Assembly: GCF_000971395.1 (NCBI RefSeq)
Contig: NZ_BBME01000011.1
Span: forward strand, 124,001 to 188,000
Direction: 5' to 3'
Length of the DNA stretch: 64,000 nucleotides
DNA from: Demequina iriomotensis
GTDB taxonomy: Bacteria; Actinomycetota; Actinomycetes; Actinomycetales; Demequinaceae
The translations under genes and the position numbers were made by a program. Shown here one piece after another: positions 1-64,000 of this stretch; within the stretch, counting starts at the first letter, position 1, and every line of letters starts with the position of its first letter. The notes below the pieces were generated by a model. That model made no database searches. It had not been told where the DNA came from and saw only the letters and a program-made list of their open reading frames with translations.

Positions 1-1
1 G

Positions 2-961
2 GTGGTCGACGGCTGCCTCGCGCGCGGTCTCGCGCCCGTGGTCACCTTCAACCACTTCGCGTCGCCGCACTGGTTCTCCGCCGCCGGCTCGTGGCTCGCG
101 GACGATGCGGCCGACCTGTTCGCGGCGCAGTGCGACCGGGTGATGGCCCGGTTCGGCGACAGGATCGCCGTCGCCGTCACCATCAACGAGCCCAACCTCG
201 AGCAACTGCTGCACGCGAGCGGCAAGCTGCCCCCGATCGCCGAGCAGATCAAGCTCGAGATGCTCGCCGCCGCCGCCCGCGACGCGGGCACCGAGCGCTA
301 CTTCGCGTCCAACGTCATCCCCGCCGCGCTCGAGGGTGAGTTCACCGACGCGCTCACGCGCGCGCATCGTGCCGCCGTCGCCGCCATCAAGGGCCGCCGG
401 CCCGACCTCCCGACCGGCGTCTCCATCGCGATCATCGACGAGGTCGCGCTCGAGGGAGGCGAGGAGCGCCGCGACGCCAAGCGCGCGGCGGTCTACGACC
501 ACTGGCTCGAGGTCGCGCGCGACGACGATTTCATCGGCGTGCAGAACTACGAGTCGATCTTCCACGGCCCCGACGGCGAGGTGGTGCCCGAGGGCCCGCG
601 CAACGGCATGGGCACCCTGATCGAGCCGGCGTCGCTCGCGCGCGCCGCGGAGTACGCGCACCGCGTCTCGGGCGTGCCCGTCCTGGTGACGGAGCACGGC
701 ATGCAGACCGACGACGACGCGCAGCGCGCGGCCTTCATCCCCGCGGCGCTCGCCGCGCTCGCCGCGCAGATCGCCGCCGGCACGCCCGTGCTGGGCTACT
801 GCCACTGGACGCTGCTCGACAACTTCGAGTGGATCTTCGGCTACAGGCCCAAGCTCGGACTCGTCGCCGTGGATCGTGAGACGTTCGACCGGACCGTCAA
901 GCCGTCCGCCCGCGTGCTCGGCGGCATCGTGCGCGAGCACCGGTCCGCGTCGGTGGGCTGA
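2..961 (+). CDS. GH1 beta-glucosidase-like glycosidase (5' end outside window)
   Basis: The C-terminal 319 residues of a glycoside hydrolase family 1 retaining beta-glycosidase; the N-terminus lies before the window. Visible are the family acid/base motif INEP (Glu about residue 63 of the visible part) and the nucleophile strand motif TEHG (Glu about 231; the family usually has TENG). The C-terminal end of the barrel, YRPKLGLVAVD, is also typical. It would hydrolyse beta-glucosides or related sugars, probably in the cytoplasm. It sits 7 bp before a nucleoside-hydrolase-like gene and upstream of an alpha-rhamnosidase, so it may act on rhamnose-containing plant glycosides; the substrate is inferred. 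Confidence 0.88.
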   Translation: MVDGCLARGLAPVVTFNHFASPHWFSAAGSWLADDAADLFAAQCDRVMARFGDRIAVAVTINEPNLEQLLHASGKLPPIAEQIKLEMLAAAARDAGTERYFASNVIPAALEGEFTDALTRAHRAAVAAIKGRRPDLPTGVSIAIIDEVALEGGEERRDAKRAAVYDHWLEVARDDDFIGVQNYESIFHGPDGEVVPEGPRNGMGTLIEPASLARAAEYAHRVSGVPVLVTEHGMQTDDDAQRAAFIPAALAALAAQIAAGTPVLGYCHWTLLDNFEWIFGYRPKLGLVAVDRETFDRTVKPSARVLGGIVREHRSASVG

Positions 962-968
962 GGCAGCA

Positions 969-1811
969 GTGCCGCTCACCATCGCGACGCGCTGCCGCGT
1001 CGTCATCGACAACGACTTCGCCGGGGACCCCGACGGCCTCGTCGCGCTCGCGCATCACCTGCTGTCGCCCGGCCATCGCGTCGACGCGGTCACCAGCTCG
1101 CGGCTGTCGCCGGTGTTCGGGCCGCCCGAGGGCGGCGCGGCCACAGGTGCGGCGTACGCGGCCGAGCTGGTCGAGCTCATCGGGGGCGCGACGCGCCCCG
1201 AGATCGCCGCCGGCGGGGACGCAGCCGTCGACCTCGCGGCGGTCGCGGCGGGGTCGGAGGTGTCCGCCGCGGCGCGGACGATCATCGCGCACGCGCGGAG
1301 GGACGATGCGCTGCCCCTCACGCTCGTGTGCGGAGGTCCGCTCACCAACGTCGCGGAGGCCCTCGCGGCTGCACCCGACATCGCGGGGCGCCTGACGCTC
1401 GCGTGGGTCGGGGGCTCGCTGGCGGATGCCGACGAGTACAACCGCGACACCGACGCCGAGGCCGCGGCCTTCGTGCTGGGCATCCCCGAGCTCGAGGTGC
1501 GCCAGTTCCCGCTCGAGAGCTACCGGAGGTTCGCGTGGAGCGTCGCGCAGATCGAGGAGCTTCTCGGCTCGTGCGGCGCGCTCGGCGCCTGGCTCTGGCG
1601 ACGCTTCGACGAGCTGCCGCTTCCTCCGGGATTCGCGGTCGACGCCGTCTGGCCGCTCGGCGACAGCGCCCCGCTGCTCGGCACCGCTCTGGGGGCGGAG
1701 TCGAGCACCTGGGAGGCGGGGGAGCACACGCTCGTCTGCACCGCGCCCGACACCGGGCTCGTCCTCGGCGACATGGCGGCGCTCTTCCGCCGCCATGCCG
1801 CTCACCGCTGA
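969..1811 (+). CDS. Inosine/uridine-preferring nucleoside hydrolase-like protein
   Basis: A 280-residue member of the IUNH nucleoside hydrolase superfamily. The N-terminus carries the calcium-binding Asp cluster (DNDFAGDPDG, near residue 14), and later segments such as VCGGPLTNVAEAL and DTDAEAAAFVLG fit the fold. The GTG at 969 is chosen because it begins directly before this N-terminus and lies 7 bp after the GH1 stop. Nucleoside hydrolases cleave N-glycosidic bonds of nucleosides. Inside a glycosidase operon it may instead act on another N- or O-riboside; that is inference. Family confidence is high, substrate unknown. Confidence 0.82.
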   Translation: MPLTIATRCRVVIDNDFAGDPDGLVALAHHLLSPGHRVDAVTSSRLSPVFGPPEGGAATGAAYAAELVELIGGATRPEIAAGGDAAVDLAAVAAGSEVSAAARTIIAHARRDDALPLTLVCGGPLTNVAEALAAAPDIAGRLTLAWVGGSLADADEYNRDTDAEAAAFVLGIPELEVRQFPLESYRRFAWSVAQIEELLGSCGALGAWLWRRFDELPLPPGFAVDAVWPLGDSAPLLGTALGAESSTWEAGEHTLVCTAPDTGLVLGDMAALFRRHAAHR

Positions 1812-1845
1812 CCTTTCCCCCTTCGACCGCAAGGAATCCGCTCGC

Positions 1846-4485
1846 ATGACCACGCTCCACCTCGACCCCGTCACCATCGAGCACCACCGCGAGCCGCTCG
1901 GCATCGGCGAGGCCGTACCTCGCCTCTCGTGGGTCGCGCGCACCGCCGAGGCCGGCTGGCGTCAGCGCGCCTACGAGCTGCGCATCACCGACCCGGACGG
2001 CGTCGCGGGGCCGTTCGCCACGGGCCGCATCGAGTCCGTCGACCAGGTGCTGGTCGCATGGCCCGCCGCCCCGCTCGCATCGCGCGAACGCCGCGAGGTG
2101 AGCGTGCGGGTGTGGGGGCCCGACGGCGAGGAGCCCTCGGACTGGAGCGAGCCGACCACGCTCGAGGCCGGGCTGCTGGACGCGGGCGAGTGGGAGACCG
2201 TCATGGTCGGCCCTCGCCTGCCTGAGCCCGGCGCCGAGGGCGAGCCGGCCGCGCTCTTGCGCGGGTCCGTCGCGATCTCGGGCGACGTCGTCCGGGCGCG
2301 CCTGCGCGCGACCGCCCACGGCATCGTCACCCTGCACCTCAACGGCCGCGTGGTCGGCGAGGACGTGCTCACCCCCGGCTGGACCACCTACGACAAGCGG
2401 CTCCGCTACGCCACCTACGACGTCACCGAGCTGGTGCGGGCGGGGGAGAACGTCCTCGGCGCCCACCTCGCGGACGGCTGGTACCGCGGCTACCTGGGGT
2501 TCTGGGGGCAGCGCGACGTCTACGGCGACCGCACGGGCGTGCTGCTCCAGCTCGAGGTCGACCACGCCGACGGCGCCCGAACGGTCGTCGGCACCGACGA
2601 GACGTGGCGCTGGACCCTCGGTCCCGTGACCCGCGCCGACCTCTACAAGGGGGAGTCGCACGACTCCCGCCGCGAGCTCGACGGCTGGGACGCCCCGGGC
2701 TTCGACGCCTCCGCCTGGGAGGCCGTCGATCCGATCCCGTGCGACATGGCCCGCCTCGTGGCGCCGACCGGTCCTGCGGTGCGACGCACGGGAACCGTGC
2801 GCCCCGTCGAGATCCTCACCACGCCCTCCGGCAAGACGATCGTGGACCTGGGGCAGAACCTCGTCGGCCGCATGCGGCTCCGCCTCCCGGACGCGCCTGT
2901 CGGCACCACGGTGGGCCTGCGTCACGCCGAGGTCCTCGAGCACGGCGAGCTCGGCACGCGGCCGCTGCGCGCCGCGGCCCAGGCCGACGAGATCGTCCTG
3001 GACGGCCGGGGCCCGCGCACGTGGGAGCCGCAGTTCACGGTGCACGGCTTCCGCTACGTCGAGGTGACGGGATGGCCCGGGACGCTCGCCGTCGATGACC
3101 TCGAGGCCGTGGCGATCCACACCGACATGCGCCGCATGGGCACCTTCGCATGCTCGGACCCGCTGCTCGACCGCCTCCACGAGAACGTCGTGTGGAGCAC
3201 GCGCGGCAACTTCGTCGACGTGCCCACCGACTGCCCGCAGCGCGACGAGCGGCTCGGCTGGACCGGCGACCTCCAGGTCTTCGCGCCCACCGCATCGTTC
3301 CTGTTCGACACCGCCGGCATGCTCACGGGCTGGCTCGCCGACCTCGCGGCCGACCAGGCCGCCGACGGCAACGTCCCGCCCTATGTCCCGTTCATGGGGA
3401 CCGACCCCCACATGCCGCCGCTCGGCGCCGAGGCCGGCTGGGGAGACGCCGCGACCCTCGTGCCGTGGACCCTCTACGAGCGTTCCGGCGACGCCGGGAT
3501 CCTGAGCACGCAGTGGTCCTCGATGACCGCGTGGGTCGACGCGTTCGCCGCGCGGGCGGGGGAGGAGCTCGACTTCTCCTCGGGCGGCTTCTCGTTCGGC
3601 GACTGGCTCGACGCCTCGGCGCCCGACGACCAGCCGTGGAAGGCGCGCGTGCCGTGGCAGCTCGTGTCGACCGCCTACCTCGCCCGGTCCGCGCGCGTGG
3701 TCGCGCGGGCCGCGGAGGTCCTGGGGGACGATGCGTCGGCCGCCCGGTACGCCGACCTCTCCGACCGCACGGCGGCGCGCTTCCGCGCCGAGTACCTCAC
3801 GGCGACCGGCCGCGCGGCGTACCCGGCCCAGACCGCCTACGCGCTCGCCCTCCGGTTCGACCTGCTGCTGCCGGAGCAGCGCGAGCACGCGGGTGCGCTC
3901 CTCGCGGAGCAGGTCGCGGTCGACGGCTTCCACATCGGCAGCGGGTTCCTGGGCACGCCGCTGGTGTGCGACGCGCTCGCGGACACGGGCCACGGCGCAA
4001 CCGCATGGCACCTGCTGCTCCAGAAGGCCTGCCCGTCGTGGCTGTACCCCGTCTCGATGGGCGCGACCACCATCTGGGAGCGGTGGAACTCGATGCTCTC
4101 GGACGGGTCCATCAACCCCGGCGGGATGACGTCCTTCAACCACTACGCGTTCGGCTCCGTCGCCGACTTCCTCCACCGCCGTGTCGCGGGTCTCGCGCCC
4201 GCCGCGCCGGGCTACCGCCGGATCCGCGTCGCGCCGCTGCCCAGCCGTGAGCTCGACTGGGCCGAGGCGTCGCATGAGACCCCGTACGGCACCGCGAGCG
4301 TGCGGTGGGACCGTGACGGCGCCGCGATCGTGCTGGCCGTGACGGTCCCGCCGTCGACGGCGGCCGAGATCGAGCTGCCCGACGGGTCGCAGCCGGTCGA
4401 GGTCGGGCCGGGCCGTCACGTGTTCACCTGCGCGCTGCCGGAGGCCGAGGCCGCGGGCCGGCCCGCCGAGTTCGTCGCCGACTGA
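1846..4485 (+). CDS. GH78 alpha-L-rhamnosidase
   Basis: An 879-residue family 78 alpha-L-rhamnosidase that releases terminal L-rhamnose from plant glycosides or polysaccharides. An N-terminal Ig-like domain is followed by the bacterial rhamnosidase N domain (LNGRVVGEDVLTPGWTTYDK, about 166-185), an (alpha/alpha)6 catalytic barrel and a C-terminal beta domain. The catalytic signature DVPTDCPQRDERLGWTGD lies near residues 458-475, with acidic residues in the RDERLGWTGD part. The ATG is preceded by AAGGAA. No signal peptide is visible, so it is probably cytoplasmic and acts on imported oligosaccharides. It ends 9 bp from the convergent MarR gene. A full rhamnose catabolic regulon lies 13 kb downstream. 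Confidence 0.93.
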   Translation: MTTLHLDPVTIEHHREPLGIGEAVPRLSWVARTAEAGWRQRAYELRITDPDGVAGPFATGRIESVDQVLVAWPAAPLASRERREVSVRVWGPDGEEPSDWSEPTTLEAGLLDAGEWETVMVGPRLPEPGAEGEPAALLRGSVAISGDVVRARLRATAHGIVTLHLNGRVVGEDVLTPGWTTYDKRLRYATYDVTELVRAGENVLGAHLADGWYRGYLGFWGQRDVYGDRTGVLLQLEVDHADGARTVVGTDETWRWTLGPVTRADLYKGESHDSRRELDGWDAPGFDASAWEAVDPIPCDMARLVAPTGPAVRRTGTVRPVEILTTPSGKTIVDLGQNLVGRMRLRLPDAPVGTTVGLRHAEVLEHGELGTRPLRAAAQADEIVLDGRGPRTWEPQFTVHGFRYVEVTGWPGTLAVDDLEAVAIHTDMRRMGTFACSDPLLDRLHENVVWSTRGNFVDVPTDCPQRDERLGWTGDLQVFAPTASFLFDTAGMLTGWLADLAADQAADGNVPPYVPFMGTDPHMPPLGAEAGWGDAATLVPWTLYERSGDAGILSTQWSSMTAWVDAFAARAGEELDFSSGGFSFGDWLDASAPDDQPWKARVPWQLVSTAYLARSARVVARAAEVLGDDASAARYADLSDRTAARFRAEYLTATGRAAYPAQTAYALALRFDLLLPEQREHAGALLAEQVAVDGFHIGSGFLGTPLVCDALADTGHGATAWHLLLQKACPSWLYPVSMGATTIWERWNSMLSDGSINPGGMTSFNHYAFGSVADFLHRRVAGLAPAAPGYRRIRVAPLPSRELDWAEASHETPYGTASVRWDRDGAAIVLAVTVPPSTAAEIELPDGSQPVEVGPGRHVFTCALPEAEAAGRPAEFVAD

Positions 4486-4494
4486 TCCCGGCGG

Positions 4495-4944
4495 TTACGC
4501 GTCCGGGTCGGGGCGCAGCCCGGCCTCGAGGCGGTCGAGCGCGCCGGCCATCGCCGACACGTCGGACAGCTGGTCGCCGAGCGCGGTTCGCACCCGCCCC
4601 GACCAGTAGGCGTGCAGCAGCGCGACGCCCTCGTCGGCCGCCTCCGTGGCCTCGAGCCGCGACTGACGGTGGTCGGCGGGGTCGGGGGTGCGCCGCACCA
4701 AGCCCTTGCCCTCGAGGCCCCGGAGCGCCGCGGAGAGGTTCGGCCGCTTCAGCCCGGTCGCCGCGGCCACCGCGCTCGGCGTCGCGCCCGGGTGGTGGTG
4801 GATCCAGCGGAGGACGGCGGTCTCGGTGCCGGTGATCGGCACCACACCTATGCCCGCCGCGTGCGGGTCGAGCTCGCGCGCGATCCGCAGGATGGACTCG
4901 GCCAGCTCCGCGAGGTCGCGGTCGGAGGGGCGTTCCTCGGCCAT
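4495..4944 (-). CDS. MarR-family transcriptional regulator
   Basis: A 149-residue winged-helix regulator of the MarR family. The DNA-binding part reads PSAVAAATGLKRPNLSAALRGLEGKGLVRR, followed by the wing DPADHRQSRLEATE (about residues 55-100). It is divergent from an MFS exporter, with an inverted repeat TTATG-ATTT-CATAA between the starts, the usual layout for a drug-responsive autorepressor. It probably represses both itself and the exporter and is released by a small aromatic or antibiotic ligand; the ligand is unknown. Confidence 0.88.
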   Translation of the reverse strand: MAEERPSDRDLAELAESILRIARELDPHAAGIGVVPITGTETAVLRWIHHHPGATPSAVAAATGLKRPNLSAALRGLEGKGLVRRTPDPADHRQSRLEATEAADEGVALLHAYWSGRVRTALGDQLSDVSAMAGALDRLEAGLRPDPDA

Positions 4945-4977
4945 GGGGGACAGGGTACCCGCGGATCGACGATTAAG

Positions 4978-4991
4978 TTATGATTTCATAA
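4978..4991. promoter_or_regulatory. Putative MarR operator
   Basis: TTATG-ATTT-CATAA inverted repeat in the short AT-rich gap between the divergent marR and MFS genes. A second overlapping pair, GATTA/TAATC, spans 4971-4993. A and T stand out here against the high-GC background. Confidence 0.6.
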
Positions 4992-5014
4992 TCATTCCAT
5001 TGTGAGGAGTCCCC

Positions 5015-6244
5015 GTGACCACCACCTCCGCGCCCACGCGCGCGCATGCCGCCGTCCCCGCATCGGCCGGCATCTCCGCCGTCCTGCTCTCCGTGCTCGG
5101 CCTCCTGTCCGCCATCGCCCCGTTCGCCACGGACCTGTACCTGCCGGCCTTCCCGCGCATGGCGCAGGACTTCGGCACGGGCGCGACGGCGGTGCAGCTC
5201 ACGCTCACGGCGTTCCTGGTGGGCGTCACCGTCGGGCAGCTGGTGTTCGGCCCGATCTCCGACCGGTTCGGCCGCAGGCCCCCGCTCATCGCAGGCTCGG
5301 TGCTCATGGTGGTGGCGGGGGTCGCGACCGTGGTCGCGCCGAGCGCCGGGGTGCTGATCGCGGCGCGCCTCGCGCAGGGGCTCGGCGGCGCGGCGGGCAT
5401 GGTGATCGGTCGCGCGGTCATCTCCGACCTCGCGACCGGGAGGGCCGCGGCGCGCGCCTTCAGCCTCATGATGATCGTCGGCGGCGTCGCCCCGGTGGTC
5501 GCGCCCGTCGCGGGCGGCCTCCTGGTGGACCCGATCGGCTGGCGCGGCATCCTCGCCGTCGTGCTCGCGTTGTCGGTCGTCATGCTGATCGCCGTGCTCG
5601 TCGTGGTGCGCGAGACCTACCCCGCCGAGCGGCGCCTCGTCCACCGCGCGGAGCGCGCCGCCACAGGCTCCCCGCTGCGCGCGCTGCGTTCGCGCGCCTT
5701 CATCGGCTACACGGTGACGTTCACCTTCGCCTTCGGCGCGATGATGGCGTACATCTCGGCCTCGCCCTTCGTCTACCAGGACATGATGGGGCTCGGTGCG
5801 ACGGGCTACGGCCTCGCCTTCGGGGTCAACGCGCTCGGCCTGGTCGTCGTGAGCGGCGCCTCCGCGCGGCTGGCGGCGACCCGCGACGTGCGGGGCCCGC
5901 TCACGGTCGGCATCGCGACGTTGCTCGCGTCGACGCTCGTGCTCGCCGCGCTGGTCGGTTCAGGGGTGGGCGCCGGTTGGCTCGCGATCCCCCTGTTCGT
6001 CGCAGTGTCGAGCCTGGGCCTCGTCCTCGGCAACGCGACGGCTCTTGCGCTCGGTGCCGTCCCCGCGGCCGCGGGCGCCGCGTCGGCCGTGCTCGGTGCG
6101 GCGCAGTTCGGGCTCGCGGCGCTGGTGTCGCCGCTCGTGAGCATCGGCGGCGGCGCGACGGCGGCGCCGTTGGCGCTCGTCATGGTCGCATGCGCCGTGG
6201 TCGCGGCGGCGACGCTCGCGTTCACCGCCCGTCGGACGCGCTGA
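5015..6244 (+). CDS. Bcr/CflA-type MFS drug exporter
   Basis: A 409-residue 12-helix transporter of the major facilitator superfamily, DHA1 Bcr/CflA group. The first-helix motif DLYLPAFPRMAQDF and the loop 2-3 motif GPISDRFGRRPPL (about residues 75-90) are characteristic. It would export toxic compounds by proton antiport across the cytoplasmic membrane. The GTG start is supported by GAGGAG five bases upstream and lies next to the MarR operator. Its 3' end overlaps the convergent VOC gene by 23 bp. Substrate not predictable. Confidence 0.88.
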   Translation: MTTTSAPTRAHAAVPASAGISAVLLSVLGLLSAIAPFATDLYLPAFPRMAQDFGTGATAVQLTLTAFLVGVTVGQLVFGPISDRFGRRPPLIAGSVLMVVAGVATVVAPSAGVLIAARLAQGLGGAAGMVIGRAVISDLATGRAAARAFSLMMIVGGVAPVVAPVAGGLLVDPIGWRGILAVVLALSVVMLIAVLVVVRETYPAERRLVHRAERAATGSPLRALRSRAFIGYTVTFTFAFGAMMAYISASPFVYQDMMGLGATGYGLAFGVNALGLVVVSGASARLAATRDVRGPLTVGIATLLASTLVLAALVGSGVGAGWLAIPLFVAVSSLGLVLGNATALALGAVPAAAGAASAVLGAAQFGLAALVSPLVSIGGGATAAPLALVMVACAVVAAATLAFTARRTR

Positions 6245-6665
6245 GCCCGTCGGCCCGCCGCTCGAGCAGCTCGATCAGGTTGCCCTCGGGATCGGCGACG
6301 AACGCCATCCGGATGCCCGGCTCAGGCGACGGCCGGGGCGTCATCACCTCGCGCGCGCCCATGCCGACCAGACGCGCGAACACCTCGTCGAGCCCGCGCA
6401 CGTCGAACGCCATGTGGCCGAAGCCCTCGCGCAACGCCGCCTCGGCCGGGTCCGCGGCGCGCGGACCGCGCGTCGATCCCTCCCGGTGAAGCAGCTCCAA
6501 CCGTCGCCCGTCCCCGTCGATCAGCATGACGAAGTCGAGGCCGATCGCGTCGACGCGACCGGTGAAGTCCACGTCGAGGCCGAACGCGTCGCGGTACCAG
6601 GACGATGCGGCGACCAGGTCGGCGACGGTGAGGCCCACGTGGTCGAGCCGCGCGCGCTCAGGCAT
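6222..6665 (-). CDS. VOC (glyoxalase/dioxygenase superfamily) protein
   Basis: A 147-residue vicinal-oxygen-chelate fold protein with two beta-alpha-beta-beta-beta modules. Potential metal ligands are the His in LDHVGLTVADL (residue 8), the His in FGHMAFDVRG and the Glu in DPEGNLIELLE. It overlaps the stop of the FAD oxidase by 8 bp and is therefore the third gene of the SDR-oxidase-VOC operon. Family members are glyoxalases, epimerases, ring-cleavage dioxygenases or resistance proteins. The operon suggests a role in the same unknown catabolic route, but the reaction cannot be assigned. Confidence 0.8.
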   Translation of the reverse strand: MPERARLDHVGLTVADLVAASSWYRDAFGLDVDFTGRVDAIGLDFVMLIDGDGRRLELLHREGSTRGPRAADPAEAALREGFGHMAFDVRGLDEVFARLVGMGAREVMTPRPSPEPGIRMAFVADPEGNLIELLERRADGLSASDGR

Positions 6666-8046
6666 GGACGTTCAGCCCCGCCGGGTCGGACGTCAGGTAC
6701 GACGCGATCCGTCCGTGCGGGTCGCGAGCCGCACGGATCTCCTCGAGCCGCGCGTGGTGCGCGGGGGAGAGGAAGCGGTCGTTGCGCGCGGTGAAGTCGG
6801 TGTCGCCGAGGTAGACGCCGACCCCGCCGTCCCGGGCGATCGCCGCCGTCTGCGCATGGACGCGCTGCCGGTAGCGGGCATCGTCCGCCGCGTCGTCGTA
6901 GATCAGGTACGTCGCCACGTAGACGTTGCCCTCGACCGAGAACGCCATGTCGGGCAGCGCACGCTCGGGGGCCCAGCCGTACCAGATCGAGAACGAGTGC
7001 TCGGTGTCGAGGCCGCGCCAGATGTCGAGCAGCAGCGGCGCGAGCGTGTCCGCAGGGGCGTCGGTCCAGGCGCAGTCGACCGCGTACCGGTAGCCCTCGG
7101 GGTTCTGCCCGGCCTGCGCCGCGCTCTCCTCGGCGATCGAGGTGGGCGCCGTGACGTGCCCGAGCTCGCGGCCCGCGACGGGGCAGTCGCCGAGGCCCGC
7201 GAGCAGCGCGCGGGCCTCCTGGTCCGAGCCGGCCATGCAGGTCGCATGGAGGAGCAGCACGGTGCCGCCGGGGTGCGCGACGCCCTCGTGGAGCGGCACG
7301 TCGGTCAGCCGCGTCGCCGCCATGACCGGCTCGACGCGGCGGTCGAGCGTGGGCAGGACGGTGTGCAGCCAGCGGATGACCGCCTCCGCGTCGTCGAGGT
7401 GGAACGTCCAGGTGTCGTGCCACATCGCTGCCGGCCTCGGGTAGGTCCGGAGGTGGAAGCGGGTGACGATGCCCGGGAAGCCCGGCCCCGCGCCGCGCGC
7501 CGCCCAGTAGAGGTCGGAGTGCTGGGTGGGGTCCGCGCGCACGTGCTCGCCGTCCGCTGTCACCACATCGACGGCGACGACGCTCTCGCACGCCCAGCCC
7601 TTGAGCCGCCCGTTCCAGCCCTGCCCGCCCTGGAGCAGGAAGCCGCCGATGCCGACGCTCGGGCAGTGGCCACCGGGGAAGGCGCGGCCGCGCTCGGCGA
7701 GGTAGGGCGCGAGATCCTCGCCGCCCCGGGTCGCCGGCCCCGCGGCCACGATGCCCGTCTCCTCGTCGTAGTCGAGCGAGCGCAGCGCCCCGAGGTCGAT
7801 GAGCAGCGCGTCGTCGCGCACGCTCCACGCGGCCCAGGAGTGGCCGCCGGAACGGACCGACACGTTCCAGCCGTTCTCGATCGCGAGTCGGACTCCTGCG
7901 GCCACGTCCTCGGCGTCGACGGCCTCGAGCACCGCGGCGGGGTAGCGCTCGGGCTTGCGGGCGTTGAACACGCGCCCGACCCGCGCCTCCTCGTAGCCGG
8001 GCGCGCCGCGCATCGTCAGGCGCCCGCGGACTGCCGGGGCGCTCAT
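6658..8046 (-). CDS. Berberine-bridge-enzyme-like FAD oxidase, bicovalent type
   Basis: A 462-residue flavoprotein with an FAD_binding_4 (PCMH) domain and a C-terminal BBE segment. Two residues that attach FAD in bicovalent oxidases are both present: His69 in RSGGHS and Cys128 in GGHCPSVGIGG. Known relatives oxidise alkaloids, sugars and oligosaccharides, or alcohols, with release of H2O2. No signal peptide is seen. The ATG overlaps the SDR stop as ATGA, so the two are translationally coupled. The upstream promoter carries the shared 17-bp palindrome at 8909. The substrate is unknown; a sugar or glycoside hydroxyl is a reasonable inference from the neighbourhood. Confidence 0.86.
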   Translation of the reverse strand: MSAPAVRGRLTMRGAPGYEEARVGRVFNARKPERYPAAVLEAVDAEDVAAGVRLAIENGWNVSVRSGGHSWAAWSVRDDALLIDLGALRSLDYDEETGIVAAGPATRGGEDLAPYLAERGRAFPGGHCPSVGIGGFLLQGGQGWNGRLKGWACESVVAVDVVTADGEHVRADPTQHSDLYWAARGAGPGFPGIVTRFHLRTYPRPAAMWHDTWTFHLDDAEAVIRWLHTVLPTLDRRVEPVMAATRLTDVPLHEGVAHPGGTVLLLHATCMAGSDQEARALLAGLGDCPVAGRELGHVTAPTSIAEESAAQAGQNPEGYRYAVDCAWTDAPADTLAPLLLDIWRGLDTEHSFSIWYGWAPERALPDMAFSVEGNVYVATYLIYDDAADDARYRQRVHAQTAAIARDGGVGVYLGDTDFTARNDRFLSPAHHARLEEIRAARDPHGRIASYLTSDPAGLNVHA

Positions 8047-8813
8047 CCCACCACCGCCGCGCCGCCGTCGACCGGGATGTTCGCCCCCGACACGTGCCGC
8101 GACTCGTCGCTCGCGAGGAACAGGATCGCGTGAGCGACGTCCTCGGGCTGCCCCCACCGACGCAGCGGGACGCGGGAGAGGATCTGCTCGGCGGGCCCGT
8201 CCGGGTCCATGAGCATCGGGGTGGTGTGCGGGGTCTGGGTCATGGCGGGGGAGACCGCGTTGACCCGGATGCCGTGGGGGCCGCCCTCGACCACCAGGTG
8301 CGAGGTGAGCGCCAGCACGCCACCCTTGGCGGCGCCGTGCGCGTTCTGCGGCATGAACCACGCGCCGCGCGACGCCGAGATCGAGCCGATGTTGACGATC
8401 GAGCCTCCTCCGCGCGCCACGAGGTGCGGCCAGGCCGCGCGGGTCACCAGGAACACGATGTCCAGCTCGTTCCGCATGGTGAAGGACCAGTCCTCGTAGG
8501 ACAGGGCGTCGATCGCGCCGAAGCGGATCGCCGACGCGTTGTTGACCAGCACGTCGACGCCGCCGCCGAGCGCGGCCGCGGCCTCCACCCACGTGGAGGC
8601 GCCCTCGGGCGTCGCGAGGTCGACCGGGGCGATCGCGTCCATGCGGCCGCCGGCCTCGCGCGCCAGCGCGACGGTCTCCTCGGACGGGCCCGGATGGAGG
8701 TCGCAGCCGATGACGTGCGCACCTTCCCTGGCGAAGGCGAGGGCCGTGGCGCGGCCGATGCCGCCGCCCGTCCCGGTGACGAGCGCGACCTTGCCGGAGA
8801 GCCTGCCGGTCAC
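8043..8813 (-). CDS. Short-chain dehydrogenase/reductase with atypical HxxxK site
   Basis: A 256-residue classical-size SDR with a Rossmann nucleotide motif (VTGTGGGIG, residues 12-20), NNAS (91-94) and the Ser at about 146. The catalytic Tyr of the YxxxK motif appears to be His159 (HGAAK); the codon reads CAC on the minus strand near 8337-8339. First gene of the SDR-FAD oxidase-VOC operon and divergent from a second SDR operon. The family oxidises or reduces hydroxyl/keto groups using NAD(P). The His substitution makes the usual mechanism uncertain. Confidence 0.85.
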   Translation of the reverse strand: MTGRLSGKVALVTGTGGGIGRATALAFAREGAHVIGCDLHPGPSEETVALAREAGGRMDAIAPVDLATPEGASTWVEAAAALGGGVDVLVNNASAIRFGAIDALSYEDWSFTMRNELDIVFLVTRAAWPHLVARGGGSIVNIGSISASRGAWFMPQNAHGAAKGGVLALTSHLVVEGGPHGIRVNAVSPAMTQTPHTTPMLMDPDGPAEQILSRVPLRRWGQPEDVAHAILFLASDESRHVSGANIPVDGGAAVVG

Positions 8814-8908
8814 GATGCGGGACCCCGGGTGAGCAGGGCGTGGCGAGCGGTCACGGCGGCACTCCTTTGTGCGTGGCGTTCCCCGGTTCGGGGGGCGACT
8901 TTCGATTC

Positions 8909-8925
8909 ATGAAAGTCACTTTCAC
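8909..8925. promoter_or_regulatory. 17-bp palindromic operator, copy 1
   Basis: ATGAAAGTCACTTTCAC, containing the perfect palindrome TGAAAGT-C-ACTTTCA. On the minus strand it lies just after a TAGCAT -10-like hexamer (8932-8937), upstream of the SDR-oxidase-VOC operon. Position immediately after the -10 suggests a repressor site. Confidence 0.7.
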
Positions 8926-8970
8926 ACGGATGCTAGCGCCTGCCGCGGGCGGAATCCACCTCCTCTGGGC

Positions 8971-8988
8971 CCAGGCGGGTCCGCCTGG
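8971..8988. promoter_or_regulatory. Palindrome between two divergent promoters
   Basis: CCAGGCGG-GT-CCGCCTGG, an 8-bp perfect inverted repeat midway between the two 17-bp operators in the 8814-9063 gap. It overlaps the -35 region of the rightward promoter. It could bind a second regulator or form a small cruciform; no function is shown. Confidence 0.4.
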
Positions 8989-9015
8989 ACAATCGGCCTG
9001 CGCGTGCCCTAGCGT
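8986..9015 (+). promoter_or_regulatory. Sigma70-like promoter of the SDR-GlcG-PanE operon
   Basis: TGGACA (8986-8991), 18-bp spacer, TAGCGT (9010-9015). The 17-bp operator begins three bases after the -10. Confidence 0.55.
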
Positions 9016-9017
9016 GT

Positions 9018-9034
9018 GTGAAAGTGACTTTCAC
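9018..9034. promoter_or_regulatory. 17-bp palindromic operator, copy 2
   Basis: GTGAAAGTGACTTTCAC, a perfect palindrome around one central base, directly downstream of the -10 of the rightward operon. Best match to the consensus drawn from the four copies. Confidence 0.75.
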
Positions 9035-9063
9035 GATGTGAGAACTCAAGGAAGAGTGGGCGC

Positions 9064-9822
9064 ATGACGGGTTGGCTGGACTTGACGGGCAAGGGCGCCC
9101 TGGTGGTCGGCGCGGGCGGGCTGGGAGGCGCCAGCGCGCTGAGCCTCGCGCGGCAGGGCATGGCGACCGTGGTGGTCGACCGCGACACGGCCGCGTTGGA
9201 TCGCGTGGCGACCGCGGCCGCCGATGCGGGGCACGCCCTGGTGACGCTCGTGGCGGACATCTCGACGCCCGAGGCGTGCCGCGCGGTGGTCGCCGAGTCC
9301 GTCGCGCGCGTCGGAGCGCCGCGTGCCTTCGTCCATGCCGTGGGGCGCAACGACCGGAGGCCCGTGCTCGAGCTCGGCGACGCCGACTGGGAGTCGATCG
9401 TCACCCTCAACCTGTCGACCGCGTGGTGGCTGGGGCAGGAGGTCGGCCGCCGCATGGTGGCCGAGGGGTGCGGCCGCATGGTCTTCGTCTCCTCGGTCTC
9501 CGCGCACCTCGCCCACGCGCACCACGCGCCGTACGCGGCGACCAAGGGTGGCATCAACCAGATGATGAGGGTGATGGCGCGCGAGTGGGCGTCGCACGGC
9601 GTCACCGTCAACGCGGTCGGGCCCGGCTACGTCGAGACCGACCTCACGCGGGCGTATCTCGATCGCGACGGGCACCGCGAGGAGCTCGAGGCGCTCGTGC
9701 CGGCGCGCAGGCTCGGCGACCCGGCGGAGGTGGCGGACGCCGTCACCTTCCTGCTCTCCGACCGCGCGCGCTTCATCACCGGCCAATGCCTCTACGTCGA
9801 CGGCGGCCGGACGCTCGTATGA
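9064..9822 (+). CDS. Short-chain dehydrogenase/reductase
   Basis: A 252-residue classical SDR with a normal YxxxK site (YAATK near residue 159), a Ser pair before it (FVSSVSAH), a glycine-rich nucleotide loop (VGAGGLGGAS) and a C-terminal GQCLYVDGGRTLV typical of FabG-like enzymes. First gene of an operon; its stop overlaps the next start as ATGA. The promoter carries the shared palindrome. Probably an NAD(P)-dependent dehydrogenase in the unidentified catabolic route encoded by 6.2-17.6 kb. Confidence 0.88.
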   Translation: MTGWLDLTGKGALVVGAGGLGGASALSLARQGMATVVVDRDTAALDRVATAAADAGHALVTLVADISTPEACRAVVAESVARVGAPRAFVHAVGRNDRRPVLELGDADWESIVTLNLSTAWWLGQEVGRRMVAEGCGRMVFVSSVSAHLAHAHHAPYAATKGGINQMMRVMAREWASHGVTVNAVGPGYVETDLTRAYLDRDGHREELEALVPARRLGDPAEVADAVTFLLSDRARFITGQCLYVDGGRTLV

Positions 9823-10790
9823 ACGGCCACCGTCGCGACCTGTCGCTCGGCGAGGCGCGCGCGCTGGTGGCGCGCGCCGTCGACAAGGCCGAGCAGCTCG
9901 GGCTGCGCGGCGGGATCGCGGTGGTTGGGGCGAGCGGCGGCCTGGTGACCGCCGCGCGGCTCGACCGGGGCGGCGCCGGCGGGATGGCGCGCGCCCGGTC
10001 CAAGGCCTGGATCGCGGCCACCCAGCAGGTCCCGACCGCCGAGCACCTCCGGCGCATGACGACGCTCCCGGCGCCCATCGCCGCGGGCTTCGTCGCCGCC
10101 TCGCCGGAGGCCGCCTTCCCGGGCGCCGGCGGCATGCCCGTGGTGGTCGACGGTGTGGTGGTCGCCGGGATCGCGGCCTCCGGCGCAACGGTCAGCCCGT
10201 TCCTGCCGGCCGGCGTCGCTCCCGAGGCGGTGAGCGCCGACGGCGAGCCCGCCAACCCCGAGGACCTGCTCGTCGCCTACGCGCTCGGCATCCCCTACGT
10301 AGGACAGCACGGCGACGACGGCGCGCGCTGGGCCGCACGCTTCGGAGACCTCGCCGTCGCACCCGAGGCGGCGCTCGGCATGCGGCCCGCCCCGGCCGCG
10401 ACCGCGCAGCGCGAGCTCGCCTGGGCGAGCGCGCTGTGCGACGCGGTCATCGCGGCCGCGGCGGCGCGCGGCGTGAGGGTCTCCGTCGCGGTGGTCGACG
10501 CCGGCGGCGACCCCGTCCGCGAGGACCGGATGGACGATGCGGTGGTGGGCGGCGTCGAGGTCGCGCGGGCGACCGCGGCCGCCGCGGCGCGCTTCGGGCT
10601 CCCGAGCGCCGAGCTCGCGGACGTGTTCGGGTCCGCGGCGGCGGCGCTCCGAGGGCTCGCCCCGACGGACGTGCTCGCGGCTCCCGGCGGCGTCCCACTC
10701 GTGGTCGACGGCCGCGTGGTCGGGGGCCTGGGCGTCGGGGGAGCGCAGCCCGAGGCGTGCGCCGCGATCGCCGCGGGGGCGGCCCGATGA
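9819..10790 (+). CDS. Tandem GlcG/HbpS-domain protein
   Basis: A 323-residue protein made of two GlcG/HbpS (DUF336) domains, about residues 9-150 and 195-320. Each contains the family pattern of an Ala-rich helix, a strand such as VSVAVVDAGGDPVREDRMD, and an end like GGVPLVVDGRVVGGLGVGGAQ. Family members are usually single domains of about 140 residues found with glycolate oxidase, propanediol or haem/corrinoid functions. Start and stop overlap both neighbours by ATGA. No signal peptide is seen, so it is likely cytoplasmic. Role unknown; it may be a structural or cofactor-binding partner of the oxidoreductases. Confidence 0.8.
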   Translation: MNGHRRDLSLGEARALVARAVDKAEQLGLRGGIAVVGASGGLVTAARLDRGGAGGMARARSKAWIAATQQVPTAEHLRRMTTLPAPIAAGFVAASPEAAFPGAGGMPVVVDGVVVAGIAASGATVSPFLPAGVAPEAVSADGEPANPEDLLVAYALGIPYVGQHGDDGARWAARFGDLAVAPEAALGMRPAPAATAQRELAWASALCDAVIAAAAARGVRVSVAVVDAGGDPVREDRMDDAVVGGVEVARATAAAAARFGLPSAELADVFGSAAAALRGLAPTDVLAAPGGVPLVVDGRVVGGLGVGGAQPEACAAIAAGAAR

Positions 10791-11725
10791 GCGTCGACAC
10801 CCGCGTCGCCGTCCTCGGCTGCGGCGCCATCGGCAGCCTGTACGCCGCGCACCTCGCGCGCGTCCCGGGCGTCGAGGTGTGGGCCGTCGACCCGTGGCGC
10901 GAGCACGTGGAGGCGATCGCGCGCGACGGCCTGCGCGTGACCGGGGCCGGCGACTTCGTCGCGTCGGTGCACGCGGTCGCCGACGCCGCGGCGCTGCCGC
11001 CGTGCGACCTCGGCATCGTCGCGACCAAGGCCGCCCACACGCGGGCGGCCGTCGAGGCGGCCGCGCATGCCCTGCGCGAGGCCGCGGTCGCGAGCGTCCA
11101 GAACGGGCTCGGCAACGAGGAGCGGATCGCCGCCGTGGTGCCGCGCGTCATCCGCGGCAGCATCGTCACCGCCGGCGCGGTCGTCGCGCCCGGGGTGGTC
11201 CGCTACGACGCGCCGGGAGACTCGTGGCTCGGGCCGTTCGAGCCGAGCCCCGCATCGTCCGCGCAGATCGGGACTCTCGCATCGCTGCTCACCGCGGGCG
11301 GCCTGCGCACGTTCGCGATGGACGATGCGCGCGGCCCGCAGTGGACCAAGGTCGTGTTCAACGCCGCGACCAGCCCGCTCGCCGCGCTCACGGGGCTGAG
11401 CGTCGGCGAGGTCGGCACTCACCCCGAGCTGCGGGTGCAGGTCGACGCGCTCATCGCCGAGGCGCTCGCCGTGTGCGAGGCGGCCGGCATCGCGCTCCTT
11501 CGCGACCCGGCCGACGCGGTGGCCGAGGCGATCGAGGAGGCCTACGGGCATCGTCCGTCCATGCTCCAGGACGTGGTCGCGCGCCGCCCCACCGAGGTCG
11601 ACGCGCTCAACGGCGGGATCGCCGCCGAGGGCGCCCGGCGGGGCGTCGCGACGCCGTTGCACGCCGCGATGGTGGCGCTCGTGCACGGGCTCGAGTCGAG
11701 CTGGTCCGGCGGTTCCGGGCACTGA
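10787..11725 (+). CDS. Ketopantoate reductase (PanE/ApbA)-family oxidoreductase
   Basis: A 312-residue two-domain reductase. The N-terminus has the NAD(P) loop GCGAIGSLYAAHLA, and the C-terminal helical domain carries WTKVVFNAATSPLAALTG, with the conserved Lys and Asn of the family. ATGA overlap with the GlcG gene. True PanE makes pantoate, and panB lies 50 kb away, but membership of this catabolic operon and the shared operator argue for a different 2-keto acid or hydroxy-acid substrate. Function is therefore given at family level only. Confidence 0.82.
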   Translation: MSVDTRVAVLGCGAIGSLYAAHLARVPGVEVWAVDPWREHVEAIARDGLRVTGAGDFVASVHAVADAAALPPCDLGIVATKAAHTRAAVEAAAHALREAAVASVQNGLGNEERIAAVVPRVIRGSIVTAGAVVAPGVVRYDAPGDSWLGPFEPSPASSAQIGTLASLLTAGGLRTFAMDDARGPQWTKVVFNAATSPLAALTGLSVGEVGTHPELRVQVDALIAEALAVCEAAGIALLRDPADAVAEAIEEAYGHRPSMLQDVVARRPTEVDALNGGIAAEGARRGVATPLHAAMVALVHGLESSWSGGSGH

Positions 11726-11739
11726 CAGGGAGGAACGAC

Positions 11740-12663
11740 ATGGGGACGAGGGTGCTCGGGCTCGGGTGCGGCAACCCGGGCGGCAGCGCGGAGATCCTGC
11801 TCATCGAGGCGCTGCGCGCCGCCGAGGCGGACGGCGCGGACGTGGAGCTGGTGCGGCTCGACGACCTCGGCCTCGATCCCGGGCCGGACGACGACGCGGG
11901 GTGGTTCTGGGAGCGCCTCATCGACTGCGACGCCTGGATCATCAGCGCGCCCATCATCAGCCGCACGGTGCCCGGCCGGCTCAAGGTGCTCGGCGACCGC
12001 CTGCTCGGACCCAACGCGGACGCCGCGATCATCGAGGGGCTGCTCGCGGCCCGGCTGCGGGGCGAGGACCCGGCCGTGCCGTTCCGCGTCGACGAGCGTG
12101 TGCTGCGCCCGCGCGTCGCGGGCTTCATCGCGTGCGGCGGCTCCCTCACGACGCAGTGGAAGACGCTGGCGCTGCCGGTGATGCACACCCTCACCTTCTC
12201 GATGAGCATCGCCGTCGTGGACCAGATGGTGGTCGAGGGGGCCGGGACCCCGCGCTCGGTGGTGCTCGATCCCGAAGCGGTCGCGCGCGCGGCGACGCTC
12301 GGGGGCAACGTCGCGAGCCAGCTCGGCCGCGGGCTCGATGACGCGGAGTACCTCGGGCCGCCCGGGGCATGCCCCCTGTGCCGCCTCGACGTGGTGGTGC
12401 TGCGCGGCGCCGAGGTCGAGTGCGCCACGTGCGGCGCCCGGGGCCGGCTCGAGGGCGCGGGCGTCGCGTGGACCGACCTGTCGCCGTCCGTCATCTCCTT
12501 GGAGGAGCGCGCCGCCCACTACCGCGAGATCGTCGAGACGGCGGGCGCTCATGCCGCGCGGGCGGCGCTCGTGGAGGAGCGTGCCGCGGCGTACGCCGGA
12601 TATCCGACCGTGCGGCCAGGAGCCGCCAAGGTCACGACTTCGTCACGGTCGCCACGATTGTAG
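11740..12663 (+). CDS. Flavodoxin-fold NAD(P)H:FMN reductase-like protein with zinc ribbon
   Basis: A 307-residue protein. The N-terminal half resembles NADPH-dependent FMN reductases/iron-sulfur flavoproteins: a GLGCGNPGGSAEILLIEAL loop, AWIISAPIISRTVPGRLK, and later AGFIACGGSLTTQWK. After residue 205 there is a small zinc-ribbon-like motif, CPLC (211-214) and CATC (228-231). GGAGGA-like Shine-Dalgarno, 14 bp after the PanE-like gene, last gene of the operon. It may supply reduced flavin or act as an electron carrier; the zinc ribbon is unusual for the family. Confidence 0.75.
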   Translation: MGTRVLGLGCGNPGGSAEILLIEALRAAEADGADVELVRLDDLGLDPGPDDDAGWFWERLIDCDAWIISAPIISRTVPGRLKVLGDRLLGPNADAAIIEGLLAARLRGEDPAVPFRVDERVLRPRVAGFIACGGSLTTQWKTLALPVMHTLTFSMSIAVVDQMVVEGAGTPRSVVLDPEAVARAATLGGNVASQLGRGLDDAEYLGPPGACPLCRLDVVVLRGAEVECATCGARGRLEGAGVAWTDLSPSVISLEERAAHYREIVETAGAHAARAALVEERAAAYAGYPTVRPGAAKVTTSSRSPRL

Positions 12664-12689
12664 ACAATCCCGCGTCGTGGACCTAGCAT
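12661..12689 (+). promoter_or_regulatory. Promoter of the sugar ABC operon
   Basis: TAGACA (12661-12666), 17-bp spacer, TAGCAT (12684-12689). It overlaps the stop codon of the preceding gene and is followed by the operator at 12701. Confidence 0.6.
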
Positions 12690-12700
12690 GGGTTTCGCTG

Positions 12701-12717
12701 GCGAAAGTCGCTTTCAC
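12701..12717. promoter_or_regulatory. 17-bp palindromic operator, copy 3
   Basis: GCGAAAGTCGCTTTCAC, a slightly degenerate copy of the shared palindrome, with an extra half-site TGTGAAAGC beginning at 12720. It sits just downstream of the -10 of the ABC transporter promoter. Confidence 0.65.
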
Positions 12718-12770
12718 AATGTGAAAGCTGGTAGGTCACCATCCCATCGCGGACATCAAAGGAGATTCCC

Positions 12771-13802
12771 GTGAGCATGACTCGTCATTCACTCAAGAGG
12801 TCGCTGCTCGCCGTCGGCGCGGCGACCACGCTCGTGATCCTCACGGCGTGCAGCTCGTCCGACGGCACGGGCGAGGCCTCGACCTCGGCCGAGCCGAGCG
12901 CGACGGAGCCGGCGGCCATGGAGTCGGAGGCTCCGGCCTCGGACCTGCCGAAGACCCTGGTGTTCGCGCCCCTCGCGCTGTCGATCCCCGCGATGCAGGG
13001 CCTGTCCGACGGCGTGTCCGGCTACGGCGGCAGCCAGGGCTGGGAGGTCATCGTCCAGGACCCCAAGCTCGACCCGGCGACCCAGGTGCAGCAGGTGACC
13101 GAGGTCCTCGAGTCCGGCCGCGCGGGCGCGCTGTGGATCATCGCCATTGCACCCGCCTCGATGACCGACGTGCTCCACGCGGCGCAGGAGAAGGGCGTGC
13201 CCGTTCTCATCAACGGCGTGCCGGCGGACTACGGCTTCGACGGCCCGCAGGCCGGCATCACGTTCGACACGATCGACTACGAGGCCGGGGGCGCCGCGCT
13301 CGGCGAGCAGACGGGCATGTGCATCAACGAGAAGCTGGGCGGCGAGGCCACGATCATCTACGGCGCCTCGCCCGCGGGCACCGCGGGCAAGGAGGAGTCC
13401 GACGCGGCGTTCCTCGAGGCCCTCGAGGCGACCGCGCCCGGCGTCGAGGTGGTGCAGACCTGGGATATCACCGACCGTGCGGCCTCGCAGACCGATGTCG
13501 GCTCGATCCTCCAGGCCCACCCTGAGGTCGACGTGGTGGCGGCCGCCAACGACGAGGGCGCGCTGGGTGCGATCGGCGCCTTCAAGGCGGCCGGCAAGGA
13601 CCTGCCGTGCGTCACCGACTTCGGCGGCAACGACGAGGTGCTGGGGCTGGTCGAGGCGGGCACGATGTACGCGACGGTGGCCCTCCAGTTCGAGGAGGAC
13701 ATGATCCAGTCCTTCGACACCCTGGCCGAGATGCAGATGGATCCGACCGCGGTCGGTCCCGAGCTGACCGTGCCGCTCAAGGTCACCAACGCGGCCTCCT
13801 GA
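12771..13802 (+). CDS. Sugar ABC transporter substrate-binding lipoprotein
   Basis: A 343-residue periplasmic-binding-protein family 1 (ribose/xylose type) solute receptor. It has a lipoprotein signal with lipobox LTAC (Cys27), then a Ser/Glu-rich linker. AAAGGAG lies six bases before the GTG; an ATG at 12777 is an alternative start. It is followed by a permease and an ATPase. The ligand would be a sugar or sugar-like compound released outside the cell. It is not a copy of the rhamnose receptor at 27-28 kb, and its promoter carries the other operator type, so the two uptake systems appear separately controlled. Confidence 0.88.
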   Translation: MSMTRHSLKRSLLAVGAATTLVILTACSSSDGTGEASTSAEPSATEPAAMESEAPASDLPKTLVFAPLALSIPAMQGLSDGVSGYGGSQGWEVIVQDPKLDPATQVQQVTEVLESGRAGALWIIAIAPASMTDVLHAAQEKGVPVLINGVPADYGFDGPQAGITFDTIDYEAGGAALGEQTGMCINEKLGGEATIIYGASPAGTAGKEESDAAFLEALEATAPGVEVVQTWDITDRAASQTDVGSILQAHPEVDVVAAANDEGALGAIGAFKAAGKDLPCVTDFGGNDEVLGLVEAGTMYATVALQFEEDMIQSFDTLAEMQMDPTAVGPELTVPLKVTNAAS

Positions 13803-13822
13803 TCGGCGCCTGGCAGAAAGAC

Positions 13823-14926
13823 ATGACGATGACCAGCCCTGTTGAGGCGGGCGGCACGGCGACTCCCGGGACCCCGGGAGCCGCCGCTCCGGCCGCTCCG
13901 CCCCCGGGAGCCGCCTCGGCGTCCCCGGCCAAGGACAGCGCCGGCGTGCGCGGTCTCATCTTCCTGCGCGACCGCGGCATCTTCGTGCTGTGGATCCTCA
14001 TCATCGCGGTGTTCGCGGTGTGGGCGAACCCGTACTTCGCGACGCTGAACAACGCGATCCTGGTCGCCAACGCGGCCGCCATCAGCGCGATCTTCGCCGC
14101 GGGCGTCGCGGTCGGGATCATCTGCGGCGCGCTCGACCTGTCGATCCCCGGCGTCGCCGCGTTGTCGAGCTGCATCGCGGGCTGGATGATCACCACCGGC
14201 CTGCCCGTGTGGCTCGCATTGGTGGTGGGCATCGTCACGGGCGCGCTGGTCGGGTTCGTCAACGGCGTGATCTCGCTGCGGGGGTTCAACCCGATCATCG
14301 TGACCATCGCGATGCTGTCGATCACCTCCGCGGCGGCCTCGATCATCGCGGGCGGGTACACGTTCCCGGGCCTCACCCAGCTCGACTTCATGGGCACGCA
14401 GCGCTACCTCGGGATCCCCGCGCCGGTGTGGATCACGGCGGGCGTGTTCCTCGTCGGCACGGTGTTCCTCACCAAGACGCGCGACGGCATCCGCCTCATG
14501 GCGGTCGGGGGCAGCGCCGAGGCGGTGCGCCGGTCGGGGATCCACAGCGATCGCTACAAGGTGCTCGCCTTCGTCATCAGCAGCACGTGCGCGGCGCTGG
14601 GCGGGCTCGTCACCACGGCGACCGTCACCGAGGCCAACCCCAGCGCGAGCCCGGCGCTGATCTTCACGGCACTCACCGCCGTCGCCCTCGCGGGCGTCTC
14701 GCTCGTGGGCGGGCGGGGGAGCCTGCCCCGCGTGCTCGTCGGAGCGCTGGTGCTGGCGACCATCGCGAACGGCCTCACCATCAAGGGCGTGCAGCCGTAC
14801 TGGGCCACGGGCGTCACGGGCGTGCTGCTCATCGGCTCGCTCGCGCTCGAGCGGTGGGTCACCGCCTCCGTCTCGCGGCGGCTCATGGCCACCGCGCAGG
14901 CGTCCGTCCACACAGGAACGAGGTGA
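13823..14926 (+). CDS. Sugar ABC transporter permease (RbsC type)
   Basis: A 367-residue BPD_transp_2-family permease with about ten hydrophobic helices and an N-terminal Pro/Ala-rich cytoplasmic tail (residues 8-40). Family signatures include GIICGALDLSIPGVAAL (the conserved D-LS-G region) and the late ALAGVSLVGGRGSLP. The start at ATG 13823 follows AGAAAG; the gene is 20 bp after the receptor. It should form the membrane channel for the sugar bound by the preceding lipoprotein. Confidence 0.87.
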   Translation: MTMTSPVEAGGTATPGTPGAAAPAAPPPGAASASPAKDSAGVRGLIFLRDRGIFVLWILIIAVFAVWANPYFATLNNAILVANAAAISAIFAAGVAVGIICGALDLSIPGVAALSSCIAGWMITTGLPVWLALVVGIVTGALVGFVNGVISLRGFNPIIVTIAMLSITSAAASIIAGGYTFPGLTQLDFMGTQRYLGIPAPVWITAGVFLVGTVFLTKTRDGIRLMAVGGSAEAVRRSGIHSDRYKVLAFVISSTCAALGGLVTTATVTEANPSASPALIFTALTAVALAGVSLVGGRGSLPRVLVGALVLATIANGLTIKGVQPYWATGVTGVLLIGSLALERWVTASVSRRLMATAQASVHTGTR

Positions 14927-14931
14927 TCGCG

Positions 14932-15717
14932 ATGGCGACGACCACGACAGCGCCGGCGCTCGAGCTCGCGGGCATCGACATGCACTACGGGTACGTGCGG
15001 GCGCTCGACTCGATCGACTTCCACGTGGGCCAGGGCGAGGTGGTCGGGCTCCTCGGCGACAACGGCGCCGGCAAGTCCACGCTGCTCAAGATCATGTCGG
15101 GTGCGCACCGGCCCTCGTCCGGCACCGTGCGGGTGCACGGCAAGGAGGTCGAGCTGCACTCGCCGAGCGCCGCCACCCACGCGGGCATCCAGATGGTCTA
15201 CCAGGACCTCGCGCTGGTCGACGCGCTCGACATCGCCACCAACCTCAACATCGGGCGCGAGATCCTCCGGCCCGGCCTGTTCGGGCTGCTGGGCTTCGTG
15301 GACCACAAGGCGCAGCGCAAGCGCTCGGAGGCGGAGCTGGACAAGCTCGGCGTCCGCACCGCGGCGATGACCCGGCCGGTCGAGATGCTCTCCGGCGGAC
15401 AGCGGCAGGTGGTCGCCCTCGCGCGCAGCGCGACCCGCGTGTCGGGTGGGCACAACGGCGTGCTGCTTCTCGACGAGCCGACCGCCGCGCTTGGTTACGA
15501 GCAGACCCAGGTGGTCCAGGCGCTCGTCAGGCGGATGGCCGATCAGGGGATCGCGATCGTGCTGGTGACGCACAACCTCCAGCTCGCCTCCGCGGTCTGC
15601 GACCGCATGGTGGTGCTCAACAGGGGGCGCAAGGTCGCCGACGTCGCGACCGAGGACACCGATACCGACCATGTTGTCGGGTGGATCACCGGCGCGCGCG
15701 GCTCGATGTTCGACTGA
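14932..15717 (+). CDS. Single-domain sugar ABC transporter ATPase
   Basis: A 261-residue ATPase with Walker A (GDNGAGKST), signature (LSGGQRQ), Walker B (LLLDEP) and an H-loop (VTHN). ATG 14932 is chosen; an in-frame GTG at 14923 overlapping the permease stop is possible. Many RbsA-type carbohydrate ATPases carry two ABC domains; this one has one, like FrcA-type proteins, so it probably works as a homodimer. Last gene of the transporter operon, followed by a strong hairpin. Confidence 0.87.
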   Translation: MATTTTAPALELAGIDMHYGYVRALDSIDFHVGQGEVVGLLGDNGAGKSTLLKIMSGAHRPSSGTVRVHGKEVELHSPSAATHAGIQMVYQDLALVDALDIATNLNIGREILRPGLFGLLGFVDHKAQRKRSEAELDKLGVRTAAMTRPVEMLSGGQRQVVALARSATRVSGGHNGVLLLDEPTAALGYEQTQVVQALVRRMADQGIAIVLVTHNLQLASAVCDRMVVLNRGRKVADVATEDTDTDHVVGWITGARGSMFD

Positions 15718-15750
15718 GGGCGTCCCGCGCCTGCGCGGGGCCGGGGGAGC

Positions 15751-15780
15751 CGATGCCGGCGGGACCTCCCGCCGGCATCG
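15751..15780 (+). terminator. Terminator of the sugar ABC operon
   Basis: 13-bp perfect stem CGATGCCGGCGGG / CCCGCCGGCATCG with loop ACCT, 33 bp after the ATPase stop. There is no T-tract, as is common in actinobacteria. Confidence 0.7.
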
Positions 15781-15857
15781 TGCTGTCCGGCCCCCTCCGG
15801 CCCCCGCCGCAGCCCCCTCCGGCATCGGATCGTGTGGCCAGCGGACCGAGTTCGGCA

Positions 15858-16766
15858 CTATGGCATCCGGTAGTGCGACCGTGCCTGCAGTACCGCCGTC
15901 ACGGTCCTTCTGCACCAGTCGGGCGTGTCCATGACACGCCGATACGTGAGCCGGATGGTCTGGATCCCGAGCGTCGCGAGATCCGCGTCGCGGTCGAGGT
16001 CGCGCTCGCGGTCTTCGCCGTACGCGTGACGCTCGTCCCCATCGAGTTCGACCGCCGTCCGGGTCGCGGCGTCATACATGTCGATGACGTACCGACGGCC
16101 GCGTGCGCGAACCTCATGCTGGCGGACGAACCGTGCGAACTCCTCGCCCGAGAAGGTCCGAAGCATCGCCTCGAGCTCGAGGAAGCTATGGGCGCCCCCG
16201 TCGAACGCAGCGAGCGTCTCGATAAGTCCCGCGCGGTCGCGCAAGCGAGCGGTGTCGGCGAGTACCTCCCGGATGGCGTCGGTGGTGGTGGCGCGCCTCT
16301 GCAGCGCCTCGATGACCCGGCCGGCGCGGCGGTCGGGGTCGCCGCGCATCCACTCGTGCACGCACGCGACCGCGGGGGAGGCGACGGGAACGGGACCCCA
16401 GTTCCCTGCGACCGCGATCGTCGCGCGGGTCTCGATGGACTCGAGCCACGGTCGCGTCGCAAGGCGGTGGCCCCGCGCTCGGGTGACGAGCACCCGGTCC
16501 GGCGCGCGCTTGAGACCGCCCCACGCGAAGAGCGCGGCCGCGCCCGTCAGGACTCCCGCGCCCGCGGCGGTGGCGGCGTGCGCGCGCGTGCGCAGCGACC
16601 ACAGGTGGGGCGTCGACACGTAGCGACCCGGGAGGACGGCTGAGACCTCCTGCGACGCCACCGCGGCGCGGACCTGGTGGACGCTCGCGAGGGCGACCAG
16701 CTCCGGCCAGGTGTACGTGCGCGCGCCGCGATGCACCTCTTCGGGGAGACGAGCGGGGCGGGCCAT
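15858..16766 (-). CDS. AbiEi-like / DUF559 protein, paralogue A
   Basis: 302 residues from ATG 16766; an in-frame GTG at 16835 is an alternative. The N-terminal 70 residues resemble the winged-helix AbiEi antitoxin domain (YTWPELVALASVHQVRAAV, then VLPGRYVS). The last 70 residues look like a DUF559/Vsr-like nuclease fold, with AVELDGDERHAYGEDRERDLDRD and LGIQTIRLTYRRVM. A paralogue lies at 50181-51110. Such proteins are common in actinobacteria with no proven role; a defence or DNA-repair function is possible. No cognate AbiEii toxin is adjacent. Confidence 0.72.
   Translation of the reverse strand: MARPARLPEEVHRGARTYTWPELVALASVHQVRAAVASQEVSAVLPGRYVSTPHLWSLRTRAHAATAAGAGVLTGAAALFAWGGLKRAPDRVLVTRARGHRLATRPWLESIETRATIAVAGNWGPVPVASPAVACVHEWMRGDPDRRAGRVIEALQRRATTTDAIREVLADTARLRDRAGLIETLAAFDGGAHSFLELEAMLRTFSGEEFARFVRQHEVRARGRRYVIDMYDAATRTAVELDGDERHAYGEDRERDLDRDADLATLGIQTIRLTYRRVMDTPDWCRRTVTAVLQARSHYRMP
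15861..15876 (+). repeat. Dispersed motif TGGCAT-N4-TAGTGC, copy 1
   Basis: TGGCATCCGGTAGTGC covers codons at the extreme 3' end of the DUF559 gene, and an outer GCACTA (15855-15860) also pairs with TAGTGC. Copies 2 and 3 occur at 19080 (+) and 19318 (-). Confidence 0.5.
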
Positions 16767-16880
16767 GGGCTTAGGAGTAGCCGGTCCTCGACTCCTCGCG
16801 CCGCCCGGATCGCGATTCTGTGGAGAACGTCGCACCAGTCCATGCCGATGCCGCCATTGGCGTGTCGCGATCGCACCATC

Positions 16881-16916
16881 CGATGCCGATGCCGATGCCG
16901 ATGCCGATGCCCATGC
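16881..16916 (+). repeat. CGATGC hexanucleotide tandem repeat
   Basis: Five perfect CGATGC units followed by CCATGC, in the 213-bp gap between the MBL gene stop and the DUF559 start. I see no gene here. The flanks are GT/G-rich (16917-16975). Variable copy number is possible. Confidence 0.65.
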
Positions 16917-16979
16917 CGGTGGCGGCGTCGGGTGGGTTCAGGTGGGCCGGGCAGGTTCGGGGTGGGTCGGGCGGGCCAG

Positions 16980-17615
16980 TCAGCCGTCGAAGGAGGTCGC
17001 CTCGCCCGGGGCCAGCCGCTGGACCACGCCCTCGGGGCTCAGTCCTGCGAGCATGCCGCCGTACTTGCCGGGGTCGGTGGTCTCACCTTCGTGCATGGGC
17101 ACCGCGACGCGTGGCGCGATGTCACGCACGTAGTCGATCGCGTCCGCGAGCTTCAGCCACGGGCCGTCGATCGGCACCGCGAGGATGTCGACCGGGACCT
17201 CGGGGCGCACCCATGAGTCGCCGGGATGCAGGAACGCGCCGTGGTCGACCAGGTAGGCGTTGTTGGTGCAGCCCGGCACGGGGCCGTAGACCGCGGCGTG
17301 GAGGCCTCCCAGCACGTCGACCGTCGAGCCGCCGAATGAGAGGCGGTCGCCGGGCCTGGCCGCTACCGCGCCCATCGGCAGCGTCGCCACCGCGGGTGCC
17401 GTGTCCGCGTCCACCACGAGCGCGGCGCGCGGGTTCGCCGCGAGCAGCGGGCCGAGCCTGTCGATGTCGACGTGATCCGCGTGCTCATGCGTCACCAGGA
17501 CCGCGTCGAGCTCTCGGACGCCCTCGAACGCGGACAGCACGCCGGGGTCGATCAGCAGGCGCGCGGCTTGCGTCTCCACGAGGAAGCAGGCGTGACCGAG
17601 GTGGGTGAGGCGCAT
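16980..17615 (-). CDS. Metallo-beta-lactamase-fold hydrolase (UlaG-like)
   Basis: A 211-residue MBL-fold protein with the metal motif THEHADHVD (His43, His45, Asp47, His48) and further likely ligands in HPGDS and PMHEGE. The size and start (MRLTHLGHACFLVE) match the UlaG/YtnP-like lactonase or phosphodiesterase branch. AAGGAG precedes the ATG. The promoter region carries a degenerate copy of the 17-bp palindrome at 17645, linking it to the unassigned catabolic regulon. A lactonase step after sugar oxidation would fit that regulon, but this is inference. Confidence 0.83.
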   Translation of the reverse strand: MRLTHLGHACFLVETQAARLLIDPGVLSAFEGVRELDAVLVTHEHADHVDIDRLGPLLAANPRAALVVDADTAPAVATLPMGAVAARPGDRLSFGGSTVDVLGGLHAAVYGPVPGCTNNAYLVDHGAFLHPGDSWVRPEVPVDILAVPIDGPWLKLADAIDYVRDIAPRVAVPMHEGETTDPGKYGGMLAGLSPEGVVQRLAPGEATSFDG

Positions 17616-17644
17616 GGCGCTCCTTCGCGGGATCGTCTCACTAA

Positions 17645-17661
17645 GAGAAAGTGACTTCCAC
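17645..17661. promoter_or_regulatory. 17-bp palindromic operator, copy 4
   Basis: GAGAAAGTGACTTCCAC, two mismatches from copy 2. On the minus strand it follows a TATGCT -10-like hexamer and precedes the MBL hydrolase gene. Confidence 0.6.
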
Positions 17662-17720
17662 TGAATGAGCATAGCTGCGTGCTCCCCGGGACCAAAGCCT
17701 CTCACGCGACCCTCCGCCCA

Positions 17721-17734
17721 GTGAAACGATTCAC
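17721..17734. promoter_or_regulatory. LacI-type operator (rhamnose regulon), fucO copy
   Basis: GTGAAACGATTCAC upstream of fucO. The same core TGAAACGATTCA lies before rhaD, rhaI and rhaT. The central CG and partial symmetry are typical of LacI-family sites. Confidence 0.8.
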
Positions 17735-17795
17735 GCGATGGGCCGGCGTCTCCAGCGGCGATGTGCCGCGCGCGGGCTCGCACGGGAGGTGCAAC

Positions 17796-18962
17796 GTGGC
17801 ACATCGGATGATCTGGAACCAGACCGCGTACTTCGGGGCGGGGTCCATCGAGGTGATCCCGGGGGAGCTCGCCTCGCGCGGCTTCGCCAAGGCGTTCGTG
17901 GTCTCGGATGCGGTGCTCATCGCGACCGGCGTGACCGCCAAGGTCACCGGACTGCTCGACGCGGCAGGCTTCCCGTACGAGGTCTACAGCGACGTGCTTC
18001 CCAACCCGCCCATCGAGAACGTTCAGGCGGGAGTGGCCGCCTTCCGGGACTCCGGCGCGGATGTGCTCATCGCCGTGGGCGGCGGCTCGCCCCAGGACAC
18101 GTGCAAGGCGATCGGCATCATCGTCGCCAACCCCGAGTTCGCCGATGTGCGCTCGCTCGAAGGGGTCGCGCCCACCCGGAACCCCGCGGTTCCGATCATC
18201 GCGGTGCCCACGACCGCCGGCACGGCGTCCGAGACCACCATCAACTACGTCATCACCGACGTGGAGCGCAGCCGCAAGTTCGTGTGCGTCGACCCGCACG
18301 ACATCCCGATCCTCGCGGTGGTGGATGCCGACATGATGGCGACAGCGCCGCGCGCGCTCAAGGTCGCGACGGGGTTGGACGCGCTGACGCACGCGATCGA
18401 GGGCTACACCACCAAGGGGGCCTGGGAGCTCTCCGACCTGTTCCACCTCAAGGCGATCCAGGTCATCGCGGCCTCGCTGCGTGCCGCCGCCGACGGCGAC
18501 GCCGAGGCCATGGAGCGCATGGCGCTCGCGCAGTACATCGCGGGCATGGGCTACTCCAACGTGGGTCTGGGCATCGTGCATGCGATGGCGCACCCGCTCG
18601 GCGCCTTCTACTCGGCTCCGCATGGCGTCGCGAACGGCATCCTGCTCGCGCCGGTGATGGCGTTCAACGCGCCGGCGACGGGGGAGAAGTACCGTGACAT
18701 CGCGGCCGCCTTCGGTGTGGCCGACGCGTACGCCCTGCCGCTCGAGGAGGCTCGCGAGGCCGCGGTTGACGCCGTCGCGGCGCTCACGCGCGACCTGGGC
18801 AACCCGCTCGGCATCGACGAGATCGGCGCCCGGTCCGAGGACATCCCGGCGCTCGCGCAGGCGGCCTTCGACGATGTGTGCGCGGGTGGCAACCCCCGCG
18901 ACACCACCGTCGAGGAGTTCGAAACGCTCTATCGCTCCCTGCTCGGTGTGACCGTGGGCTGA
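17796..18962 (+). CDS. fucO: Lactaldehyde reductase / 1,2-propanediol oxidoreductase
   Basis: A 388-residue iron-dependent group III alcohol dehydrogenase that closely follows Escherichia coli FucO in segments I recall, such as IAVGGGSPQDTCKAIGII, NPEFADVRSLEG, KFVCVDPHDIP and AMAHPLGAFYSAPHGVAN. Iron ligands sit in DALTHAIEG and the two later His. It interconverts L-lactaldehyde and 1,2-propanediol, the reductive fate of lactaldehyde from rhamnose. The GTG start has GGGAGGT five bases upstream. A LacI-type operator at 17721 places it in the rhamnose regulon. Confidence 0.93.
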   Translation: MAHRMIWNQTAYFGAGSIEVIPGELASRGFAKAFVVSDAVLIATGVTAKVTGLLDAAGFPYEVYSDVLPNPPIENVQAGVAAFRDSGADVLIAVGGGSPQDTCKAIGIIVANPEFADVRSLEGVAPTRNPAVPIIAVPTTAGTASETTINYVITDVERSRKFVCVDPHDIPILAVVDADMMATAPRALKVATGLDALTHAIEGYTTKGAWELSDLFHLKAIQVIAASLRAAADGDAEAMERMALAQYIAGMGYSNVGLGIVHAMAHPLGAFYSAPHGVANGILLAPVMAFNAPATGEKYRDIAAAFGVADAYALPLEEAREAAVDAVAALTRDLGNPLGIDEIGARSEDIPALAQAAFDDVCAGGNPRDTTVEEFETLYRSLLGVTVG

Positions 18963-18980
18963 CGCCTTCCGCCCTGGCAG

Positions 18981-19025
18981 ACGGGCCCCGATGCCGCCTT
19001 CTCGCGAGGTGGCGCCGGGGCCCGT
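18981..19025 (+). terminator. fucO terminator
   Basis: Outer stem ACGGGCCCCG / CGGGGCCCGT with an inner near-perfect GCCGCCT / AGGTGGC pair. It begins 18 bp after the fucO stop. Confidence 0.7.
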
Positions 19026-19079
19026 GTGCGTGGCCGTCCAAGCGGGCGTGTCCGCAGATCCTGCGCCCAACTGTGGCTG

Positions 19080-19095
19080 TGGCATTGGATAGTGC
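19080..19095 (+). repeat. Dispersed motif TGGCAT-N4-TAGTGC, copy 2
   Basis: TGGCATTGGATAGTGC in the non-coding stretch 18963-19423. With its flank (to about 19110) it resembles the 3' end of the DUF559 gene at 15858; I count 22 of 33 matching bases by hand. It may be a decayed fragment. Confidence 0.45.
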
Positions 19096-19189
19096 GACGT
19101 GAGCTGCGGAACGGATGTCTCGGCATTGCTTGGTGCGATGCCGGCACGGCTGTGCCGCGGGGACGCCCGCAGGCTGGCAGTTCGCTACT

Positions 19190-19266
19190 CAGGGCTCGGG
19201 CAGGGCTCGGGCAGGGCTCCGGCGGGGCTCCGGCAGGGCTCCGGCAGGGCTCCGGCCGTGGCTCCG
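19190..19266 (+). repeat. 11-bp minisatellite CAGGGCTCSGG
   Basis: Six consecutive 11-bp units plus a degenerate seventh: CAGGGCTCGGG twice, then CAGGGCTCCGG-type units, one with CGGGG. It lies in the 461-bp gap between fucO and rhaD, which otherwise contains two terminators and motif copies 2 and 3 but no gene that I can support. Confidence 0.75.
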
Positions 19267-19317
19267 TGCCGGGATCGCACCTGGCGCTGCCACTGGAGTC
19301 CAGCAGCGCCTCCGCCA

Positions 19318-19333
19318 GCACTATTCGATGCCA
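19318..19333 (-). repeat. Dispersed motif TGGCAT-N4-TAGTGC, copy 3 (inverted)
   Basis: On the minus strand TGGCATCGAATAGTGC. Inverted relative to copy 2, so the pair flanks the minisatellite. Confidence 0.45.
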
Positions 19334-19364
19334 CTTTCGCCGAGGGATCGCCGGGGTCCGGCTT

Positions 19365-19411
19365 GCGCCGAAGGCTCGCGTCCCCGGCGAGGGAGCGCGA
19401 GCCTTCGGCGC
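19365..19411 (-). terminator. rhaD terminator
   Basis: 16-bp perfect stem GCGCCGAAGGCTCGCG / CGCGAGCCTTCGGCGC with a 15-base loop, 12 bp past the rhaD stop on the minus strand. Confidence 0.75.
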
Positions 19412-19423
19412 GTGCGGAGGGGG

Positions 19424-20254
19424 TCAGGCGAGCCAGGGGGAGTCGATGGCGAAGGTGGTCGCGACGTCGGAGATCTCCTGCTTGGTGAGGCCCTCGGCGC
19501 GGCCGCCGGCCACGATGTCCATGTACTCGTACTTCGCGCCGGTCTCGGCGTACTCGACGCGGTCCACGGCGCGGTAGACGGAGATGTCCGAACGGGACAT
19601 GGTGCCGTGCTTGGACCACAGCGTGATCTCGAAGTCGCGCAGGCCCTCGACGTTCGCCCGGCCCATCTCCTCCGAGCCCGGGATGAAGAACGGCAGGACC
19701 GCGATGCCCTGCGACAGCGAGACGATGCTCTCCGGCTCCCAGCGCAGGATCGCGCCGTTCATGCGGGCCGTGTCGCGGTAGGCCGGAATGTGGGAGAGGT
19801 ACGTGAGGTGCGGCGGCTGCGCATGGACGACGGCCTGGAAGTCGATGCCGCGACGCTCGACCTGGTCCTGGTGCACGGCGAGGTGCGAGTTGAACTCGGA
19901 GGTGAGGCGCGCGAACTTGCGGACGTTGGCGGTGTAGAGCGTTCCGGTGTGGCCGTCGGCGTGGATCTTCACCGCGCCGATCGCGGCGAGGGGCTCCTGC
20001 TCGATCTGGCGCAGGCGGCGGCCCGAGCCGGTCGCGAGCACGGTGCCGCCGGCGAGCGCCGGGGCGGGGACCGGAAGCTCGATCTCCTCGGCGTGGGGGA
20101 AGTGACGGCGGACCTCGACGTCCCAGCCCATGTAGACCGAGATGTTGCCGGCGCCGGCCTCGGAGGCCTCGATGTCGCAGATGCGGGCGCCCGCCTCTCC
20201 GATCTGGGCGATGATCTCGTCGAGCGTGGGCTTCGGCTGGTCGGTGGCGGTCAC
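19424..20254 (-). CDS. rhaD: RhaD-type L-rhamnulose-1-phosphate aldolase (class II)
   Basis: 276 residues, near the 274 of E. coli RhaD. It has the same order of segments: ATGSGRRLRQ phosphate loop, TSE with Glu120, VVHAQPPH with His144, AVLPFFIPGSEEMG and LWSKHG with His216. It would split L-rhamnulose 1-phosphate into DHAP and L-lactaldehyde. The second zinc His of the HxH motif appears to be Gln146, with a His at 149. AGGAGG precedes the GTG start. Its own LacI-type operator is at 20310. The bifunctional RhaEW nearby encodes the same step, so this gene may be redundant or act on a related ketose phosphate. Confidence 0.8.
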   Translation of the reverse strand: MTATDQPKPTLDEIIAQIGEAGARICDIEASEAGAGNISVYMGWDVEVRRHFPHAEEIELPVPAPALAGGTVLATGSGRRLRQIEQEPLAAIGAVKIHADGHTGTLYTANVRKFARLTSEFNSHLAVHQDQVERRGIDFQAVVHAQPPHLTYLSHIPAYRDTARMNGAILRWEPESIVSLSQGIAVLPFFIPGSEEMGRANVEGLRDFEITLWSKHGTMSRSDISVYRAVDRVEYAETGAKYEYMDIVAGGRAEGLTKQEISDVATTFAIDSPWLA

Positions 20255-20309
20255 GGTGTCCTCCTGTGTCGGTGACGCGACCCCTGCGGCGCGCCGTCCC
20301 TTCCGGGAA

Positions 20310-20321
20310 TGAAACGATTCA
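20310..20321. promoter_or_regulatory. LacI-type operator, rhaD copy
   Basis: TGAAACGATTCA 56 bp upstream of the rhaD start, in the 141-bp gap after lldD. Identical core to the three other rhamnose-regulon sites. Confidence 0.8.
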
Positions 20322-20395
20322 ATCATGGTGCGGGGCGTGCCGGATGTGTCCAAGGTCCCGGTGCGAAAGGACCGTGCGCATGGCGCGGACGCGCG

Positions 20396-21772
20396 TCAGC
20401 TCGTGGTGCGGTTCGGGCTCGCGACCAGGCCCTCGGCGGGCTTGCTCGCGGCTTTGGCGCGCGGTTTCGCCGCCGCACGCTTGGCCGGGGCCGGGGCCGG
20501 CGTGGAAACCGCCGGGGGAGCCACGGCCGCACCTGGACGCGCGACCGGCACCATCCGCTGCAGCTGGGTGACGTGGTCGGGGTTGAGCTCGGCCACGCTC
20601 GAGACACCGAGCAGCTTCATGGTCCGCACGATCTCCTTCGACAGGATCTCGATCGTCCGGTCCACGCCCTCACGCCCGCCGGCCATGAGGCCGTAGAGGT
20701 AGGCGCGGCCCACGAGCGTGAAGTCCGCGCCGCACGCCAGCGCCGCGACGATGTCGGCGCCGGCCATGATGCCCGTGTCGACCACGATGGTGGTCTTCCC
20801 GCCGAGCTCCGCGGCCACCGAGGGCAGCAGGCGGAACGGGATGGGTGCGCGGTCGAGCTGGCGGCCGCCGTGATTCGACAGCACGATGCCGTCGACGCCC
20901 CGGTCGACCACGGCCTTCGCATCGTCGAGCGTCTGGATGCCCTTGACCGCGACCTTGCCGGGCCACTGGTCGCGGATCCACTCGAGGTCGTCGAAGTCGA
21001 CGGTGGGGTCGAACAGGCTGTCGAGCAGCTCGCCGATGGTGCCGTTCCACTCGCTGAGCGAGGCGAAGGTGAGCGGCTCGGTGGTGAGGAAGTTCCACCA
21101 CCACTCGGGACGCGGGATGGCGTTGAGCACCGTCCTGGGGGTGAGCTGCGGCGGGATCGTGAACCCGTTGTACGAGTCCCGGAGCCGCGCGCCCGCGGCC
21201 GGCACGTCGACGGTCACCAGCAGTGTGTCGAATCCCGCGTCGGCCGCACGCTGCATCAGCTGCATCGACTTGTCGCGGTCCTTCTGCATGTACAGCTGGA
21301 ACCAGTTGCGGCCGTCGGGGTTCGCCTCGCGCACGCCCTCCGGGGAGGTGGTGCCGAGCGTCGACAGCGAGAAGGGGATGCCCGCGGCGCCCGCGGCGGA
21401 GGAGCCGGCGCGTTCGCCCTCGGCCTGCATCATCCGGGTGAAGCCGGTGGGTGCGATGCCGAAGGGCATGGCCGAGCGGCCGCCGAAGATCTCGACGGAC
21501 GTGTCCACCTGGGACACGTCGCGCAGGATCGCGGGGTGGAACTCGATCTCGCGGAACGCGCGGCGTGCGCGGGCGAGCGACAGCTCCTCCTCGGCGGCGC
21601 CGTCCGTGTAGTCGAACGCGCCCTTGGGGGTGCGTCGCTTGGCGATCGCGCGGAGGTCCGCGATGGTGTGCGCCTTCGCGAGACGGCGCTTGCGCCCGTC
21701 GAGCTCGAGCGGCTTGAAGCGCATGAGCGGCGCGAGGTCCGCCGGCCGGGGGATCCGGCGCTCCATCTTCAT
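20396..21772 (-). CDS. lldD: FMN-dependent L-lactate dehydrogenase
   Basis: A 458-residue alpha-hydroxyacid dehydrogenase of the LldD/glycolate oxidase family. It has the FMN barrel, the catalytic pair in [10 protein letters not shown] and a [26 protein letters not shown]-type phosphate-binding end. It would oxidise L-lactate, the oxidised product of lactaldehyde, to pyruvate. It starts four bases after rhaB. After the conserved fold (about residue 405) there is a Pro/Ala/Lys-rich tail of some 50 residues that is unusual for the family. Last gene of the rhaI operon. Confidence 0.88.
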
Positions 21773-21776
21773 CAGG

Positions 21777-23198
21777 TCACTGTCCCTTCGGAGTGAAGAC
21801 TCTGGGGTTGAACGTACGCGCGACAAGGTCGCGCAGCGATTCGAGCGAGCCCGAGATCGCGCCGAGCGCGCGACCCTGGATCAGGACGTTGCCGATCGCG
21901 GTGGCCTCGACGGGGCCTGCCATCACCGGCAGGCCGGCGCGGTCCGCGGTGCGCTGGCACAGCAGCTCGTTGAGCGAGCCGCCGCCGGTGATGTGGATCC
22001 GGCGGATCTCCTGGCTCGACAGGGAGCCGGCCTGGTGGACCGCCTCGGCGAAGGCCTGCGCGAGGCTCTCGATGATGCAGCGCGCGAACTCGCCGCGCGA
22101 CCGCGGCGTGCGGAGGCCGCGCTCGCCCAGCCACGTCGCGATGCGCGCGGGCATGTCGCCGGGCGGGCTGAAGACCGCATCGTTCGCGTCGAAGATGTCG
22201 ATGGGGGCGTCCGCGGCCTCCGCCTCGGCCAGCAGCCGCTGCAGGTCGACGGTCTCGCCGTCGCGCTCCCACGCGCGGATGGCCTCCGACAGGATCCACA
22301 GGCCCATGACGTTGTGGAGGAACCGGGTGCGCCCGTCCACGCCGCCCTCGTTGGTGAAGTTCGCCTCGCGCGCGGCCTGGCTGAGCACGGGCGCCTCGGT
22401 CTCGACGCCGACGAGGCCCCACGTGCCGCACGAGATGTACGCGCCGCCGGGCTCGGTCATGGGGGTCGCGACGATCGCGGACGCCGTGTCGTGCGAGCCG
22501 ACCGCGACCACGGGTGTCTCCGCGAGGAGGCCGGTGGTCTCCGCCACGGTCGGCAGGATCGCTCCGATGCGCTCGCCCGGCTGGACGATGCGCGGGAACA
22601 GCCCGCGCGGCAGGCGCAGACGGTCCATCAGCTCGCCGTCCCACTCCTTGGTGGCCACGTCGAGCAGGCCCGTGGTGGAGGCGTTGGTCGCCTCCGCCAC
22701 GGTGGCGCCGGTGAGGTAGTAGGCCATGAGGTCGGGGACCAGCAGCAGGCGGTCGGCGACGCCGAGCATGCCCGCCTCGCGCTCGACGGCGAGCTGGTAG
22801 AGCGTGTTGAACGGCAGGAACTGCAGGCCGTTGCGCGCGTACAGCAGCGAGAACGGCTCGTCCGCGTGGACCAGCTCGACGCCGTGCGCGGTGCGCTCGT
22901 CCCTGTAGTGGAACGGCTCGCCCAGGATACGGTCGCCGCGGAGCAGGGCATAGTCGACGGCCCAGGAGTCGATGCCGATCGACTGGATCCGCTCGTCCCA
23001 GCGCGCCGCTGCGCCCAGCCCGTCGAGGACGTGGGCGTAGAGCTGCTGGAGGTTCCAGTGCAGCCCGTCCGGCGTCTTCACCGGCCCGTTGGGGAAGCGG
23101 GCCATCTGGCGCAGCTCGAGCGTGTCGGGACCGACCTGCCCGACCATCACGCGACCGGAGGTCGCGCCGAGGTCGATCGCGGCGACCGCCGCGCTCAT
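21777..23198 (-). CDS. rhaB: L-rhamnulokinase
   Basis: A 473-residue FGGY-family sugar kinase. The start [15 protein letters not shown], followed by [12 protein letters not shown] and RDERT, is characteristic of rhamnulokinase, as are [16 protein letters not shown] and [13 protein letters not shown]. It phosphorylates L-rhamnulose at O1 using ATP in the cytoplasm. ATGA overlap with rhaEW upstream. Confidence is high because both sequence and neighbours agree. Confidence 0.93.
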
Positions 23199-25231
23199 CG
23201 GAGGAAGGCCGCCGCGACACCTGCGTCCACGGGCACGTGCAGCCCGGTGGTGTGCGACATGTCGGGGCCCGTGATGATGGCCGTGGCGTTCGCGACGTGC
23301 TCGGGGAGCACCTCGCGCTTCAGGATGGTGCGCTGAGCGTAGAACTTGCCCAGGTCGTCCTCCTCGATCCCGTAGGTCTTCGCGCGGTTCGCGCCCCAGC
23401 CGCCGGCGAAGATGCCGGAGCCGCGCACCACGCCGTCGGGGTTGATCCCGTTGACCTTGATGCCGTGCTCGCCCAGCTCGACCGCGAGCAGGCGCACCTG
23501 GTGGGCCTGGTCGGCCTTGGTGGCGGAGTAGGCGATGTTGTTCGGACCCGCGAAGACCGAGTTCTTGGAGGCGATGTAGACGATGTCTCCACCCATCTGC
23601 TGTGCGATCATGACGCGCGCCGCGGCCTGCGAGACCAGGAAGGATCCCTTCGCCATGACGTCGTGCTGCAGGTCCCAGTCCTTCTCGGTGGTCTCGAGCA
23701 GGGGCTTGGACAGCGACAGGCCCGCGTTGTTGACCACAAGGTCGACGCCGCCGAACGCCAGGACCGCCTCGCCCATCGCCGCGGCGATGGCCTCGGGGTC
23801 CGCGACGTTGGCGGCGACGCCGATGGCGACATCCGTGCTGCCGAGCTCGGCGGCTGCGGCCTGGGCCTTCTCGAGGTCGAGGTCCGCGATGACGATGCAC
23901 GCGCCTTCAGCCGCGAGGCGGGTGGCGATGGCCTTGCCGATGCCGGACGCGGCGCCGGTGACGAGCGCGACGCGGGTGGCGTGCGACTTCGGCTTGGGCA
24001 TGCGCTGGAGCTTGGCCTCCTCGAGCGCCCAGTACTCGATCGCGAACTTCTCGGCGTCGGAGATCGGGGTGTACGTCGAGAGCGACTCGGCGCCGCGCAT
24101 CACGTTGATCGCGTTGATGTAGAACTCGCCGGCCACGCGCGCGGTCTGCTTGTTCGGGCCGAACGAGAACATGCCCACTCCGGGGACCAGCACGATGGCC
24201 GGGTCCGCGCCGCGGATCGCGGGGGAGTCCGCCGTGGCGTGGGCGTCGTAGTACGCCTGGTAGTCCTTGCGGTACTCGTCGTGAAGCTCGCGCAGGCGCG
24301 CGATGGAATCCTCGATGGACGCGTCGGCCGGGAGGTCGAGCACCATCGGCTTGACCTTGGTCCGCAGGAAGTGGTCGGGGCACGAGGTGCCCAGCGCGGC
24401 GAGGCGCGGGTGCGACTCCGCGGCCAGGAAGTCGAGCACCACATCGGCGTCGGTGAAGTGGCCCACCATCGGGCGGTCGAACGACGCGAGGCCGCGGATC
24501 GCCGGGGCGAGCGCGATCGCCTTGGCCCGACGCGCATCGTCCTCGAGCGCGCCGAAGCCGTCGAGCGCGGGCCCGAAGGGCTGCGGCTTGCCGTGCTCCG
24601 CGATGTAACGCGCGGCGGTGTCGATGATCTGGAGCGAGCGCGCCTCGCATTCGTCCGAGGTGTCCCCCCATGCGGTGATGCCGTGACCGCCGAGGATGCA
24701 GCCGATCGCCTGCGGGTTGGCCTCCTTGATCTCCGCGATGTCGAGGCCCAGCTGGAAGCCGGGGCGGCGCCACGGCACCCACACGACGGTGTCGCCGAAG
24801 ATGGTCGCGGTCAGCTCCTCGCCGTCCACCGCGGTCGCGATCGCGATGCCCGCGTCGGGGTGGAGGTGGTCGACATGCGCGGCGTCCACGAGGCCGTGCA
24901 TCGCGGTGTCGATCGACGGCGCGGCGCCGCCGCGGCCGTGGAGGCAGTAGTCGAACGCGGCGACCATCTCGTCCTCGCGCTCGACGCCGGGATAGGTGTC
25001 GACCAGGCCGCGCAGGCGGTCGAGGCGGAGCACCGCGAGGCCGTTCGTGCCCAGCGTGCCGAGGTCGCCGCCGGAGCCCTTGACCCAGACGAGCTCGACC
25101 GCCTCGCCCGTCGCGGGGTCGAGGTCGGTGCCCTTGGCGGACGTGTTGCCGCCCGCGTAGTTGGTGTTCCTCGGGTCGGAGCCGAGTCGGTTGGAGCGCG
25201 CGATCAGGTCCGCGGCGGTGGGGTTCGTCAT
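23195..25231 (-). CDS. rhaEW: Bifunctional rhamnulose-1-phosphate aldolase / L-lactaldehyde dehydrogenase
   Basis: A 678-residue fusion. Residues about 1-410 are a class II aldolase domain (NYAGGNTSAKG; HVDHLHPDAGIAIA with metal His; GGHGITAWG). Residues about 425-678 are an SDR (VTGAASGIGKA, NNAG, YSATK). The architecture matches RhaEW (YuxG) of Bacillus, which cleaves L-rhamnulose 1-phosphate and oxidises the lactaldehyde to L-lactate. It lies between rhaM and rhaB in the operon driven from the operator at 26873. With lldD downstream this gives a complete oxidative route to pyruvate. Confidence 0.94.
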   Translation of the reverse strand: MTNPTAADLIARSNRLGSDPRNTNYAGGNTSAKGTDLDPATGEAVELVWVKGSGGDLGTLGTNGLAVLRLDRLRGLVDTYPGVEREDEMVAAFDYCLHGRGGAAPSIDTAMHGLVDAAHVDHLHPDAGIAIATAVDGEELTATIFGDTVVWVPWRRPGFQLGLDIAEIKEANPQAIGCILGGHGITAWGDTSDECEARSLQIIDTAARYIAEHGKPQPFGPALDGFGALEDDARRAKAIALAPAIRGLASFDRPMVGHFTDADVVLDFLAAESHPRLAALGTSCPDHFLRTKVKPMVLDLPADASIEDSIARLRELHDEYRKDYQAYYDAHATADSPAIRGADPAIVLVPGVGMFSFGPNKQTARVAGEFYINAINVMRGAESLSTYTPISDAEKFAIEYWALEEAKLQRMPKPKSHATRVALVTGAASGIGKAIATRLAAEGACIVIADLDLEKAQAAAAELGSTDVAIGVAANVADPEAIAAAMGEAVLAFGGVDLVVNNAGLSLSKPLLETTEKDWDLQHDVMAKGSFLVSQAAARVMIAQQMGGDIVYIASKNSVFAGPNNIAYSATKADQAHQVRLLAVELGEHGIKVNGINPDGVVRGSGIFAGGWGANRAKTYGIEEDDLGKFYAQRTILKREVLPEHVANATAIITGPDMSHTTGLHVPVDAGVAAAFLR

Positions 25232-25285
25232 GAGGGAGAGGTCCTTTCCGGGGAAGAAGGGGTGCCGGCGCGGGGCCGGGGGAGG

Positions 25286-25636
25286 TCAGGTGGGGAGGCC
25301 CTGGGCGGCGAGCTGGTCCGCGAGGTTGAAGACCTCGGTCAGGTGGGGAGCACTCTGGTCCGCGCGCGCGCCAGGCAGAGAGACGAAGAACGGCGCCATG
25401 GTCCGCTCCCAGCGCTCGGTGCGCGGGTCCGCGGCGAGCGCCGCGGCCGAGGCCGCATCGTCATCCGTCTCGTAGTACCCGACGAGCAGGCCGTCGGGGC
25501 GCAGGAACAGCGAGTAGTCCCGCCGCCCTGCGTCCCGGATGGCCTCGAGCATGTCGGGCCAGACGGCACGATGCGCGTCGACGTACTCGTCCAGGCGGGC
25601 GGGATCCACCTGGAGCGTGAAGCACACGCGCGGCAT
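25286..25636 (-). CDS. rhaM: L-rhamnose mutarotase
   Basis: A 116-residue RhaM-family protein. His22 and the HRAVWP motif (22-27), YSLFLRPDGLLVGYYE and the ending LTEVFNL are typical. It interconverts alpha and beta anomers of L-rhamnose so that the isomerase is supplied. It starts 3 bp after the rhaI stop. The C-terminus is about ten residues longer than in E. coli. Confidence 0.92.
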   Translation of the reverse strand: MPRVCFTLQVDPARLDEYVDAHRAVWPDMLEAIRDAGRRDYSLFLRPDGLLVGYYETDDDAASAAALAADPRTERWERTMAPFFVSLPGARADQSAPHLTEVFNLADQLAAQGLPT

Positions 25637-25639
25637 GGC

Positions 25640-26806
25640 TCAGGCGCCCCAGCCTGCCTGGACGCCGCCCACGCGCTCCTCGGCGATGGTCGCGAGGTAG
25701 CCGGAATCGGCGAACGCGGCCATCGGGTCGGCGGGCAGGCCGCGCTCCTCGCGGTACGCCGCGAGGTCGGCGCGCACGTCCGTGTAGAACGCGTCCATGA
25801 GGATGCCGTTCGCGGTCAGCACGTCGCCCTCGATCTGCGCGGAGGTGAGCGCCTCCCGATCGAGCAGCAGCGCGCGGGCCGTCATCTCCTGGACGTTGAG
25901 CACGGAGCGGATCTGGCCCGGGATCTTGTCCTCGATGTTGTGGCACTGGTCGAGCATGAACGCGGTGTCGCCGTCCTTGCCGTAGCCGCCTCCGCGGATC
26001 ACCTCGACGATGATGCGGAACAGCTGGAACGGGTCCGCCGCGCCCACGATGAGGTCGTCGTCCGCGTAGTTGCGCGAGTTGAAGTCGAACGAGCCGAGCT
26101 TGCCCAGGCGCAGGAGCTGCATGACGATGAACTCGATGTTGGTGCTGGGGGCGTGGTGGCCGGTGTCGAGGCACACGGTCGCGCGCTCGCCGAGCGCCGC
26201 CACCTGGGCGTACGAGGTGCCCCAGTCCGGCACGTCCATGTGATAGAACGCGGGCTCGAAGATCTTGTACTCGAGGACCAGGCGCTGGCGCTCGCCGATC
26301 CGCGCGTAGATCTCCTGGAGCGACTCGGCCATGCGGTCCTGACGGCCGCGCATGTCGTCCTGACCGGCGTAGTTGGTGCCGTCCGCGAGCCAGATCTTGA
26401 GATCGCGCGAGCCGGTCTCATCCATGATGTCGATGCACTCGAGGTGGTGGTCGATCGCCTTGCGACGGATGCGGTTGTCGCGGTGGGCGAGCGAGCCCAG
26501 CTTGTAGTCCTCGTCCTGGAACGTGTTCGAGTTGATGGTGCCGAGCGCGACGCCGTGCTCCTCGGCGTGGCGGCGCAGCTCCGCGTAGTCGTCGACCTTG
26601 TCCCACGGGATGTGCAGCGCGACCGAGGGGGAGAGGCCCGTGTGCTTGTGCACCTGCGCGGCGTCCGCGATCTTCTCGAACGGGTCGCGCGGCGTGCCCG
26701 GTGTGCCGAACACCCGGAAGCGGGTGCCGGAGTTGCCGAAGGCCCACGAGGGCAGCTCGATGGCCTGCTCCTCGAGACGGCTCGCGACGTGGCTGGTGAA
26801 GGCCAT
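25640..26806 (-). CDS. rhaI: L-rhamnose isomerase (Pseudomonas/Bacillus type)
   Basis: A 388-residue TIM-barrel sugar isomerase of the RhaI type, distinct from E. coli RhaA. Recognisable stretches are FGTPGTPRDPFEKIADAAQV, ALHIPWDKVDDY, LEYKIFEPAFYHMDVPDWGT and CLDTGHHAPSTNIEF; the last two supply metal and sugar ligands. It converts L-rhamnose to L-rhamnulose. First gene of the catabolic operon, with AAGGAG upstream and a promoter plus LacI-type operator at 26873-26915. Confidence 0.93.
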   Translation of the reverse strand: MAFTSHVASRLEEQAIELPSWAFGNSGTRFRVFGTPGTPRDPFEKIADAAQVHKHTGLSPSVALHIPWDKVDDYAELRRHAEEHGVALGTINSNTFQDEDYKLGSLAHRDNRIRRKAIDHHLECIDIMDETGSRDLKIWLADGTNYAGQDDMRGRQDRMAESLQEIYARIGERQRLVLEYKIFEPAFYHMDVPDWGTSYAQVAALGERATVCLDTGHHAPSTNIEFIVMQLLRLGKLGSFDFNSRNYADDDLIVGAADPFQLFRIIVEVIRGGGYGKDGDTAFMLDQCHNIEDKIPGQIRSVLNVQEMTARALLLDREALTSAQIEGDVLTANGILMDAFYTDVRADLAAYREERGLPADPMAAFADSGYLATIAEERVGGVQAGWGA

Positions 26807-26872
26807 GGGTCTCTCCTTCGAGATCGGTCCCCGGCGTGCGTCGGTCGGTGGCGACCGTGCCGTGCGGGCGTG

Positions 26873-26886
26873 TTGAAACGATTCAA
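26873..26886. promoter_or_regulatory. LacI-type operator, rhaI copy
   Basis: TTGAAACGATTCAA abutting the -10 of the rhaI promoter. Binding would block transcription of rhaI-rhaM-rhaEW-rhaB-lldD. Confidence 0.82.
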
Positions 26887-26915
26887 AAGTAGCGGGTGGA
26901 CGATGCGGCGGTCAA
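26886..26915 (-). promoter_or_regulatory. rhaI operon promoter
   Basis: On the minus strand TTGACC (26910-26915), 18-bp spacer, TACTTT (26886-26891), directly followed by the operator. The spacer contains a copy of the genome-enriched 10-mer GGACGATGCG (26898-26907). Confidence 0.7.
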
Positions 26916-26928
26916 GTCGGCCGACGGC

Positions 26929-26972
26929 CCAGGGCCCGGCCCGGTGCATGCACGCATCGGACCGGGCCCTGG
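26929..26972 (-). terminator. rhaS (transporter operon) terminator
   Basis: 11-bp perfect stem CCAGGGCCCGG / CCGGGCCCTGG with further inner pairing, 12 bp beyond the rhaS stop on the minus strand. It separates the transporter operon from the rhaI promoter. Confidence 0.75.
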
Positions 26973-26983
26973 GGTGGCGGCTC

Positions 26984-28048
26984 CTAGAAGTCGAAGTCGC
27001 CGATGTTGTCCGCGTTGAACCGGTACGGGTCGCCCAGGAGCACCGTGCCGTCCGCGCCGACGTCGTACGAGCCGAGATCGCCCGCCTCGAAGGAGTCGCC
27101 CTCCGCACCGGTGATCTCGCCCTCGACGAGCGCCTTCGCGGCGTACGCGGCGAGGTAGCCCAGGTCGGCGGGGTTCCACAGCGCGAACTCGGTGACGGTG
27201 CCGTCCTCGACGTACTCGCGCATCTGGTTGGGCGTGCCCAGGCCGGTCAGCGCGACCTTGCCCTTGTAGTCGGAGGTGGACAGGTAGCGGGCCGCGGCCG
27301 AGATGCCGACGGTCGTGGGGGAGATGATCCCCTTGAGGTCGGGGTAGGTCTGGAGCAGCGCCGCGGTCTTGTCGAACGACGTCTGGTCGTCGTCGTCGCC
27401 GTACACGACGTCGACGAGCTCGATGTTCGGGTGGGAGTCCGCGAGCTCCGTCTTCATGATCTCGATCCAGGCGTTCTGGTTGGTCGCGTTGGCGGTCGCG
27501 GACAGGATCGCGATCTGGCCCTCGTCCCCGATCTGCTCCGCGATCATGTCGACCTCGACCTTGGCGATGCCGTCGGCGGTGGCCTGGTTGATGAACAGGT
27601 CGCGGCACTCCGGGTTGGTGTCGGAGTCGAACGTGACCACCTTGACGCCGGTGTCGCGGGCCTCGTTCAGCGCGTCGCAGATCGCGGCCGGGTCGTTGGC
27701 CGAGACCACGATCCCGCCCACGCCCTGCTGCGTGAGGGTGTTGATGTAGCTCACCTGGGCGTCGGGGCCCGCCTCCGCGGGGCCGACCTCCTCGTAGGTG
27801 CCGCCGAACTCCATGATCGCCTTCTCGCCGCCGGCGTCCGACGTGTCGAAGTAGGCGTTGCCCAGGTTCTTGGGCAGGAACGTGATCGCGAGGTTGGCGT
27901 CGCCGCCCCCGCCCCCGTCCGAGCCGGTCGACGAGCCGCCGGAGGAGCCCTCGGACGAGCCGTCCGAGGAGCAGCCCGCGACCGTCAGCGCGACGGCGGC
28001 CACCATGGCCAGCGCGCCGCCGCGCGCCTTGTCGATAGAGAACCTCAT
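26984..28048 (-). CDS. rhaS: Rhamnose ABC transporter substrate-binding lipoprotein
   Basis: A 354-residue family 1 sugar receptor with lipobox VAGC (Cys26), followed by a Gly/Ser linker and then LAITFLPKNLGNAYFDTSD. This start and VSANDPAAICDALNEARDTGVKVVTFDSD fit the RhaS branch of rhizobial-type rhamnose transporters. GGAGGT precedes the ATG. Last gene of the rhaT-P-Q-S operon. Ligand assignment rests on family resemblance plus context. Confidence 0.87.
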   Translation of the reverse strand: MRFSIDKARGGALAMVAAVALTVAGCSSDGSSEGSSGGSSTGSDGGGGGDANLAITFLPKNLGNAYFDTSDAGGEKAIMEFGGTYEEVGPAEAGPDAQVSYINTLTQQGVGGIVVSANDPAAICDALNEARDTGVKVVTFDSDTNPECRDLFINQATADGIAKVEVDMIAEQIGDEGQIAILSATANATNQNAWIEIMKTELADSHPNIELVDVVYGDDDDQTSFDKTAALLQTYPDLKGIISPTTVGISAAARYLSTSDYKGKVALTGLGTPNQMREYVEDGTVTEFALWNPADLGYLAAYAAKALVEGEITGAEGDSFEAGDLGSYDVGADGTVLLGDPYRFNADNIGDFDF

Positions 28049-28082
28049 TGTCCTACCTCCCCTTGTCGTGGGTCCTCGGGCG

Positions 28083-29168
28083 TCAGCTCGAGGGTGCTGT
28101 CCGTGGGTCCGCGTCCGCGGGTGCGGACGCCTCGCCCTTCATGCGGCCTCGCCTGCGTGCCCGTCGGGACTGCCCCCAGGCGAGGAGGCTCGGCGTGACC
28201 ACGGACAGGATCAGCAAGGTGCCCGTGATCACGTTGATGACGTCGGAGGTCACGCTCGCGAGCCGCAGCGCGCTCGCCATCACGCCGATGAGCAGCGCGC
28301 CCGCGATGGGTCCGTGGATCGCTCCGCGGCCTCCGAAGATGCTCACGCCGCCCAGCAGCACGGCCGCGACCACGCTCAGCTCGAGGCCGGTCGCGTTGTC
28401 GCCGCGTGCGCTTCCGTAGCGCAGCGTGTAGAAGATGCCGGCGAGGGCCGCGACGGCCCCGCTGAGCACGAACAGGATGAGCTTGGTCCGCTCGACGCGC
28501 ACGCCCGAGAAGTGCGCGGCCTCCTTGGACTGCCCGATCGCGAAGATCCCACGGCCGAACGGCGTGAGGTGGAGCAGCCATGCGAACACGAGCGCCAGGA
28601 CCACGATGAGGATCACCACGCTCGGGAGCGGGGTGCCCGGGATCTTCGAGGTGGCGAGGTCGCGCCAGGACTCGGGGAAGTCGGTGATCGCGGTGGTGCC
28701 GAGGATGCCAACCGCGAGCCCGCGGAACAGCGCGAGGGTGCCGATGGTGACCGCGAGCGAGGGCAGGCCGACCACCGTGACGAGGAAGCCGTTGACGGCC
28801 CCGGCCACCGCGCCCGCGACGATCGCGAGCAGCGCGGCCAGGGCGAACGGCAGCCCCGCCTGGTGGAGGGTGCCCGCGAGCACCGAGGACAGGCCGACCA
28901 CGGAGGCCACCGAGAGGTCGATCTCGCCGGTGATGACGATGAGCGTCATCGGAAGCGCGATGAGCAGGATCGTCGCGATGTCGAGGAACAGATACGTGTA
29001 GGTGATGGGTGCGCCGAAGTTGCGGACGGTGGCGCTCGCATACGCGATGACCACGACGAGCGCGCCGAGCACGGCCATCTCGCGCGTCAGGAGGACGCGC
29101 TTCCACCACGGGCGCTGGAAGTCGCGGTAGGTCCGCTCGGTGGGCGGTGCCAGGGTGGCGCTAGACAC
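28083..29168 (-). CDS. rhaQ: Rhamnose ABC transporter permease
   Basis: A 361-residue BPD_transp_2 permease with some ten helices and the conserved IVITGEIDLSVASVVGLSSVLAG region. The GTG start overlaps the rhaP stop by 8 bp. The N-terminus RTYRDFQRPWWKRVLLTREM is cytoplasmic. It forms a heterodimeric channel with RhaP. Confidence 0.87.
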   Translation of the reverse strand: MSSATLAPPTERTYRDFQRPWWKRVLLTREMAVLGALVVVIAYASATVRNFGAPITYTYLFLDIATILLIALPMTLIVITGEIDLSVASVVGLSSVLAGTLHQAGLPFALAALLAIVAGAVAGAVNGFLVTVVGLPSLAVTIGTLALFRGLAVGILGTTAITDFPESWRDLATSKIPGTPLPSVVILIVVLALVFAWLLHLTPFGRGIFAIGQSKEAAHFSGVRVERTKLILFVLSGAVAALAGIFYTLRYGSARGDNATGLELSVVAAVLLGGVSIFGGRGAIHGPIAGALLIGVMASALRLASVTSDVINVITGTLLILSVVTPSLLAWGQSRRARRRGRMKGEASAPADADPRTAPSS

Positions 29169-30201
29169 GGGCCGACTCCCTCTCTCTCGCGAGCCTGCGT
29201 TCCTGGCGCGTCGCCGCGAAGCGGTCGAGCACGATCGCGCCGATGATGAGGGCGCCCACGACGGCCTGCTGCCAGAAGTCCTGGACCCCGAGCACCGGGA
29301 GCGCGCGGTTGATGGTCATGAGCAGGAAGGCGCCGATCGCCGCGCCGAACACCGTGCCGCTGCCGCCGAAGATCGCGACACCGCCGATGACCGCGGCGCC
29401 CACCGACTGCAGCTCGTAGCCCGCGCCCACCTGCGAGTTCACCGTGCCGTAGCGCGCCGCGTACAGGACCCCGGCGAGGCCCGCGAGCGCCCCCGAGACG
29501 ATGAACGCGGTGATGAGGCGCCTGCGCACCTGAAGCCCGTACAGGGTCGCCGCGTCGGGGTCGGAGCCCATGGCGTAGTACTCGCGTCCGCCGCGTTGCG
29601 TGGTCATGTACCAGCCGGCGGCCGCGAGGACCGCGAGCGCGATGATCGTGATGACGGGGATGCGCCACACGGCCTCGGTGCCCAGGTCGAGGAAGCCCCG
29701 CGGCATGTCCGAGGCGTTGATCCGGTCGGAGCCCGTCCACATGACGTTGATGCCGCGGAACGCGTAGAGCGTGCCGAGCGTCACCACCAGGCTCGGCACC
29801 TTCGCGTAGGCGACGACGAGCCCGTTGACGAGCCCGAGGAGGCCTCCGAACGCGAGGCCGATGAGGAACACCAGGGGCCACGGGATCCACGGCATGTCGA
29901 TGAAGACCGTGCCGATCAGGTAGGCGGTGAGGCCCATGACCGAGCCGACGGACAGGTCGACGTTGCGCGTGATGATCACCATCGCCTGCCCGACGGCGAG
30001 CAGCATGAGCAGCGACGGCGTGAGGAGCAGGTCGCGGAAGCCGTCGTTGGAGAAGAGGAAGTTCGGGTTCTTCATGGTGGTGGCCGCCACGACGAGCACG
30101 AAGGCGGCGAGCACGCCCACCTCGCGCTGCTTGAGCAGGCCGAGCGCGCGGCTCCCGACCGTCGCGCGGTCCCCGCCTGGCTGGGCGTCCGTGAGCATCA
30201 T
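29161..30201 (-). CDS. rhaP: Rhamnose ABC transporter permease
   Basis: A 346-residue BPD_transp_2 permease. The signature [22 protein letters not shown] and the late [20 protein letters not shown] are family-typical. The start overlaps the rhaT stop as ATGA (two adjacent Met codons are possible starts). Pairs with RhaQ. Confidence 0.87.
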
Positions 30202-31724
30202 CGGGCACCCTCCAGGCTGTGGGTCGCGGCGTGCATGACGGCCTCGGGCGTGGCCTCGTCGCGGGCGAGCTCCGCGGTGATGCGGCCCTCGTGGACCACG
30301 AGCACGCGGTCGGCCATGCCGAGCACCTCGGGGAGCTCCGACGAGATCATGACGATCGCGAGGCCCTCGCCGGCGAGGTCGGACAGGAGGCGGTGCACCT
30401 CCGATTTGGTGCCGACGTCGATCCCGCGCGTCGGCTCGTCGACGATGAGCACCCGCGGTTCGGTGGCGAGCCACTTGGCGAGCACCACCTTCTGCTGGTT
30501 GCCTCCTGACAGCGTGCCTGCGAGCGTGTCGAGCGACGGTGCGCGGACCTCGAAGCGGGCGGCCCAGGTGCGCGCCGCATCGTTCTCCGCACGGCTGGTG
30601 AGGAGGCCCCGGCGCGCGAGGCGGTCGCGGATGGTGAGCGTGATGTTCCGCGCGATCCCCGAGTCGAGCACGGCGCCCTGGCGCCGGCGGTCCTCCGGGA
30701 TGAGCGCGAGCCCGTGACGCATCGCGGCCGTCGGATCGCCGCCCTTGAGGACCTGACCGGCGACGGCGACGGTCCCGGAGTCGTAGGGGTCGACGCCGAA
30801 CGCCGCCCGCGCGATCTCGGAGCGGCCGGCGCCCACCAGCCCGGCGAGCGCGACGATCTCCCCGGCGCGCACCTCGAAGCTGACGTCGTGGAATACGCCG
30901 GTGCGCGTGAGGCCCTCGACCCGGAGCAGCACGTCGCCCACCGGCGCGACGACCTTGGGGAACAGGTCCGTCACGTCGCGGCCGACCATCTGGCGCACGA
31001 GGGCGTCGACGGTGGTGTCGGCGATCGCGCTCGTCGCGATGTACTCGCCGTCCCGCATCACGGTGACGGTGTCGCACAGGTCGAACACCTCGTCGAAGCG
31101 GTGGGAGATGAAGAGGATGGCCCGTCCCTCGTCGCGCAGCGCGCGTGCGACGGTGAACAGCCGCTCGACCTCGACGCCCGACAGCGCCGCGGTGGGCTCG
31201 TCCATGACGAGCACGCGCGCGTCGAGGGACATCGCCTTGGCGATCTCGACCAGCTGCTGATCCGCGATCGACAGGCCCCGCGTGGGCCGGTCCGGATCCA
31301 CGTCCACGCCCAGCTGGCCGAACAGCGCGACCACCTCGTCGCGCATCGCCTTCTTGTCGATGCGCCCGAACGACAGCGTCGGCTGCCGGCCCATGAACAC
31401 GTTCTCCGTCACGCTGAGATCGGGGAAGAGCGTGGGCTCCTGGTAGATCACGGCGATCCCGGCGGCCTTCGACTCGGCCGTCGTCGCGAAGTCGACGGGC
31501 TCGCCGAGGTACTCGAAGGAGCCCGCGTCGCGCTGGTACAGCCCGGCGATGATCTTCACCAGGGTGGACTTGCCGGCGCCGTTCTCGCCGATCAACGCGT
31601 GCACCGAGCCCGGCGCCAGGGTGAGGCTGCCGGACCGCAGCGCGACCACCGGACCGAAGGACTTGGCCACGCCGTCGAGGACGAGCGTGGGTGCCGCGGG
31701 GGAGGCGGCTGGAGGAGCTGTCAT
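30198..31724 (-). CDS. rhaT: Rhamnose ABC transporter ATPase, two ABC domains
   Basis: A 508-residue tandem ATPase. Domain 1 has a complete Walker A (GENGAGKST), Walker B (VLVMDEP) and H-loop (FISHR). Domain 2 has a degenerate Walker A (GLVGAGRSE) but an intact LSGGNQQK signature and VLIVDEP, as in RbsA-like proteins where one site is weak. First gene of the transporter operon, downstream of the LacI-type operator at 31762. It energises rhamnose uptake. The symbol follows the rhizobial rhaSTPQ naming, not the E. coli RhaT symporter. Confidence 0.9.
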
Positions 31725-31761
31725 CGTCGACCTGTTCGCTCGGGTGTCGCCTCACGCCATC

Positions 31762-31775
31762 GTGAAACGATTCAC
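31762..31775. promoter_or_regulatory. LacI-type operator, rhaT/lacI divergent copy
   Basis: GTGAAACGATTCAC in the 244-bp gap between rhaT and the divergent regulator gene, 37 bp before the rhaT start. The rest of the gap holds no gene. Confidence 0.82.
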
Positions 31776-31968
31776 ACGCTTGCGACGGTAGTGTCGGCTC
31801 CCGGCGGTCGTCAACGCGGGAAGGTCACGAACCGGTAACGAATCCCGTGGTCAGGACCTCGGTCCCTCGCGCCGCACGCCAGGTTCCGGCCGATGCGCGT
31901 CGCGCCCGCAGGTGCGGCTGGAAGGTTTCACTATGCTGGCCCCAGCGACGGTGCGGAGGAGGCGGGTC

Positions 31969-32988
31969 ATGGTGGTGAGCGTGCGTGAGGTGGCGGCGCG
32001 AGCCGGCGTCTCCGTGGGGACCGTCTCGAACGTGCTCAACCGACCCGACCATGTGCGGCCCGAGACCGTCGATCGCGTGCGCGCGGCGATCGAGGCGCTC
32101 GGCTACGTCCCCAACGCCGCCGCACGCCAGCTGCGCGCGGGCCGCAGCCAGAGCCTCGCGCTGCTGGTCCTCGACGTCGGCAACCCGTTCTTCACCGACG
32201 TCGCCCGCGGCGCCGAGGCCCGGGCCGCCGACGAGGGGCTCACGGTGCTCCTCGCCAACTCGGACGAATCGCCGGAGCGCCAGGCGAGCCATCTCGACGT
32301 GTTCGAGCGGCAACGCGTCGGGGGAGTGCTGATCTCGCCGGTCGACGGCGACTACTCGAGGCTCGAGGAGCTGCGCAAGCACGGGATCCCGGTGGTGCTC
32401 GTCGACCGTGGTGCGGACCAGGCGAGGTTCGCGTCCGTCTCGGTCGACGATGTCGCGGGAGGTGCGCTCGCGGCGCGCCACCTCCTCGACCAGGGCCGGC
32501 GCAGGCTGGCGTTCGTGGGAGGCCCGCTCCGCATCGGCCAGGTGGCGGACCGCTTCCAGGGCGCCTCCGCGGCGGTCGCCGACCACGGCGGCGCCACGAT
32601 CCAGCTGTTCGGGACCGACGAGATGTCGCTCGACGAGGGCCGGCGCGTCGGCGAGGCCCTGCGGGTGCTGGTCAGGGAGACCGGCATCGACGGGGTCGTG
32701 GCCGCGAACGACCTGCTGGCGATCGGCATCGAGCGGGCCCTGCTCTTCGGTCCCGACCCGGTCCGCGTGCCCGACGAGGTCGCGCTGGTGGGCTACGACG
32801 ACATCTCCTTCGCGGCGTCCGCGGTGGTGCCGATCACCTCGGTGCGTCAGCCCCGCGAGCTCATCGGGGCCACGGCCGTCGAGCTGCTCCTCGAGGAGGC
32901 GTCGCGGCCCGCGGATGCGGCCCCGCGGCACGTGGTGTACGAGCCGGAGCTCGTGGTGCGGGCGTCCTCGACCTCCGCGGGCGGCTGA
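31969..32988 (+). CDS. LacI-family regulator of the rhamnose regulon
   Basis: A 339-residue LacI/GalR repressor. The N-terminal helix-turn-helix is VREVAARAGVSVGTVSNVLNRP, with a hinge helix NAAARQLRAG, then a sugar-binding core (GNPFFTDVARGAE; GVVAANDLLAIGIE; VGYDDISFAA). The ATG at 31969 is chosen because GGAGGAGG lies six bases upstream; an earlier in-frame Met at 31912 would add 19 residues before the HTH. It is divergent from the transporter and most likely binds TGAAACGATTCA at four promoters. The inducer is probably rhamnose or rhamnulose. Confidence 0.88.
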   Translation: MVVSVREVAARAGVSVGTVSNVLNRPDHVRPETVDRVRAAIEALGYVPNAAARQLRAGRSQSLALLVLDVGNPFFTDVARGAEARAADEGLTVLLANSDESPERQASHLDVFERQRVGGVLISPVDGDYSRLEELRKHGIPVVLVDRGADQARFASVSVDDVAGGALAARHLLDQGRRRLAFVGGPLRIGQVADRFQGASAAVADHGGATIQLFGTDEMSLDEGRRVGEALRVLVRETGIDGVVAANDLLAIGIERALLFGPDPVRVPDEVALVGYDDISFAASAVVPITSVRQPRELIGATAVELLLEEASRPADAAPRHVVYEPELVVRASSTSAGG

Positions 32989-33085
32989 ACCGCGCGACTC
33001 TCGGCATTCTCACGGATTCCTCCCAGCCTGCTCCCCGACCCGGGGAGTGGAGTGAGGGGCGAAGGACGATCGTGAGGAGACGACG

Positions 33086-34363
33086 ATGAGCGACGAGATC
33101 CTGGTACCCGCCGAGCAGGCGGTCCCCGTGACGGCCGGCGGGGGGCGTCACCGGTGGCGGCCCTCCGGCCGCCGCGCCGCGCTGGTCGCCGGGGCCTCGG
33201 TCCTCGCGCTCGGCGGCATCGTCGCCGCGACGTCGGTGACCGCGGCCGACCCGGCGGTGACCGCGGTGAGCGCCGTGCAGGACGATGCGACCGGCACGTC
33301 TCCCGCTCTCGCCGGCACGGGCGCGGCCCCCGCGCTGCCGAGAGGCGGCGCGACCTGGCCCGGCGACGGCGCCGCCGCATCGTCCGGCGGTGCGTCCTCG
33401 ACCCAGGAGGAGGCGGCCGAGGCCTCGGATGCCGAGTCGACCGGGATCGTGCTCATCGACACCGAGCTCGCGTACCAGGGGGCCGAGGCGGCCGGCACCG
33501 GGATGGTGCTCACGGGCGACGGGCTCATCCTCACGAACAACCACGTGGTCGAGGGCTCCACCGCGATCACGGTGACGGTCGCGGCGACGGGGGAGACGTA
33601 CACCGCGACGGTGCTGGGCACCGATCCCGAGGACGACGTGGCGCTGCTGCAGCTCGACGGCGCCTCGGGCCTGACCACGGTCGCGCTCGACCAGGACGGC
33701 GTCGCGGCCGGCGACGCGGTCACCGCGGTGGGCAACGCCGACGGCGGGGGCGTGCTCATGGCGGCGGACGGCTCGGTGACGTCGCTCGAGTCCTCCGTCA
33801 CCACCCAGGCCGAGTACAGCGTCGCGGGCGAGACCCTCGACGGCATGATCGAGTTCTCCGCCGACGTGGTCGCAGGCGACTCCGGCGGCGCGCTCCTCGA
33901 CGGCGACGGCGAGGTGGTCGGCATGACCACGGCGGGGTCGACCGGCTACATCGACACCGTCGCGTACGCGGTCCCGATCGAGGACGCGCTGGCGATCGTC
34001 GCGCAGATCCAGGCGGGCGACGAGTCCGACGGCGTGGTGCTCGGCTACCCGGCCTTCCTGGGGGTGTCGCTCGCGAGCGGCCTCGAGCTGGGCCTCCTGC
34101 GCGGCACGCGCACCGGGACCGCCGCGTCCGCCGAGGGCGCGATCATCGGCGCGGTCTACTCCGGCACCCCGGCGGCGGAGGCGGGGCTCGCGGCGGGTGA
34201 CGTGGTGACGGCCGTCGACGGCGCCGCGGTCACGGGCGCGAGCGACCTCGCCGAGGCGCTCGCCGGCCACGAGCCCGGCGACGCCGTCGCGCTCACCTGG
34301 ATCGACGGGACCGGCGCGACGCACACCGCGACGGTCACCCTCACCTCCGGCCCCGCGGTGTGA
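33086..34363 (+). CDS. HtrA-like S1C serine protease with PDZ domain
   Basis: A 425-residue membrane-anchored protease. A short cytoplasmic tail precedes a transmembrane helix (about 30-50) and a Ser/Ala/Glu-rich linker (51-125). The trypsin-like domain follows, with His153 (TNNHVV), Asp184 (EDDVALL) and Ser266 (GDSGG), then a C-terminal PDZ (GTPAAEAGLAAGDVVTAVDG). It would degrade or chaperone damaged proteins outside the membrane. It is monocistronic and followed by a strong hairpin. Shorter than E. coli DegP, with only one PDZ domain, like actinobacterial PepD-type proteins. Confidence 0.9.
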   Translation: MSDEILVPAEQAVPVTAGGGRHRWRPSGRRAALVAGASVLALGGIVAATSVTAADPAVTAVSAVQDDATGTSPALAGTGAAPALPRGGATWPGDGAAASSGGASSTQEEAAEASDAESTGIVLIDTELAYQGAEAAGTGMVLTGDGLILTNNHVVEGSTAITVTVAATGETYTATVLGTDPEDDVALLQLDGASGLTTVALDQDGVAAGDAVTAVGNADGGGVLMAADGSVTSLESSVTTQAEYSVAGETLDGMIEFSADVVAGDSGGALLDGDGEVVGMTTAGSTGYIDTVAYAVPIEDALAIVAQIQAGDESDGVVLGYPAFLGVSLASGLELGLLRGTRTGTAASAEGAIIGAVYSGTPAAEAGLAAGDVVTAVDGAAVTGASDLAEALAGHEPGDAVALTWIDGTGATHTATVTLTSGPAV

Positions 34364-34368
34364 CCCGG

Positions 34369-34408
34369 CGCGCGGGCCGGGGGCGGTGCATCGTCCCCGG
34401 CCCGCGCG
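34369..34408 (+). terminator. Terminator after the HtrA-like gene
   Basis: 14-bp perfect stem CGCGCGGGCCGGGG / CCCCGGCCCGCGCG with a 12-base loop containing TGCATCGT. It begins 6 bp after the stop. Confidence 0.75.
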
Positions 34409-34424
34409 ACGGCATGCTTGACCC

Positions 34425-35321
34425 ATGACGTCACGCTCCCGGGCCGCCGCCGCGGCCCCGCTGCTCGTGCTGCTCGGGCTCGCGTGCCAGGAGGTGGGCG
34501 CCTCGATCGCGGTCCTGTTGTTCCCGCGCGTGGGCCCGGTCGGGATGGTCGCGCTGCGGCTGTTCTTCTCCGCGGCGGTGCTGCTCGCGATCGCGGCGCG
34601 AGCCCTGCGGGACGTCGAGCTGCGCCATTGGCGGATCATGCTCGGATACGGGCTCTCGCTCGGCGTCATGAACGTGCTGTTCTACCTCGCGCTCGAGCGC
34701 ATCCCGCTCGGCATCGCGGTCACCATCGAGGTGCTGGGCCCGCTCACGCTGAGCGTGGTCGAGAGCAGGACGATGCGCGGCGTCCTCTGGGCGGGCATGG
34801 CCGCCGTGGGCGTCGTGCTGCTGGGCGGGACGGCGCACGGCCTCGACCTGGTCGGCGTCGCCTTCGCGGCCGGCGCGGGCGCTCTGTGGGCCGCCTACAT
34901 CCTCATGGCGCGCTCCGCGGGCGCCGCCCTGCCCGGGCTCACAGGGATCGCGATCGCCACCTCGCTGGGTGCGGTCCTCACGGTGCCGCTCGCCTTCGCG
35001 ACCGTGGGGACGGTGCTGCTGTCGCCGGGTGTGCTCGCGCTCGGCTTCGCGGTCGCGGTGCTGTCCTCCGCGATCCCGTACGCGATCGAGCTCGCCGCGC
35101 TGCGCCGGCTGCGCGCGGAGACCTTCGCGGTGCTCATGGCGCTCGCGCCGGCGGTGGCGGCGCTCACGGGGCTCGTGGTGCTCGGGCAGGCGCTCACGTG
35201 GACGGTGGCGCTCGGCATCGTGCTCGTCACGCTCGCCGGCGTGGGAGCGGTGCGCACGGCACCGGTGCATCGCGACGCCGGTCCCGAGGGCGAGGTCGCG
35301 ATGCCGCCCTCGCCGAGCTGA
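34425..35321 (+). CDS. EamA/DMT-family transporter (RhtA-like)
   Basis: A 298-residue ten-helix membrane protein of the drug/metabolite transporter superfamily, with two EamA repeats. The loop LERIPLGIAVTIEVLGPLTLSV and the later SSAIPYAIELAALRRL...TFAVLMALAPAVAAL resemble RhtA/YdcZ-like threonine/homoserine exporters. Probably exports an amino acid or other metabolite. No clear Shine-Dalgarno; the ATG is the first good start. Confidence 0.82.
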   Translation: MTSRSRAAAAAPLLVLLGLACQEVGASIAVLLFPRVGPVGMVALRLFFSAAVLLAIAARALRDVELRHWRIMLGYGLSLGVMNVLFYLALERIPLGIAVTIEVLGPLTLSVVESRTMRGVLWAGMAAVGVVLLGGTAHGLDLVGVAFAAGAGALWAAYILMARSAGAALPGLTGIAIATSLGAVLTVPLAFATVGTVLLSPGVLALGFAVAVLSSAIPYAIELAALRRLRAETFAVLMALAPAVAALTGLVVLGQALTWTVALGIVLVTLAGVGAVRTAPVHRDAGPEGEVAMPPSPS

Positions 35322-35354
35322 GCGCGCGCCGGGCCACGGTGGCGAAGCGGTCGA

Positions 35355-35366
35355 TACAACGTTGTA
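35355..35366. promoter_or_regulatory. Palindrome before the lipoprotein pair
   Basis: TACAACGTTGTA, a perfect 12-bp palindrome with central CG, a form typical of LacI-family operators. It lies between a weak TCGATA and a TACGAT -10-like hexamer (18-bp spacing). No cognate regulator is adjacent. Confidence 0.5.
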
Positions 35367-35422
35367 AAGCGGTCTACGATGATGCGGTTCCCCATTCGGT
35401 CCCCCTGACAGAAGGGATGCCC

Positions 35423-35884
35423 ATGCGCATCAACAACGGCGTCAAGGCCGCGCTCCTCGCCACCACCGCGGGGATGCTCCTCGCGGCGTGCAGCTCGGAC
35501 GCGGACACCGACGCGAGCCCCAGCGCGAGCGCCGCCTCGGCGGCGCCCGACGTCGCCGCCATCGCCGAGCAGGTGAACACCGCGACCGGGTGCGACACCT
35601 TCGGCGGCTCGTGGGCCGGCGGTCGCGTCGCGGGCGAAGGCGTGCTCGCGGGCTGGGAGTTCACGTGCGACGTCGAGGGTGACGGCGTGGTCGAGACCAC
35701 CGTCGCGATCTACGAGACCGCCGATGCGCTCGAGAGCGACCTCGCCAACCGCGAGGCGGCGACCGCCGACACCGCGATCCTGCGCGGCGAGGGCTACCTG
35801 GTCACCACCACGGACGCGAGCCACCTCGCGAGCGTCGCGAACCTGGGCGCCGAGACGGTCCGCGAGCTGCCCGCCGCCGAGTAG
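35423..35884 (+). CDS. Small lipoprotein, tandem copy 1
   Basis: 153 residues. Signal peptide with lipobox LAAC (Cys23), an acidic Ser/Ala linker to about 45, then a compact domain with two Cys (TGCDTFGGSWAGGRVAGEGVLAGWEFTCDV). It closely matches the next gene, so the pair arose by duplication. I do not recognise the domain family. It is anchored on the outer face of the membrane. GAAGGGA precedes the ATG at 35423; an ATG six bases earlier is an alternative. Confidence 0.75.
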   Translation: MRINNGVKAALLATTAGMLLAACSSDADTDASPSASAASAAPDVAAIAEQVNTATGCDTFGGSWAGGRVAGEGVLAGWEFTCDVEGDGVVETTVAIYETADALESDLANREAATADTAILRGEGYLVTTTDASHLASVANLGAETVRELPAAE

Positions 35885-35989
35885 CGGCTGCCGCGGCGCG
35901 TCCGGGGCCGGTTCCTCTCGCGCATCGCGCGCTCAGGGCGTCCAATGGATGAGGTGGGCCGCCGTCGAGCCCCGTCGGGAGGACGTGAG

Positions 35990-36439
35990 ATGCGCATCAA
36001 CCACGGAACGCGGGTGGCGCTGGTCGTCGCCGTCGCCGGCACGCTCCTCGCGGCGTGCAGCTCGGACCCCGATGACGAGGCGAGCGCCGGCGCGGCGGCC
36101 GCCGCCACGGAGGAGTCGGTGCCCGACGTCTCCGGCATCGTCGACTCGGTCCGCACCGCGACCGGCTGCGAGACCTGGGCGGGCGGCAAGGTCGCCGGCG
36201 AGGGCGTCCTCGCCGGCTGGGCGTACACATGCGACGTCGACGGCGACGGCCTGCCGGAGAGCTCGCTGTCGGTCTACTCGTCGGGCGACGCGCTCGAGTC
36301 GGACCTTGCCAACGTCGAGGCCGCGGATGCGACCGCGGCGATCGTCAAGGGCGACGGGTTCCTCGTGGCGACCACGGACCCCGACCATCTCGCCGCGCTG
36401 GAGGGCATGGGCGAGGTGGTGCGCGAGCTCTCGAGCTGA
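35990..36439 (+). CDS. Small lipoprotein, tandem copy 2
   Basis: 149 residues, a paralogue of copy 1. It shares lipobox LAAC (Cys23), TGCETWAGGKVAGEGVLAGWAYTCDVDGDG, then DALESDLANVEA and a C-terminal VRELSS. The two conserved Cys may form a disulphide outside the cell. GGGAGGA six bases before the ATG. Separated from copy 1 by 105 bp with no separate gene. Function unknown. Confidence 0.75.
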   Translation: MRINHGTRVALVVAVAGTLLAACSSDPDDEASAGAAAAATEESVPDVSGIVDSVRTATGCETWAGGKVAGEGVLAGWAYTCDVDGDGLPESSLSVYSSGDALESDLANVEAADATAAIVKGDGFLVATTDPDHLAALEGMGEVVRELSS

Positions 36440-36450
36440 GCCCGGGCTCG

Positions 36451-37044
36451 TCAGCCCTCCGACACCCCGAACGCCTCGCGTAGCATGCGCCCGACCAGGT
36501 CGGGCACGTCGAGCTGACCCGGGTGGAGCGCGTCGTACATCTGCAGCCCGTCCCACGTGGCGACGATGACCGCCGCGCGATCCTCGGGGCCGAGGTGGTC
36601 GACGAGCGCGTCGTCCGCCGCGCGCCGCTGACGGATCATCCACGCCATCACCGTGGTGACCATCGCGTGCCGCTGCTGGAGCGTCGCCCGGGCCGGGTGG
36701 TCCTCCGCGCCCGCCTCGGCCATGAGCACCGTGAGCAGCTGGATGAGGCCCGGCGTCTCGCGGTTGCGCTCGGCGGTCCGGCGGAAGCCCTCGGCGACGT
36801 ACTCCGGCGTGATCTCGGAGGGAAGGTCCGCGGGCATGCCCTGGGTGTCGTGCCATTCGATCACGGCGAGCAGCAGCGCGGTCTTGTTGCCGAAGTGGTG
36901 GAGCAGCGTCGAGTGGTCGACGCCCGCCTCGCGCGCGATCGAGCGCAGCGACGTGCCGTAGAAGCCCTTCTGGGCGAATGCCGCCGCGGCGTTCTCCACG
37001 ATCGACTGCTTGGTCGCGCGGCCGGTGGCGTAGCCGTCGGGCAT
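36451..37044 (-). CDS. TetR-family repressor of the GH3 genes
   Basis: A 197-residue TetR regulator. The N-terminal helix-turn-helix is ENAAAAFAQKGFYGTSLRSIAREAGVDHSTLLHHFGNKTALLLAVI. GAGGAGG precedes the ATG. Two palindromes of the same design lie in the 117-bp gap to the divergent GH3 gene. It probably represses itself and both GH3 genes and responds to a sugar or glycoside-derived ligand; the ligand is unknown. Confidence 0.87.
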   Translation of the reverse strand: MPDGYATGRATKQSIVENAAAAFAQKGFYGTSLRSIAREAGVDHSTLLHHFGNKTALLLAVIEWHDTQGMPADLPSEITPEYVAEGFRRTAERNRETPGLIQLLTVLMAEAGAEDHPARATLQQRHAMVTTVMAWMIRQRRAADDALVDHLGPEDRAAVIVATWDGLQMYDALHPGQLDVPDLVGRMLREAFGVSEG

Positions 37045-37083
37045 CGCGAACCTCCTCGTCTCGGGCCGGTCGTCGGCGCAGAT

Positions 37084-37101
37084 TTCCACCACGTGGTGGA
37101 A
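37084..37101. promoter_or_regulatory. TetR operator 1
   Basis: TTCCACCACGTGGTGGAA, a perfect 18-bp palindrome between the divergent tetR and GH3 genes. Confidence 0.8.
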
Positions 37102-37122
37102 CTTGCTATCGTCTCCTCGGAC

Positions 37123-37140
37123 ATCCACCACTCGGTGGAA
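37123..37140. promoter_or_regulatory. TetR operator 2
   Basis: ATCCACCACTCGGTGGAA, an imperfect copy of operator 1, 39 bp centre to centre and close to the GH3 ribosome-binding region. Confidence 0.75.
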
Positions 37141-37161
37141 CTTGACCAAGGGTAATGACGC

Positions 37162-39600
37162 ATGACCACTACCGACAACCGACGACGCTTGCGGAGCGAG
37201 ATGACCCTCGCCGAGAAGGCGTCGCTCATGTCCGGCGCGAACTTCTGGAACACGAAGCCGCTGGAGCGCCTCGGCGTGCCCGGCATCATGCTCACGGACG
37301 GCCCGCACGGCCTGCGCAAGCAGGGCGGTGCGGCGGACCACCTCGGACTCAACGCCTCGCTCCCCGCGACGTGCTTCCCGCCCGCCGCGACCCTCGCGAA
37401 CAGCTGGGACCCCGCCCTGCTCGAGCGCGTGGGGGAGGCGCTGGGCGCCGAGGCCGCGGCGGAGCGCGTGAGCGTCCTCCTGGGCCCGGGCCTCAACATC
37501 AAGCGCAACCCGCTCGCGGGCCGCAGCTTCGAGTACCTCTCCGAGGACCCGCTGCTGTCGGGCACCCTCGCCGCCGCGCTCATCCGCGGCATCCAGTCCC
37601 GCGGGGTCGCGGCGTGCGCCAAGCACTTCGCGGTCAACAGCCAGGAGACGCACCGCATGTCGATCGACGAGGTCGTCGACGAGCGCGCGCTCCACGAGCT
37701 CTACCTCGAGGGCTTCCGCATCGCCCTCCGCGACGGCCGCCCGTGGACCGTCATGAGCTCCTACAACAAGGTCAACGGGACCTATGCGAACGAGCACCGC
37801 GAGCTGCTCGATGCCACGCTGCGCCGCGACTGGGGCTTCGACGGCCTGGTGGTGACCGACTGGGGCGGCAACAACGACCGGGTCGCGGGCCTGATCGCCG
37901 GCAACGCGCTCGAGATGCCGTCGACCGACGGCGTCACCGACCTCGAGATCGTCCGCGCGGTCGAGTCCGGCGTCCTCGACGAGGCCGTCCTCGACTCCCG
38001 CGTCGACGAGCTGCTCGCTCTCGTCGAGCGCACCGCCGCGGTGCGGGAGGACGATGCGCCGGCGGCCGATCACGACGCCCACCACGAGCTCGCCGTCGAG
38101 GCGGCGACGCGGTCGCTGGTCCTGCTGCGCAACGAGCACGCGGCCCTCCCGCTCGGGCCCGATGCGGGTCGCGTCGCCGTGCTCGGCGACTTCGCGGCGA
38201 CCCCGCGCTTCCAGGGCGCGGGCAGCTCGCTGGTCAACCCCACCCGCGTGGACGTCCCGCTCGAGGCGCTCCGCGCGACGGGCCTCGACATCGTCGGCTA
38301 CGAGCGCGGCTTCGCGCGGCGGGACCGGCCCTCGCGCCGCCTCCACGATCGCGCGCTCGCGCTCGCCGCGCGCGCCGACACGGTGCTGCTGTTCCTGGGC
38401 CTCGACGAGTCGGCGGAGGCCGAGGGCGTCGACCGCGCGCACATGCGCCTTGCGGAGAACCAGCTCGCGCTCGCCCGCGCGGTGACGCGTCTGGGCAAGA
38501 CCGTGGTGGTGGTGCTCGCCGGCGGCGCGCCGGTCGAGCTGCCGTTCGCGGAGGACGTGGACGCGATCCTGCACGGCTACCTCGCCGGTCAGGGCGGAGG
38601 GCGTGCGATCGCCGACGTCCTCACGGGCCGCGCGAATCCCGCGGGACGCCTCGCGGAGACCTACCCGGTGACGTACGCCGACGTGCCCTCGCACGCGTCC
38701 TTCGGGCGCACCGAGGCGAGCTCGGAGCACCGCGAGAGCATCTACCTGGGCTACCGCTACGCCGACAAGGTCGGGCTGCCCGTGCGCTTCCCGTTCGGCC
38801 ATGGCCTCGCGTACACGGACTTCGCCTACACGGCTCTCGAGGCCGGCGCCACGTCGGCCCGTGTCACCGTGACCAACACCGGCATGCGCGCCGGGGTCGA
38901 GACGGTCCAGCTCTACGTCGAGGCGCCGGGCGCCGCGGAGGGCGAGTTCCGCGCGCCTCGCGAGCTGCGCGGATTCGCCAAGGTCGCGCTCGCGCCGGGG
39001 GAGAGCGCCACGCTCGAGATCCCCTACGCCGAGCACGCGTTCGACGTCTACGACGCGGCCGCGCACCGGTGGCGCACCGTCGGCGGCGCGTACGGCGTCC
39101 TCGTGGGCGCATCGTCCCGCGACATCCGGCTGCGAGGCGCCGTCACGGTCGACGCGGAGCCGTCCGCCGTGACGCTGGCGGCACACCTGCCCACGTACGC
39201 GAGCGGCCGCGTCGCCGAGGTGGGCCCGGCGGAGTTCGAGGCCCTGCTCGGCCGGCCGCTGCCGCCCGCCGCGTGGGACCGCGACCGCGCGCTCACGCGC
39301 GCCGACATCATCGCGCAGTGCCAGGGACGGGGCGGCTTCGGCGGGCTCCTCTACCGGCTCATCGACGCCACGGGTGCCGTCCTCATGGCGCTCGGCAAGC
39401 CGCTCGCGGCGAACAACACGAGATTTGCGCTCGACCTGCCGTTCCGGTCGGTCGCGCGGATGAGCGGCGGGAGGGTCGACGACGCGATGCTCGACGGCCT
39501 GCTGCTCATGGTCAACCGTCGCTTCTGGCGTGGCCTCGGCCGCGTGGGAGGCGCCTGGCGCGCTCGGCGAAGGAGCGAGCGTGTCGCAAGGAAGAACTGA
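37162..39600 (+). CDS. GH3 beta-glucosidase
   Basis: An 812-residue family 3 glycoside hydrolase. The N-terminal barrel has GPGLNIKRNPLAGRSFEYLSEDPLL, AKHFAVNSQE and the nucleophile Asp233 in VVTDWGG. The C-terminal alpha/beta sandwich and Fn3-like domain end near residue 670 (DIRLRG). A further 130-residue C-terminal extension with basic end (RRFWRGLGR...) follows. No signal peptide, so probably cytoplasmic. It is divergent from tetR and 7 bp upstream of a second, permuted GH3. Likely cleaves beta-glucosides or beta-xylosides; exact specificity unknown. Confidence 0.92.
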   Translation: MTTTDNRRRLRSEMTLAEKASLMSGANFWNTKPLERLGVPGIMLTDGPHGLRKQGGAADHLGLNASLPATCFPPAATLANSWDPALLERVGEALGAEAAAERVSVLLGPGLNIKRNPLAGRSFEYLSEDPLLSGTLAAALIRGIQSRGVAACAKHFAVNSQETHRMSIDEVVDERALHELYLEGFRIALRDGRPWTVMSSYNKVNGTYANEHRELLDATLRRDWGFDGLVVTDWGGNNDRVAGLIAGNALEMPSTDGVTDLEIVRAVESGVLDEAVLDSRVDELLALVERTAAVREDDAPAADHDAHHELAVEAATRSLVLLRNEHAALPLGPDAGRVAVLGDFAATPRFQGAGSSLVNPTRVDVPLEALRATGLDIVGYERGFARRDRPSRRLHDRALALAARADTVLLFLGLDESAEAEGVDRAHMRLAENQLALARAVTRLGKTVVVVLAGGAPVELPFAEDVDAILHGYLAGQGGGRAIADVLTGRANPAGRLAETYPVTYADVPSHASFGRTEASSEHRESIYLGYRYADKVGLPVRFPFGHGLAYTDFAYTALEAGATSARVTVTNTGMRAGVETVQLYVEAPGAAEGEFRAPRELRGFAKVALAPGESATLEIPYAEHAFDVYDAAAHRWRTVGGAYGVLVGASSRDIRLRGAVTVDAEPSAVTLAAHLPTYASGRVAEVGPAEFEALLGRPLPPAAWDRDRALTRADIIAQCQGRGGFGGLLYRLIDATGAVLMALGKPLAANNTRFALDLPFRSVARMSGGRVDDAMLDGLLLMVNRRFWRGLGRVGGAWRARRRSERVARKN

Positions 39601-39607
39601 GGAAGAC

Positions 39608-42349
39608 ATGGCTACTCGTAAAGAGATCAAGCAGGAGGCCGTCGCGCGCGTCAAGGACGAGCGTGCGGCACGCCAGGCGCGCAAGGCCGAGCTCGAGGCG
39701 ATGACGCCCGACGAGCGCACCGCCGCCAAGGCCGCCGACAAGACGGCGGCGCGCGCGGCCCAGGCCGCGGCGAAGGCCGAGCGCGCCGAGGTCCGCCCCA
39801 CGCTCAACCGCGCGCAGCGTCGCGAGCTCAAGCGTCGCGAGCGCGTCTACCGCAAGGTCAAGCACCGTCCCCGGCGCGCGATCGGCTGGGGCGTCACGGG
39901 TGCGGCGGTCATCGGCCTCGGCGCGCTCGCTGCGCCGTACGTGGGCGACATCTCCACCATCGCGTCCCTGACGTTCACGGACGAGACCCCCGAGGCGGTC
40001 GCCGCGCGCGAGGCGGCGGCCGGCGTCGCGGAGAGCATCTCCGACGAGGGCATCGTCCTGCTGAAGAACGATGCGGACCTGCTGCCGCTGGACGGCGGCG
40101 TCAACGTCTTCTCGTTCGCCGCGTACAACCTCATCCTCGGCGGCAGCGGCTCCGGCGGCGCGAGCGGCTCCGAGACGCCCACCCTGTTCGAGGCGCTCGA
40201 AGCCCAGGGCGTCGACTACAACACCGACCTCGACGCGGCGACGCGCGACGCCGGCGCCAAGCACGAGGCGGCCTCGGGCAACTTCGTGGCGCAGATGGCG
40301 AGCACGTTCCTGGGTGGGGACGAGGGCGAGCCCGCCCCCGACTACCTCACGGACGACGTCCTGGCGCAGGCGCAGGCCTTCTCCGACACGGCCATCGTGG
40401 TCGTGGGCGCCTCGGGCACCGAAGCCTCCGACCTCACGCAGGAGGACCTGCAGCTGTCCGCCGAGCAGCGCGCGCTGCTGGACAAGGTCACCGCGGTGCA
40501 GGACCACGTCATCGTGGTGGTGAACTCGGGCAACCAGATGGAGCTCGGCTTCCTGGACGAGTACCCGGAGATCGACGCGGCGCTGTGGATCGGGACCCCC
40601 GGACCCCAGGGCGCGACGTCGCTCGCGAAGGTGCTGACCGGTGAGGTGAACCCCTCGGGCCGCCTCGTCGACACGTACGCCTACGACGTGAGCACGGCGC
40701 CGGGCGCCGAGAACCTCGGCGACCACGACTACACGAACGTGAAGCGATCGTTCCTCGACTACGAGGAGGGCATCTACGTCGGCTACCGCTACTACGAGAC
40801 GCGCTTCGAGGGCGATGAGGACGGCTACCTCGACACGGTGCAGTTCCCGTTCGGCTACGGCCTCAGCTACACGGACTTCTCGTGGGACGTCGCGGAGGCC
40901 GTGGTCTCCGACAACGCGATCAGCGTCGACGTGACCGTCACCAACGACGGCGACGTCGCGGGCAAGGACGTGGTCGAGGTGTACTTCTCGGCGCCGTACA
41001 CGGGTGCCATCGAGAAGTCCTCGATCGAGCTCGCGGGCTACGCCAAGACCTCGGAGCTCGCGCCCGGCGCGTCCGAGACCGTCACCGTCGAGTTCGCGAT
41101 CGAGGACATGGCCTCGTGGGACACGGCGGGCGGCCGCTACCTCCTCGAGGCGGGCGACTACGCGATCTCGGCGCGCACGGACGTGCACACGGCCGTCGCC
41201 TCGTCCACGGTCAGCGTCGCCGACGACGTCGTGATCGACGCCGACCCCGACACGGGCACCGCCTACGAGAGCCGATTCGACTACGTCGAGGGCGACCTCA
41301 CGTTCCTGTCGCGCGCCGACTGGGAGGGCACGTATCCGACCGCTCCCGACGGCACCGAGACCGCGTCGGACGAGGTCCTCGCGCTCATGGACCCGACGTA
41401 CGAGCCGGCCGAGGGCGAGGCGCCGACCTACGGCGCCGACAACGGCCTGCAGCTGTCCGACATGGTGGGCATCGACCTCGACGACCCGCAGTGGGACGCG
41501 TTCCTCGACCAGCTCACGCTCGACGAGCAGATCGCGCTGTTCTCGCAGGGTGCCTACTCATCCCTCGCGATCGACCGCCTGGGCATCCCGTCGATCACGC
41601 TGCTCGACAGCCCCGCGGGCCTCAACTCGCTGTTCTCGCCGCTCGACTCCGCGGCGTACCCGAACGAGGCGGTCGTGGGCGCGACGTGGAACGACGCGCT
41701 CGCGTACGCGCTCGGCGAGTCCGTCGCGGCCGAGGCCAAGGCCTACGGCGTCGACGTCTGGTACGCGCCGGGCATGAACCTCCACCGCACCGCCATGGGC
41801 GGCCGCGACTTCGAGTACTTCTCGGAGGACCCGCTGCTCACGGGCAAGATGGCCGCCGCGATGGTCTCCGGCTCCGAGGACAACGGCGTGCTGACCACCA
41901 TCAAGCACTTCGTGCTCAACGACCAGGAGGTCAACGCGCGCACCGGCATCAACGTGTTCGCGTCCGAGCAGGCGCTGCGCGAGCTCTACCTCGAGCCCTT
42001 CGAGATCGCCGCCAAGGACGCGGACCCGTCCGGTGCGATGAGCTCGTTCATCAACATCGGCGGCAGCTGGGCGGGCGGCAACGCCGATCTGCTTCAGGGC
42101 GTGCTCCGTGACGAGTGGGGCTTCGACGGCTTCGTCACCACCGACGCCGTGCTCGGCGGCTGGATGAACCCCGAGGACGCCGCCCGCGCGGGCAACGACT
42201 GGATGCTCGCCGTGCTGCCGACCGCGAGCGAGGGCACGCTCAAGAAGGCCGTGGACGCCGACCCGGTGGGCCTGGGCGCGGATCTCCGCGACCGTGTCCG
42301 CACCATCCTCGCCACCGTCGCCAGGTCCACGGCGATGGACGCCTCCTAA
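39608..42349 (+). CDS. Membrane-anchored, circularly permuted GH3 glycosidase
   Basis: 913 residues. Residues 1-90 are a highly charged Lys/Arg/Ala-rich cytoplasmic helix, 91-112 a single transmembrane segment, and the rest lies outside. The GH3 C-terminal sandwich comes first (SDEGIVLLKNDADLLPL near 140), then an Fn3-like domain. The barrel comes last, with NLHRTAMGGRDFEYFSEDPLLTGK, KHFVLNDQE and the nucleophile Asp846 in VTTDA. This is the reverse of the normal domain order, known from a few enzymes such as Ruminococcus and Butyrivibrio beta-glucosidases. It could supply sugars to the partner GH3 inside the cell. Under the same TetR control. Confidence 0.87.
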   Translation: MATRKEIKQEAVARVKDERAARQARKAELEAMTPDERTAAKAADKTAARAAQAAAKAERAEVRPTLNRAQRRELKRRERVYRKVKHRPRRAIGWGVTGAAVIGLGALAAPYVGDISTIASLTFTDETPEAVAAREAAAGVAESISDEGIVLLKNDADLLPLDGGVNVFSFAAYNLILGGSGSGGASGSETPTLFEALEAQGVDYNTDLDAATRDAGAKHEAASGNFVAQMASTFLGGDEGEPAPDYLTDDVLAQAQAFSDTAIVVVGASGTEASDLTQEDLQLSAEQRALLDKVTAVQDHVIVVVNSGNQMELGFLDEYPEIDAALWIGTPGPQGATSLAKVLTGEVNPSGRLVDTYAYDVSTAPGAENLGDHDYTNVKRSFLDYEEGIYVGYRYYETRFEGDEDGYLDTVQFPFGYGLSYTDFSWDVAEAVVSDNAISVDVTVTNDGDVAGKDVVEVYFSAPYTGAIEKSSIELAGYAKTSELAPGASETVTVEFAIEDMASWDTAGGRYLLEAGDYAISARTDVHTAVASSTVSVADDVVIDADPDTGTAYESRFDYVEGDLTFLSRADWEGTYPTAPDGTETASDEVLALMDPTYEPAEGEAPTYGADNGLQLSDMVGIDLDDPQWDAFLDQLTLDEQIALFSQGAYSSLAIDRLGIPSITLLDSPAGLNSLFSPLDSAAYPNEAVVGATWNDALAYALGESVAAEAKAYGVDVWYAPGMNLHRTAMGGRDFEYFSEDPLLTGKMAAAMVSGSEDNGVLTTIKHFVLNDQEVNARTGINVFASEQALRELYLEPFEIAAKDADPSGAMSSFINIGGSWAGGNADLLQGVLRDEWGFDGFVTTDAVLGGWMNPEDAARAGNDWMLAVLPTASEGTLKKAVDADPVGLGADLRDRVRTILATVARSTAMDAS

Positions 42350-42360
42350 CCGCAACCCCT

Positions 42361-42402
42361 CGGCGGGACGATGCGCGCCGCAAGCCGCGCATCGTCCCGC
42401 CG
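42361..42402 (+). terminator. Terminator of the GH3 operon, built from an inverted GGACGATGCG pair
   Basis: 17-bp perfect stem CGGCGGGACGATGCGCG / CGCGCATCGTCCCGCCG with an 8-base loop, 11 bp after the stop. Each arm contains the enriched 10-mer (42366-42375 and 42388-42397). Confidence 0.85.
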
Positions 42403-42427
42403 TTCGCTCCCCACCGAAGGAATGTCA

Positions 42428-43147
42428 ATGACGACACCCACCCGTCCCCGCCTCGCGCTGCTGCTCGGTGCGGGAGGCCTCGGACTCTTCGCCCTCGTGG
42501 TCGCGGCGATGGCCGCGACCGTGCCCGCCGCCTTCTCCCAGGGGGTGGACGATGCGTGGCGCGCCCTGGTCGGCGCCTCCGACGTCGCCGACGTCCAGGG
42601 TCCGCTGCCCATGTTCTTCCAGCACTTCGGCGAGGGCCCGGGCTTCCTGGTCCACCTGGTGCTGGTCCCCGTCGCGCTGCTGGTGGTCCGGCGCTGGCGC
42701 AGCGCGCTGTTCTGGCTCGCCGTGATGATGGGGGCGAACATCCTGGTCTCCCAGGTAGTCAAGCACCTGGTCGATCGCGAGCGCCCCGCGGCGGACGAGG
42801 CCGCCGGGCTCTACGGCCCGCTGTTCCACACGGATCACGGCTCGTTCCCCTCGGGCCACTCGGTCACCATGGGCGCGTTCGTGGTCGCGGTCGCCGCGCT
42901 CCTGCCGCTCGCGTACCGGCGCTGGTGGTGGGGCGTCGCGGCGCTCCTGAGCGTCGGCATGATCTGGCAGCGCACGCTCGTCAACGCGCACTGGCTCACC
43001 GACACGGTGGCCGGGGTGCTGGGCGGGGCGGCATTCGCCGCGCTCGTATGGTGGGCGTTCGCGCGCCTGCTCGACCGGGACCGCGGGCGGCCGGTGCGCC
43101 GCCGCGCCGCCGACGCCACCGTCGCGCCGCAGGAGGTGACGGCGTGA
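42428..43147 (+). CDS. PAP2-family membrane phosphatase
   Basis: A 239-residue type 2 phosphatidic acid phosphatase-like protein with about six helices. The three catalytic motifs are present: KHLVDRERP, PSGH and RTLVNAHWLTD. GAAGGA lies six bases before ATG 42428; an ATG at 42422 is less well spaced. It would dephosphorylate lipid phosphates or undecaprenyl pyrophosphate at the outer face of the membrane. Convergent with the alarmone synthetase gene. Confidence 0.88.
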   Translation: MTTPTRPRLALLLGAGGLGLFALVVAAMAATVPAAFSQGVDDAWRALVGASDVADVQGPLPMFFQHFGEGPGFLVHLVLVPVALLVVRRWRSALFWLAVMMGANILVSQVVKHLVDRERPAADEAAGLYGPLFHTDHGSFPSGHSVTMGAFVVAVAALLPLAYRRWWWGVAALLSVGMIWQRTLVNAHWLTDTVAGVLGGAAFAALVWWAFARLLDRDRGRPVRRRAADATVAPQEVTA

Positions 43148-43185
43148 CCCACGCGGTCGCGGCGTTCCTGGGGCGGTAGCGCCCG

Positions 43186-43875
43186 TCAGCCGGACGTGCC
43201 GTGGAGCTCGCGGTGCAGGCGCGCCATGCGCGCGTCGAGCTCCGCGGCCGTCGCGGCCGCCTCGCGGAGCTCGTCCGTGAGGCCGGCGGGGACCGCGGCG
43301 CGGTACTTGTAGTGGATCTTGTGCTCGAGGCTCGCCCAGAAGTCCATCGCGACCGTGCGGAACTGGACCTCGACCGGCACGGTGACCGCGCCCGAGGACA
43401 GGAACACGGGGATGTCGACCACGGCGTGAAGGCTCTGGTAGCCGTTGGGCTTGGGGTCGGCGATGTAGTCCTTGACGGTGCGCACCGTGACGTCGTCCTG
43501 CCGCGTGAGCAGGTCGAACAGCCGGTAGACGTCCGAGACGAAGCTGCACGTCACGCGGATCCCCGCGATGTCGGTGATGTGCGTGCGGATGGTGTCGAGG
43601 TCGCGGCCGATGCCCTTGCGCGCAACCTTGTCGAGCAGGCTCTCCGGGGACTTGACGCGGCTCGAGATGTGCTCGATCGGGTTGTAGTCCTGCAGCTCGA
43701 GGAACTCGTCGCGCAGGATCGACAGCTTGGTCTCGATCTCGCGCAGGCCGAACTCGTACTGGAGGAGGAACCGCTGGATCTCGTGCCGCAGCGCGCGGAC
43801 CTGGTCCGGGGAGAACGGGGCCGTGACCTCGCCTCCTGCCTGCGCGATGGTCTCCAGCGCCGTCGACTCCGTCAT
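43186..43875 (-). CDS. Small alarmone synthetase (RelA/SpoT domain only)
   Basis: A 229-residue single-domain (p)ppGpp synthetase of the YjbM/RelQ group. The synthetase motifs are SRVKSPESLLDKVARK, DIAGIRVTCSFVSDVYRLFDLL, NGYQSLH and the late VPVEVQFRTVAMDFWASLEHKIHYK. It makes ppGpp or pppGpp without the hydrolase and regulatory domains of Rel. AGGAGA precedes the ATG. Confidence 0.9.
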   Translation of the reverse strand: MTESTALETIAQAGGEVTAPFSPDQVRALRHEIQRFLLQYEFGLREIETKLSILRDEFLELQDYNPIEHISSRVKSPESLLDKVARKGIGRDLDTIRTHITDIAGIRVTCSFVSDVYRLFDLLTRQDDVTVRTVKDYIADPKPNGYQSLHAVVDIPVFLSSGAVTVPVEVQFRTVAMDFWASLEHKIHYKYRAAVPAGLTDELREAAATAAELDARMARLHRELHGTSG

Positions 43876-43897
43876 CGTTCTCCTGCCGTTGCTCCGC

Positions 43898-43913
43898 GGG
43901 GCGCGGGCGCCCC
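43898..43913 (-). terminator. Weak hairpin downstream of the patatin gene
   Basis: GGGGCG-CGGG-CGCCCC, a six-bp stem in the 92-bp gap between the patatin stop and the alarmone synthetase start. Confidence 0.4.
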
Positions 43914-43967
43914 TCCACAGTCCTGACGTGCGCGGGGCGTCGGGGGTTCCCGGCGCGCTCGCGTCGC

Positions 43968-44699
43968 TCAGCGCGGCAGCGCCGCCTCCGCCGCCGCGCG
44001 CCCGGCCGCGACCACGCTCCCGAGCCCCTTGGTCTGCCACCACGTCCGGCCCCGCAGCACGGGGGAGAGGACCAGCACGTCGGGCCGGATCTCGAGCGCG
44101 CGCAGCTCCGCGGAGCTCGAGAACCCGGGGACGTCCCACTCGGGGGCGACGCGCACACCGATGACCGGGGTCGCGCCGAGGTCCAGCGCTGCCTGGATCG
44201 GGAGGTTGTTCTTGAGCCCGCCGTCGGCGAGGCGGCGCCCGCCGAGCGTGACCGGCCGGAAGATCCCCGGCACCGAGATCGAGGCGCGCAGCGCGTCGAT
44301 GAGCGAGCCGCGGTCGATGATCGCGACGTCGCGCGAGATCAGATCGGTGGCGACGGCGGCGAAGCGCATGGGCATGTCCTCGATGAGCACGTCGCCGCCG
44401 ATGAGCTCGGTCACCGACGCGCGCAGCGCCTCGGCGTCCAGCAGGCCCATCCCGGGGCGCCGGGGGACGGTCGCCACATCGGTCCAGCGCACGTCGAGCA
44501 GCAGCTCCTCGAGCCGGTAGGGGTCGATGCTCATCGCGTACGCCGCGCCCACGAGCGCGCCCGCGGAGGTGCCCACGACGACGTCGGGAACGATGCCCCG
44601 CTCATGCATCACCTGCAGCACCCCGACGTGCGCGCCGCCGAGCGTGCCGCCGCCGCCCAGGCTCAGCCCCAGCGCGGGCGCGTGGCGCAGGTCGATCAC
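43968..44699 (-). CDS. Patatin-like phospholipase (RssA-like)
   Basis: A 243-residue cytoplasmic patatin-fold hydrolase. The oxyanion loop GLSLGGGGTLGGAHVG, the nucleophile elbow GTSAG and the catalytic Asp in ADGGLKNN are present. Probably acts on lipids or acyl esters; the physiological substrate is unknown. It is divergent from the sensor kinase gene with a 61-bp gap. Confidence 0.87.
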   Translation of the reverse strand: MIDLRHAPALGLSLGGGGTLGGAHVGVLQVMHERGIVPDVVVGTSAGALVGAAYAMSIDPYRLEELLLDVRWTDVATVPRRPGMGLLDAEALRASVTELIGGDVLIEDMPMRFAAVATDLISRDVAIIDRGSLIDALRASISVPGIFRPVTLGGRRLADGGLKNNLPIQAALDLGATPVIGVRVAPEWDVPGFSSSAELRALEIRPDVLVLSPVLRGRTWWQTKGLGSVVAAGRAAAEAALPR

Positions 44700-44760
44700 G
44701 GTCCCACTCTAGGCGCGGTGAGACCCTGGGCCAGGGCGCCGGCGCGCTAGGTTGGCGGGC

Positions 44761-45918
44761 ATGACGTCCGTCTGGAGCCGCGTGCCTCGACCGGTGACGG
44801 AGCGTGGCCGCGACGCGGTGGGCGCGGGCGTGGTCGCGGTGGCGATCGTGGCGATCGGGCTGTCCGACGGCGGGCTCGGCGGGCTCGCCGAGCCCGACCT
44901 CCTGGCGGGCCTGGGAGCCGCGGCGGCGCTCGCGTGGCGCCGCGCCGCGCCGGTGGTGGTGCTGCTCGTCGCGGCGGTGACGTTCCTGGGCGCGACGGTG
45001 GCGGCCGGCGAGGCGTCCATCGCCTTGGTGCCGTTCGTCGTGGCTCTCTACACCGCGGTGTCGCGGGCCCCGCAGATCCCGATCGGCGTCGCGATCGGGG
45101 CGCTCGCGGCGGTCGGGGTGGGGGCGGTGCTGGCGATCGGTCCGGAGCGCGCCGGGGACGACCCGGTGGTGGTTTCCGCCGAGATCTGGATGGCGCTGGT
45201 GACCGCCGTCGGCATCGCGATGAGCCTCTACCGGCGCTCGGTCGCCCAGGAACGCGCGCGTGCACGGCAGGCGGAGGAGACGCGCGAGGCGCTCGCGCGC
45301 GGGCGCGTCGCCGAGGAGCGCATCCGCATCGCGCGCGAGCTTCACGATGCGGTGGGCCATCACGTCGCCGTGATGAACGTCCAGGCGGGGGTGGCGGAGG
45401 CGCTGCTCGAGTCGAGCCCCGCGCGGGCCGCGGAAGCGCTCGAGCGGGTCCAGGAGGCGGGCGCGCGCGTGCTCGAGGAGCTGCCCGTGATGCTGAGGGT
45501 GCTGCGCCAGGAGGGCGACGACGACTCGGGTCCGTCGGTGGGCGTCGCAGCGCTCGCGGAGCTCGTCGCCCAGGCGCGCGACGCGGGCCTCGAGGTCGAG
45601 CTCGACATGGTGCCCGGGCTGCCGAACCTGCCGGACGCCGGCGACCAGGCGGCCTACCGCATCGTCCAGGAGGCGCTGTCCAACGCACGCCGGTACGGCA
45701 CCGGCGCGGCTCGCGTGGCGGTGTCCGCGGGCGCCTCGGCCGTCGAGGTCGAGGTGCGCAACGCGGTCGGCGACACCGCGGCGCAGGGCTCGGGGTTCGG
45801 GCTGCTCGGGATGCGCGAGCGTGCCGCCGCCGCCGGCGGCGAGGTCAGCACGGGGATCGAGGGCGGCGAGTTCGTGGTGCACGCGACGCTGCCGGCACGA
45901 AGGAGGAACGGCGCATGA
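44761..45918 (+). CDS. NarL-type sensor histidine kinase
   Basis: A 385-residue membrane kinase. It has four to five N-terminal helices (residues about 20-160), a coiled linker, the HisKA_3 dimerisation helix with phosphorylatable His195 (RIARELHDAVGHH), and a short HATPase_c domain ending GSGFGLLGMRERAAAAGG. No extracytoplasmic sensor domain is evident, so it may sense the membrane. ATGA overlap with the response regulator gene. ATG 44761 preferred; a TTG nine bases earlier is possible. Confidence 0.9.
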   Translation: MTSVWSRVPRPVTERGRDAVGAGVVAVAIVAIGLSDGGLGGLAEPDLLAGLGAAAALAWRRAAPVVVLLVAAVTFLGATVAAGEASIALVPFVVALYTAVSRAPQIPIGVAIGALAAVGVGAVLAIGPERAGDDPVVVSAEIWMALVTAVGIAMSLYRRSVAQERARARQAEETREALARGRVAEERIRIARELHDAVGHHVAVMNVQAGVAEALLESSPARAAEALERVQEAGARVLEELPVMLRVLRQEGDDDSGPSVGVAALAELVAQARDAGLEVELDMVPGLPNLPDAGDQAAYRIVQEALSNARRYGTGAARVAVSAGASAVEVEVRNAVGDTAAQGSGFGLLGMRERAAAAGGEVSTGIEGGEFVVHATLPARRRNGA

Positions 45919-46574
45919 CGATTCGCGTGGTGGTGGTCGACGACCAGGAGCTGATCCGCGGCGGCTTCGTCGCGATCATCGGGACCGTCGACGACATCGA
46001 GGTGGTCGGGGAGGCGTCGGACGGCGCCGAGGCGGTGCGGCTCGTGAGCGAGCTGCGCCCCGACGTGGTGCTCATGGACATCCGCATGCCGGGAGTGGAC
46101 GGGCTCGAGGCGACCGAGCGGATCGCCGCGGACCCCGCGCTCGCGGACGTGCGCATCGTGGTCCTCACCACGTTCGAGGAGGACGGCTACGTGCTGCGCG
46201 CGCTGCGCGGCGGCGCGAGCGGCTTCCTCGGCAAGAGCGTGCGACCGGCCGAGCTGCTCGGCGCCATCCGGACCATCGCGGCGGGTGAGGAGCTGCTCTC
46301 GGCGGCCGCGACCCGCGCCGTCATCGCGCACGTCGCGGCGGACCGCGCGCAGCCCTCGGTCGAGGGCGACCTGTTCCGCTACCTCACCGAGCGCGAGCGC
46401 GAGGTGGTGCTGCTCGTGGCGCAGGGCCTCAGCAACGATGACATCGCGAAGAAGCTGTTCCTGTCGCCGCTCACGGCGAAGACCCACGTGAACCGCGCCA
46501 TGACCAAGATCGGCGCGCGCGACCGGGCGCAGCTCGTGGTGGCCGCCTACCAGGCGGGACTCGCGGGCACATGA
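45915..46574 (+). CDS. LuxR/NarL-family response regulator
   Basis: 219 residues. The receiver domain has the acidic pocket VVDDQ and the phospho-acceptor Asp55 (VVLMDIRMPG), with the Lys in GKSVRP. The C-terminal GerE/LuxR helix-turn-helix is LTEREREVVLLVAQGLSNDDIAKKLFLSPLTAKTHV. Translationally coupled to the kinase. Targets are unknown; the CPBP gene 112 bp downstream is a possible one. Confidence 0.92.
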   Translation: MTIRVVVVDDQELIRGGFVAIIGTVDDIEVVGEASDGAEAVRLVSELRPDVVLMDIRMPGVDGLEATERIAADPALADVRIVVLTTFEEDGYVLRALRGGASGFLGKSVRPAELLGAIRTIAAGEELLSAAATRAVIAHVAADRAQPSVEGDLFRYLTEREREVVLLVAQGLSNDDIAKKLFLSPLTAKTHVNRAMTKIGARDRAQLVVAAYQAGLAGT

Positions 46575-46686
46575 GATAGCGCGAGGCGCGTACCGCGCCC
46601 GTGGTAGTCGGAGATGACTGCGCGGGGACGATGTGCGCCGAGGGGCCTTCCACAAGGCTGAAGTCATCGACGCACAAGGAGATGAC

Positions 46687-47460
46687 ATGAGCACCCAGGT
46701 CCCCACCTCACCGCTCCAGGACGGGCGCGCATCCGCGCCGTCGAAGCCGGATCTGCCGTTCTACGCAGGCCCCTTCGCGATCACCGGCGGCCGCTGGCTC
46801 GTGGTGATCGCGGCGTGCGCGGTGGCCTACGGCCAGCTCACGCTGCTGCCGATCCCGGTGGGCGGCGAGCTCGAGATGTGGGTCCACTCGATCCTGTTCG
46901 CGCTCATCCCGCTCGTCGCGCTCGCGTGGGCGGCGCCGCGGGGCTGGACGGCGCTGTTCCGCACGGTCCGGATCCGCCAGGTCGCCCAGATGATCGGCTT
47001 CGGGGTGCTCAACATCAGCGTGAGCGTCGCCATCGCGGTCACGCTCAACGGGGTCATCGGCGGAGCCGCGAACCCGGCGGCCGGCACGCTCGCCGAGGCC
47101 ACCGGACCGGAGCGCCTCAACTTCCTCGCCGCGACCATCCCCCAGCTGCTGGGGGAGGAGCTCATCACCATCCTGCCGCTGCTCGCGCTGCTGTCCGTGC
47201 TGGTGCGGCGGTTCGGCTGGTCGCGCACCGCGGCCCTCGCGATCGCCTGGGTCGCCACCGCCGTGGTGTTCGGGCTGCTGCACCTGCCGACCTACGGCTG
47301 GAACGTCCTCCAGTGCCTCGCGTACATCGCCGTGGCCCGCCTCTTCCTCACTCTGGCGTACGTGGTGACCCGCAACATCTGGGTCTCCACCGGGGCGCAC
47401 ATCGTCAACGACTGGGCCATGTTCTCGGTCGCGATGGTCCTCCCCGCCGCGCTCATCTGA
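46687..47460 (+). CDS. CPBP-family intramembrane metalloprotease
   Basis: A 257-residue eight-helix membrane protein of the CPBP (Rce1-like/Abi) family. The glutamate motif is EELITILPLL, followed by FGLLHLPTYGW and HIVNDWAM, which provide the metal and catalytic residues. AAGGAG precedes the ATG. Family members cut prenylated or other peptides or give bacteriocin self-immunity. No bacteriocin gene is adjacent. Confidence 0.85.
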   Translation: MSTQVPTSPLQDGRASAPSKPDLPFYAGPFAITGGRWLVVIAACAVAYGQLTLLPIPVGGELEMWVHSILFALIPLVALAWAAPRGWTALFRTVRIRQVAQMIGFGVLNISVSVAIAVTLNGVIGGAANPAAGTLAEATGPERLNFLAATIPQLLGEELITILPLLALLSVLVRRFGWSRTAALAIAWVATAVVFGLLHLPTYGWNVLQCLAYIAVARLFLTLAYVVTRNIWVSTGAHIVNDWAMFSVAMVLPAALI

Positions 47461-47510
47461 TCCGGTCGGATCGCCGACCACCCACCCCACCTCGCTGAAG
47501 GAGCATCACC

Positions 47511-48623
47511 ATGTCCTCGTCCACCCTCGCCGCCAGGATCGTCCCCGGCATCGCCACCCTCGGGCTCGCCGCTGGCGCGGTCCTCATCCCGAACGCGGCC
47601 TTCGCGGCGCCCTCCGGACCCATCGCCGGTTGCGATCACGTCAAGGGCCAGCCGAGCGCGCTTCTCACCAGCGGCCCGCACCCCGAGCTCTGCTCTGCCG
47701 CGGAGGCGATCACCGTCCCCGAGGCCGTGCACCAGATCAACCCTGAGCTCATCAACTTCGATCCCGATGCGGTGGTGCCGACCACCCCGATGGCCGAGGC
47801 GCAGGGCACGCCCGAGCCGGTGGCGGTGCCGGAGACGGTGACCGAGGCGGTGCCGCCGGTGCTCCCGCAGGCGGTGCCCACCGTCGATGCTCCGCAGACC
47901 GTCTCGTTCGGTGGGACGGCGGTGGGCCTCGCCACCGCGACGCACCTGGTCGAGGCGGCTGTGGCGCGCGGCGATCTCACCGTGTCGTTCGGCGGGACCG
48001 CGGTCGGCGTGCAGTCGGCGATCGCGATCCTGCGCGCCGCGGGTGTGGTGCTCGCCCCGGAGCCCGTGCGCCAGCTCGAGCCCGACACCCGGCCTCGCAC
48101 GGTCGCGGAGGACACGGTGACCGAGGAGTCGCCGGCGGCGGTGGTCGACCCCACGCCGCTGGTGCAGGGCACGCCCGAGCCGCTCCCGGTGCAGGAGACG
48201 GTGACGGTGGCGGTGCCGCCGGTGCTGCCGCAGGCGATGCCCGACGCGACCAGCCTGGTCGAGGTGGCTCCCGTGCCGCAGACCGTGATCACGAACGATG
48301 CGGTGCCGTCGCTGCGGCCCGAGCCGACGCCGCTGGTGCAGGGCACGCCGACGCCGATCGCGGTCGACGCCGACGCCGTCGCGACGGACGCGCCGATCGT
48401 GACCTCCGAGAGCGTCACCGGCGATGCCGGCGCCGTCGTCACCGACGCCGAGCCGGTGCTGACCTCCGCGGCCGCCGACTCCGGTGCTCCGCACGCGGTC
48501 ACCCCGATCGAGTCGCTGTCCTTCACCGGCGTGGACGGATCGACGCTCGCGCTCGGCGGCGCTGGGATCGGCGCGATCCTGCTGGGCGCGGGGCTGTTGG
48601 CGGTGCGTCGCGTGAAGGCCTGA
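47511..48623 (+). CDS. Cell-surface protein with LPXTG-like sorting signal and Pro/Val repeats
   Basis: 370 residues. Cleavable signal peptide (to about 32, AFAAPSG). The central part is acidic, rich in Pro, Val and Thr, with imperfect repeats such as TPLVQGTPEPLPVQETVTVAVPPVLPQ and two copies of TVSFGGTAVG. The C-terminus has LSFTG (336-340), a hydrophobic helix (346-366) and a basic tail RRVKA, a variant sortase signal. The gene follows GAAGGAG and is ended by a strong hairpin. No sortase gene is nearby. Function unknown; likely a wall-linked spacer or adhesin. Confidence 0.78.
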   Translation: MSSSTLAARIVPGIATLGLAAGAVLIPNAAFAAPSGPIAGCDHVKGQPSALLTSGPHPELCSAAEAITVPEAVHQINPELINFDPDAVVPTTPMAEAQGTPEPVAVPETVTEAVPPVLPQAVPTVDAPQTVSFGGTAVGLATATHLVEAAVARGDLTVSFGGTAVGVQSAIAILRAAGVVLAPEPVRQLEPDTRPRTVAEDTVTEESPAAVVDPTPLVQGTPEPLPVQETVTVAVPPVLPQAMPDATSLVEVAPVPQTVITNDAVPSLRPEPTPLVQGTPTPIAVDADAVATDAPIVTSESVTGDAGAVVTDAEPVLTSAAADSGAPHAVTPIESLSFTGVDGSTLALGGAGIGAILLGAGLLAVRRVKA

Positions 48624-48638
48624 GCCGACCGATCTCGA

Positions 48639-48672
48639 GGCGCCCGCGGGGGAGGGAGACCCCGCGGGCGCC
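48639..48672 (+). terminator. Terminator of the surface-protein gene
   Basis: 13-bp perfect stem GGCGCCCGCGGGG / CCCCGCGGGCGCC with loop GAGGGAGA, 16 bp after the stop. Confidence 0.78.
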
Positions 48673-48751
48673 CGTGCGCGCGGCCGCGCATCCGGGCGCG
48701 GGTCGGCCCAGGTACCGGGTCTGCAGGCGCGAACGGGATACCCTACGCAAC

Positions 48752-49987
48752 GTGACAGACGACCGCGACGGCAACCCCGGCGGCGCGAACGATCGCCGCA
48801 TGCCGCCCTCGATCCAGCCCCGCAGCGGCCAGGAGCGCCCCGGGACGGCGCGGCCTGCGCAGCCGGTGCGTCGCGAGACCACGCGGCCCGCGGCCGGGCA
48901 GCGCGCCCCGCTGCCGAGCACGCGACCGCAGTCGCTGCCGGGGCGCGGGGAGGCAGCGCGAGCTCAGGCCGCGCCCGCCCAGGCGCGTCCCGCATCGTCC
49001 GCTCCGCAGCGAACGGCGCCATCGGCGCCGGCACCCGCGCCCGCCACGCGCCGCCGCAAGCGCCACCCGGTGCGCAACACGCTCCTCGCGCTGCTCGCGA
49101 TCCTCGCGACGCTGCTGGTGATCTTCTACTTCTGGGTCGACTCGCAGATCAACCACGTGGACGCGCTGAGCGGCGCGCCGGACACCCCGGGCCTGACCAC
49201 GCTGATCGTGGGCTCGGACTCGCGCGAGGGCTGGGACGACGACGGCACCGAGGGCGCCCGCACCGACACGATCATGGTGCTGCACAAGCCGGAGTCCGGC
49301 CCCACCGCGCTCATCAGCATCCCGCGCGACTCGTATGTCGAGATCCCCGGCAACGGTGCGAACAAGATCAACGCCTCGTTCGCCTGGGGAGGCCCCCAGC
49401 TCCTGGTCGAGACGGTCGAGGACCTCACCGGGCTCACGGTTGACCGCTATCTCGAGGTGGGGTTCACGGGTGTCGCGGACATCGTCGACGCCCTCGACGG
49501 CGTGCGCCTGTGCTACGACGAGACGGTGAATGACAAGCTCAGCCGCCTCAAGTGGAAGGCCGGCTGCCACGTCGCGGACGGCGACACGGCGCTGGCGTTC
49601 GCGCGCATGCGGTACTCGGATCCGCTGGGCGACATCGGCCGCGCCGAGCGGCAGCAGCAGGTGGTCGCCAAGGTCGCCGACGAGATCCTGAGCCCCGCGA
49701 CCATCCTCAACCCGTTCCAGCTGGTCCCCGTGGTGGGCGCCGGGCTCGACGCTTTCCGTGTGGACGAGGAGGCCGGACCGTTCGACCTCGCGCAGGTGGC
49801 CTTCGCGTTCAACTCCGGGCGCGGCGGCGACGCGGTGCGCGGCACGCCGCCGATCGCGTCGATGGGCTACAGCGTCGCCGGGGTGGGCTCCACCGTGCTG
49901 CTCGACCCGGATCTGTCGCCGCAGTTCTGGGAGGACATCCGCGAGGGTGCCTACGAGCCCGGCACGGAGGTCGGCGGGGTCGAGTAG
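48752..49987 (+). CDS. LytR-CpsA-Psr (LCP) family protein
   Basis: 411 residues. A long disordered Pro/Arg/Ala-rich cytoplasmic tail (1-100) is followed by one transmembrane helix (about 109-129) and the LCP catalytic domain. Conserved Asp/Arg positions are visible in IVGSDSREGWDDDGTEGARTDTIMV and SIPRDSYVEIPG, plus the late FARMRYSDPLGDIGRAERQQQV. LCP enzymes transfer polyprenyl-phosphate-linked glycopolymers to peptidoglycan. The GTG start closely follows a TACCCT hexamer and lacks a Shine-Dalgarno, so translation may be leaderless. Confidence 0.88.
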   Translation: MTDDRDGNPGGANDRRMPPSIQPRSGQERPGTARPAQPVRRETTRPAAGQRAPLPSTRPQSLPGRGEAARAQAAPAQARPASSAPQRTAPSAPAPAPATRRRKRHPVRNTLLALLAILATLLVIFYFWVDSQINHVDALSGAPDTPGLTTLIVGSDSREGWDDDGTEGARTDTIMVLHKPESGPTALISIPRDSYVEIPGNGANKINASFAWGGPQLLVETVEDLTGLTVDRYLEVGFTGVADIVDALDGVRLCYDETVNDKLSRLKWKAGCHVADGDTALAFARMRYSDPLGDIGRAERQQQVVAKVADEILSPATILNPFQLVPVVGAGLDAFRVDEEAGPFDLAQVAFAFNSGRGGDAVRGTPPIASMGYSVAGVGSTVLLDPDLSPQFWEDIREGAYEPGTEVGGVE

Positions 49988-50002
49988 CGCCGAAGCCGGG
50001 CG

Positions 50003-50018
50003 CGGGTCTCGCGACCCG
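50003..50018 (+). terminator. Short hairpin after the LCP gene
   Basis: CGGGTC-TCGC-GACCCG, 15 bp after the stop. Modest stem; a possible terminator. Confidence 0.45.
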
Positions 50019-50144
50019 AGCAGAACCTGGATCATGCGTGTCGATTCTGGCGCGGGCGTGGGCTGAATCTGGTCCGATCGTGTGAGCCGCCGTGGCCCCC
50101 AGCCCTCTGCGACGACCTCCCATTCCCCGTGCGTCGGCAACACC

Positions 50145-50163
50145 CCGCCGGGGAGCCCGGCGG
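50145..50163 (+). promoter_or_regulatory. Hairpin upstream of DUF559 paralogue B
   Basis: CCGCCGGG-GAG-CCCGGCGG, an 8-bp perfect stem that ends 17 bp before the chosen start of the next gene. It could affect translation or termination; no proof. Confidence 0.35.
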
Positions 50164-50180
50164 CGCGCTTCACTTCGCGC

Positions 50181-51110
50181 ATGCGTGAACCACGGATCCT
50201 CGCCCGCATGCCCGACCGCGTCCACGCGGGCGCCGCGACCTTCACGCGCGGGGAGCTGATCGCCATGACCACGAGCGCGAAGGTGCGCACCGCGATCGCC
50301 ACGGGCGAGATCGTCGCGGTCCTGCCGGGCCGCTATGCCTCGGCGGCACATGCCGAATCGTGGCTGGCGCGCACCCACGCCGCGGTCGCAGCGACGCACG
50401 GCGTCATCACCGGCGCGGCGGCGCTGTTCCTCGCAGGTGCTGGCGGGCGGCCGCCCGCGCGTATCGACCTCGTGATCCCCGAGGCACGCCACGGACTCGA
50501 TGTCGAGTGGCTCGGGTTCGTCCGTCGGCCGCACCCGCCGCCCGCGGTCCGCTGGCGAGAGCTCGACATCGCGATGCCGGCGCACGCGGCGATCGACCTG
50601 TGGTGCCGGGGCCGCGAACGCGACCGGGTCGGAGGTGTGCTGCGAGCGCTTCAACGCCGGGTCACCAGTCCGGCGGAGCTGCGGAGCGCGATGGAGGGCA
50701 CGCCGAGGATTCGGGACCGGGCCGGCCTGATCGCGCTGGTCGAGGCGTTCGAGGCCGGGGCTCACAGCTTTCTCGAGCATGAGGGCTTGACCTCGACCTT
50801 CGCTGCTCGCGAGTTCGCGCGTTTCGTGCGTCAGCATCGGGTCGTCGTGCGCGGGAGGGTGGCGCACCTCGACATGTACGACCCGGATACCCGCACCGCG
50901 GTCGAGCTGGACGGGTCAGAGTTCCATGAGCCCGGCGAGCAGCGGGAACAGGACATCAGGCGCGACGCTGACCTCGCGACATTGGGAATCCAGACGGTGC
51001 GGTTGAGCTACAACGACGTGATGCGGCGGCCTGCGTGGTGTCGTGCCACTGTGCTGGCGGTGCTGGAGCGCCGCGCGGCGCACGATCCGTCCAGGTTGCC
51101 GGGTTCCTGA
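50181..51110 (+). CDS. AbiEi-like / DUF559 protein, paralogue B
   Basis: 309 residues from ATG 50181; an internal ATG at 50208 is possible. It aligns along its length with the protein at 15858-16766: VHAGAATFTRGEL, AVLPGRYAS, GVITGAAALF, RIRDRAGLIALVEAFEAGAHSFLE and TAVELDGSEFHEPGEQREQDIRRDADLATLGIQTVRL. N-terminal winged-helix AbiEi-like part, C-terminal DUF559/Vsr-like part with ELDG and a later Asp-rich helix. Role unknown, possibly nuclease or regulator. Neither copy has a toxin partner. A 22-bp G-rich repeat follows it. Confidence 0.72.
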   Translation: MREPRILARMPDRVHAGAATFTRGELIAMTTSAKVRTAIATGEIVAVLPGRYASAAHAESWLARTHAAVAATHGVITGAAALFLAGAGGRPPARIDLVIPEARHGLDVEWLGFVRRPHPPPAVRWRELDIAMPAHAAIDLWCRGRERDRVGGVLRALQRRVTSPAELRSAMEGTPRIRDRAGLIALVEAFEAGAHSFLEHEGLTSTFAAREFARFVRQHRVVVRGRVAHLDMYDPDTRTAVELDGSEFHEPGEQREQDIRRDADLATLGIQTVRLSYNDVMRRPAWCRATVLAVLERRAAHDPSRLPGS

Positions 51111-51149
51111 GGTCGCGGCCGACACGATTCCGCCAGGTTCGGGGTGGCC

Positions 51150-51199
51150 GGGGTGGAGAGGGGCCGGAGCCGGGGTGGAGAGGGGCCGGAGCCGGGGTG
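51150..51199 (+). repeat. 22-bp G-rich tandem repeat
   Basis: GGGGTGGAGAGGGGCCGGAGCC at 51150 and 51172, with a third partial unit at 51194, between DUF559 paralogue B and the convergent MpaB-like gene. Confidence 0.65.
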
Positions 51200-51225
51200 C
51201 GCAGGACGGCCGGGTGACCGGGTTC

Positions 51226-52101
51226 TCAGTCCACGTTGCGCGTGGGGCGCGTCGCGCGCGCCGACCACCGGATCGCGCGCGTCGCGATCCCTCCGCCGAG
51301 CGGTCCCAGGGTCCGCGTCGACCACCGGTCGCGGCCCAGCGCCGCCCGGGCCCACTCGGGCAGCAGGGCCACCGCGCCGGACGCGAGCATCCCGTACGGC
51401 AGGCGCAGCGCGCGCGACACGGGAGGCTCGCGCAGCAGGAACCGCGCCGCGTCGAGCGCCGCCGGCGTCGCCTCGAGCTCCCCGCGGTACGCCTCGAGCG
51501 CGGAGGCGAGCTCCGCGACCGTCGCCGGGAGCACGCCCGCGCCGAGCCGGCGACCCACCTCCGCGACTTGAGCGACGTACTCGTCGCGCTGCGCGGCCGT
51601 CAGCGGATGGAGCCCGTACCGGTCGTGCGCGGCGAGGAACGAGTCGGCCTCGGCGATGTGGACCCAGCGCAGCAGGTGCGGGTCCGACGCCCGGTACTCG
51701 CGCCCGTCGGGCAGGCGCCCGCGCACGCGCTCGTGGACCGCGCGGATCCGCGCGACCGTCTCCTCCGCGTCCGCGACGGTGCCGAACGTGGTGAACGCGA
51801 GGAATGTCGCGGTGCGCGTGAGCCGGCCCCACGGATCGGAGCGGTAGCCGGAGTGTCCGGCCACGCCGGCCATGGCGAGCGGATGCAGGGACTGGAGCAG
51901 GAGCGCGCGCACCCCGCCGACGTACATCGACGCGTCGCCATGCACGGCGCGGATCGCGGAGCCGGGCGGGAACCACCGCGGCCCGGGCGTCTCGTGGACC
52001 CGCGCGCGGATCGCGGGGCCGTCGTCGCCGCCCACCTTCGCGAACAGCGCGGCGCCCATCCGCGCGCGCACGCGCTCGACGGGACGGGTGGTGGGGGTCA
52101 C
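51226..52101 (-). CDS. Oxygenase MpaB-like (DUF2236) protein
   Basis: A 291-residue all-helical protein of the DUF2236/MpaB family. It has the family core VHETPGPRWFPPGSAIRAVHGDASMYVGGVRALLLQSLHPLAMAGV, where the LHP His is the proposed haem ligand of related latex-clearing and MpaB oxygenases. GTG 52101 chosen as the start before the conserved region; no Shine-Dalgarno seen. Substrate unknown. Confidence 0.82.
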   Translation of the reverse strand: MTPTTRPVERVRARMGAALFAKVGGDDGPAIRARVHETPGPRWFPPGSAIRAVHGDASMYVGGVRALLLQSLHPLAMAGVAGHSGYRSDPWGRLTRTATFLAFTTFGTVADAEETVARIRAVHERVRGRLPDGREYRASDPHLLRWVHIAEADSFLAAHDRYGLHPLTAAQRDEYVAQVAEVGRRLGAGVLPATVAELASALEAYRGELEATPAALDAARFLLREPPVSRALRLPYGMLASGAVALLPEWARAALGRDRWSTRTLGPLGGGIATRAIRWSARATRPTRNVD

Positions 52102-52225
52102 GCTGTCAGTATCGCCCCGCGTTAGGATGGCGCGCCGGTCTCGCTCAGCTGTGAGCTGACCACGAGGGCGGCCGATGCGCGCCGCCGTCGCGGGATCACC
52201 ACCCGTCCCCGGAACAGGAGAGTGC

Positions 52226-53626
52226 ATGCGCAAGCCGACCACGGCCGACGTCGCGACGTTGTACGCGCGGACCCGTTCCCAGCGCGCCCGCGCGTGGGTC
52301 ACGGTGTGGACCGTGGTGCTCCTGTTCTCCGGCCAGGGCTTCCGCTACCTCCTCGGGGTGCCGCTGTACTCGCTGCTATGCGTGCTCACCATCGCGGCCG
52401 TGACCGTGAGCTTCCGCCGCTTCGTGGGGCGCCTGCGGGTGCCGCCGCTGATCGGCACGTTCGTCGCGCTCGCGGCGCTCAGCATCCTGTGGTCGGCGAC
52501 GCCGGCCGTCTCGGTGCTCGCCGTGGTGGTCCTCGCGGCGACCACGTTCATCGCGGTGCTCATCGCACGGGGCACGTCCCGCGGCCAGTTCATGGCCTTC
52601 TTCTACCGCGGCCTCCAGGCGAGCCTCGTCGGGGGCATGCTGTTCGAGCTGTTCGTCGCGCTGGTCGTGCGCCACGACCTCACGCCGCTCGCGACGGACC
52701 TGTCGAGCATCGCCAAGGTCGACGGCGGCGGCGAGCCCATCACGTGGTCGCGCGACAACCTCCTCGTCGGCGGACCCATCCAGGGCTTCGTCGGCAACCG
52801 CAACCCCTTCGCCGCGCTCGCGCTGTTCACGGCGATCGTCGCCGTGATCCTGCTGCTCGAGCGCCGCATCCGCGTGCTCGACGGCGTTCTCACGCTCGCG
52901 CTCGCGCTGGTGGTGCACCTCCTGACGGACTCCGCGACGGTCTCGGTCGCCGCCGTCTACCTCACGGGCCTTACCGTCGCGGCGCTCATGATCCGGCGCG
53001 CGCGACCGTCGAACAAACGGCGGTTGTCGTTCGCGGTGCTGTCGGTCACCGCGGTGGTCGCGGTGCTCACGCTCAAGTTCCGCGAGGAGATCTTCGCGCT
53101 CGTGGACCGCGGCCCCGACGCGACCCATCGCACCGCGATCTGGGACCAGGTGGTGCAGTTCGCCTGGGACCGTCCCGAGGGGTGGGGGTACGTCGGCTAC
53201 TGGCCCATCTGGGAGGAGCCGTACTCGACCATCGTCGACAAGGCCGGCGTGGTCGCGGCGCACGCGCACAACGCCTTCCTCGACGCGTGGCTCCAGCTCG
53301 GGCTCATCGGCCTGGTCCTCCTCATCGTCATGGTGGTGCTGTCGTTCGGCAGCGCCTGGCGACTGGTCGAGCGCGCGAGCCGTGGCGACACCTACATCCC
53401 GCTCGGCTGGGCGCTGCTCACGGCCGCGCTCGCGCTGCAGGCGCTCACGGAGTCGCGCCTGCTGGTCGAGGGCGGCTGGTTCCTCCTCGTGGTGCTCTTC
53501 GTCTCGGGCCCGGGCGTCTTCACGCTGACCATCGTGGATCCCGCGCTCGTGCGCACCGGCGCGCCGTCCGACGACGTGGCGCAGGCGGAGGACCCCGTCA
53601 CCGTCCTCACGCGCCCGCCGGTCTGA
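52226..53626 (+). CDS. O-antigen ligase / Wzy-like membrane protein
   Basis: A 466-residue protein with ten to twelve helices and one large external loop. The GNRNPFAALALF and AHNAFLDAWLQLGLIGL motifs are those of the Wzy_C/O-antigen ligase family. In Gram-positives such proteins polymerise or ligate surface polysaccharide repeat units. CAGGAGAG precedes the ATG. No glycosyltransferase cluster is adjacent. Confidence 0.82.
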   Translation: MRKPTTADVATLYARTRSQRARAWVTVWTVVLLFSGQGFRYLLGVPLYSLLCVLTIAAVTVSFRRFVGRLRVPPLIGTFVALAALSILWSATPAVSVLAVVVLAATTFIAVLIARGTSRGQFMAFFYRGLQASLVGGMLFELFVALVVRHDLTPLATDLSSIAKVDGGGEPITWSRDNLLVGGPIQGFVGNRNPFAALALFTAIVAVILLLERRIRVLDGVLTLALALVVHLLTDSATVSVAAVYLTGLTVAALMIRRARPSNKRRLSFAVLSVTAVVAVLTLKFREEIFALVDRGPDATHRTAIWDQVVQFAWDRPEGWGYVGYWPIWEEPYSTIVDKAGVVAAHAHNAFLDAWLQLGLIGLVLLIVMVVLSFGSAWRLVERASRGDTYIPLGWALLTAALALQALTESRLLVEGGWFLLVVLFVSGPGVFTLTIVDPALVRTGAPSDDVAQAEDPVTVLTRPPV

Positions 53627-53639
53627 CGGCGCCCGCGCC

Positions 53640-54077
53640 TCACTCGAGCGCCGCGCGCACCTCGCCGGCGTCGAACGCGCCGAGCGGCACCGTCGCGTGG
53701 CGCGCGTGGACGATGCGCCCGTCCGCGACCACGAACGTCCCCGACTGCTGCAGGCCGTGCCTCACGAACAGCCCGACGTCCGCATGGGCCGTCTCGGAGG
53801 CGACGATGCGCGACGCGAGCGCGGGATGACGCCGCGCCACCGCATCGGCCTCGGCCGCGCCGCCGGGCACGATCACCGTGACGGGGAGCCCCATGCGGGA
53901 GATCGCCCGCAGGTGCTGGTGGCATACCGGGCAGGTCGAGGTCCGCATGAAGTACAACACCGTCCGCGGGGACGATGCGGCGATCGCGTCGAGCGCGACG
54001 GCCTCGCCCGCGGGCGACACGAGGGAGAGGCGGGGGAGCGCGTCGCCGGGCGCGAGGGGCGCGGATAGGGTGGTCAT
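53640..54077 (-). CDS. AhpC/TSA-type peroxiredoxin-like protein
   Basis: A 145-residue thioredoxin-fold protein. The active region reads MRTSTCPVCHQHL with Cys49 and Cys52 (CxxC), preceded by GDALPRLSLVSPAGEAV. It likely reduces peroxides or acts as a thiol oxidoreductase in the cytoplasm. It is divergent from a MarR-type gene, with an 81-bp gap if the TTG start of the regulator is used. Confidence 0.8.
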   Translation of the reverse strand: MTTLSAPLAPGDALPRLSLVSPAGEAVALDAIAASSPRTVLYFMRTSTCPVCHQHLRAISRMGLPVTVIVPGGAAEADAVARRHPALASRIVASETAHADVGLFVRHGLQQSGTFVVADGRIVHARHATVPLGAFDAGEVRAALE

Positions 54078-54158
54078 CGGAACTCCGTTCGCTAGATGGG
54101 CAAGCAACCTGCGCAACAAGGCAGGCGGGTTGCCTATTCCGATGTCGCGGGAGGCGCG

Positions 54159-54620
54159 TTGACGTACGAGGCCGAGCTGGCCGCCTTCGCCGCTGCCGCG
54201 CACGACGACCTGGGTCGGCTGCTCGTGGAGGCCGCACGCGCCGTCACCGACGATGCGCTCGCACGGATCGATCCCGACGGCGCCTCGGGCGTGCGCGCGG
54301 CCCACGTGCCGGTGATCGCCGCGCTCGACGCGGGCGGGAGCCGTGTCGCGGATCTCGCCCCGCGCATCGGCCACACGCGCCAGGCGGTCGCCGCGCTCGT
54401 GCGCGACCTCGAGGCGGCCGGGATCGTCGCGGTGCGGCCCGACCCGGCCGACCGCCGTGCGTCCCTGGTCGCCCTCACCGAGGCGGGCGCCGCGTTCTGC
54501 GCCCGCGCGACGGAGGTGATGCGCGGGCGTGAGCTCGAGTGGCGCGAGGCGTGGGGGGACCAGCCCGTCGACGCGCTGCGCGCGGGCCTCGCCCGGCTCG
54601 CGGGAACCCCCCGACCCTAG
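54159..54620 (+). CDS. MarR-family transcriptional regulator
   Basis: 153 residues from TTG 54159, which has GGGAGG four bases upstream. An ATG at 54096 in the same frame would leave only 18 bp to the divergent gene, too little for two promoters, so I prefer the TTG. Winged helix: VADLAPRIGHTRQAVAALVRDLEAAGIVAVRPDPADRRASLVALTEAG. Probably controls the divergent peroxiredoxin and the following alcohol dehydrogenase in response to oxidants. GCAACC and GGTTGC in the gap (from 54103) may form its site. Confidence 0.78.
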   Translation: MTYEAELAAFAAAAHDDLGRLLVEAARAVTDDALARIDPDGASGVRAAHVPVIAALDAGGSRVADLAPRIGHTRQAVAALVRDLEAAGIVAVRPDPADRRASLVALTEAGAAFCARATEVMRGRELEWREAWGDQPVDALRAGLARLAGTPRP

Positions 54621-54644
54621 ACACGACGAGACACAGGAGCACCC

Positions 54645-55697
54645 ATGCGCGCCACCCTCATCCATGCCGAGCGGGACATCCGCGTCGAGGACGTCCCGGA
54701 TCCGGTGCTCAGCACCGGCCTCGACGCGATCGTGCGCGTGGTCGCCGCGTGCGTGTGCGGCTCCGACCTGTGGCCCTACCGCGGCGTCACCGCGGTCGCG
54801 GCGCCGCGACGCATCGGGCACGAGTTCGTCGGCGTGGTCGAGGAGGTGGGGGAGCGGGTCGCGCTCGTCAGGCCCGGCGACTTCGTGATCGCGCCGTTCT
54901 ACCAGTGCGACAACACGTGCGTGAACTGCCGCAACGGCATGACGGTCCACTGCCTCGACGGCGGGTGGTGGGGGAGCGAGACCGCGACGCTGGGCTTCGC
55001 GGACGCCGGTCAGGGCGAGCGCGTGCGCGTGCCGCTCGCGGACGGGACGCTCGCCGTGGTGCCCGGCGGCATGCCGGACGATGCGCTGGTGCCGGGCCTG
55101 CTCACCCTCTCCGACGTCATGGGCACGGGTCATCATGCGGCGATCTCCGGCGGCGTCACCGCGGGGTCGACCGTGGCGGTGGTGGGCGACGGGGCGGTGG
55201 GCCTCTGCGCCGTGATCGCCGCGAAGCGGCTCGGCGCGGGGCGCATCGTCGCCATGTCGCGCCACGCGGCGCGGCAGGCCCTCGCGACACGCTTCGGCGC
55301 GACCGACATCGTGCCCGAGCGGGGCGACGAGGGCATCGCGCGACTCAAGGACATGTTCGACGGGATCGGTCCCGACGTGGTGCTCGAATGCGTCGGCACC
55401 AAGGAGTCGATGGACCAGGCGCTGCGCTCGGCCAGGCCGGGAGGGCAGGTCGGGTTCGTGGGCGTGCCCAACGGCGGCCCCGAGCTCCCCGTGCGCCGGA
55501 TGTTCGACACGAACGTGGGCGTGCGCGGCGGCGTCGCGCCCGTGCGCGGCTACATCGACGAGCTCCTGCCTGAGGTGATGGACGGACGCATCGAGCCCGG
55601 GGCGGTCTTCGACCTCGAGCTGCCGCTCGAACGCGCCGGCGACGCGTACCGCGCGATGGACGAGCGGACCGCGACCAAGGTGCTGCTGCGCCCGTAG
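54645..55697 (+). CDS. Zinc-dependent alcohol dehydrogenase (MDR family)
   Basis: A 350-residue medium-chain dehydrogenase. Catalytic zinc ligands lie in CVCGSD and GHEF, structural zinc in CDNTCVNCRNGMTVHC (spacing C-x3-C-x2-C-x7-C), and the Rossmann loop is VVGDGAVGLCAV. A regular NAD(P)-linked oxidoreductase of small alcohols, aldehydes or quinone-like substrates. 24 bp after the MarR gene, probably the same transcript. Confidence 0.87.
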   Translation: MRATLIHAERDIRVEDVPDPVLSTGLDAIVRVVAACVCGSDLWPYRGVTAVAAPRRIGHEFVGVVEEVGERVALVRPGDFVIAPFYQCDNTCVNCRNGMTVHCLDGGWWGSETATLGFADAGQGERVRVPLADGTLAVVPGGMPDDALVPGLLTLSDVMGTGHHAAISGGVTAGSTVAVVGDGAVGLCAVIAAKRLGAGRIVAMSRHAARQALATRFGATDIVPERGDEGIARLKDMFDGIGPDVVLECVGTKESMDQALRSARPGGQVGFVGVPNGGPELPVRRMFDTNVGVRGGVAPVRGYIDELLPEVMDGRIEPGAVFDLELPLERAGDAYRAMDERTATKVLLRP

Positions 55698-55765
55698 CGC
55701 CTCGAGGGCGGCGCCGTGGCCGCGCGGTAGGGTCGCGGGCACCGCCACCACGCCGAGGGAGTCTC

Positions 55766-56779
55766 ATGGCAGCCGTCACGCGCCCGCGCCGCATCGTCCT
55801 GCTCGCCGCCGCGGCGGCCTTGCTCGCGGCGTGCGCGGGCCCCGCCGACACGGGCACGCTGCCGGGCGTCCCGAGCGCCACCGCGTCGCCCAGCGCGACG
55901 GTGACCGCCGCGCCGGCACCGGGGGAGAGCGCCGTCGCGAGCGCCTCCGCCGCGCCCTCGGCGAGCCCGACCGCGAGCCGCATCACCCAGGGCACCGCGT
56001 ACAACGCGGCGCTCGCCCTCACGGTGAAGGGGCGCGCCGCGAAGACCGGCTACTCGCGCGAGGAGTTCGGCGCGGCGTGGGCGGACGTCGATCACAACGG
56101 GTGCGACACCAGGAACGACATGCTCCAGCTGCGGCTCACGGACACGGTCCTGGACGGCGCCTGCACCGTGCTGTCGGGCGACCTCGACGATCCGTACACG
56201 GGGACGCTCATCCGCTTCGAGCGCGGGGGAGCGAGCGAGGTCGACATCGACCACATGGTCGCGCTGTCGGATGCGTGGCAGAAAGGTGCCTCGAGGTGGC
56301 CCTATGCGAAACGCGTCGCGCTCGCCAACGACCCGCTCAATCTCGAGCCCGTGGACGCGGGGGCGAACCGGCAGAAGGGCGACGCGGACGCCGCCTCGTG
56401 GCTCCCGTCGCACAAGGCCTACCGCTGCGAGTACGTCGCGCGTCAGGTGGCGGTGAAGACCAAGTACGGGCTGTGGGTCACGCAGGCCGAGCTCGAGGCC
56501 ATGCTCCTGGTGCTCGACACCTGCCCGGAGCAGGCCCTGCCGGAGCCCGGCGATCAGCCCGTCATCGCCACGGGCGTGGGCGACGGGCCGCAGCCCGCGG
56601 AGAGCGCCGAGCCGGCGCCGCGGAAGACTGAGGCGCCCGCCGCATCGTCCACCGATCCGCAGTTCCCCTACTGCAAGGACGCCATCGCGGCCGGCTACGG
56701 CCCGTACGTCCAGGGCGAGGATCCCGAGTACGCGTGGTACCGCGATGGCGACTCTGACGGCATCGTGTGCGAGCGGTGA
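55766..56779 (+). CDS. Secreted HNH nuclease-like lipoprotein with Excalibur domain
   Basis: 337 residues. Lipobox LAAC (Cys23), a Ser/Ala/Pro linker to about 72, then a DUF1524-type HNH domain with SEVDIDHMVALSDAW (His of the DxxH motif) and NDPLNLEPVDAGANRQKGD. After a second acidic linker, the C-terminal Excalibur motif is YCKDAIAAGYG...DGDSDGIVCER, a probable calcium site with two Cys. It is likely an extracellular, membrane-tethered nuclease for nutrient or DNA processing. Ends 3 bp from the convergent acyl-CoA ligase. Confidence 0.87.
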   Translation: MAAVTRPRRIVLLAAAAALLAACAGPADTGTLPGVPSATASPSATVTAAPAPGESAVASASAAPSASPTASRITQGTAYNAALALTVKGRAAKTGYSREEFGAAWADVDHNGCDTRNDMLQLRLTDTVLDGACTVLSGDLDDPYTGTLIRFERGGASEVDIDHMVALSDAWQKGASRWPYAKRVALANDPLNLEPVDAGANRQKGDADAASWLPSHKAYRCEYVARQVAVKTKYGLWVTQAELEAMLLVLDTCPEQALPEPGDQPVIATGVGDGPQPAESAEPAPRKTEAPAASSTDPQFPYCKDAIAAGYGPYVQGEDPEYAWYRDGDSDGIVCER

Positions 56780-56782
56780 GGC

Positions 56783-58594
56783 TCAGGCCTTCGCGTAGAT
56801 GCCGGCGATGACGTCGGCGAAGTGCTCCTCGACCTGCTTGCGGCGCACCTTGAGCGAGGCGGACATCTCCTCGTAGTGCTCGGACAGCTCGCGGGGGAGC
56901 ACGCGCCACTCGCGGATCGCCTCGGCGCGCGACACCAGGGCGTTCGCCTGGTCGATGATGTGCTGGAGGTGCTCGCGCACGGTCGCGTGCTCGGCGGCCT
57001 CCGCGGCGGTCATCGACGGCAGGCCCTTGGACTTGAGCCACCCGGGCAGCATCGTCTCGTCGATCGACAGCAGCGCGCCGATGAACGGCTTGCCGTCGCC
57101 CACCACCACGACCTCCTGGATGAGCGCGTAGGGGCGGATCGCGTCCTCGAGGCTCGCGGGCTGGACGTTCTTGCCGCCCGCGGTCACCAGGATCTCCTTC
57201 TTGCGACCGGTGATGCTGAGGTAGCCGTCGGCGTCGATCGAGCCCAGGTCGCCGGTGTGGTACCAGCCGTCGGTCACCACCTCGGCGGTGGCCTCGGGGT
57301 TGTTCCAGTAGCCGACGAAGAGGTTCGGGCCCTGCGCGAGGACCTCGCCGTCCTCGGCGATGCGCACGGTGCCGCCGGGGTACGGGAAGCCGACGGTGCC
57401 GACGCGGACGTCGGACGGCGGGTTGATGGTCATGGGGCCGGCGATCTCGGTGGTGCCGTAGCCCTCCATCACGGCGATGCCGAGGCCGCCGTAGAAGTGC
57501 GACACGCGCGGCACCAGACGGGCGCCGCCGCACACGATGTGGCGCAGGTTGCCGCCGAGCGCGTCGCGGACCTTGTTGAGCACCAGCGCGTCGGCGATCG
57601 CGAGCTGGGCACGCAGGACGATGCCGTGGCCGCCGCGGCCGCGGGCCTCGTCGACCTTGCGCGCGACGAACGCGCTCCAGCGGAAGAGCTTCTGCTTCAC
57701 GCCGCCGCCGGTGCGCTCGTCGACCACGTTGTAGAAGGTCTCGAGCACGCGCGGCACCGCCATGAGCCACGTGGGCTTGAAGGTGCGCAGGTCGCTCGCG
57801 AGGGTCTTGTGCGTCGGCGCGAAGCCCAGCACCGCCTCGCATGCGAGCGCGAGCACCTCGACGTGGCGCGCGAGGACGTGCGCGAGGGGCAGGAACAGCA
57901 GGATGCGTGCGTCGTTGTGGGCGAGCGTGCCCAGGTCCGGGTGCGCGGCGCCGTTGAGCGCGTGCTCCACGAAGGCGCGGTGGTTGAGGGCGACGCCCTT
58001 GGGCCGGCCCGTGGTGCCTGACGTGTAGACGATGGTCGCGACGTCGTCCGCGCGCACGTCCGCGGTGGCGGCGGCGAGGGTGGCGTCGTCGACCGTCGCG
58101 CCGGCCTCGGCGAGCACGTCGAGCGCGGGCTCCTCGTCGCCGTCGATGACGAGCAGGCGGCGGGTGCCCTCGAGGTCGCGGGCGACCTGCGCCATGGCCT
58201 CGGTCTCCACGATGAGGAACGTCAGCCCCGCGTCGTCGCACATCCACTGGAGCTGGTGCGCCGACGAGCTCGGGTACACCGGGACCGTGATCGCGCCGGC
58301 CGCCTGGATGGCGAAGTCGAGGACCGTCCACTCGTAGCGCGTGTTGGCCTGGAGGCCCACCGTCTGCGCGGGCGCGACGCCCATCGCGATGAGGCCCTTG
58401 GCAGCGGCGGAGACGTCGGCCTGGAAGCGCGCGCGGGAGACCTTCACCCACGCGCCCGACTCGTCCTTGTACTCGGCGAACGTGCGCTCGGGGTCCGCCT
58501 CGACGCGGTCGCGCAGGAGCGAGGTGAACGTGTAGTCGTCGGCGGTGCGGATCATCAACGGCGTTGTCGACTCCGCGAGGGGGGACTGGCTCAT
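56783..58594 (-). CDS. Long-chain fatty acid-CoA ligase (FadD-like)
   Basis: A 603-residue AMP-forming adenylate ligase. Motifs: P-loop YTSGTTGRPKGV, GYGTTEIAG, and YHTGDLGSIDADGYLSITGRKKE near residue 440. It activates fatty acids to acyl-CoA via acyl-AMP. The ATG at 58594 is chosen because the conserved N-terminus (TFTSLLRDRVEADPERTF) follows; the promoter and a CTACGG/CCGTAG repeat lie just upstream. Confidence 0.9.
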   Translation of the reverse strand: MSQSPLAESTTPLMIRTADDYTFTSLLRDRVEADPERTFAEYKDESGAWVKVSRARFQADVSAAAKGLIAMGVAPAQTVGLQANTRYEWTVLDFAIQAAGAITVPVYPSSSAHQLQWMCDDAGLTFLIVETEAMAQVARDLEGTRRLLVIDGDEEPALDVLAEAGATVDDATLAAATADVRADDVATIVYTSGTTGRPKGVALNHRAFVEHALNGAAHPDLGTLAHNDARILLFLPLAHVLARHVEVLALACEAVLGFAPTHKTLASDLRTFKPTWLMAVPRVLETFYNVVDERTGGGVKQKLFRWSAFVARKVDEARGRGGHGIVLRAQLAIADALVLNKVRDALGGNLRHIVCGGARLVPRVSHFYGGLGIAVMEGYGTTEIAGPMTINPPSDVRVGTVGFPYPGGTVRIAEDGEVLAQGPNLFVGYWNNPEATAEVVTDGWYHTGDLGSIDADGYLSITGRKKEILVTAGGKNVQPASLEDAIRPYALIQEVVVVGDGKPFIGALLSIDETMLPGWLKSKGLPSMTAAEAAEHATVREHLQHIIDQANALVSRAEAIREWRVLPRELSEHYEEMSASLKVRRKQVEEHFADVIAGIYAKA

Positions 58595-58608
58595 AGGACG
58601 ATCGTAGG

Positions 58609-58637
58609 CTACGGAAACGTAAGTTACGGCACCGTAG
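58609..58637. promoter_or_regulatory. Inverted repeat upstream of fadD-like gene
   Basis: CTACGG (58609-58614) and CCGTAG (58632-58637) with internal ACGTAAGTTACG-like symmetry, 15-43 bp before the ligase start. Likely a TetR/FadR-type operator. Confidence 0.55.
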
Positions 58638-58790
58638 GTCCTATGTCGCGACGTGTCCTCGCGCCCCTCTCGACCGCGCACGGAGCGTGCGTCGGCGCAC
58701 CCGCCGAGCCCCGCATCGTGCCGCCATCCGCGGCGTGTCGCGGCAGGTTCCGCGCCCGCCGGCGGAGTCATGGGCTTGCGTTCTCGTATG

Positions 58791-58806
58791 TCGCGATATA
58801 TCGTGA
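58791..58806. promoter_or_regulatory. Putative PadR operator
   Basis: TCGCGATATATCGTGA, 15 of 16 positions symmetric, AT-rich core, 37 bp before the padR start. Suggests autoregulation. The rest of the 248-bp gap (58595-58842) has no gene. Confidence 0.6.
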
Positions 58807-58842
58807 TCGAGCAACGATAGGAACGAACGAGAGGAGCGGCTC

Positions 58843-59496
58843 ATGAGGAGCACGCACCAGCACCACTCGCCGCGCGGGATGCGCGGCTTCGGCCCGGAGT
58901 GGGCCGAGATGCCCGAGGCCCGCGGCGGGCGCGCCATGGGACGTCGCGGGGGGTTCGGCCACCCGGACGATGCGGAGGGCCCCGGCCCGCGCGGTCGCCG
59001 TCACGGCGGTCCCGGCCCGGGACCGGGCGGGCGCGGACGAGGCCGTCACGGCGGCCGTCCGCGCGGCGACATCCGCGCCGCGATCCTGCTGCTGCTCGCG
59101 GAGCAGCCGCGGCACGGCTACGACCTCATCCGCGCGATCGAGGAGCGCAGCGGGGGAGCCTGGGTGCCCAGCCCCGGCTCGATCTACCCGACGCTCCAGG
59201 CGCTCGAGGACGAAGGTCTCGTGACGATCGAGGTGGTCGAGGGTCGCAAGACCGCGGCGCTCACCGACGCCGGCACGGCCTGGACCGAGGAGCACGCCGC
59301 GGAGCTCGACGCGCTCTTCGAGGTCGACGAGCGGGAGAAGCGCGACATCGCGCTGCGCCGCGAGATGGGCGGCCTGCGCGACGCGGCGATCCACGTGACG
59401 CGTCACGGTGACGGCGAGCTCGCGGACAAGGCGGTGGCGATCCTCGCGGCCGCCCGCCGCGACCTCTACCGCCTGCTCGCCGACGACGCGGGCTGA
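58843..59496 (+). CDS. PadR-family regulator with His/Gly/Arg-rich leader
   Basis: 217 residues. An unusual disordered leader of about 75 residues rich in His, Gly, Pro and Arg precedes the PadR winged helix: DIRAAILLLLAEQPRHGYDLIRAIEERSGGAWVPSPGSIYPTLQALEDEGLVTIE. A C-terminal helical dimer domain follows. GAGAGGAG precedes the ATG. PadR regulators typically control drug or phenolic-stress genes; no exporter is adjacent. The leader might bind metal or DNA. Confidence 0.87.
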   Translation: MRSTHQHHSPRGMRGFGPEWAEMPEARGGRAMGRRGGFGHPDDAEGPGPRGRRHGGPGPGPGGRGRGRHGGRPRGDIRAAILLLLAEQPRHGYDLIRAIEERSGGAWVPSPGSIYPTLQALEDEGLVTIEVVEGRKTAALTDAGTAWTEEHAAELDALFEVDEREKRDIALRREMGGLRDAAIHVTRHGDGELADKAVAILAAARRDLYRLLADDAG

Positions 59497-59518
59497 GCCG
59501 ACCCGGGCATCGTCCCCG

Positions 59519-60121
59519 TCACAGCGTCTCGAGGCGCGGCGCGATCCTCGCCTCGAGCCCGCTGCGCACCGCCGGCCACTCGCGGTCGAGGATCGAGAAC
59601 ACCACGGTGTCGCGCAGCGTGCCGTCGTGCCAGCGCTGATGCTGACGCAGCACGCCGTCCTGGTGCGCCCCGAGGCGGGCGATCGCCGCGCGCGACTGGT
59701 GGTTGTGCCAGTGGGTGCGCAGCTCGACGGCGACGCAGCCCAGATCGTCGAACGCCCGCGCGAGGAGGAGCAGCTTCATCGCCGGGTTCACTCCCGTGCC
59801 GTGAGCCTCGCGGCCCAGCCACGTGCTGCCGATCTCGAGCCGGCCGTTGACCGGGTCGAGGTTGAGGTACGTGGTCATGCCGACGGCGCGGCCCGCGGCG
59901 GTGTCCATCACCGCCCACGCGGCGATGCGGCCCTCGGCGTGGGCCGCGAGGCGCGCCTCGATCTCCTCGCCCATCTGCTCGGGCGAGGGGATGCGCGTGT
60001 ACCACGTCCGCCACAGCTCGCCCGGGGCGACCGCGGCCGCGAGGTCGTCACGATGCGCGGGTGACAGCGGCTCGAGACGCACCAGCGGGTGCTCGAGCAG
60101 GGGAGCGTCGTGGAAGGCCAT
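59519..60121 (-). CDS. GNAT-family N-acetyltransferase (RimJ/RimL-like)
   Basis: A 200-residue GNAT protein of the RimJ/RimL group: LVRLEPLSPAHRDDL at the start, GMTTYLNLDPVNGRLEIGSTWL, the acetyl-CoA loop REAHGTGVNPAMKLLLL, and ELRTHWHNHQSRAAIARLGA. Acetylates a protein N-terminus, amino acid or small molecule; target unknown. Confidence 0.85.
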   Translation of the reverse strand: MAFHDAPLLEHPLVRLEPLSPAHRDDLAAAVAPGELWRTWYTRIPSPEQMGEEIEARLAAHAEGRIAAWAVMDTAAGRAVGMTTYLNLDPVNGRLEIGSTWLGREAHGTGVNPAMKLLLLARAFDDLGCVAVELRTHWHNHQSRAAIARLGAHQDGVLRQHQRWHDGTLRDTVVFSILDREWPAVRSGLEARIAPRLETL

Positions 60122-60151
60122 GGCTGGGAGCCTAGGGCCTGCCGCGCATCG

Positions 60152-60991
60152 TCACGTCGACGCAGAGGCCTTCTTCGCGGCGCGCTTCTCCGCCTTCTTC
60201 TTGGCCTTCTCGACGGCCTTGGCCTCCTCGTTCTCGCGGCGCGCCTCGGCGGCGGCCGCGGCGGCCGCGCCCACGATGCCGGCGCCGTTGAGCAGGTCCG
60301 CCGGGATGATCGGCGCCCGCAGGCGCAGCTTCGGCAGGAACATGTGGTGCGACTTCGACACGCCGCCGCCGACGATGATGAGGTCGGGCCACAGCAGCCG
60401 CTCGAGCTCCGAGTAGTACTTCTGGAGCTGCTCGATCCACTGGTCCCAGTCGTAGCCGTAGCGGTCGCGCGCGGACTCGGCCGCCCGGTCCTCCGCATCG
60501 TGCCCGTCGATCATGATGTGGCCCAGCTCGAGGTTCGGCACCAGCGTGCCGTCGACGATCATCGCGGTGCCGATGCCCGTGCCGAGCGTGGTCATGAGGA
60601 TCGAGCCGCTGCGGCCGTGCGCGGCGCCGAACTTGTACTCGCCGTAGCCCGCGGCGTCCGCATCGTTGAGGACGTGGACATCGTGGCCCGCGTAGTCGCG
60701 GATGATCGCGCGCAGGTCGGTGCCGATCCACGAGTCGTCGACGTTGGCCGCGGTCTTGACGATGCCGTGCTGCACCACGCCGGGGAAGGCCACGCCGATC
60801 GGGACCTTCTTGGGCGGGTTGAACTTCGCGATCACCTTCGCCACGGTGCGCGCGATCGCGTCCGGGGTGGACGGCTGCGGGGTGGGGATCCGGTACCGGT
60901 CCTCCGTGAACTCGCCCGTCTTGAGGTCGACGGGTGCGGCCTTGATGCCGGTCCCGCCGATGTCCACTCCGATCGCGATGTTCTTGCTCAT
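60152..60991 (-). CDS. ppgK: Polyphosphate glucokinase
   Basis: A 279-residue ROK-family kinase that matches actinobacterial [75 protein letters not shown] and [11 protein letters not shown]. It phosphorylates glucose using polyphosphate or ATP. It would handle glucose released by the GH1/GH3 enzymes. A C-terminal Lys/Ala/Glu-rich tail (about 245-279) is extra and may bind polyphosphate (inference). ATGA overlap with map. Confidence 0.93.
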
Positions 60992-61869
60992 GGCAGCGTC
61001 AGAACCTCCGGTCCGGTCTCCGTGATGACGATGGTGTGCTCGAACTGCGCGACCCACGAGCCGTCGTCGGTGACCACGGTCCAGCCGTCGTCCCACTCGT
61101 GGCTCTCCTCGGAGCCCATGCACAGCATCGGCTCGACGGTGAATGTCATGCCCACCTCGATGACGTCGTCGTGGTGGGGCGCGGCGTCGTAGTGGGGGAT
61201 GATCAGGCCGGTGTGGAACGCGGGTCCCACGCCGTGACCGGTGTAGCTGCGGACGGACTCGTAGCCGAACCGTGCGGCGTACTTCTCGATCACGCGGCCG
61301 ACGATGTTGACCTGGCGGCCCGGCTGCGCGGCCTTGATGCCCCGCATCATGGCCTCGTGCGTAACCTCGACCAGCTTCTGCGCCTCCGCGGAGCCCTCGC
61401 CCGCGATGAACGATCCGCAGTTGTCGCCGTGGACGCCGTTCTTGAAGGCCGTGATGTCGACCTTGACGATGTCGCCCTCCTCGATGACGGTCGAGTCGGG
61501 GATGCCGTGGCAGATGACCTCGTTCACGGAGGTGCACAGCGCCTTGGGGAAGGGCGGGCGACCGGCGGCGCCGGGGTAGCCGAGCGTCGACGGGTAGGCG
61601 CCGTGGTCGAGGACGAACTCGTGGCCGATGCGGTCGAGCTCGTCGGTGGTGACGCCGGGGACGACGTGGCGGCCGACCTCGGCCAGCGCCTGCGCGGCGA
61701 TCTTCGCGCTGATGCGGATCTTCTCGATGGTCTCGGCGGAGTGGACGTCGCCTCCGCGCCATTCCGCGGCGCGCTTCCTGCCGACGTACTCGGGACGGGC
61801 GATGGACTGGGGGACCTCACGCCACGGGGACACGGCGCCCTTGGTGACCTTCTCGCGTACAGGGCTCAT
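60988..61869 (-). CDS. map: Type I methionine aminopeptidase
   Basis: A 293-residue M24 metallopeptidase with a short N-terminal extension ([20 protein letters not shown]), as in actinobacterial MapB. Metal ligands: two Asp in [19 protein letters not shown], His in GHGVGPAFH, Glu in VEPM and FEHTIV. Removes the initiator Met from new proteins. Start ATG 61869 fits the family N-terminus. Translationally coupled to ppgK. Confidence 0.94.
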
Positions 61870-61900
61870 GCCTGGCAGTCTATTCACGGAGGCGATGCGC

Positions 61901-62101
61901 ATGTCCAACGGAGCGGACGACCCGGTTGAGTACTGGTTCAACACCACCACAGGCAAGGTCGAGAAGGGCCGGCAGAGCTCGTGGGAGCACCTCATGGGCC
62001 CCTATCCGACCGCCGAGGAGGCGGCCGGCGCCCTCGAGATCGCGAAGCATCGGAGCGAGTCCTGGGACGACGATGACGACCGCTGGGGTGGCCGCTCCTA
62101 G
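61901..62101 (+). CDS. Small conserved actinobacterial protein (SPOR-like)
   Basis: A 66-residue acidic protein: VEYWFNTTTGKVEKGRQSSW, then HLMGPYPTAEEAAGALEIA and a DDDDDRWGGRS tail. The GPYPT-x-EEA pattern resembles small SPOR-like proteins that I recall next to map in actinobacteria. GGAGG lies eight bases before ATG 61901. Divergent from map. Function unknown. Confidence 0.72.
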   Translation: MSNGADDPVEYWFNTTTGKVEKGRQSSWEHLMGPYPTAEEAAGALEIAKHRSESWDDDDDRWGGRS

Positions 62102-62137
62102 CCTCCCGGCACAGGCGCAGGACGATGCGCGGCGACG

Positions 62138-62944
62138 TCAGCTGTCGAAGGTGTGCTCGGCGGCGGGGAAGGAGACGTCCTTGACCTCGCCCACATAGGC
62201 GGCCGCCGCATCGGTCATCGCCTTGCCGACCGTGCCGAACTGCTTCGAGAAGCGCGGGTGCCAGTCGCCGACGCCGGCCATGTCGAGCCACACGAGCACC
62301 TGGCCGTCGGTGTCCGGGCCCGCGCCGATGCCGATGGTGGGGATGTCGAGCGCCTCCGTCACGGCCTTGGCGGCCGGCGCGATGACCATCTCGAGGACCA
62401 CCGCGAAGGCGCCGGCCTCCTGCAGCGCCAGCGCATCGGCCACGAGCTCCTCGACGCCGTGCTCGCCGCGGCCCTGGATGCGGCGTCCGCCGAGCGCCGT
62501 CTCGGACTGCGGCGTGAAGCCCAGGTGGCCGCAGAACGGGATGCCCGCGTCGGTGACGGCCTTGACCTGGCGCGCGATCCGGCGCCCGCCCTCGAACTTG
62601 ATCGCGTGCGCCCCGGAGAGCTTGACCATGCGGATCGAGGACTCGACGGCCTGCTCGGGGGAGACCTCGTAGGAGCCGAACGGTAGGTCGGCGACCACGA
62701 AGGCGTGGTCGGCACCGCGCACGACGGCGCGCGCGAACGGGATCATCTCGTCGAGCGTGAGGGGGACGGTCGAGTCCATGCCGAGCATGTTGTCGCCGAG
62801 CGAGTCGCCCACCAGCAGGATGTCCGCGCCGCCGACGTCGAACGCTCGCGCGGTGGGGAAGTCGTAGGCGGTGAGCATGGCGATCTTCTCGCCTCGCTGC
62901 TTCATCTCCTTGAAGTGGTGGATCCGGACCTTCTTGCGAGTCAT
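62138..62944 (-). CDS. panB: 3-methyl-2-oxobutanoate hydroxymethyltransferase
   Basis: A 268-residue PanB, first step of pantothenate synthesis (transfer of hydroxymethyl from methylene-THF to ketoisovalerate). Typical stretches are KIAMLTAYDFPTARAFD, VGDSLGDNMLG, FEGGRRIARQVKAVTDAGIPFCGHLGFTPQS and TIGIGAGPDTDGQVLVWLDMAG. Metal Asp residues are in the DS and EGG regions. Starts at ATG 62944. Confidence 0.95.
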   Translation of the reverse strand: MTRKKVRIHHFKEMKQRGEKIAMLTAYDFPTARAFDVGGADILLVGDSLGDNMLGMDSTVPLTLDEMIPFARAVVRGADHAFVVADLPFGSYEVSPEQAVESSIRMVKLSGAHAIKFEGGRRIARQVKAVTDAGIPFCGHLGFTPQSETALGGRRIQGRGEHGVEELVADALALQEAGAFAVVLEMVIAPAAKAVTEALDIPTIGIGAGPDTDGQVLVWLDMAGVGDWHPRFSKQFGTVGKAMTDAAAAYVGEVKDVSFPAAEHTFDS

Positions 62945-63314
62945 GTGCCCACCTTCTCACGAGGCGAGACCCTGGTGGTCCTCGGGCGGGCGGCGCCGCG
63001 GGGGATGGTGTGCGCGCTGATCCGCTTGTTCAGCGTGAGCTGAATCGCGGGTCGGGACCACGATGCGGGTGGGCGTGCGCGCGGCGGCACAACGTGCGTG
63101 CTTCAGCGGAGAGTGAAGAACTCGGACGCGATGCGGACACCGACGGGCCGCGCGTCGACGGGGCGTGCGTCCGCGGATGCCCCATGGCGCGCAGGGGGCA
63201 AGCGAAAGCGACCGAGAACGCCCCATTTCGAGGGAGGGCGGGCGAGGGTCGCGGGCGAGGGAGGGCGGGCGAGGGGGCGGGGTGGCGAGGTGGGGCGGGG
63301 CGGCCGGGTGGCGG
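62945..63314. other. 370-bp intergenic region, panB-nadE
   Basis: No gene that I can support. It should hold the panB promoter (left) and the nadE 3' end region (right). Its right half is a G-rich tract (63229-63306) with a direct repeat. CAGCGTGAGCTG near 63032 is a small imperfect palindrome. Confidence 0.6.
63229..63275 (+). repeat. 20-bp direct repeat in a G-rich tract
   Basis: CGAGGGAGGGCGGGCGAGGG at 63229-63248 and again at 63256-63275 (period 27). Many GGG runs continue to 63306, so the strand could form G-quadruplexes. Confidence 0.65.
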
Positions 63315-64000
63315 CTACGCCTCGAGCTCGCGCCAGCGGCTCGTGATCGGCAGGCGACGGTCGCGGCCGAAGGCGAGCGCCGTGACCTTGGGGCCCGGCG
63401 GGTACTGGCGGCGCTTCCACTCGGCCCGGTCGACGAGCGCGAGCACGCGGTCGACCACGGCGGGGTCGAAGCCGCGCGCGAGCAGCTCCTCGCGGCCCTC
63501 GGCGTGCTCGACGTAGGCGTCGAGGACCTCGTCGAGCACCTCGTACGGGGGAAGCGAGTCCTGGTCCGTCTGTCCGGGGCGCAGCTCGGCGCTCGGCGGC
63601 TTGGTGATCGAGCTCTCCGGGATGGGCTCCACCTGGCCGCGCGCGGCCGCATAGGCGTTGCGCCAGCGCGCGAGCTGCCACACGCGCGTCTTGTCGAGGT
63701 CCTTGAGCGGTGCGAACCCTCCGATCGAGCCCGCGTCGTAGATGGTGGCGTACCCGGTGGCGAGCTCGCTCTTGTTCCCCGGCGCGATCACCAGGTGGCC
63801 TTCGCGGTTGGACAGCCCCATGAGGATGACGCCGCGCAGCCGCGCCTGAAGGTTCTCCTCGGCCACACCGGTGAGCGCCAGCTGGTCCTGGAACGCGTCG
63901 ACGAGCCGCCCGATGGGCTCGACCCGGTAGTCGGCACCCAGGCGCTTGGCCAGGTCCGCCGCATCGTCCTTCGAGTGCTCGGAGGAGAACTCGGACGGCA
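63315..64000 (-). CDS. nadE: Glutamine-hydrolysing NAD+ synthase, C-terminal part
   Basis: The C-terminal 228 residues; the N-terminal part, including any amidase domain, is beyond the right edge. Synthetase-domain motifs: VAEENLQARLRGVILMGLSN, APGNKSELATGYATIY, GGFAPLKDLDKTRVW, PPSAELRPGQTDQDSLPPYEVLD. It makes NAD+ from nicotinate adenine dinucleotide. Reading frame is open to base 64000 (the last visible residues include PSEFSSEHSKDDAADLAKRLG). Confidence 0.93.
   Translation of the reverse strand, partial: PSEFSSEHSKDDAADLAKRLGADYRVEPIGRLVDAFQDQLALTGVAEENLQARLRGVILMGLSNREGHLVIAPGNKSELATGYATIYDAGSIGGFAPLKDLDKTRVWQLARWRNAYAAARGQVEPIPESSITKPPSAELRPGQTDQDSLPPYEVLDEVLDAYVEHAEGREELLARGFDPAVVDRVLALVDRAEWKRRQYPPGPKVTALAFGRDRRLPITSRWRELEA

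Follow-up and report, generated by a model that had tools for sequence, protein, structure and literature searches.

Introduction

SDR enzymes form one of the largest superfamilies of enzymes, and their tyrosine is treated as the one catalytic residue that hardly ever varies. The aryl cis-dihydrodiol dehydrogenases and the aromatic-catabolism SDR 1-(4-hydroxyphenyl)ethanol dehydrogenase (4ure) both carry the Tyr-type tetrad. In another fold family, the lactate and malate dehydrogenases rely on an Asp/His acid-base pair. A natural SDR with Glu at the place of the Tyr is known from mint, the isopiperitenone reductase. Eugenol synthase is described as lacking the catalytic Tyr (PMC1991597).

Here we analyze SDR-H, an SDR encoded within a stretch of 64,000 nucleotides of the Demequina iriomotensis genome, referred to as the window. 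With classical SDRs (PF00106/PF13561), such as FabG, L-rhamnose 1-dehydrogenase (7do5/7b81) and 2,3-butanediol dehydrogenase (6xew), it shares the fold, the TGxxxGxG and NNA motifs, and the residues Ser144 and Lys163, but it differs from them in carrying Glu116 and His159 where their tetrad has Asn and Tyr. The isopiperitenone reductase and eugenol synthase are likewise SDRs without the Tyr; both are plant enzymes, and both are without the double change to Glu and His. Searches of open PMC text returned no account of a Glu/His SDR clade. A likeness to the flavonoid (fde-type) pathway was also considered; a paper on a flavone-transforming dioxygenase makes no mention of such an SDR (PMC8552027).

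Results

SDR-H scores far above the curated cut-offs of both Pfam families, with 180.1 bits for PF13561 (cut-off 27) and 141.1 bits for PF00106 (cut-off 26.6). Its AlphaFold2 model (pLDDT 94.4, pTM 0.93) displays an SDR-type Rossmann fold and is matched by Foldseek to the listed SDRs with TM scores of 0.84-0.94; the best structural matches, with Z of 37-39, are ordinary SDRs. Identity to the structural matches listed, amongst which is 1-(4-hydroxyphenyl)ethanol dehydrogenase, amounts to 28-38% over the whole chain. The sequence motifs of the family are present as a glycine-rich TGTGGGIG at residues 13-20 and NNAS at residues 91-94. Asp38, found in 43 of the 44 members of the Glu/His clade defined below, presumably confers a preference for NAD(H). 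Taken as sequence signatures, these three elements point to bound NAD(H). Amongst the named NCBIfam SDR equivalogs, none of the best 25 of 220 listed models reached its cut-off for this protein. An already solved His-type SDR was sought amongst the five best PDB profile matches, all of which turned out to carry Tyr, accompanied by Asn in four of them and by His at the Asn column in 2et6. Its fold and cofactor site place SDR-H in the SDR family, though outside the classical type with an Asn-Ser-Tyr-Lys tetrad.

The initial annotation had identified the open reading frame as an SDR with His in place of the catalytic Tyr; its boundaries were exact, and the gene lies on the minus strand (Table 1). 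The segment aligned to YxxxK does read HGAAK, with CAC encoding His159 and AAG encoding Lys163. The catalytic Ser had been placed 13 residues before the His, at Ser146, which is wrong: in the alignments, the counterpart of the catalytic Ser in Tyr-type SDRs is Ser144, located 15 residues before His159, and compared with those enzymes a two-residue insertion precedes the His. Ser146 was rejected on the grounds that column 146 is variable amongst the 44 Glu/His proteins (A 23, S 13, T 6, Q 1, G 1) and Ser144 is invariant in all of them. Absent from the initial annotation was a second replacement, revealed by profile alignment, of the tetrad Asn by Glu116. We considered the adjacent Asn115 as the tetrad Asn and rejected it, since Glu116 is the residue of the stretch TMRNELDIVF that falls on the Asn column; residue 115 is Asn in 29 of the 44 clade members, and residue 116 is Glu in every one. 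The tetrad of SDR-H is Glu116-Ser144-His159-Lys163 instead of Asn-Ser-Tyr-Lys. Across the clade, His159 is as strictly kept as Glu116 (44/44), and Lys163 is found in 39 members, with Asn in the other five. A stand-in Tyr elsewhere in the chain was rejected as well, the single Tyr of the protein, Tyr106, being Phe or Val in relatives. When the SDRs of the same genome were placed on one profile, 19 distinct proteins showed Tyr at the catalytic column and only SDR-H showed His. Five divergent ones (L144, L145, L146, L149, L150) had other letters or no clear alignment at this column, and L151 had no row in the profile alignment. One of the divergent proteins, L146, is FabI-like in look.

The His is kept in every ortholog read, as revealed by the alignment with close homologs that the initial annotation had suggested. 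These comprise the Demequina sets L002-L008 and L013-L018, which are two collections with overlapping strains, a protein from a bog MAG (L019, 81% identity) and L009 (58%). Homologs with Tyr had been named as the sign of a local mutation or sequencing error; amongst the relatives read, all of those above 44% identity have His and none has Tyr. Both letters occur in relatives at 38-44% identity, most with Tyr and L124, L010 and L041 with His. His was further found in relatives on 12 plasmid stretches (of 40 plasmid matches listed) from Streptomyces, Arthrobacter, Corynebacterium, Rhodococcus, Rhizobium, Agrobacterium, Caulobacter, Massilia, Sinorhizobium and Caballeronia. In a sample of Actinomycetes, with six candidates scored per genome, matches reached E 1e-48 or better in 20 of 394 genomes including the own one; 21 of the 22 places listed carry His and one (L122) Tyr, and repeating the search with L112 as query matched mostly the same genomes. 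Distribution within the genus is patchy, the gene being present at an identity of at least 87% in 8 of 37 genomes examined, own included. Six of 337 alphaproteobacterial genomes gave a match at E 1e-45, one with Glu/His and five with Tyr. The Massilia protein as query found a match in none of 398 Pseudomonadota genomes at E 1e-52, in a search that had no positive control and scored few candidates in each genome. A profile search over seven genomes was too general for sorting the clade. The Glu/His proteins fit one clade, whose members occur in Actinomycetes and on alpha- and betaproteobacterial plasmids.

Comparison of the window gene with seven Demequina genes yields dN/dS ratios of 0.097-0.152, and the His159 codon is CAC in all eight Demequina genes compared, which led us to reject a sequencing error or local mutation. 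As a whole clade of relatives keeps the His and the second active-site change, the two have the look of a lasting alternative form of the active site rather than of an error. The suggestion that the enzyme works by another mechanism or is specialised is supported as far as sequence can tell, because the His occurs in every ortholog and across the clade, a second active-site change accompanies it and the gene is under purifying selection.

We then tabulated residues 116 and 159 in 187 distinct SDR segments, which remained of 224 rows after duplicates and rows under 200 residues were dropped. The pairs found are Asn/Tyr (117), Glu/His (44), Asp/Tyr (13), His/Tyr (3), Thr, Gly, Cys or Met with Tyr (one each) and Ser/His (one, L041), and five segments have neither Tyr nor His. 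Because the set was assembled by similarity to the query, these frequencies describe the sample only; the 44 include many closely related proteins. Neither Glu/Tyr nor Asn/His occurs amongst the 187, none of the 137 segments with Tyr being paired with Glu. Thinning at 80% identity left 128 rows, 26 of them Glu/His. Twelve relatives collected with other queries (L213-L224) served as a check and include five with Glu/His and six with Tyr (Asn in five, Asp in one). In the twelfth, L222, the gene is split by a frame change, with the Glu in the first part and the His in the second. This clade member lies unannotated in two open frames on the Novosphingobium plasmid pCAR3 (L222:3940-4751), beside a ring-hydroxylating dioxygenase.

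For the phylogeny, columns 116 and 159 were left out, and groups were named only once the residues had been seen. The free quick tree of the 128 rows unites 25 Glu/His rows and L122 in a group with an SH-aLRT of 100. L122, which has Thr/Tyr, stands in an open fork with the clade, and L010 (Glu/His) falls outside. Trees constrained to hold 25 or all 26 Glu/His rows together outscore the free tree by 35.4 and 37.7 log units, and neither is rejected (p-AU 0.792 and 0.811). One origin of the Glu/His pair would be the simplest reading of these alignments and trees. The clade is further set apart from Tyr-type SDRs at the columns of Gly36, Phe98, Trp128, Gly177 and Ser188. The five members with Asn for Lys163 belong to one Streptomyces-like group (L097, L110, L113-L115) and keep Glu, Ser and His, which marks the Lys as the dispensable residue. 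The SDR L041 (6001-6714), from a Caldilineaceae MAG, combines a His at the Tyr column with a Ser at the Asn column and possibly represents a separate loss of the Tyr.

Table 1. Features of the SDR-H locus (positions in the window)
Feature	Position	Strand	Details
Small VOC/glyoxalase-fold protein	6222..6665	-	147 aa; 8-base overlap with the oxidase gene
BBE/VAO-type FAD oxidase (PF01565)	6658..8046	-	462 aa; 4-base overlap with SDR-H; GGHS and GHCPSVG stretches
SDR-H	8043..8813	-	256 aa; GTG start, TGA stop; Glu116-Ser144-His159-Lys163; PF13561 (E 7e-53), PF00106
Lys163 codon	8325..8327	-	AAG
His159 codon	8337..8339	-	CAC; place of the catalytic Tyr
Ser144 codon	8382..8384	-	TCG; catalytic Ser
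Glu116 codon	8466..8468	-	GAG; place of the tetrad Asn
Palindrome GTGAAAGTSACTTTCAC	8909..8925	.	1 mismatch; candidate operator
Palindrome GTGAAAGTSACTTTCAC	9018..9034	.	exact; candidate operator
Second SDR, divergent	9064..9822	+	ordinary Tyr (PYAATK)
HbpS/GlcG-like protein (PF03928)	9819..10790	+	
Ketopantoate-reductase-like protein (ApbA/PanE)	10787..11725	+	
FMN_red-type protein (PF03358)	11740..12663	+	
Palindrome GTGAAAGTSACTTTCAC	12701..12717	.	2 mismatches; ahead of the importer genes
Periplasmic binding protein (PF13407) of ABC importer	12771..13802	+	
Permease (PF02653)	about 13799-14926		after the importer binding protein
Palindrome GTGAAAGTSACTTTCAC	17645-17661		weaker copy

The genes of SDR-H, an FAD oxidase and a VOC protein overlap end to end in the window. 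The GGHS and GHCPSVG stretches of the oxidase are putative sites of covalent FAD binding. All six Demequina loci with flanks keep this gene order, with the Tyr-type SDR and the HbpS/GlcG-like gene opposite. Six additional near loci (L172-L176, L189) show the oxidase adjoining SDR-H in three cases and about 4.5 kb off in a fourth. These loci also contain the VOC gene (three), the GlcG-like and PanE-like genes (two), the importer protein (two), the FMN_red gene (one) and a rhamnosidase (one). A neighbor search at E 1e-12, which left out low-identity rows for the two SDRs, found none of the window neighbors, the oxidase included, in 13 more distant chromosomal or 12 plasmid stretches. The idea that SDR-H is the partner of a coupled FAD oxidase holds locally, by gene overlap, the six Demequina loci and three of the six near ones. 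With no oxidase match at this threshold in the 13 chromosomal and 12 plasmid stretches, the His is not accounted for by such a partner. The locus in the window contains in addition an alpha-L-rhamnosidase, a family 1 glycosidase, an L-rhamnose-isomerase-like gene and an iron alcohol dehydrogenase; its annotated part is without a ring-hydroxylating dioxygenase. Near the SDR-H/oxidase pair of L173 lies a second BBE-type oxidase (9655-11016; PF01565 and PF08031).

The palindrome GTGAAAGTSACTTTCAC has four matches against 0.02 expected, and its first two copies sit between the divergent genes of SDR-H and the second SDR. Genome-wide, these two are the only copies whose 15-base core has no more than one mismatch. 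Each of the six Demequina loci L013-L018 has copies with one to three mismatches between its two divergent genes, and the palindrome is absent from seven more distant loci examined. It is a candidate operator linking the two divergent operons and the importer, and perhaps also the iron alcohol dehydrogenase. A scan of the divergent region for sigma-70-type promoters found none. Beside the fourth copy, a protein beginning MRLTHLGHAC is encoded on the minus strand (16980-17615), and a protein that by eye resembles it adjoins SDR-H in L172 (6594-7217).

Elsewhere, the neighborhoods of clade genes are catabolic. Ring-hydroxylating dioxygenases are encoded near them in L099, L102 and L222, BphC-type (ring-cleavage) dioxygenases directly after the SDR gene in L099 and L100, and LigB dioxygenases in L094 and L176. 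Several relatives likely share the pathway position of the aryl cis-dihydrodiol dehydrogenases, as in L099, where the SDR lies between a ring-hydroxylating and a BphC-type dioxygenase. In L176, from another family, SDR-H occurs with a rhamnosidase, a family 1 glycosidase and the LigB dioxygenase. Genes of the fumarylacetoacetate hydrolase family are present in 6 of 15 annotated Glu/His plasmid stretches (L095, L100, L102, L104, L219, L221), and in L223 the context includes an FAD_binding_4 protein with a cytochrome c.

Discussion

Building on the fold, the cofactor motifs, the co-substitution and the conserved operon, we lean towards the view that SDR-H probably is an active NAD-dependent dehydrogenase of a catabolic step, with an acid/base machinery rebuilt by the changes of Tyr to His159 and of Asn to Glu116. 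An ordinary SDR fold would have undergone both replacements, most simply once, with Ser144 and usually Lys163 staying in place. Ser144 would hold the hydroxyl or carbonyl of the substrate, His159 would take or give the proton, and hydride would pass to or from NAD. Glu116, together with Lys163 where present, would set the charge of the His and relay the proton through a putative Glu/His contact, like the Asp/His pair of lactate and malate dehydrogenases. These enzymes offer the precedent of a carboxylate and a His as acid/base in an NAD dehydrogenase; they belong to another fold family, and no kinship is claimed. Alternatively, Glu116 might pair with Lys163 instead of His159. The enzyme would probably oxidise a secondary alcohol or a diol that stems from a plant phenolic or glycoside; oxidation of an alcohol or of a dihydrodiol fits the neighborhoods described above. 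Several observations speak against a dehydrogenase with a Glu/His pair, namely the Ser/His combination of L041, the Thr/Tyr of L122 within the clade group, the position of L010 outside the clade in the free tree and the patchy occurrence of the gene. More far-reaching, and put forward only tentatively, is the proposition that a carboxylate/His pair replaced the Tyr/Lys machine on the SDR scaffold in a single event, giving a widespread unnamed subfamily (Glu-Ser-His, with Lys dispensable) for aromatic and plant-phenolic catabolism.

Alternatively, His159 might plainly replace the Tyr beside Lys163 in what is still a dehydrogenase, with Glu116 in a structural or Lys-binding role that leaves it out of proton transfer. 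The retention of Lys163 in 39 of 44 members and the existence in L041 of a His without the Glu agree with such a swap, but Glu116 is invariant in all 44, including the five proteins with Asn for the Lys, and the Asn/His combination is missing from the 187 sequences. As these five proteins keep both Glu and His, the pair is favored over the plain swap, which we regard as unlikely. Less probable still is a clade that has left redox chemistry altogether and uses the SDR pocket, with or without NAD, as a lyase, dehydratase, epimerase or hydrolase with Glu/His as general base. Apart from Ser and Lys, the two residues on which redox catalysis by SDRs is defined have both changed, and reaction types of this kind are represented in the neighborhoods (fumarylacetoacetate hydrolases, VOC proteins); the preservation of TGTGGGIG, NNAS, Ser144 and Asp38 is nevertheless what would be expected if a nicotinamide still works in the pocket. 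A pseudoenzyme, a decaying gene, a local mutation or a sequencing error is very improbable, for although an SDR that has lost its Tyr would usually be expected to be inactive, the CAC codon recurs in all eight Demequina genes at the low dN/dS given above, Glu/His is fixed across phyla and the operon is conserved.

A clade that dispenses with the Tyr and the tetrad Asn and has Glu and His fixed in their stead represents a natural test of active-site rebuilding, and annotation based on YxxxK will misjudge such enzymes. Since some members are without Lys163 as well, natural proteins make it possible to tell apart what each of the four positions does. The subclade with Asn for Lys163 carries the motif AHxxANAGV, and three of its four tetrad positions differ from those of a classical SDR.
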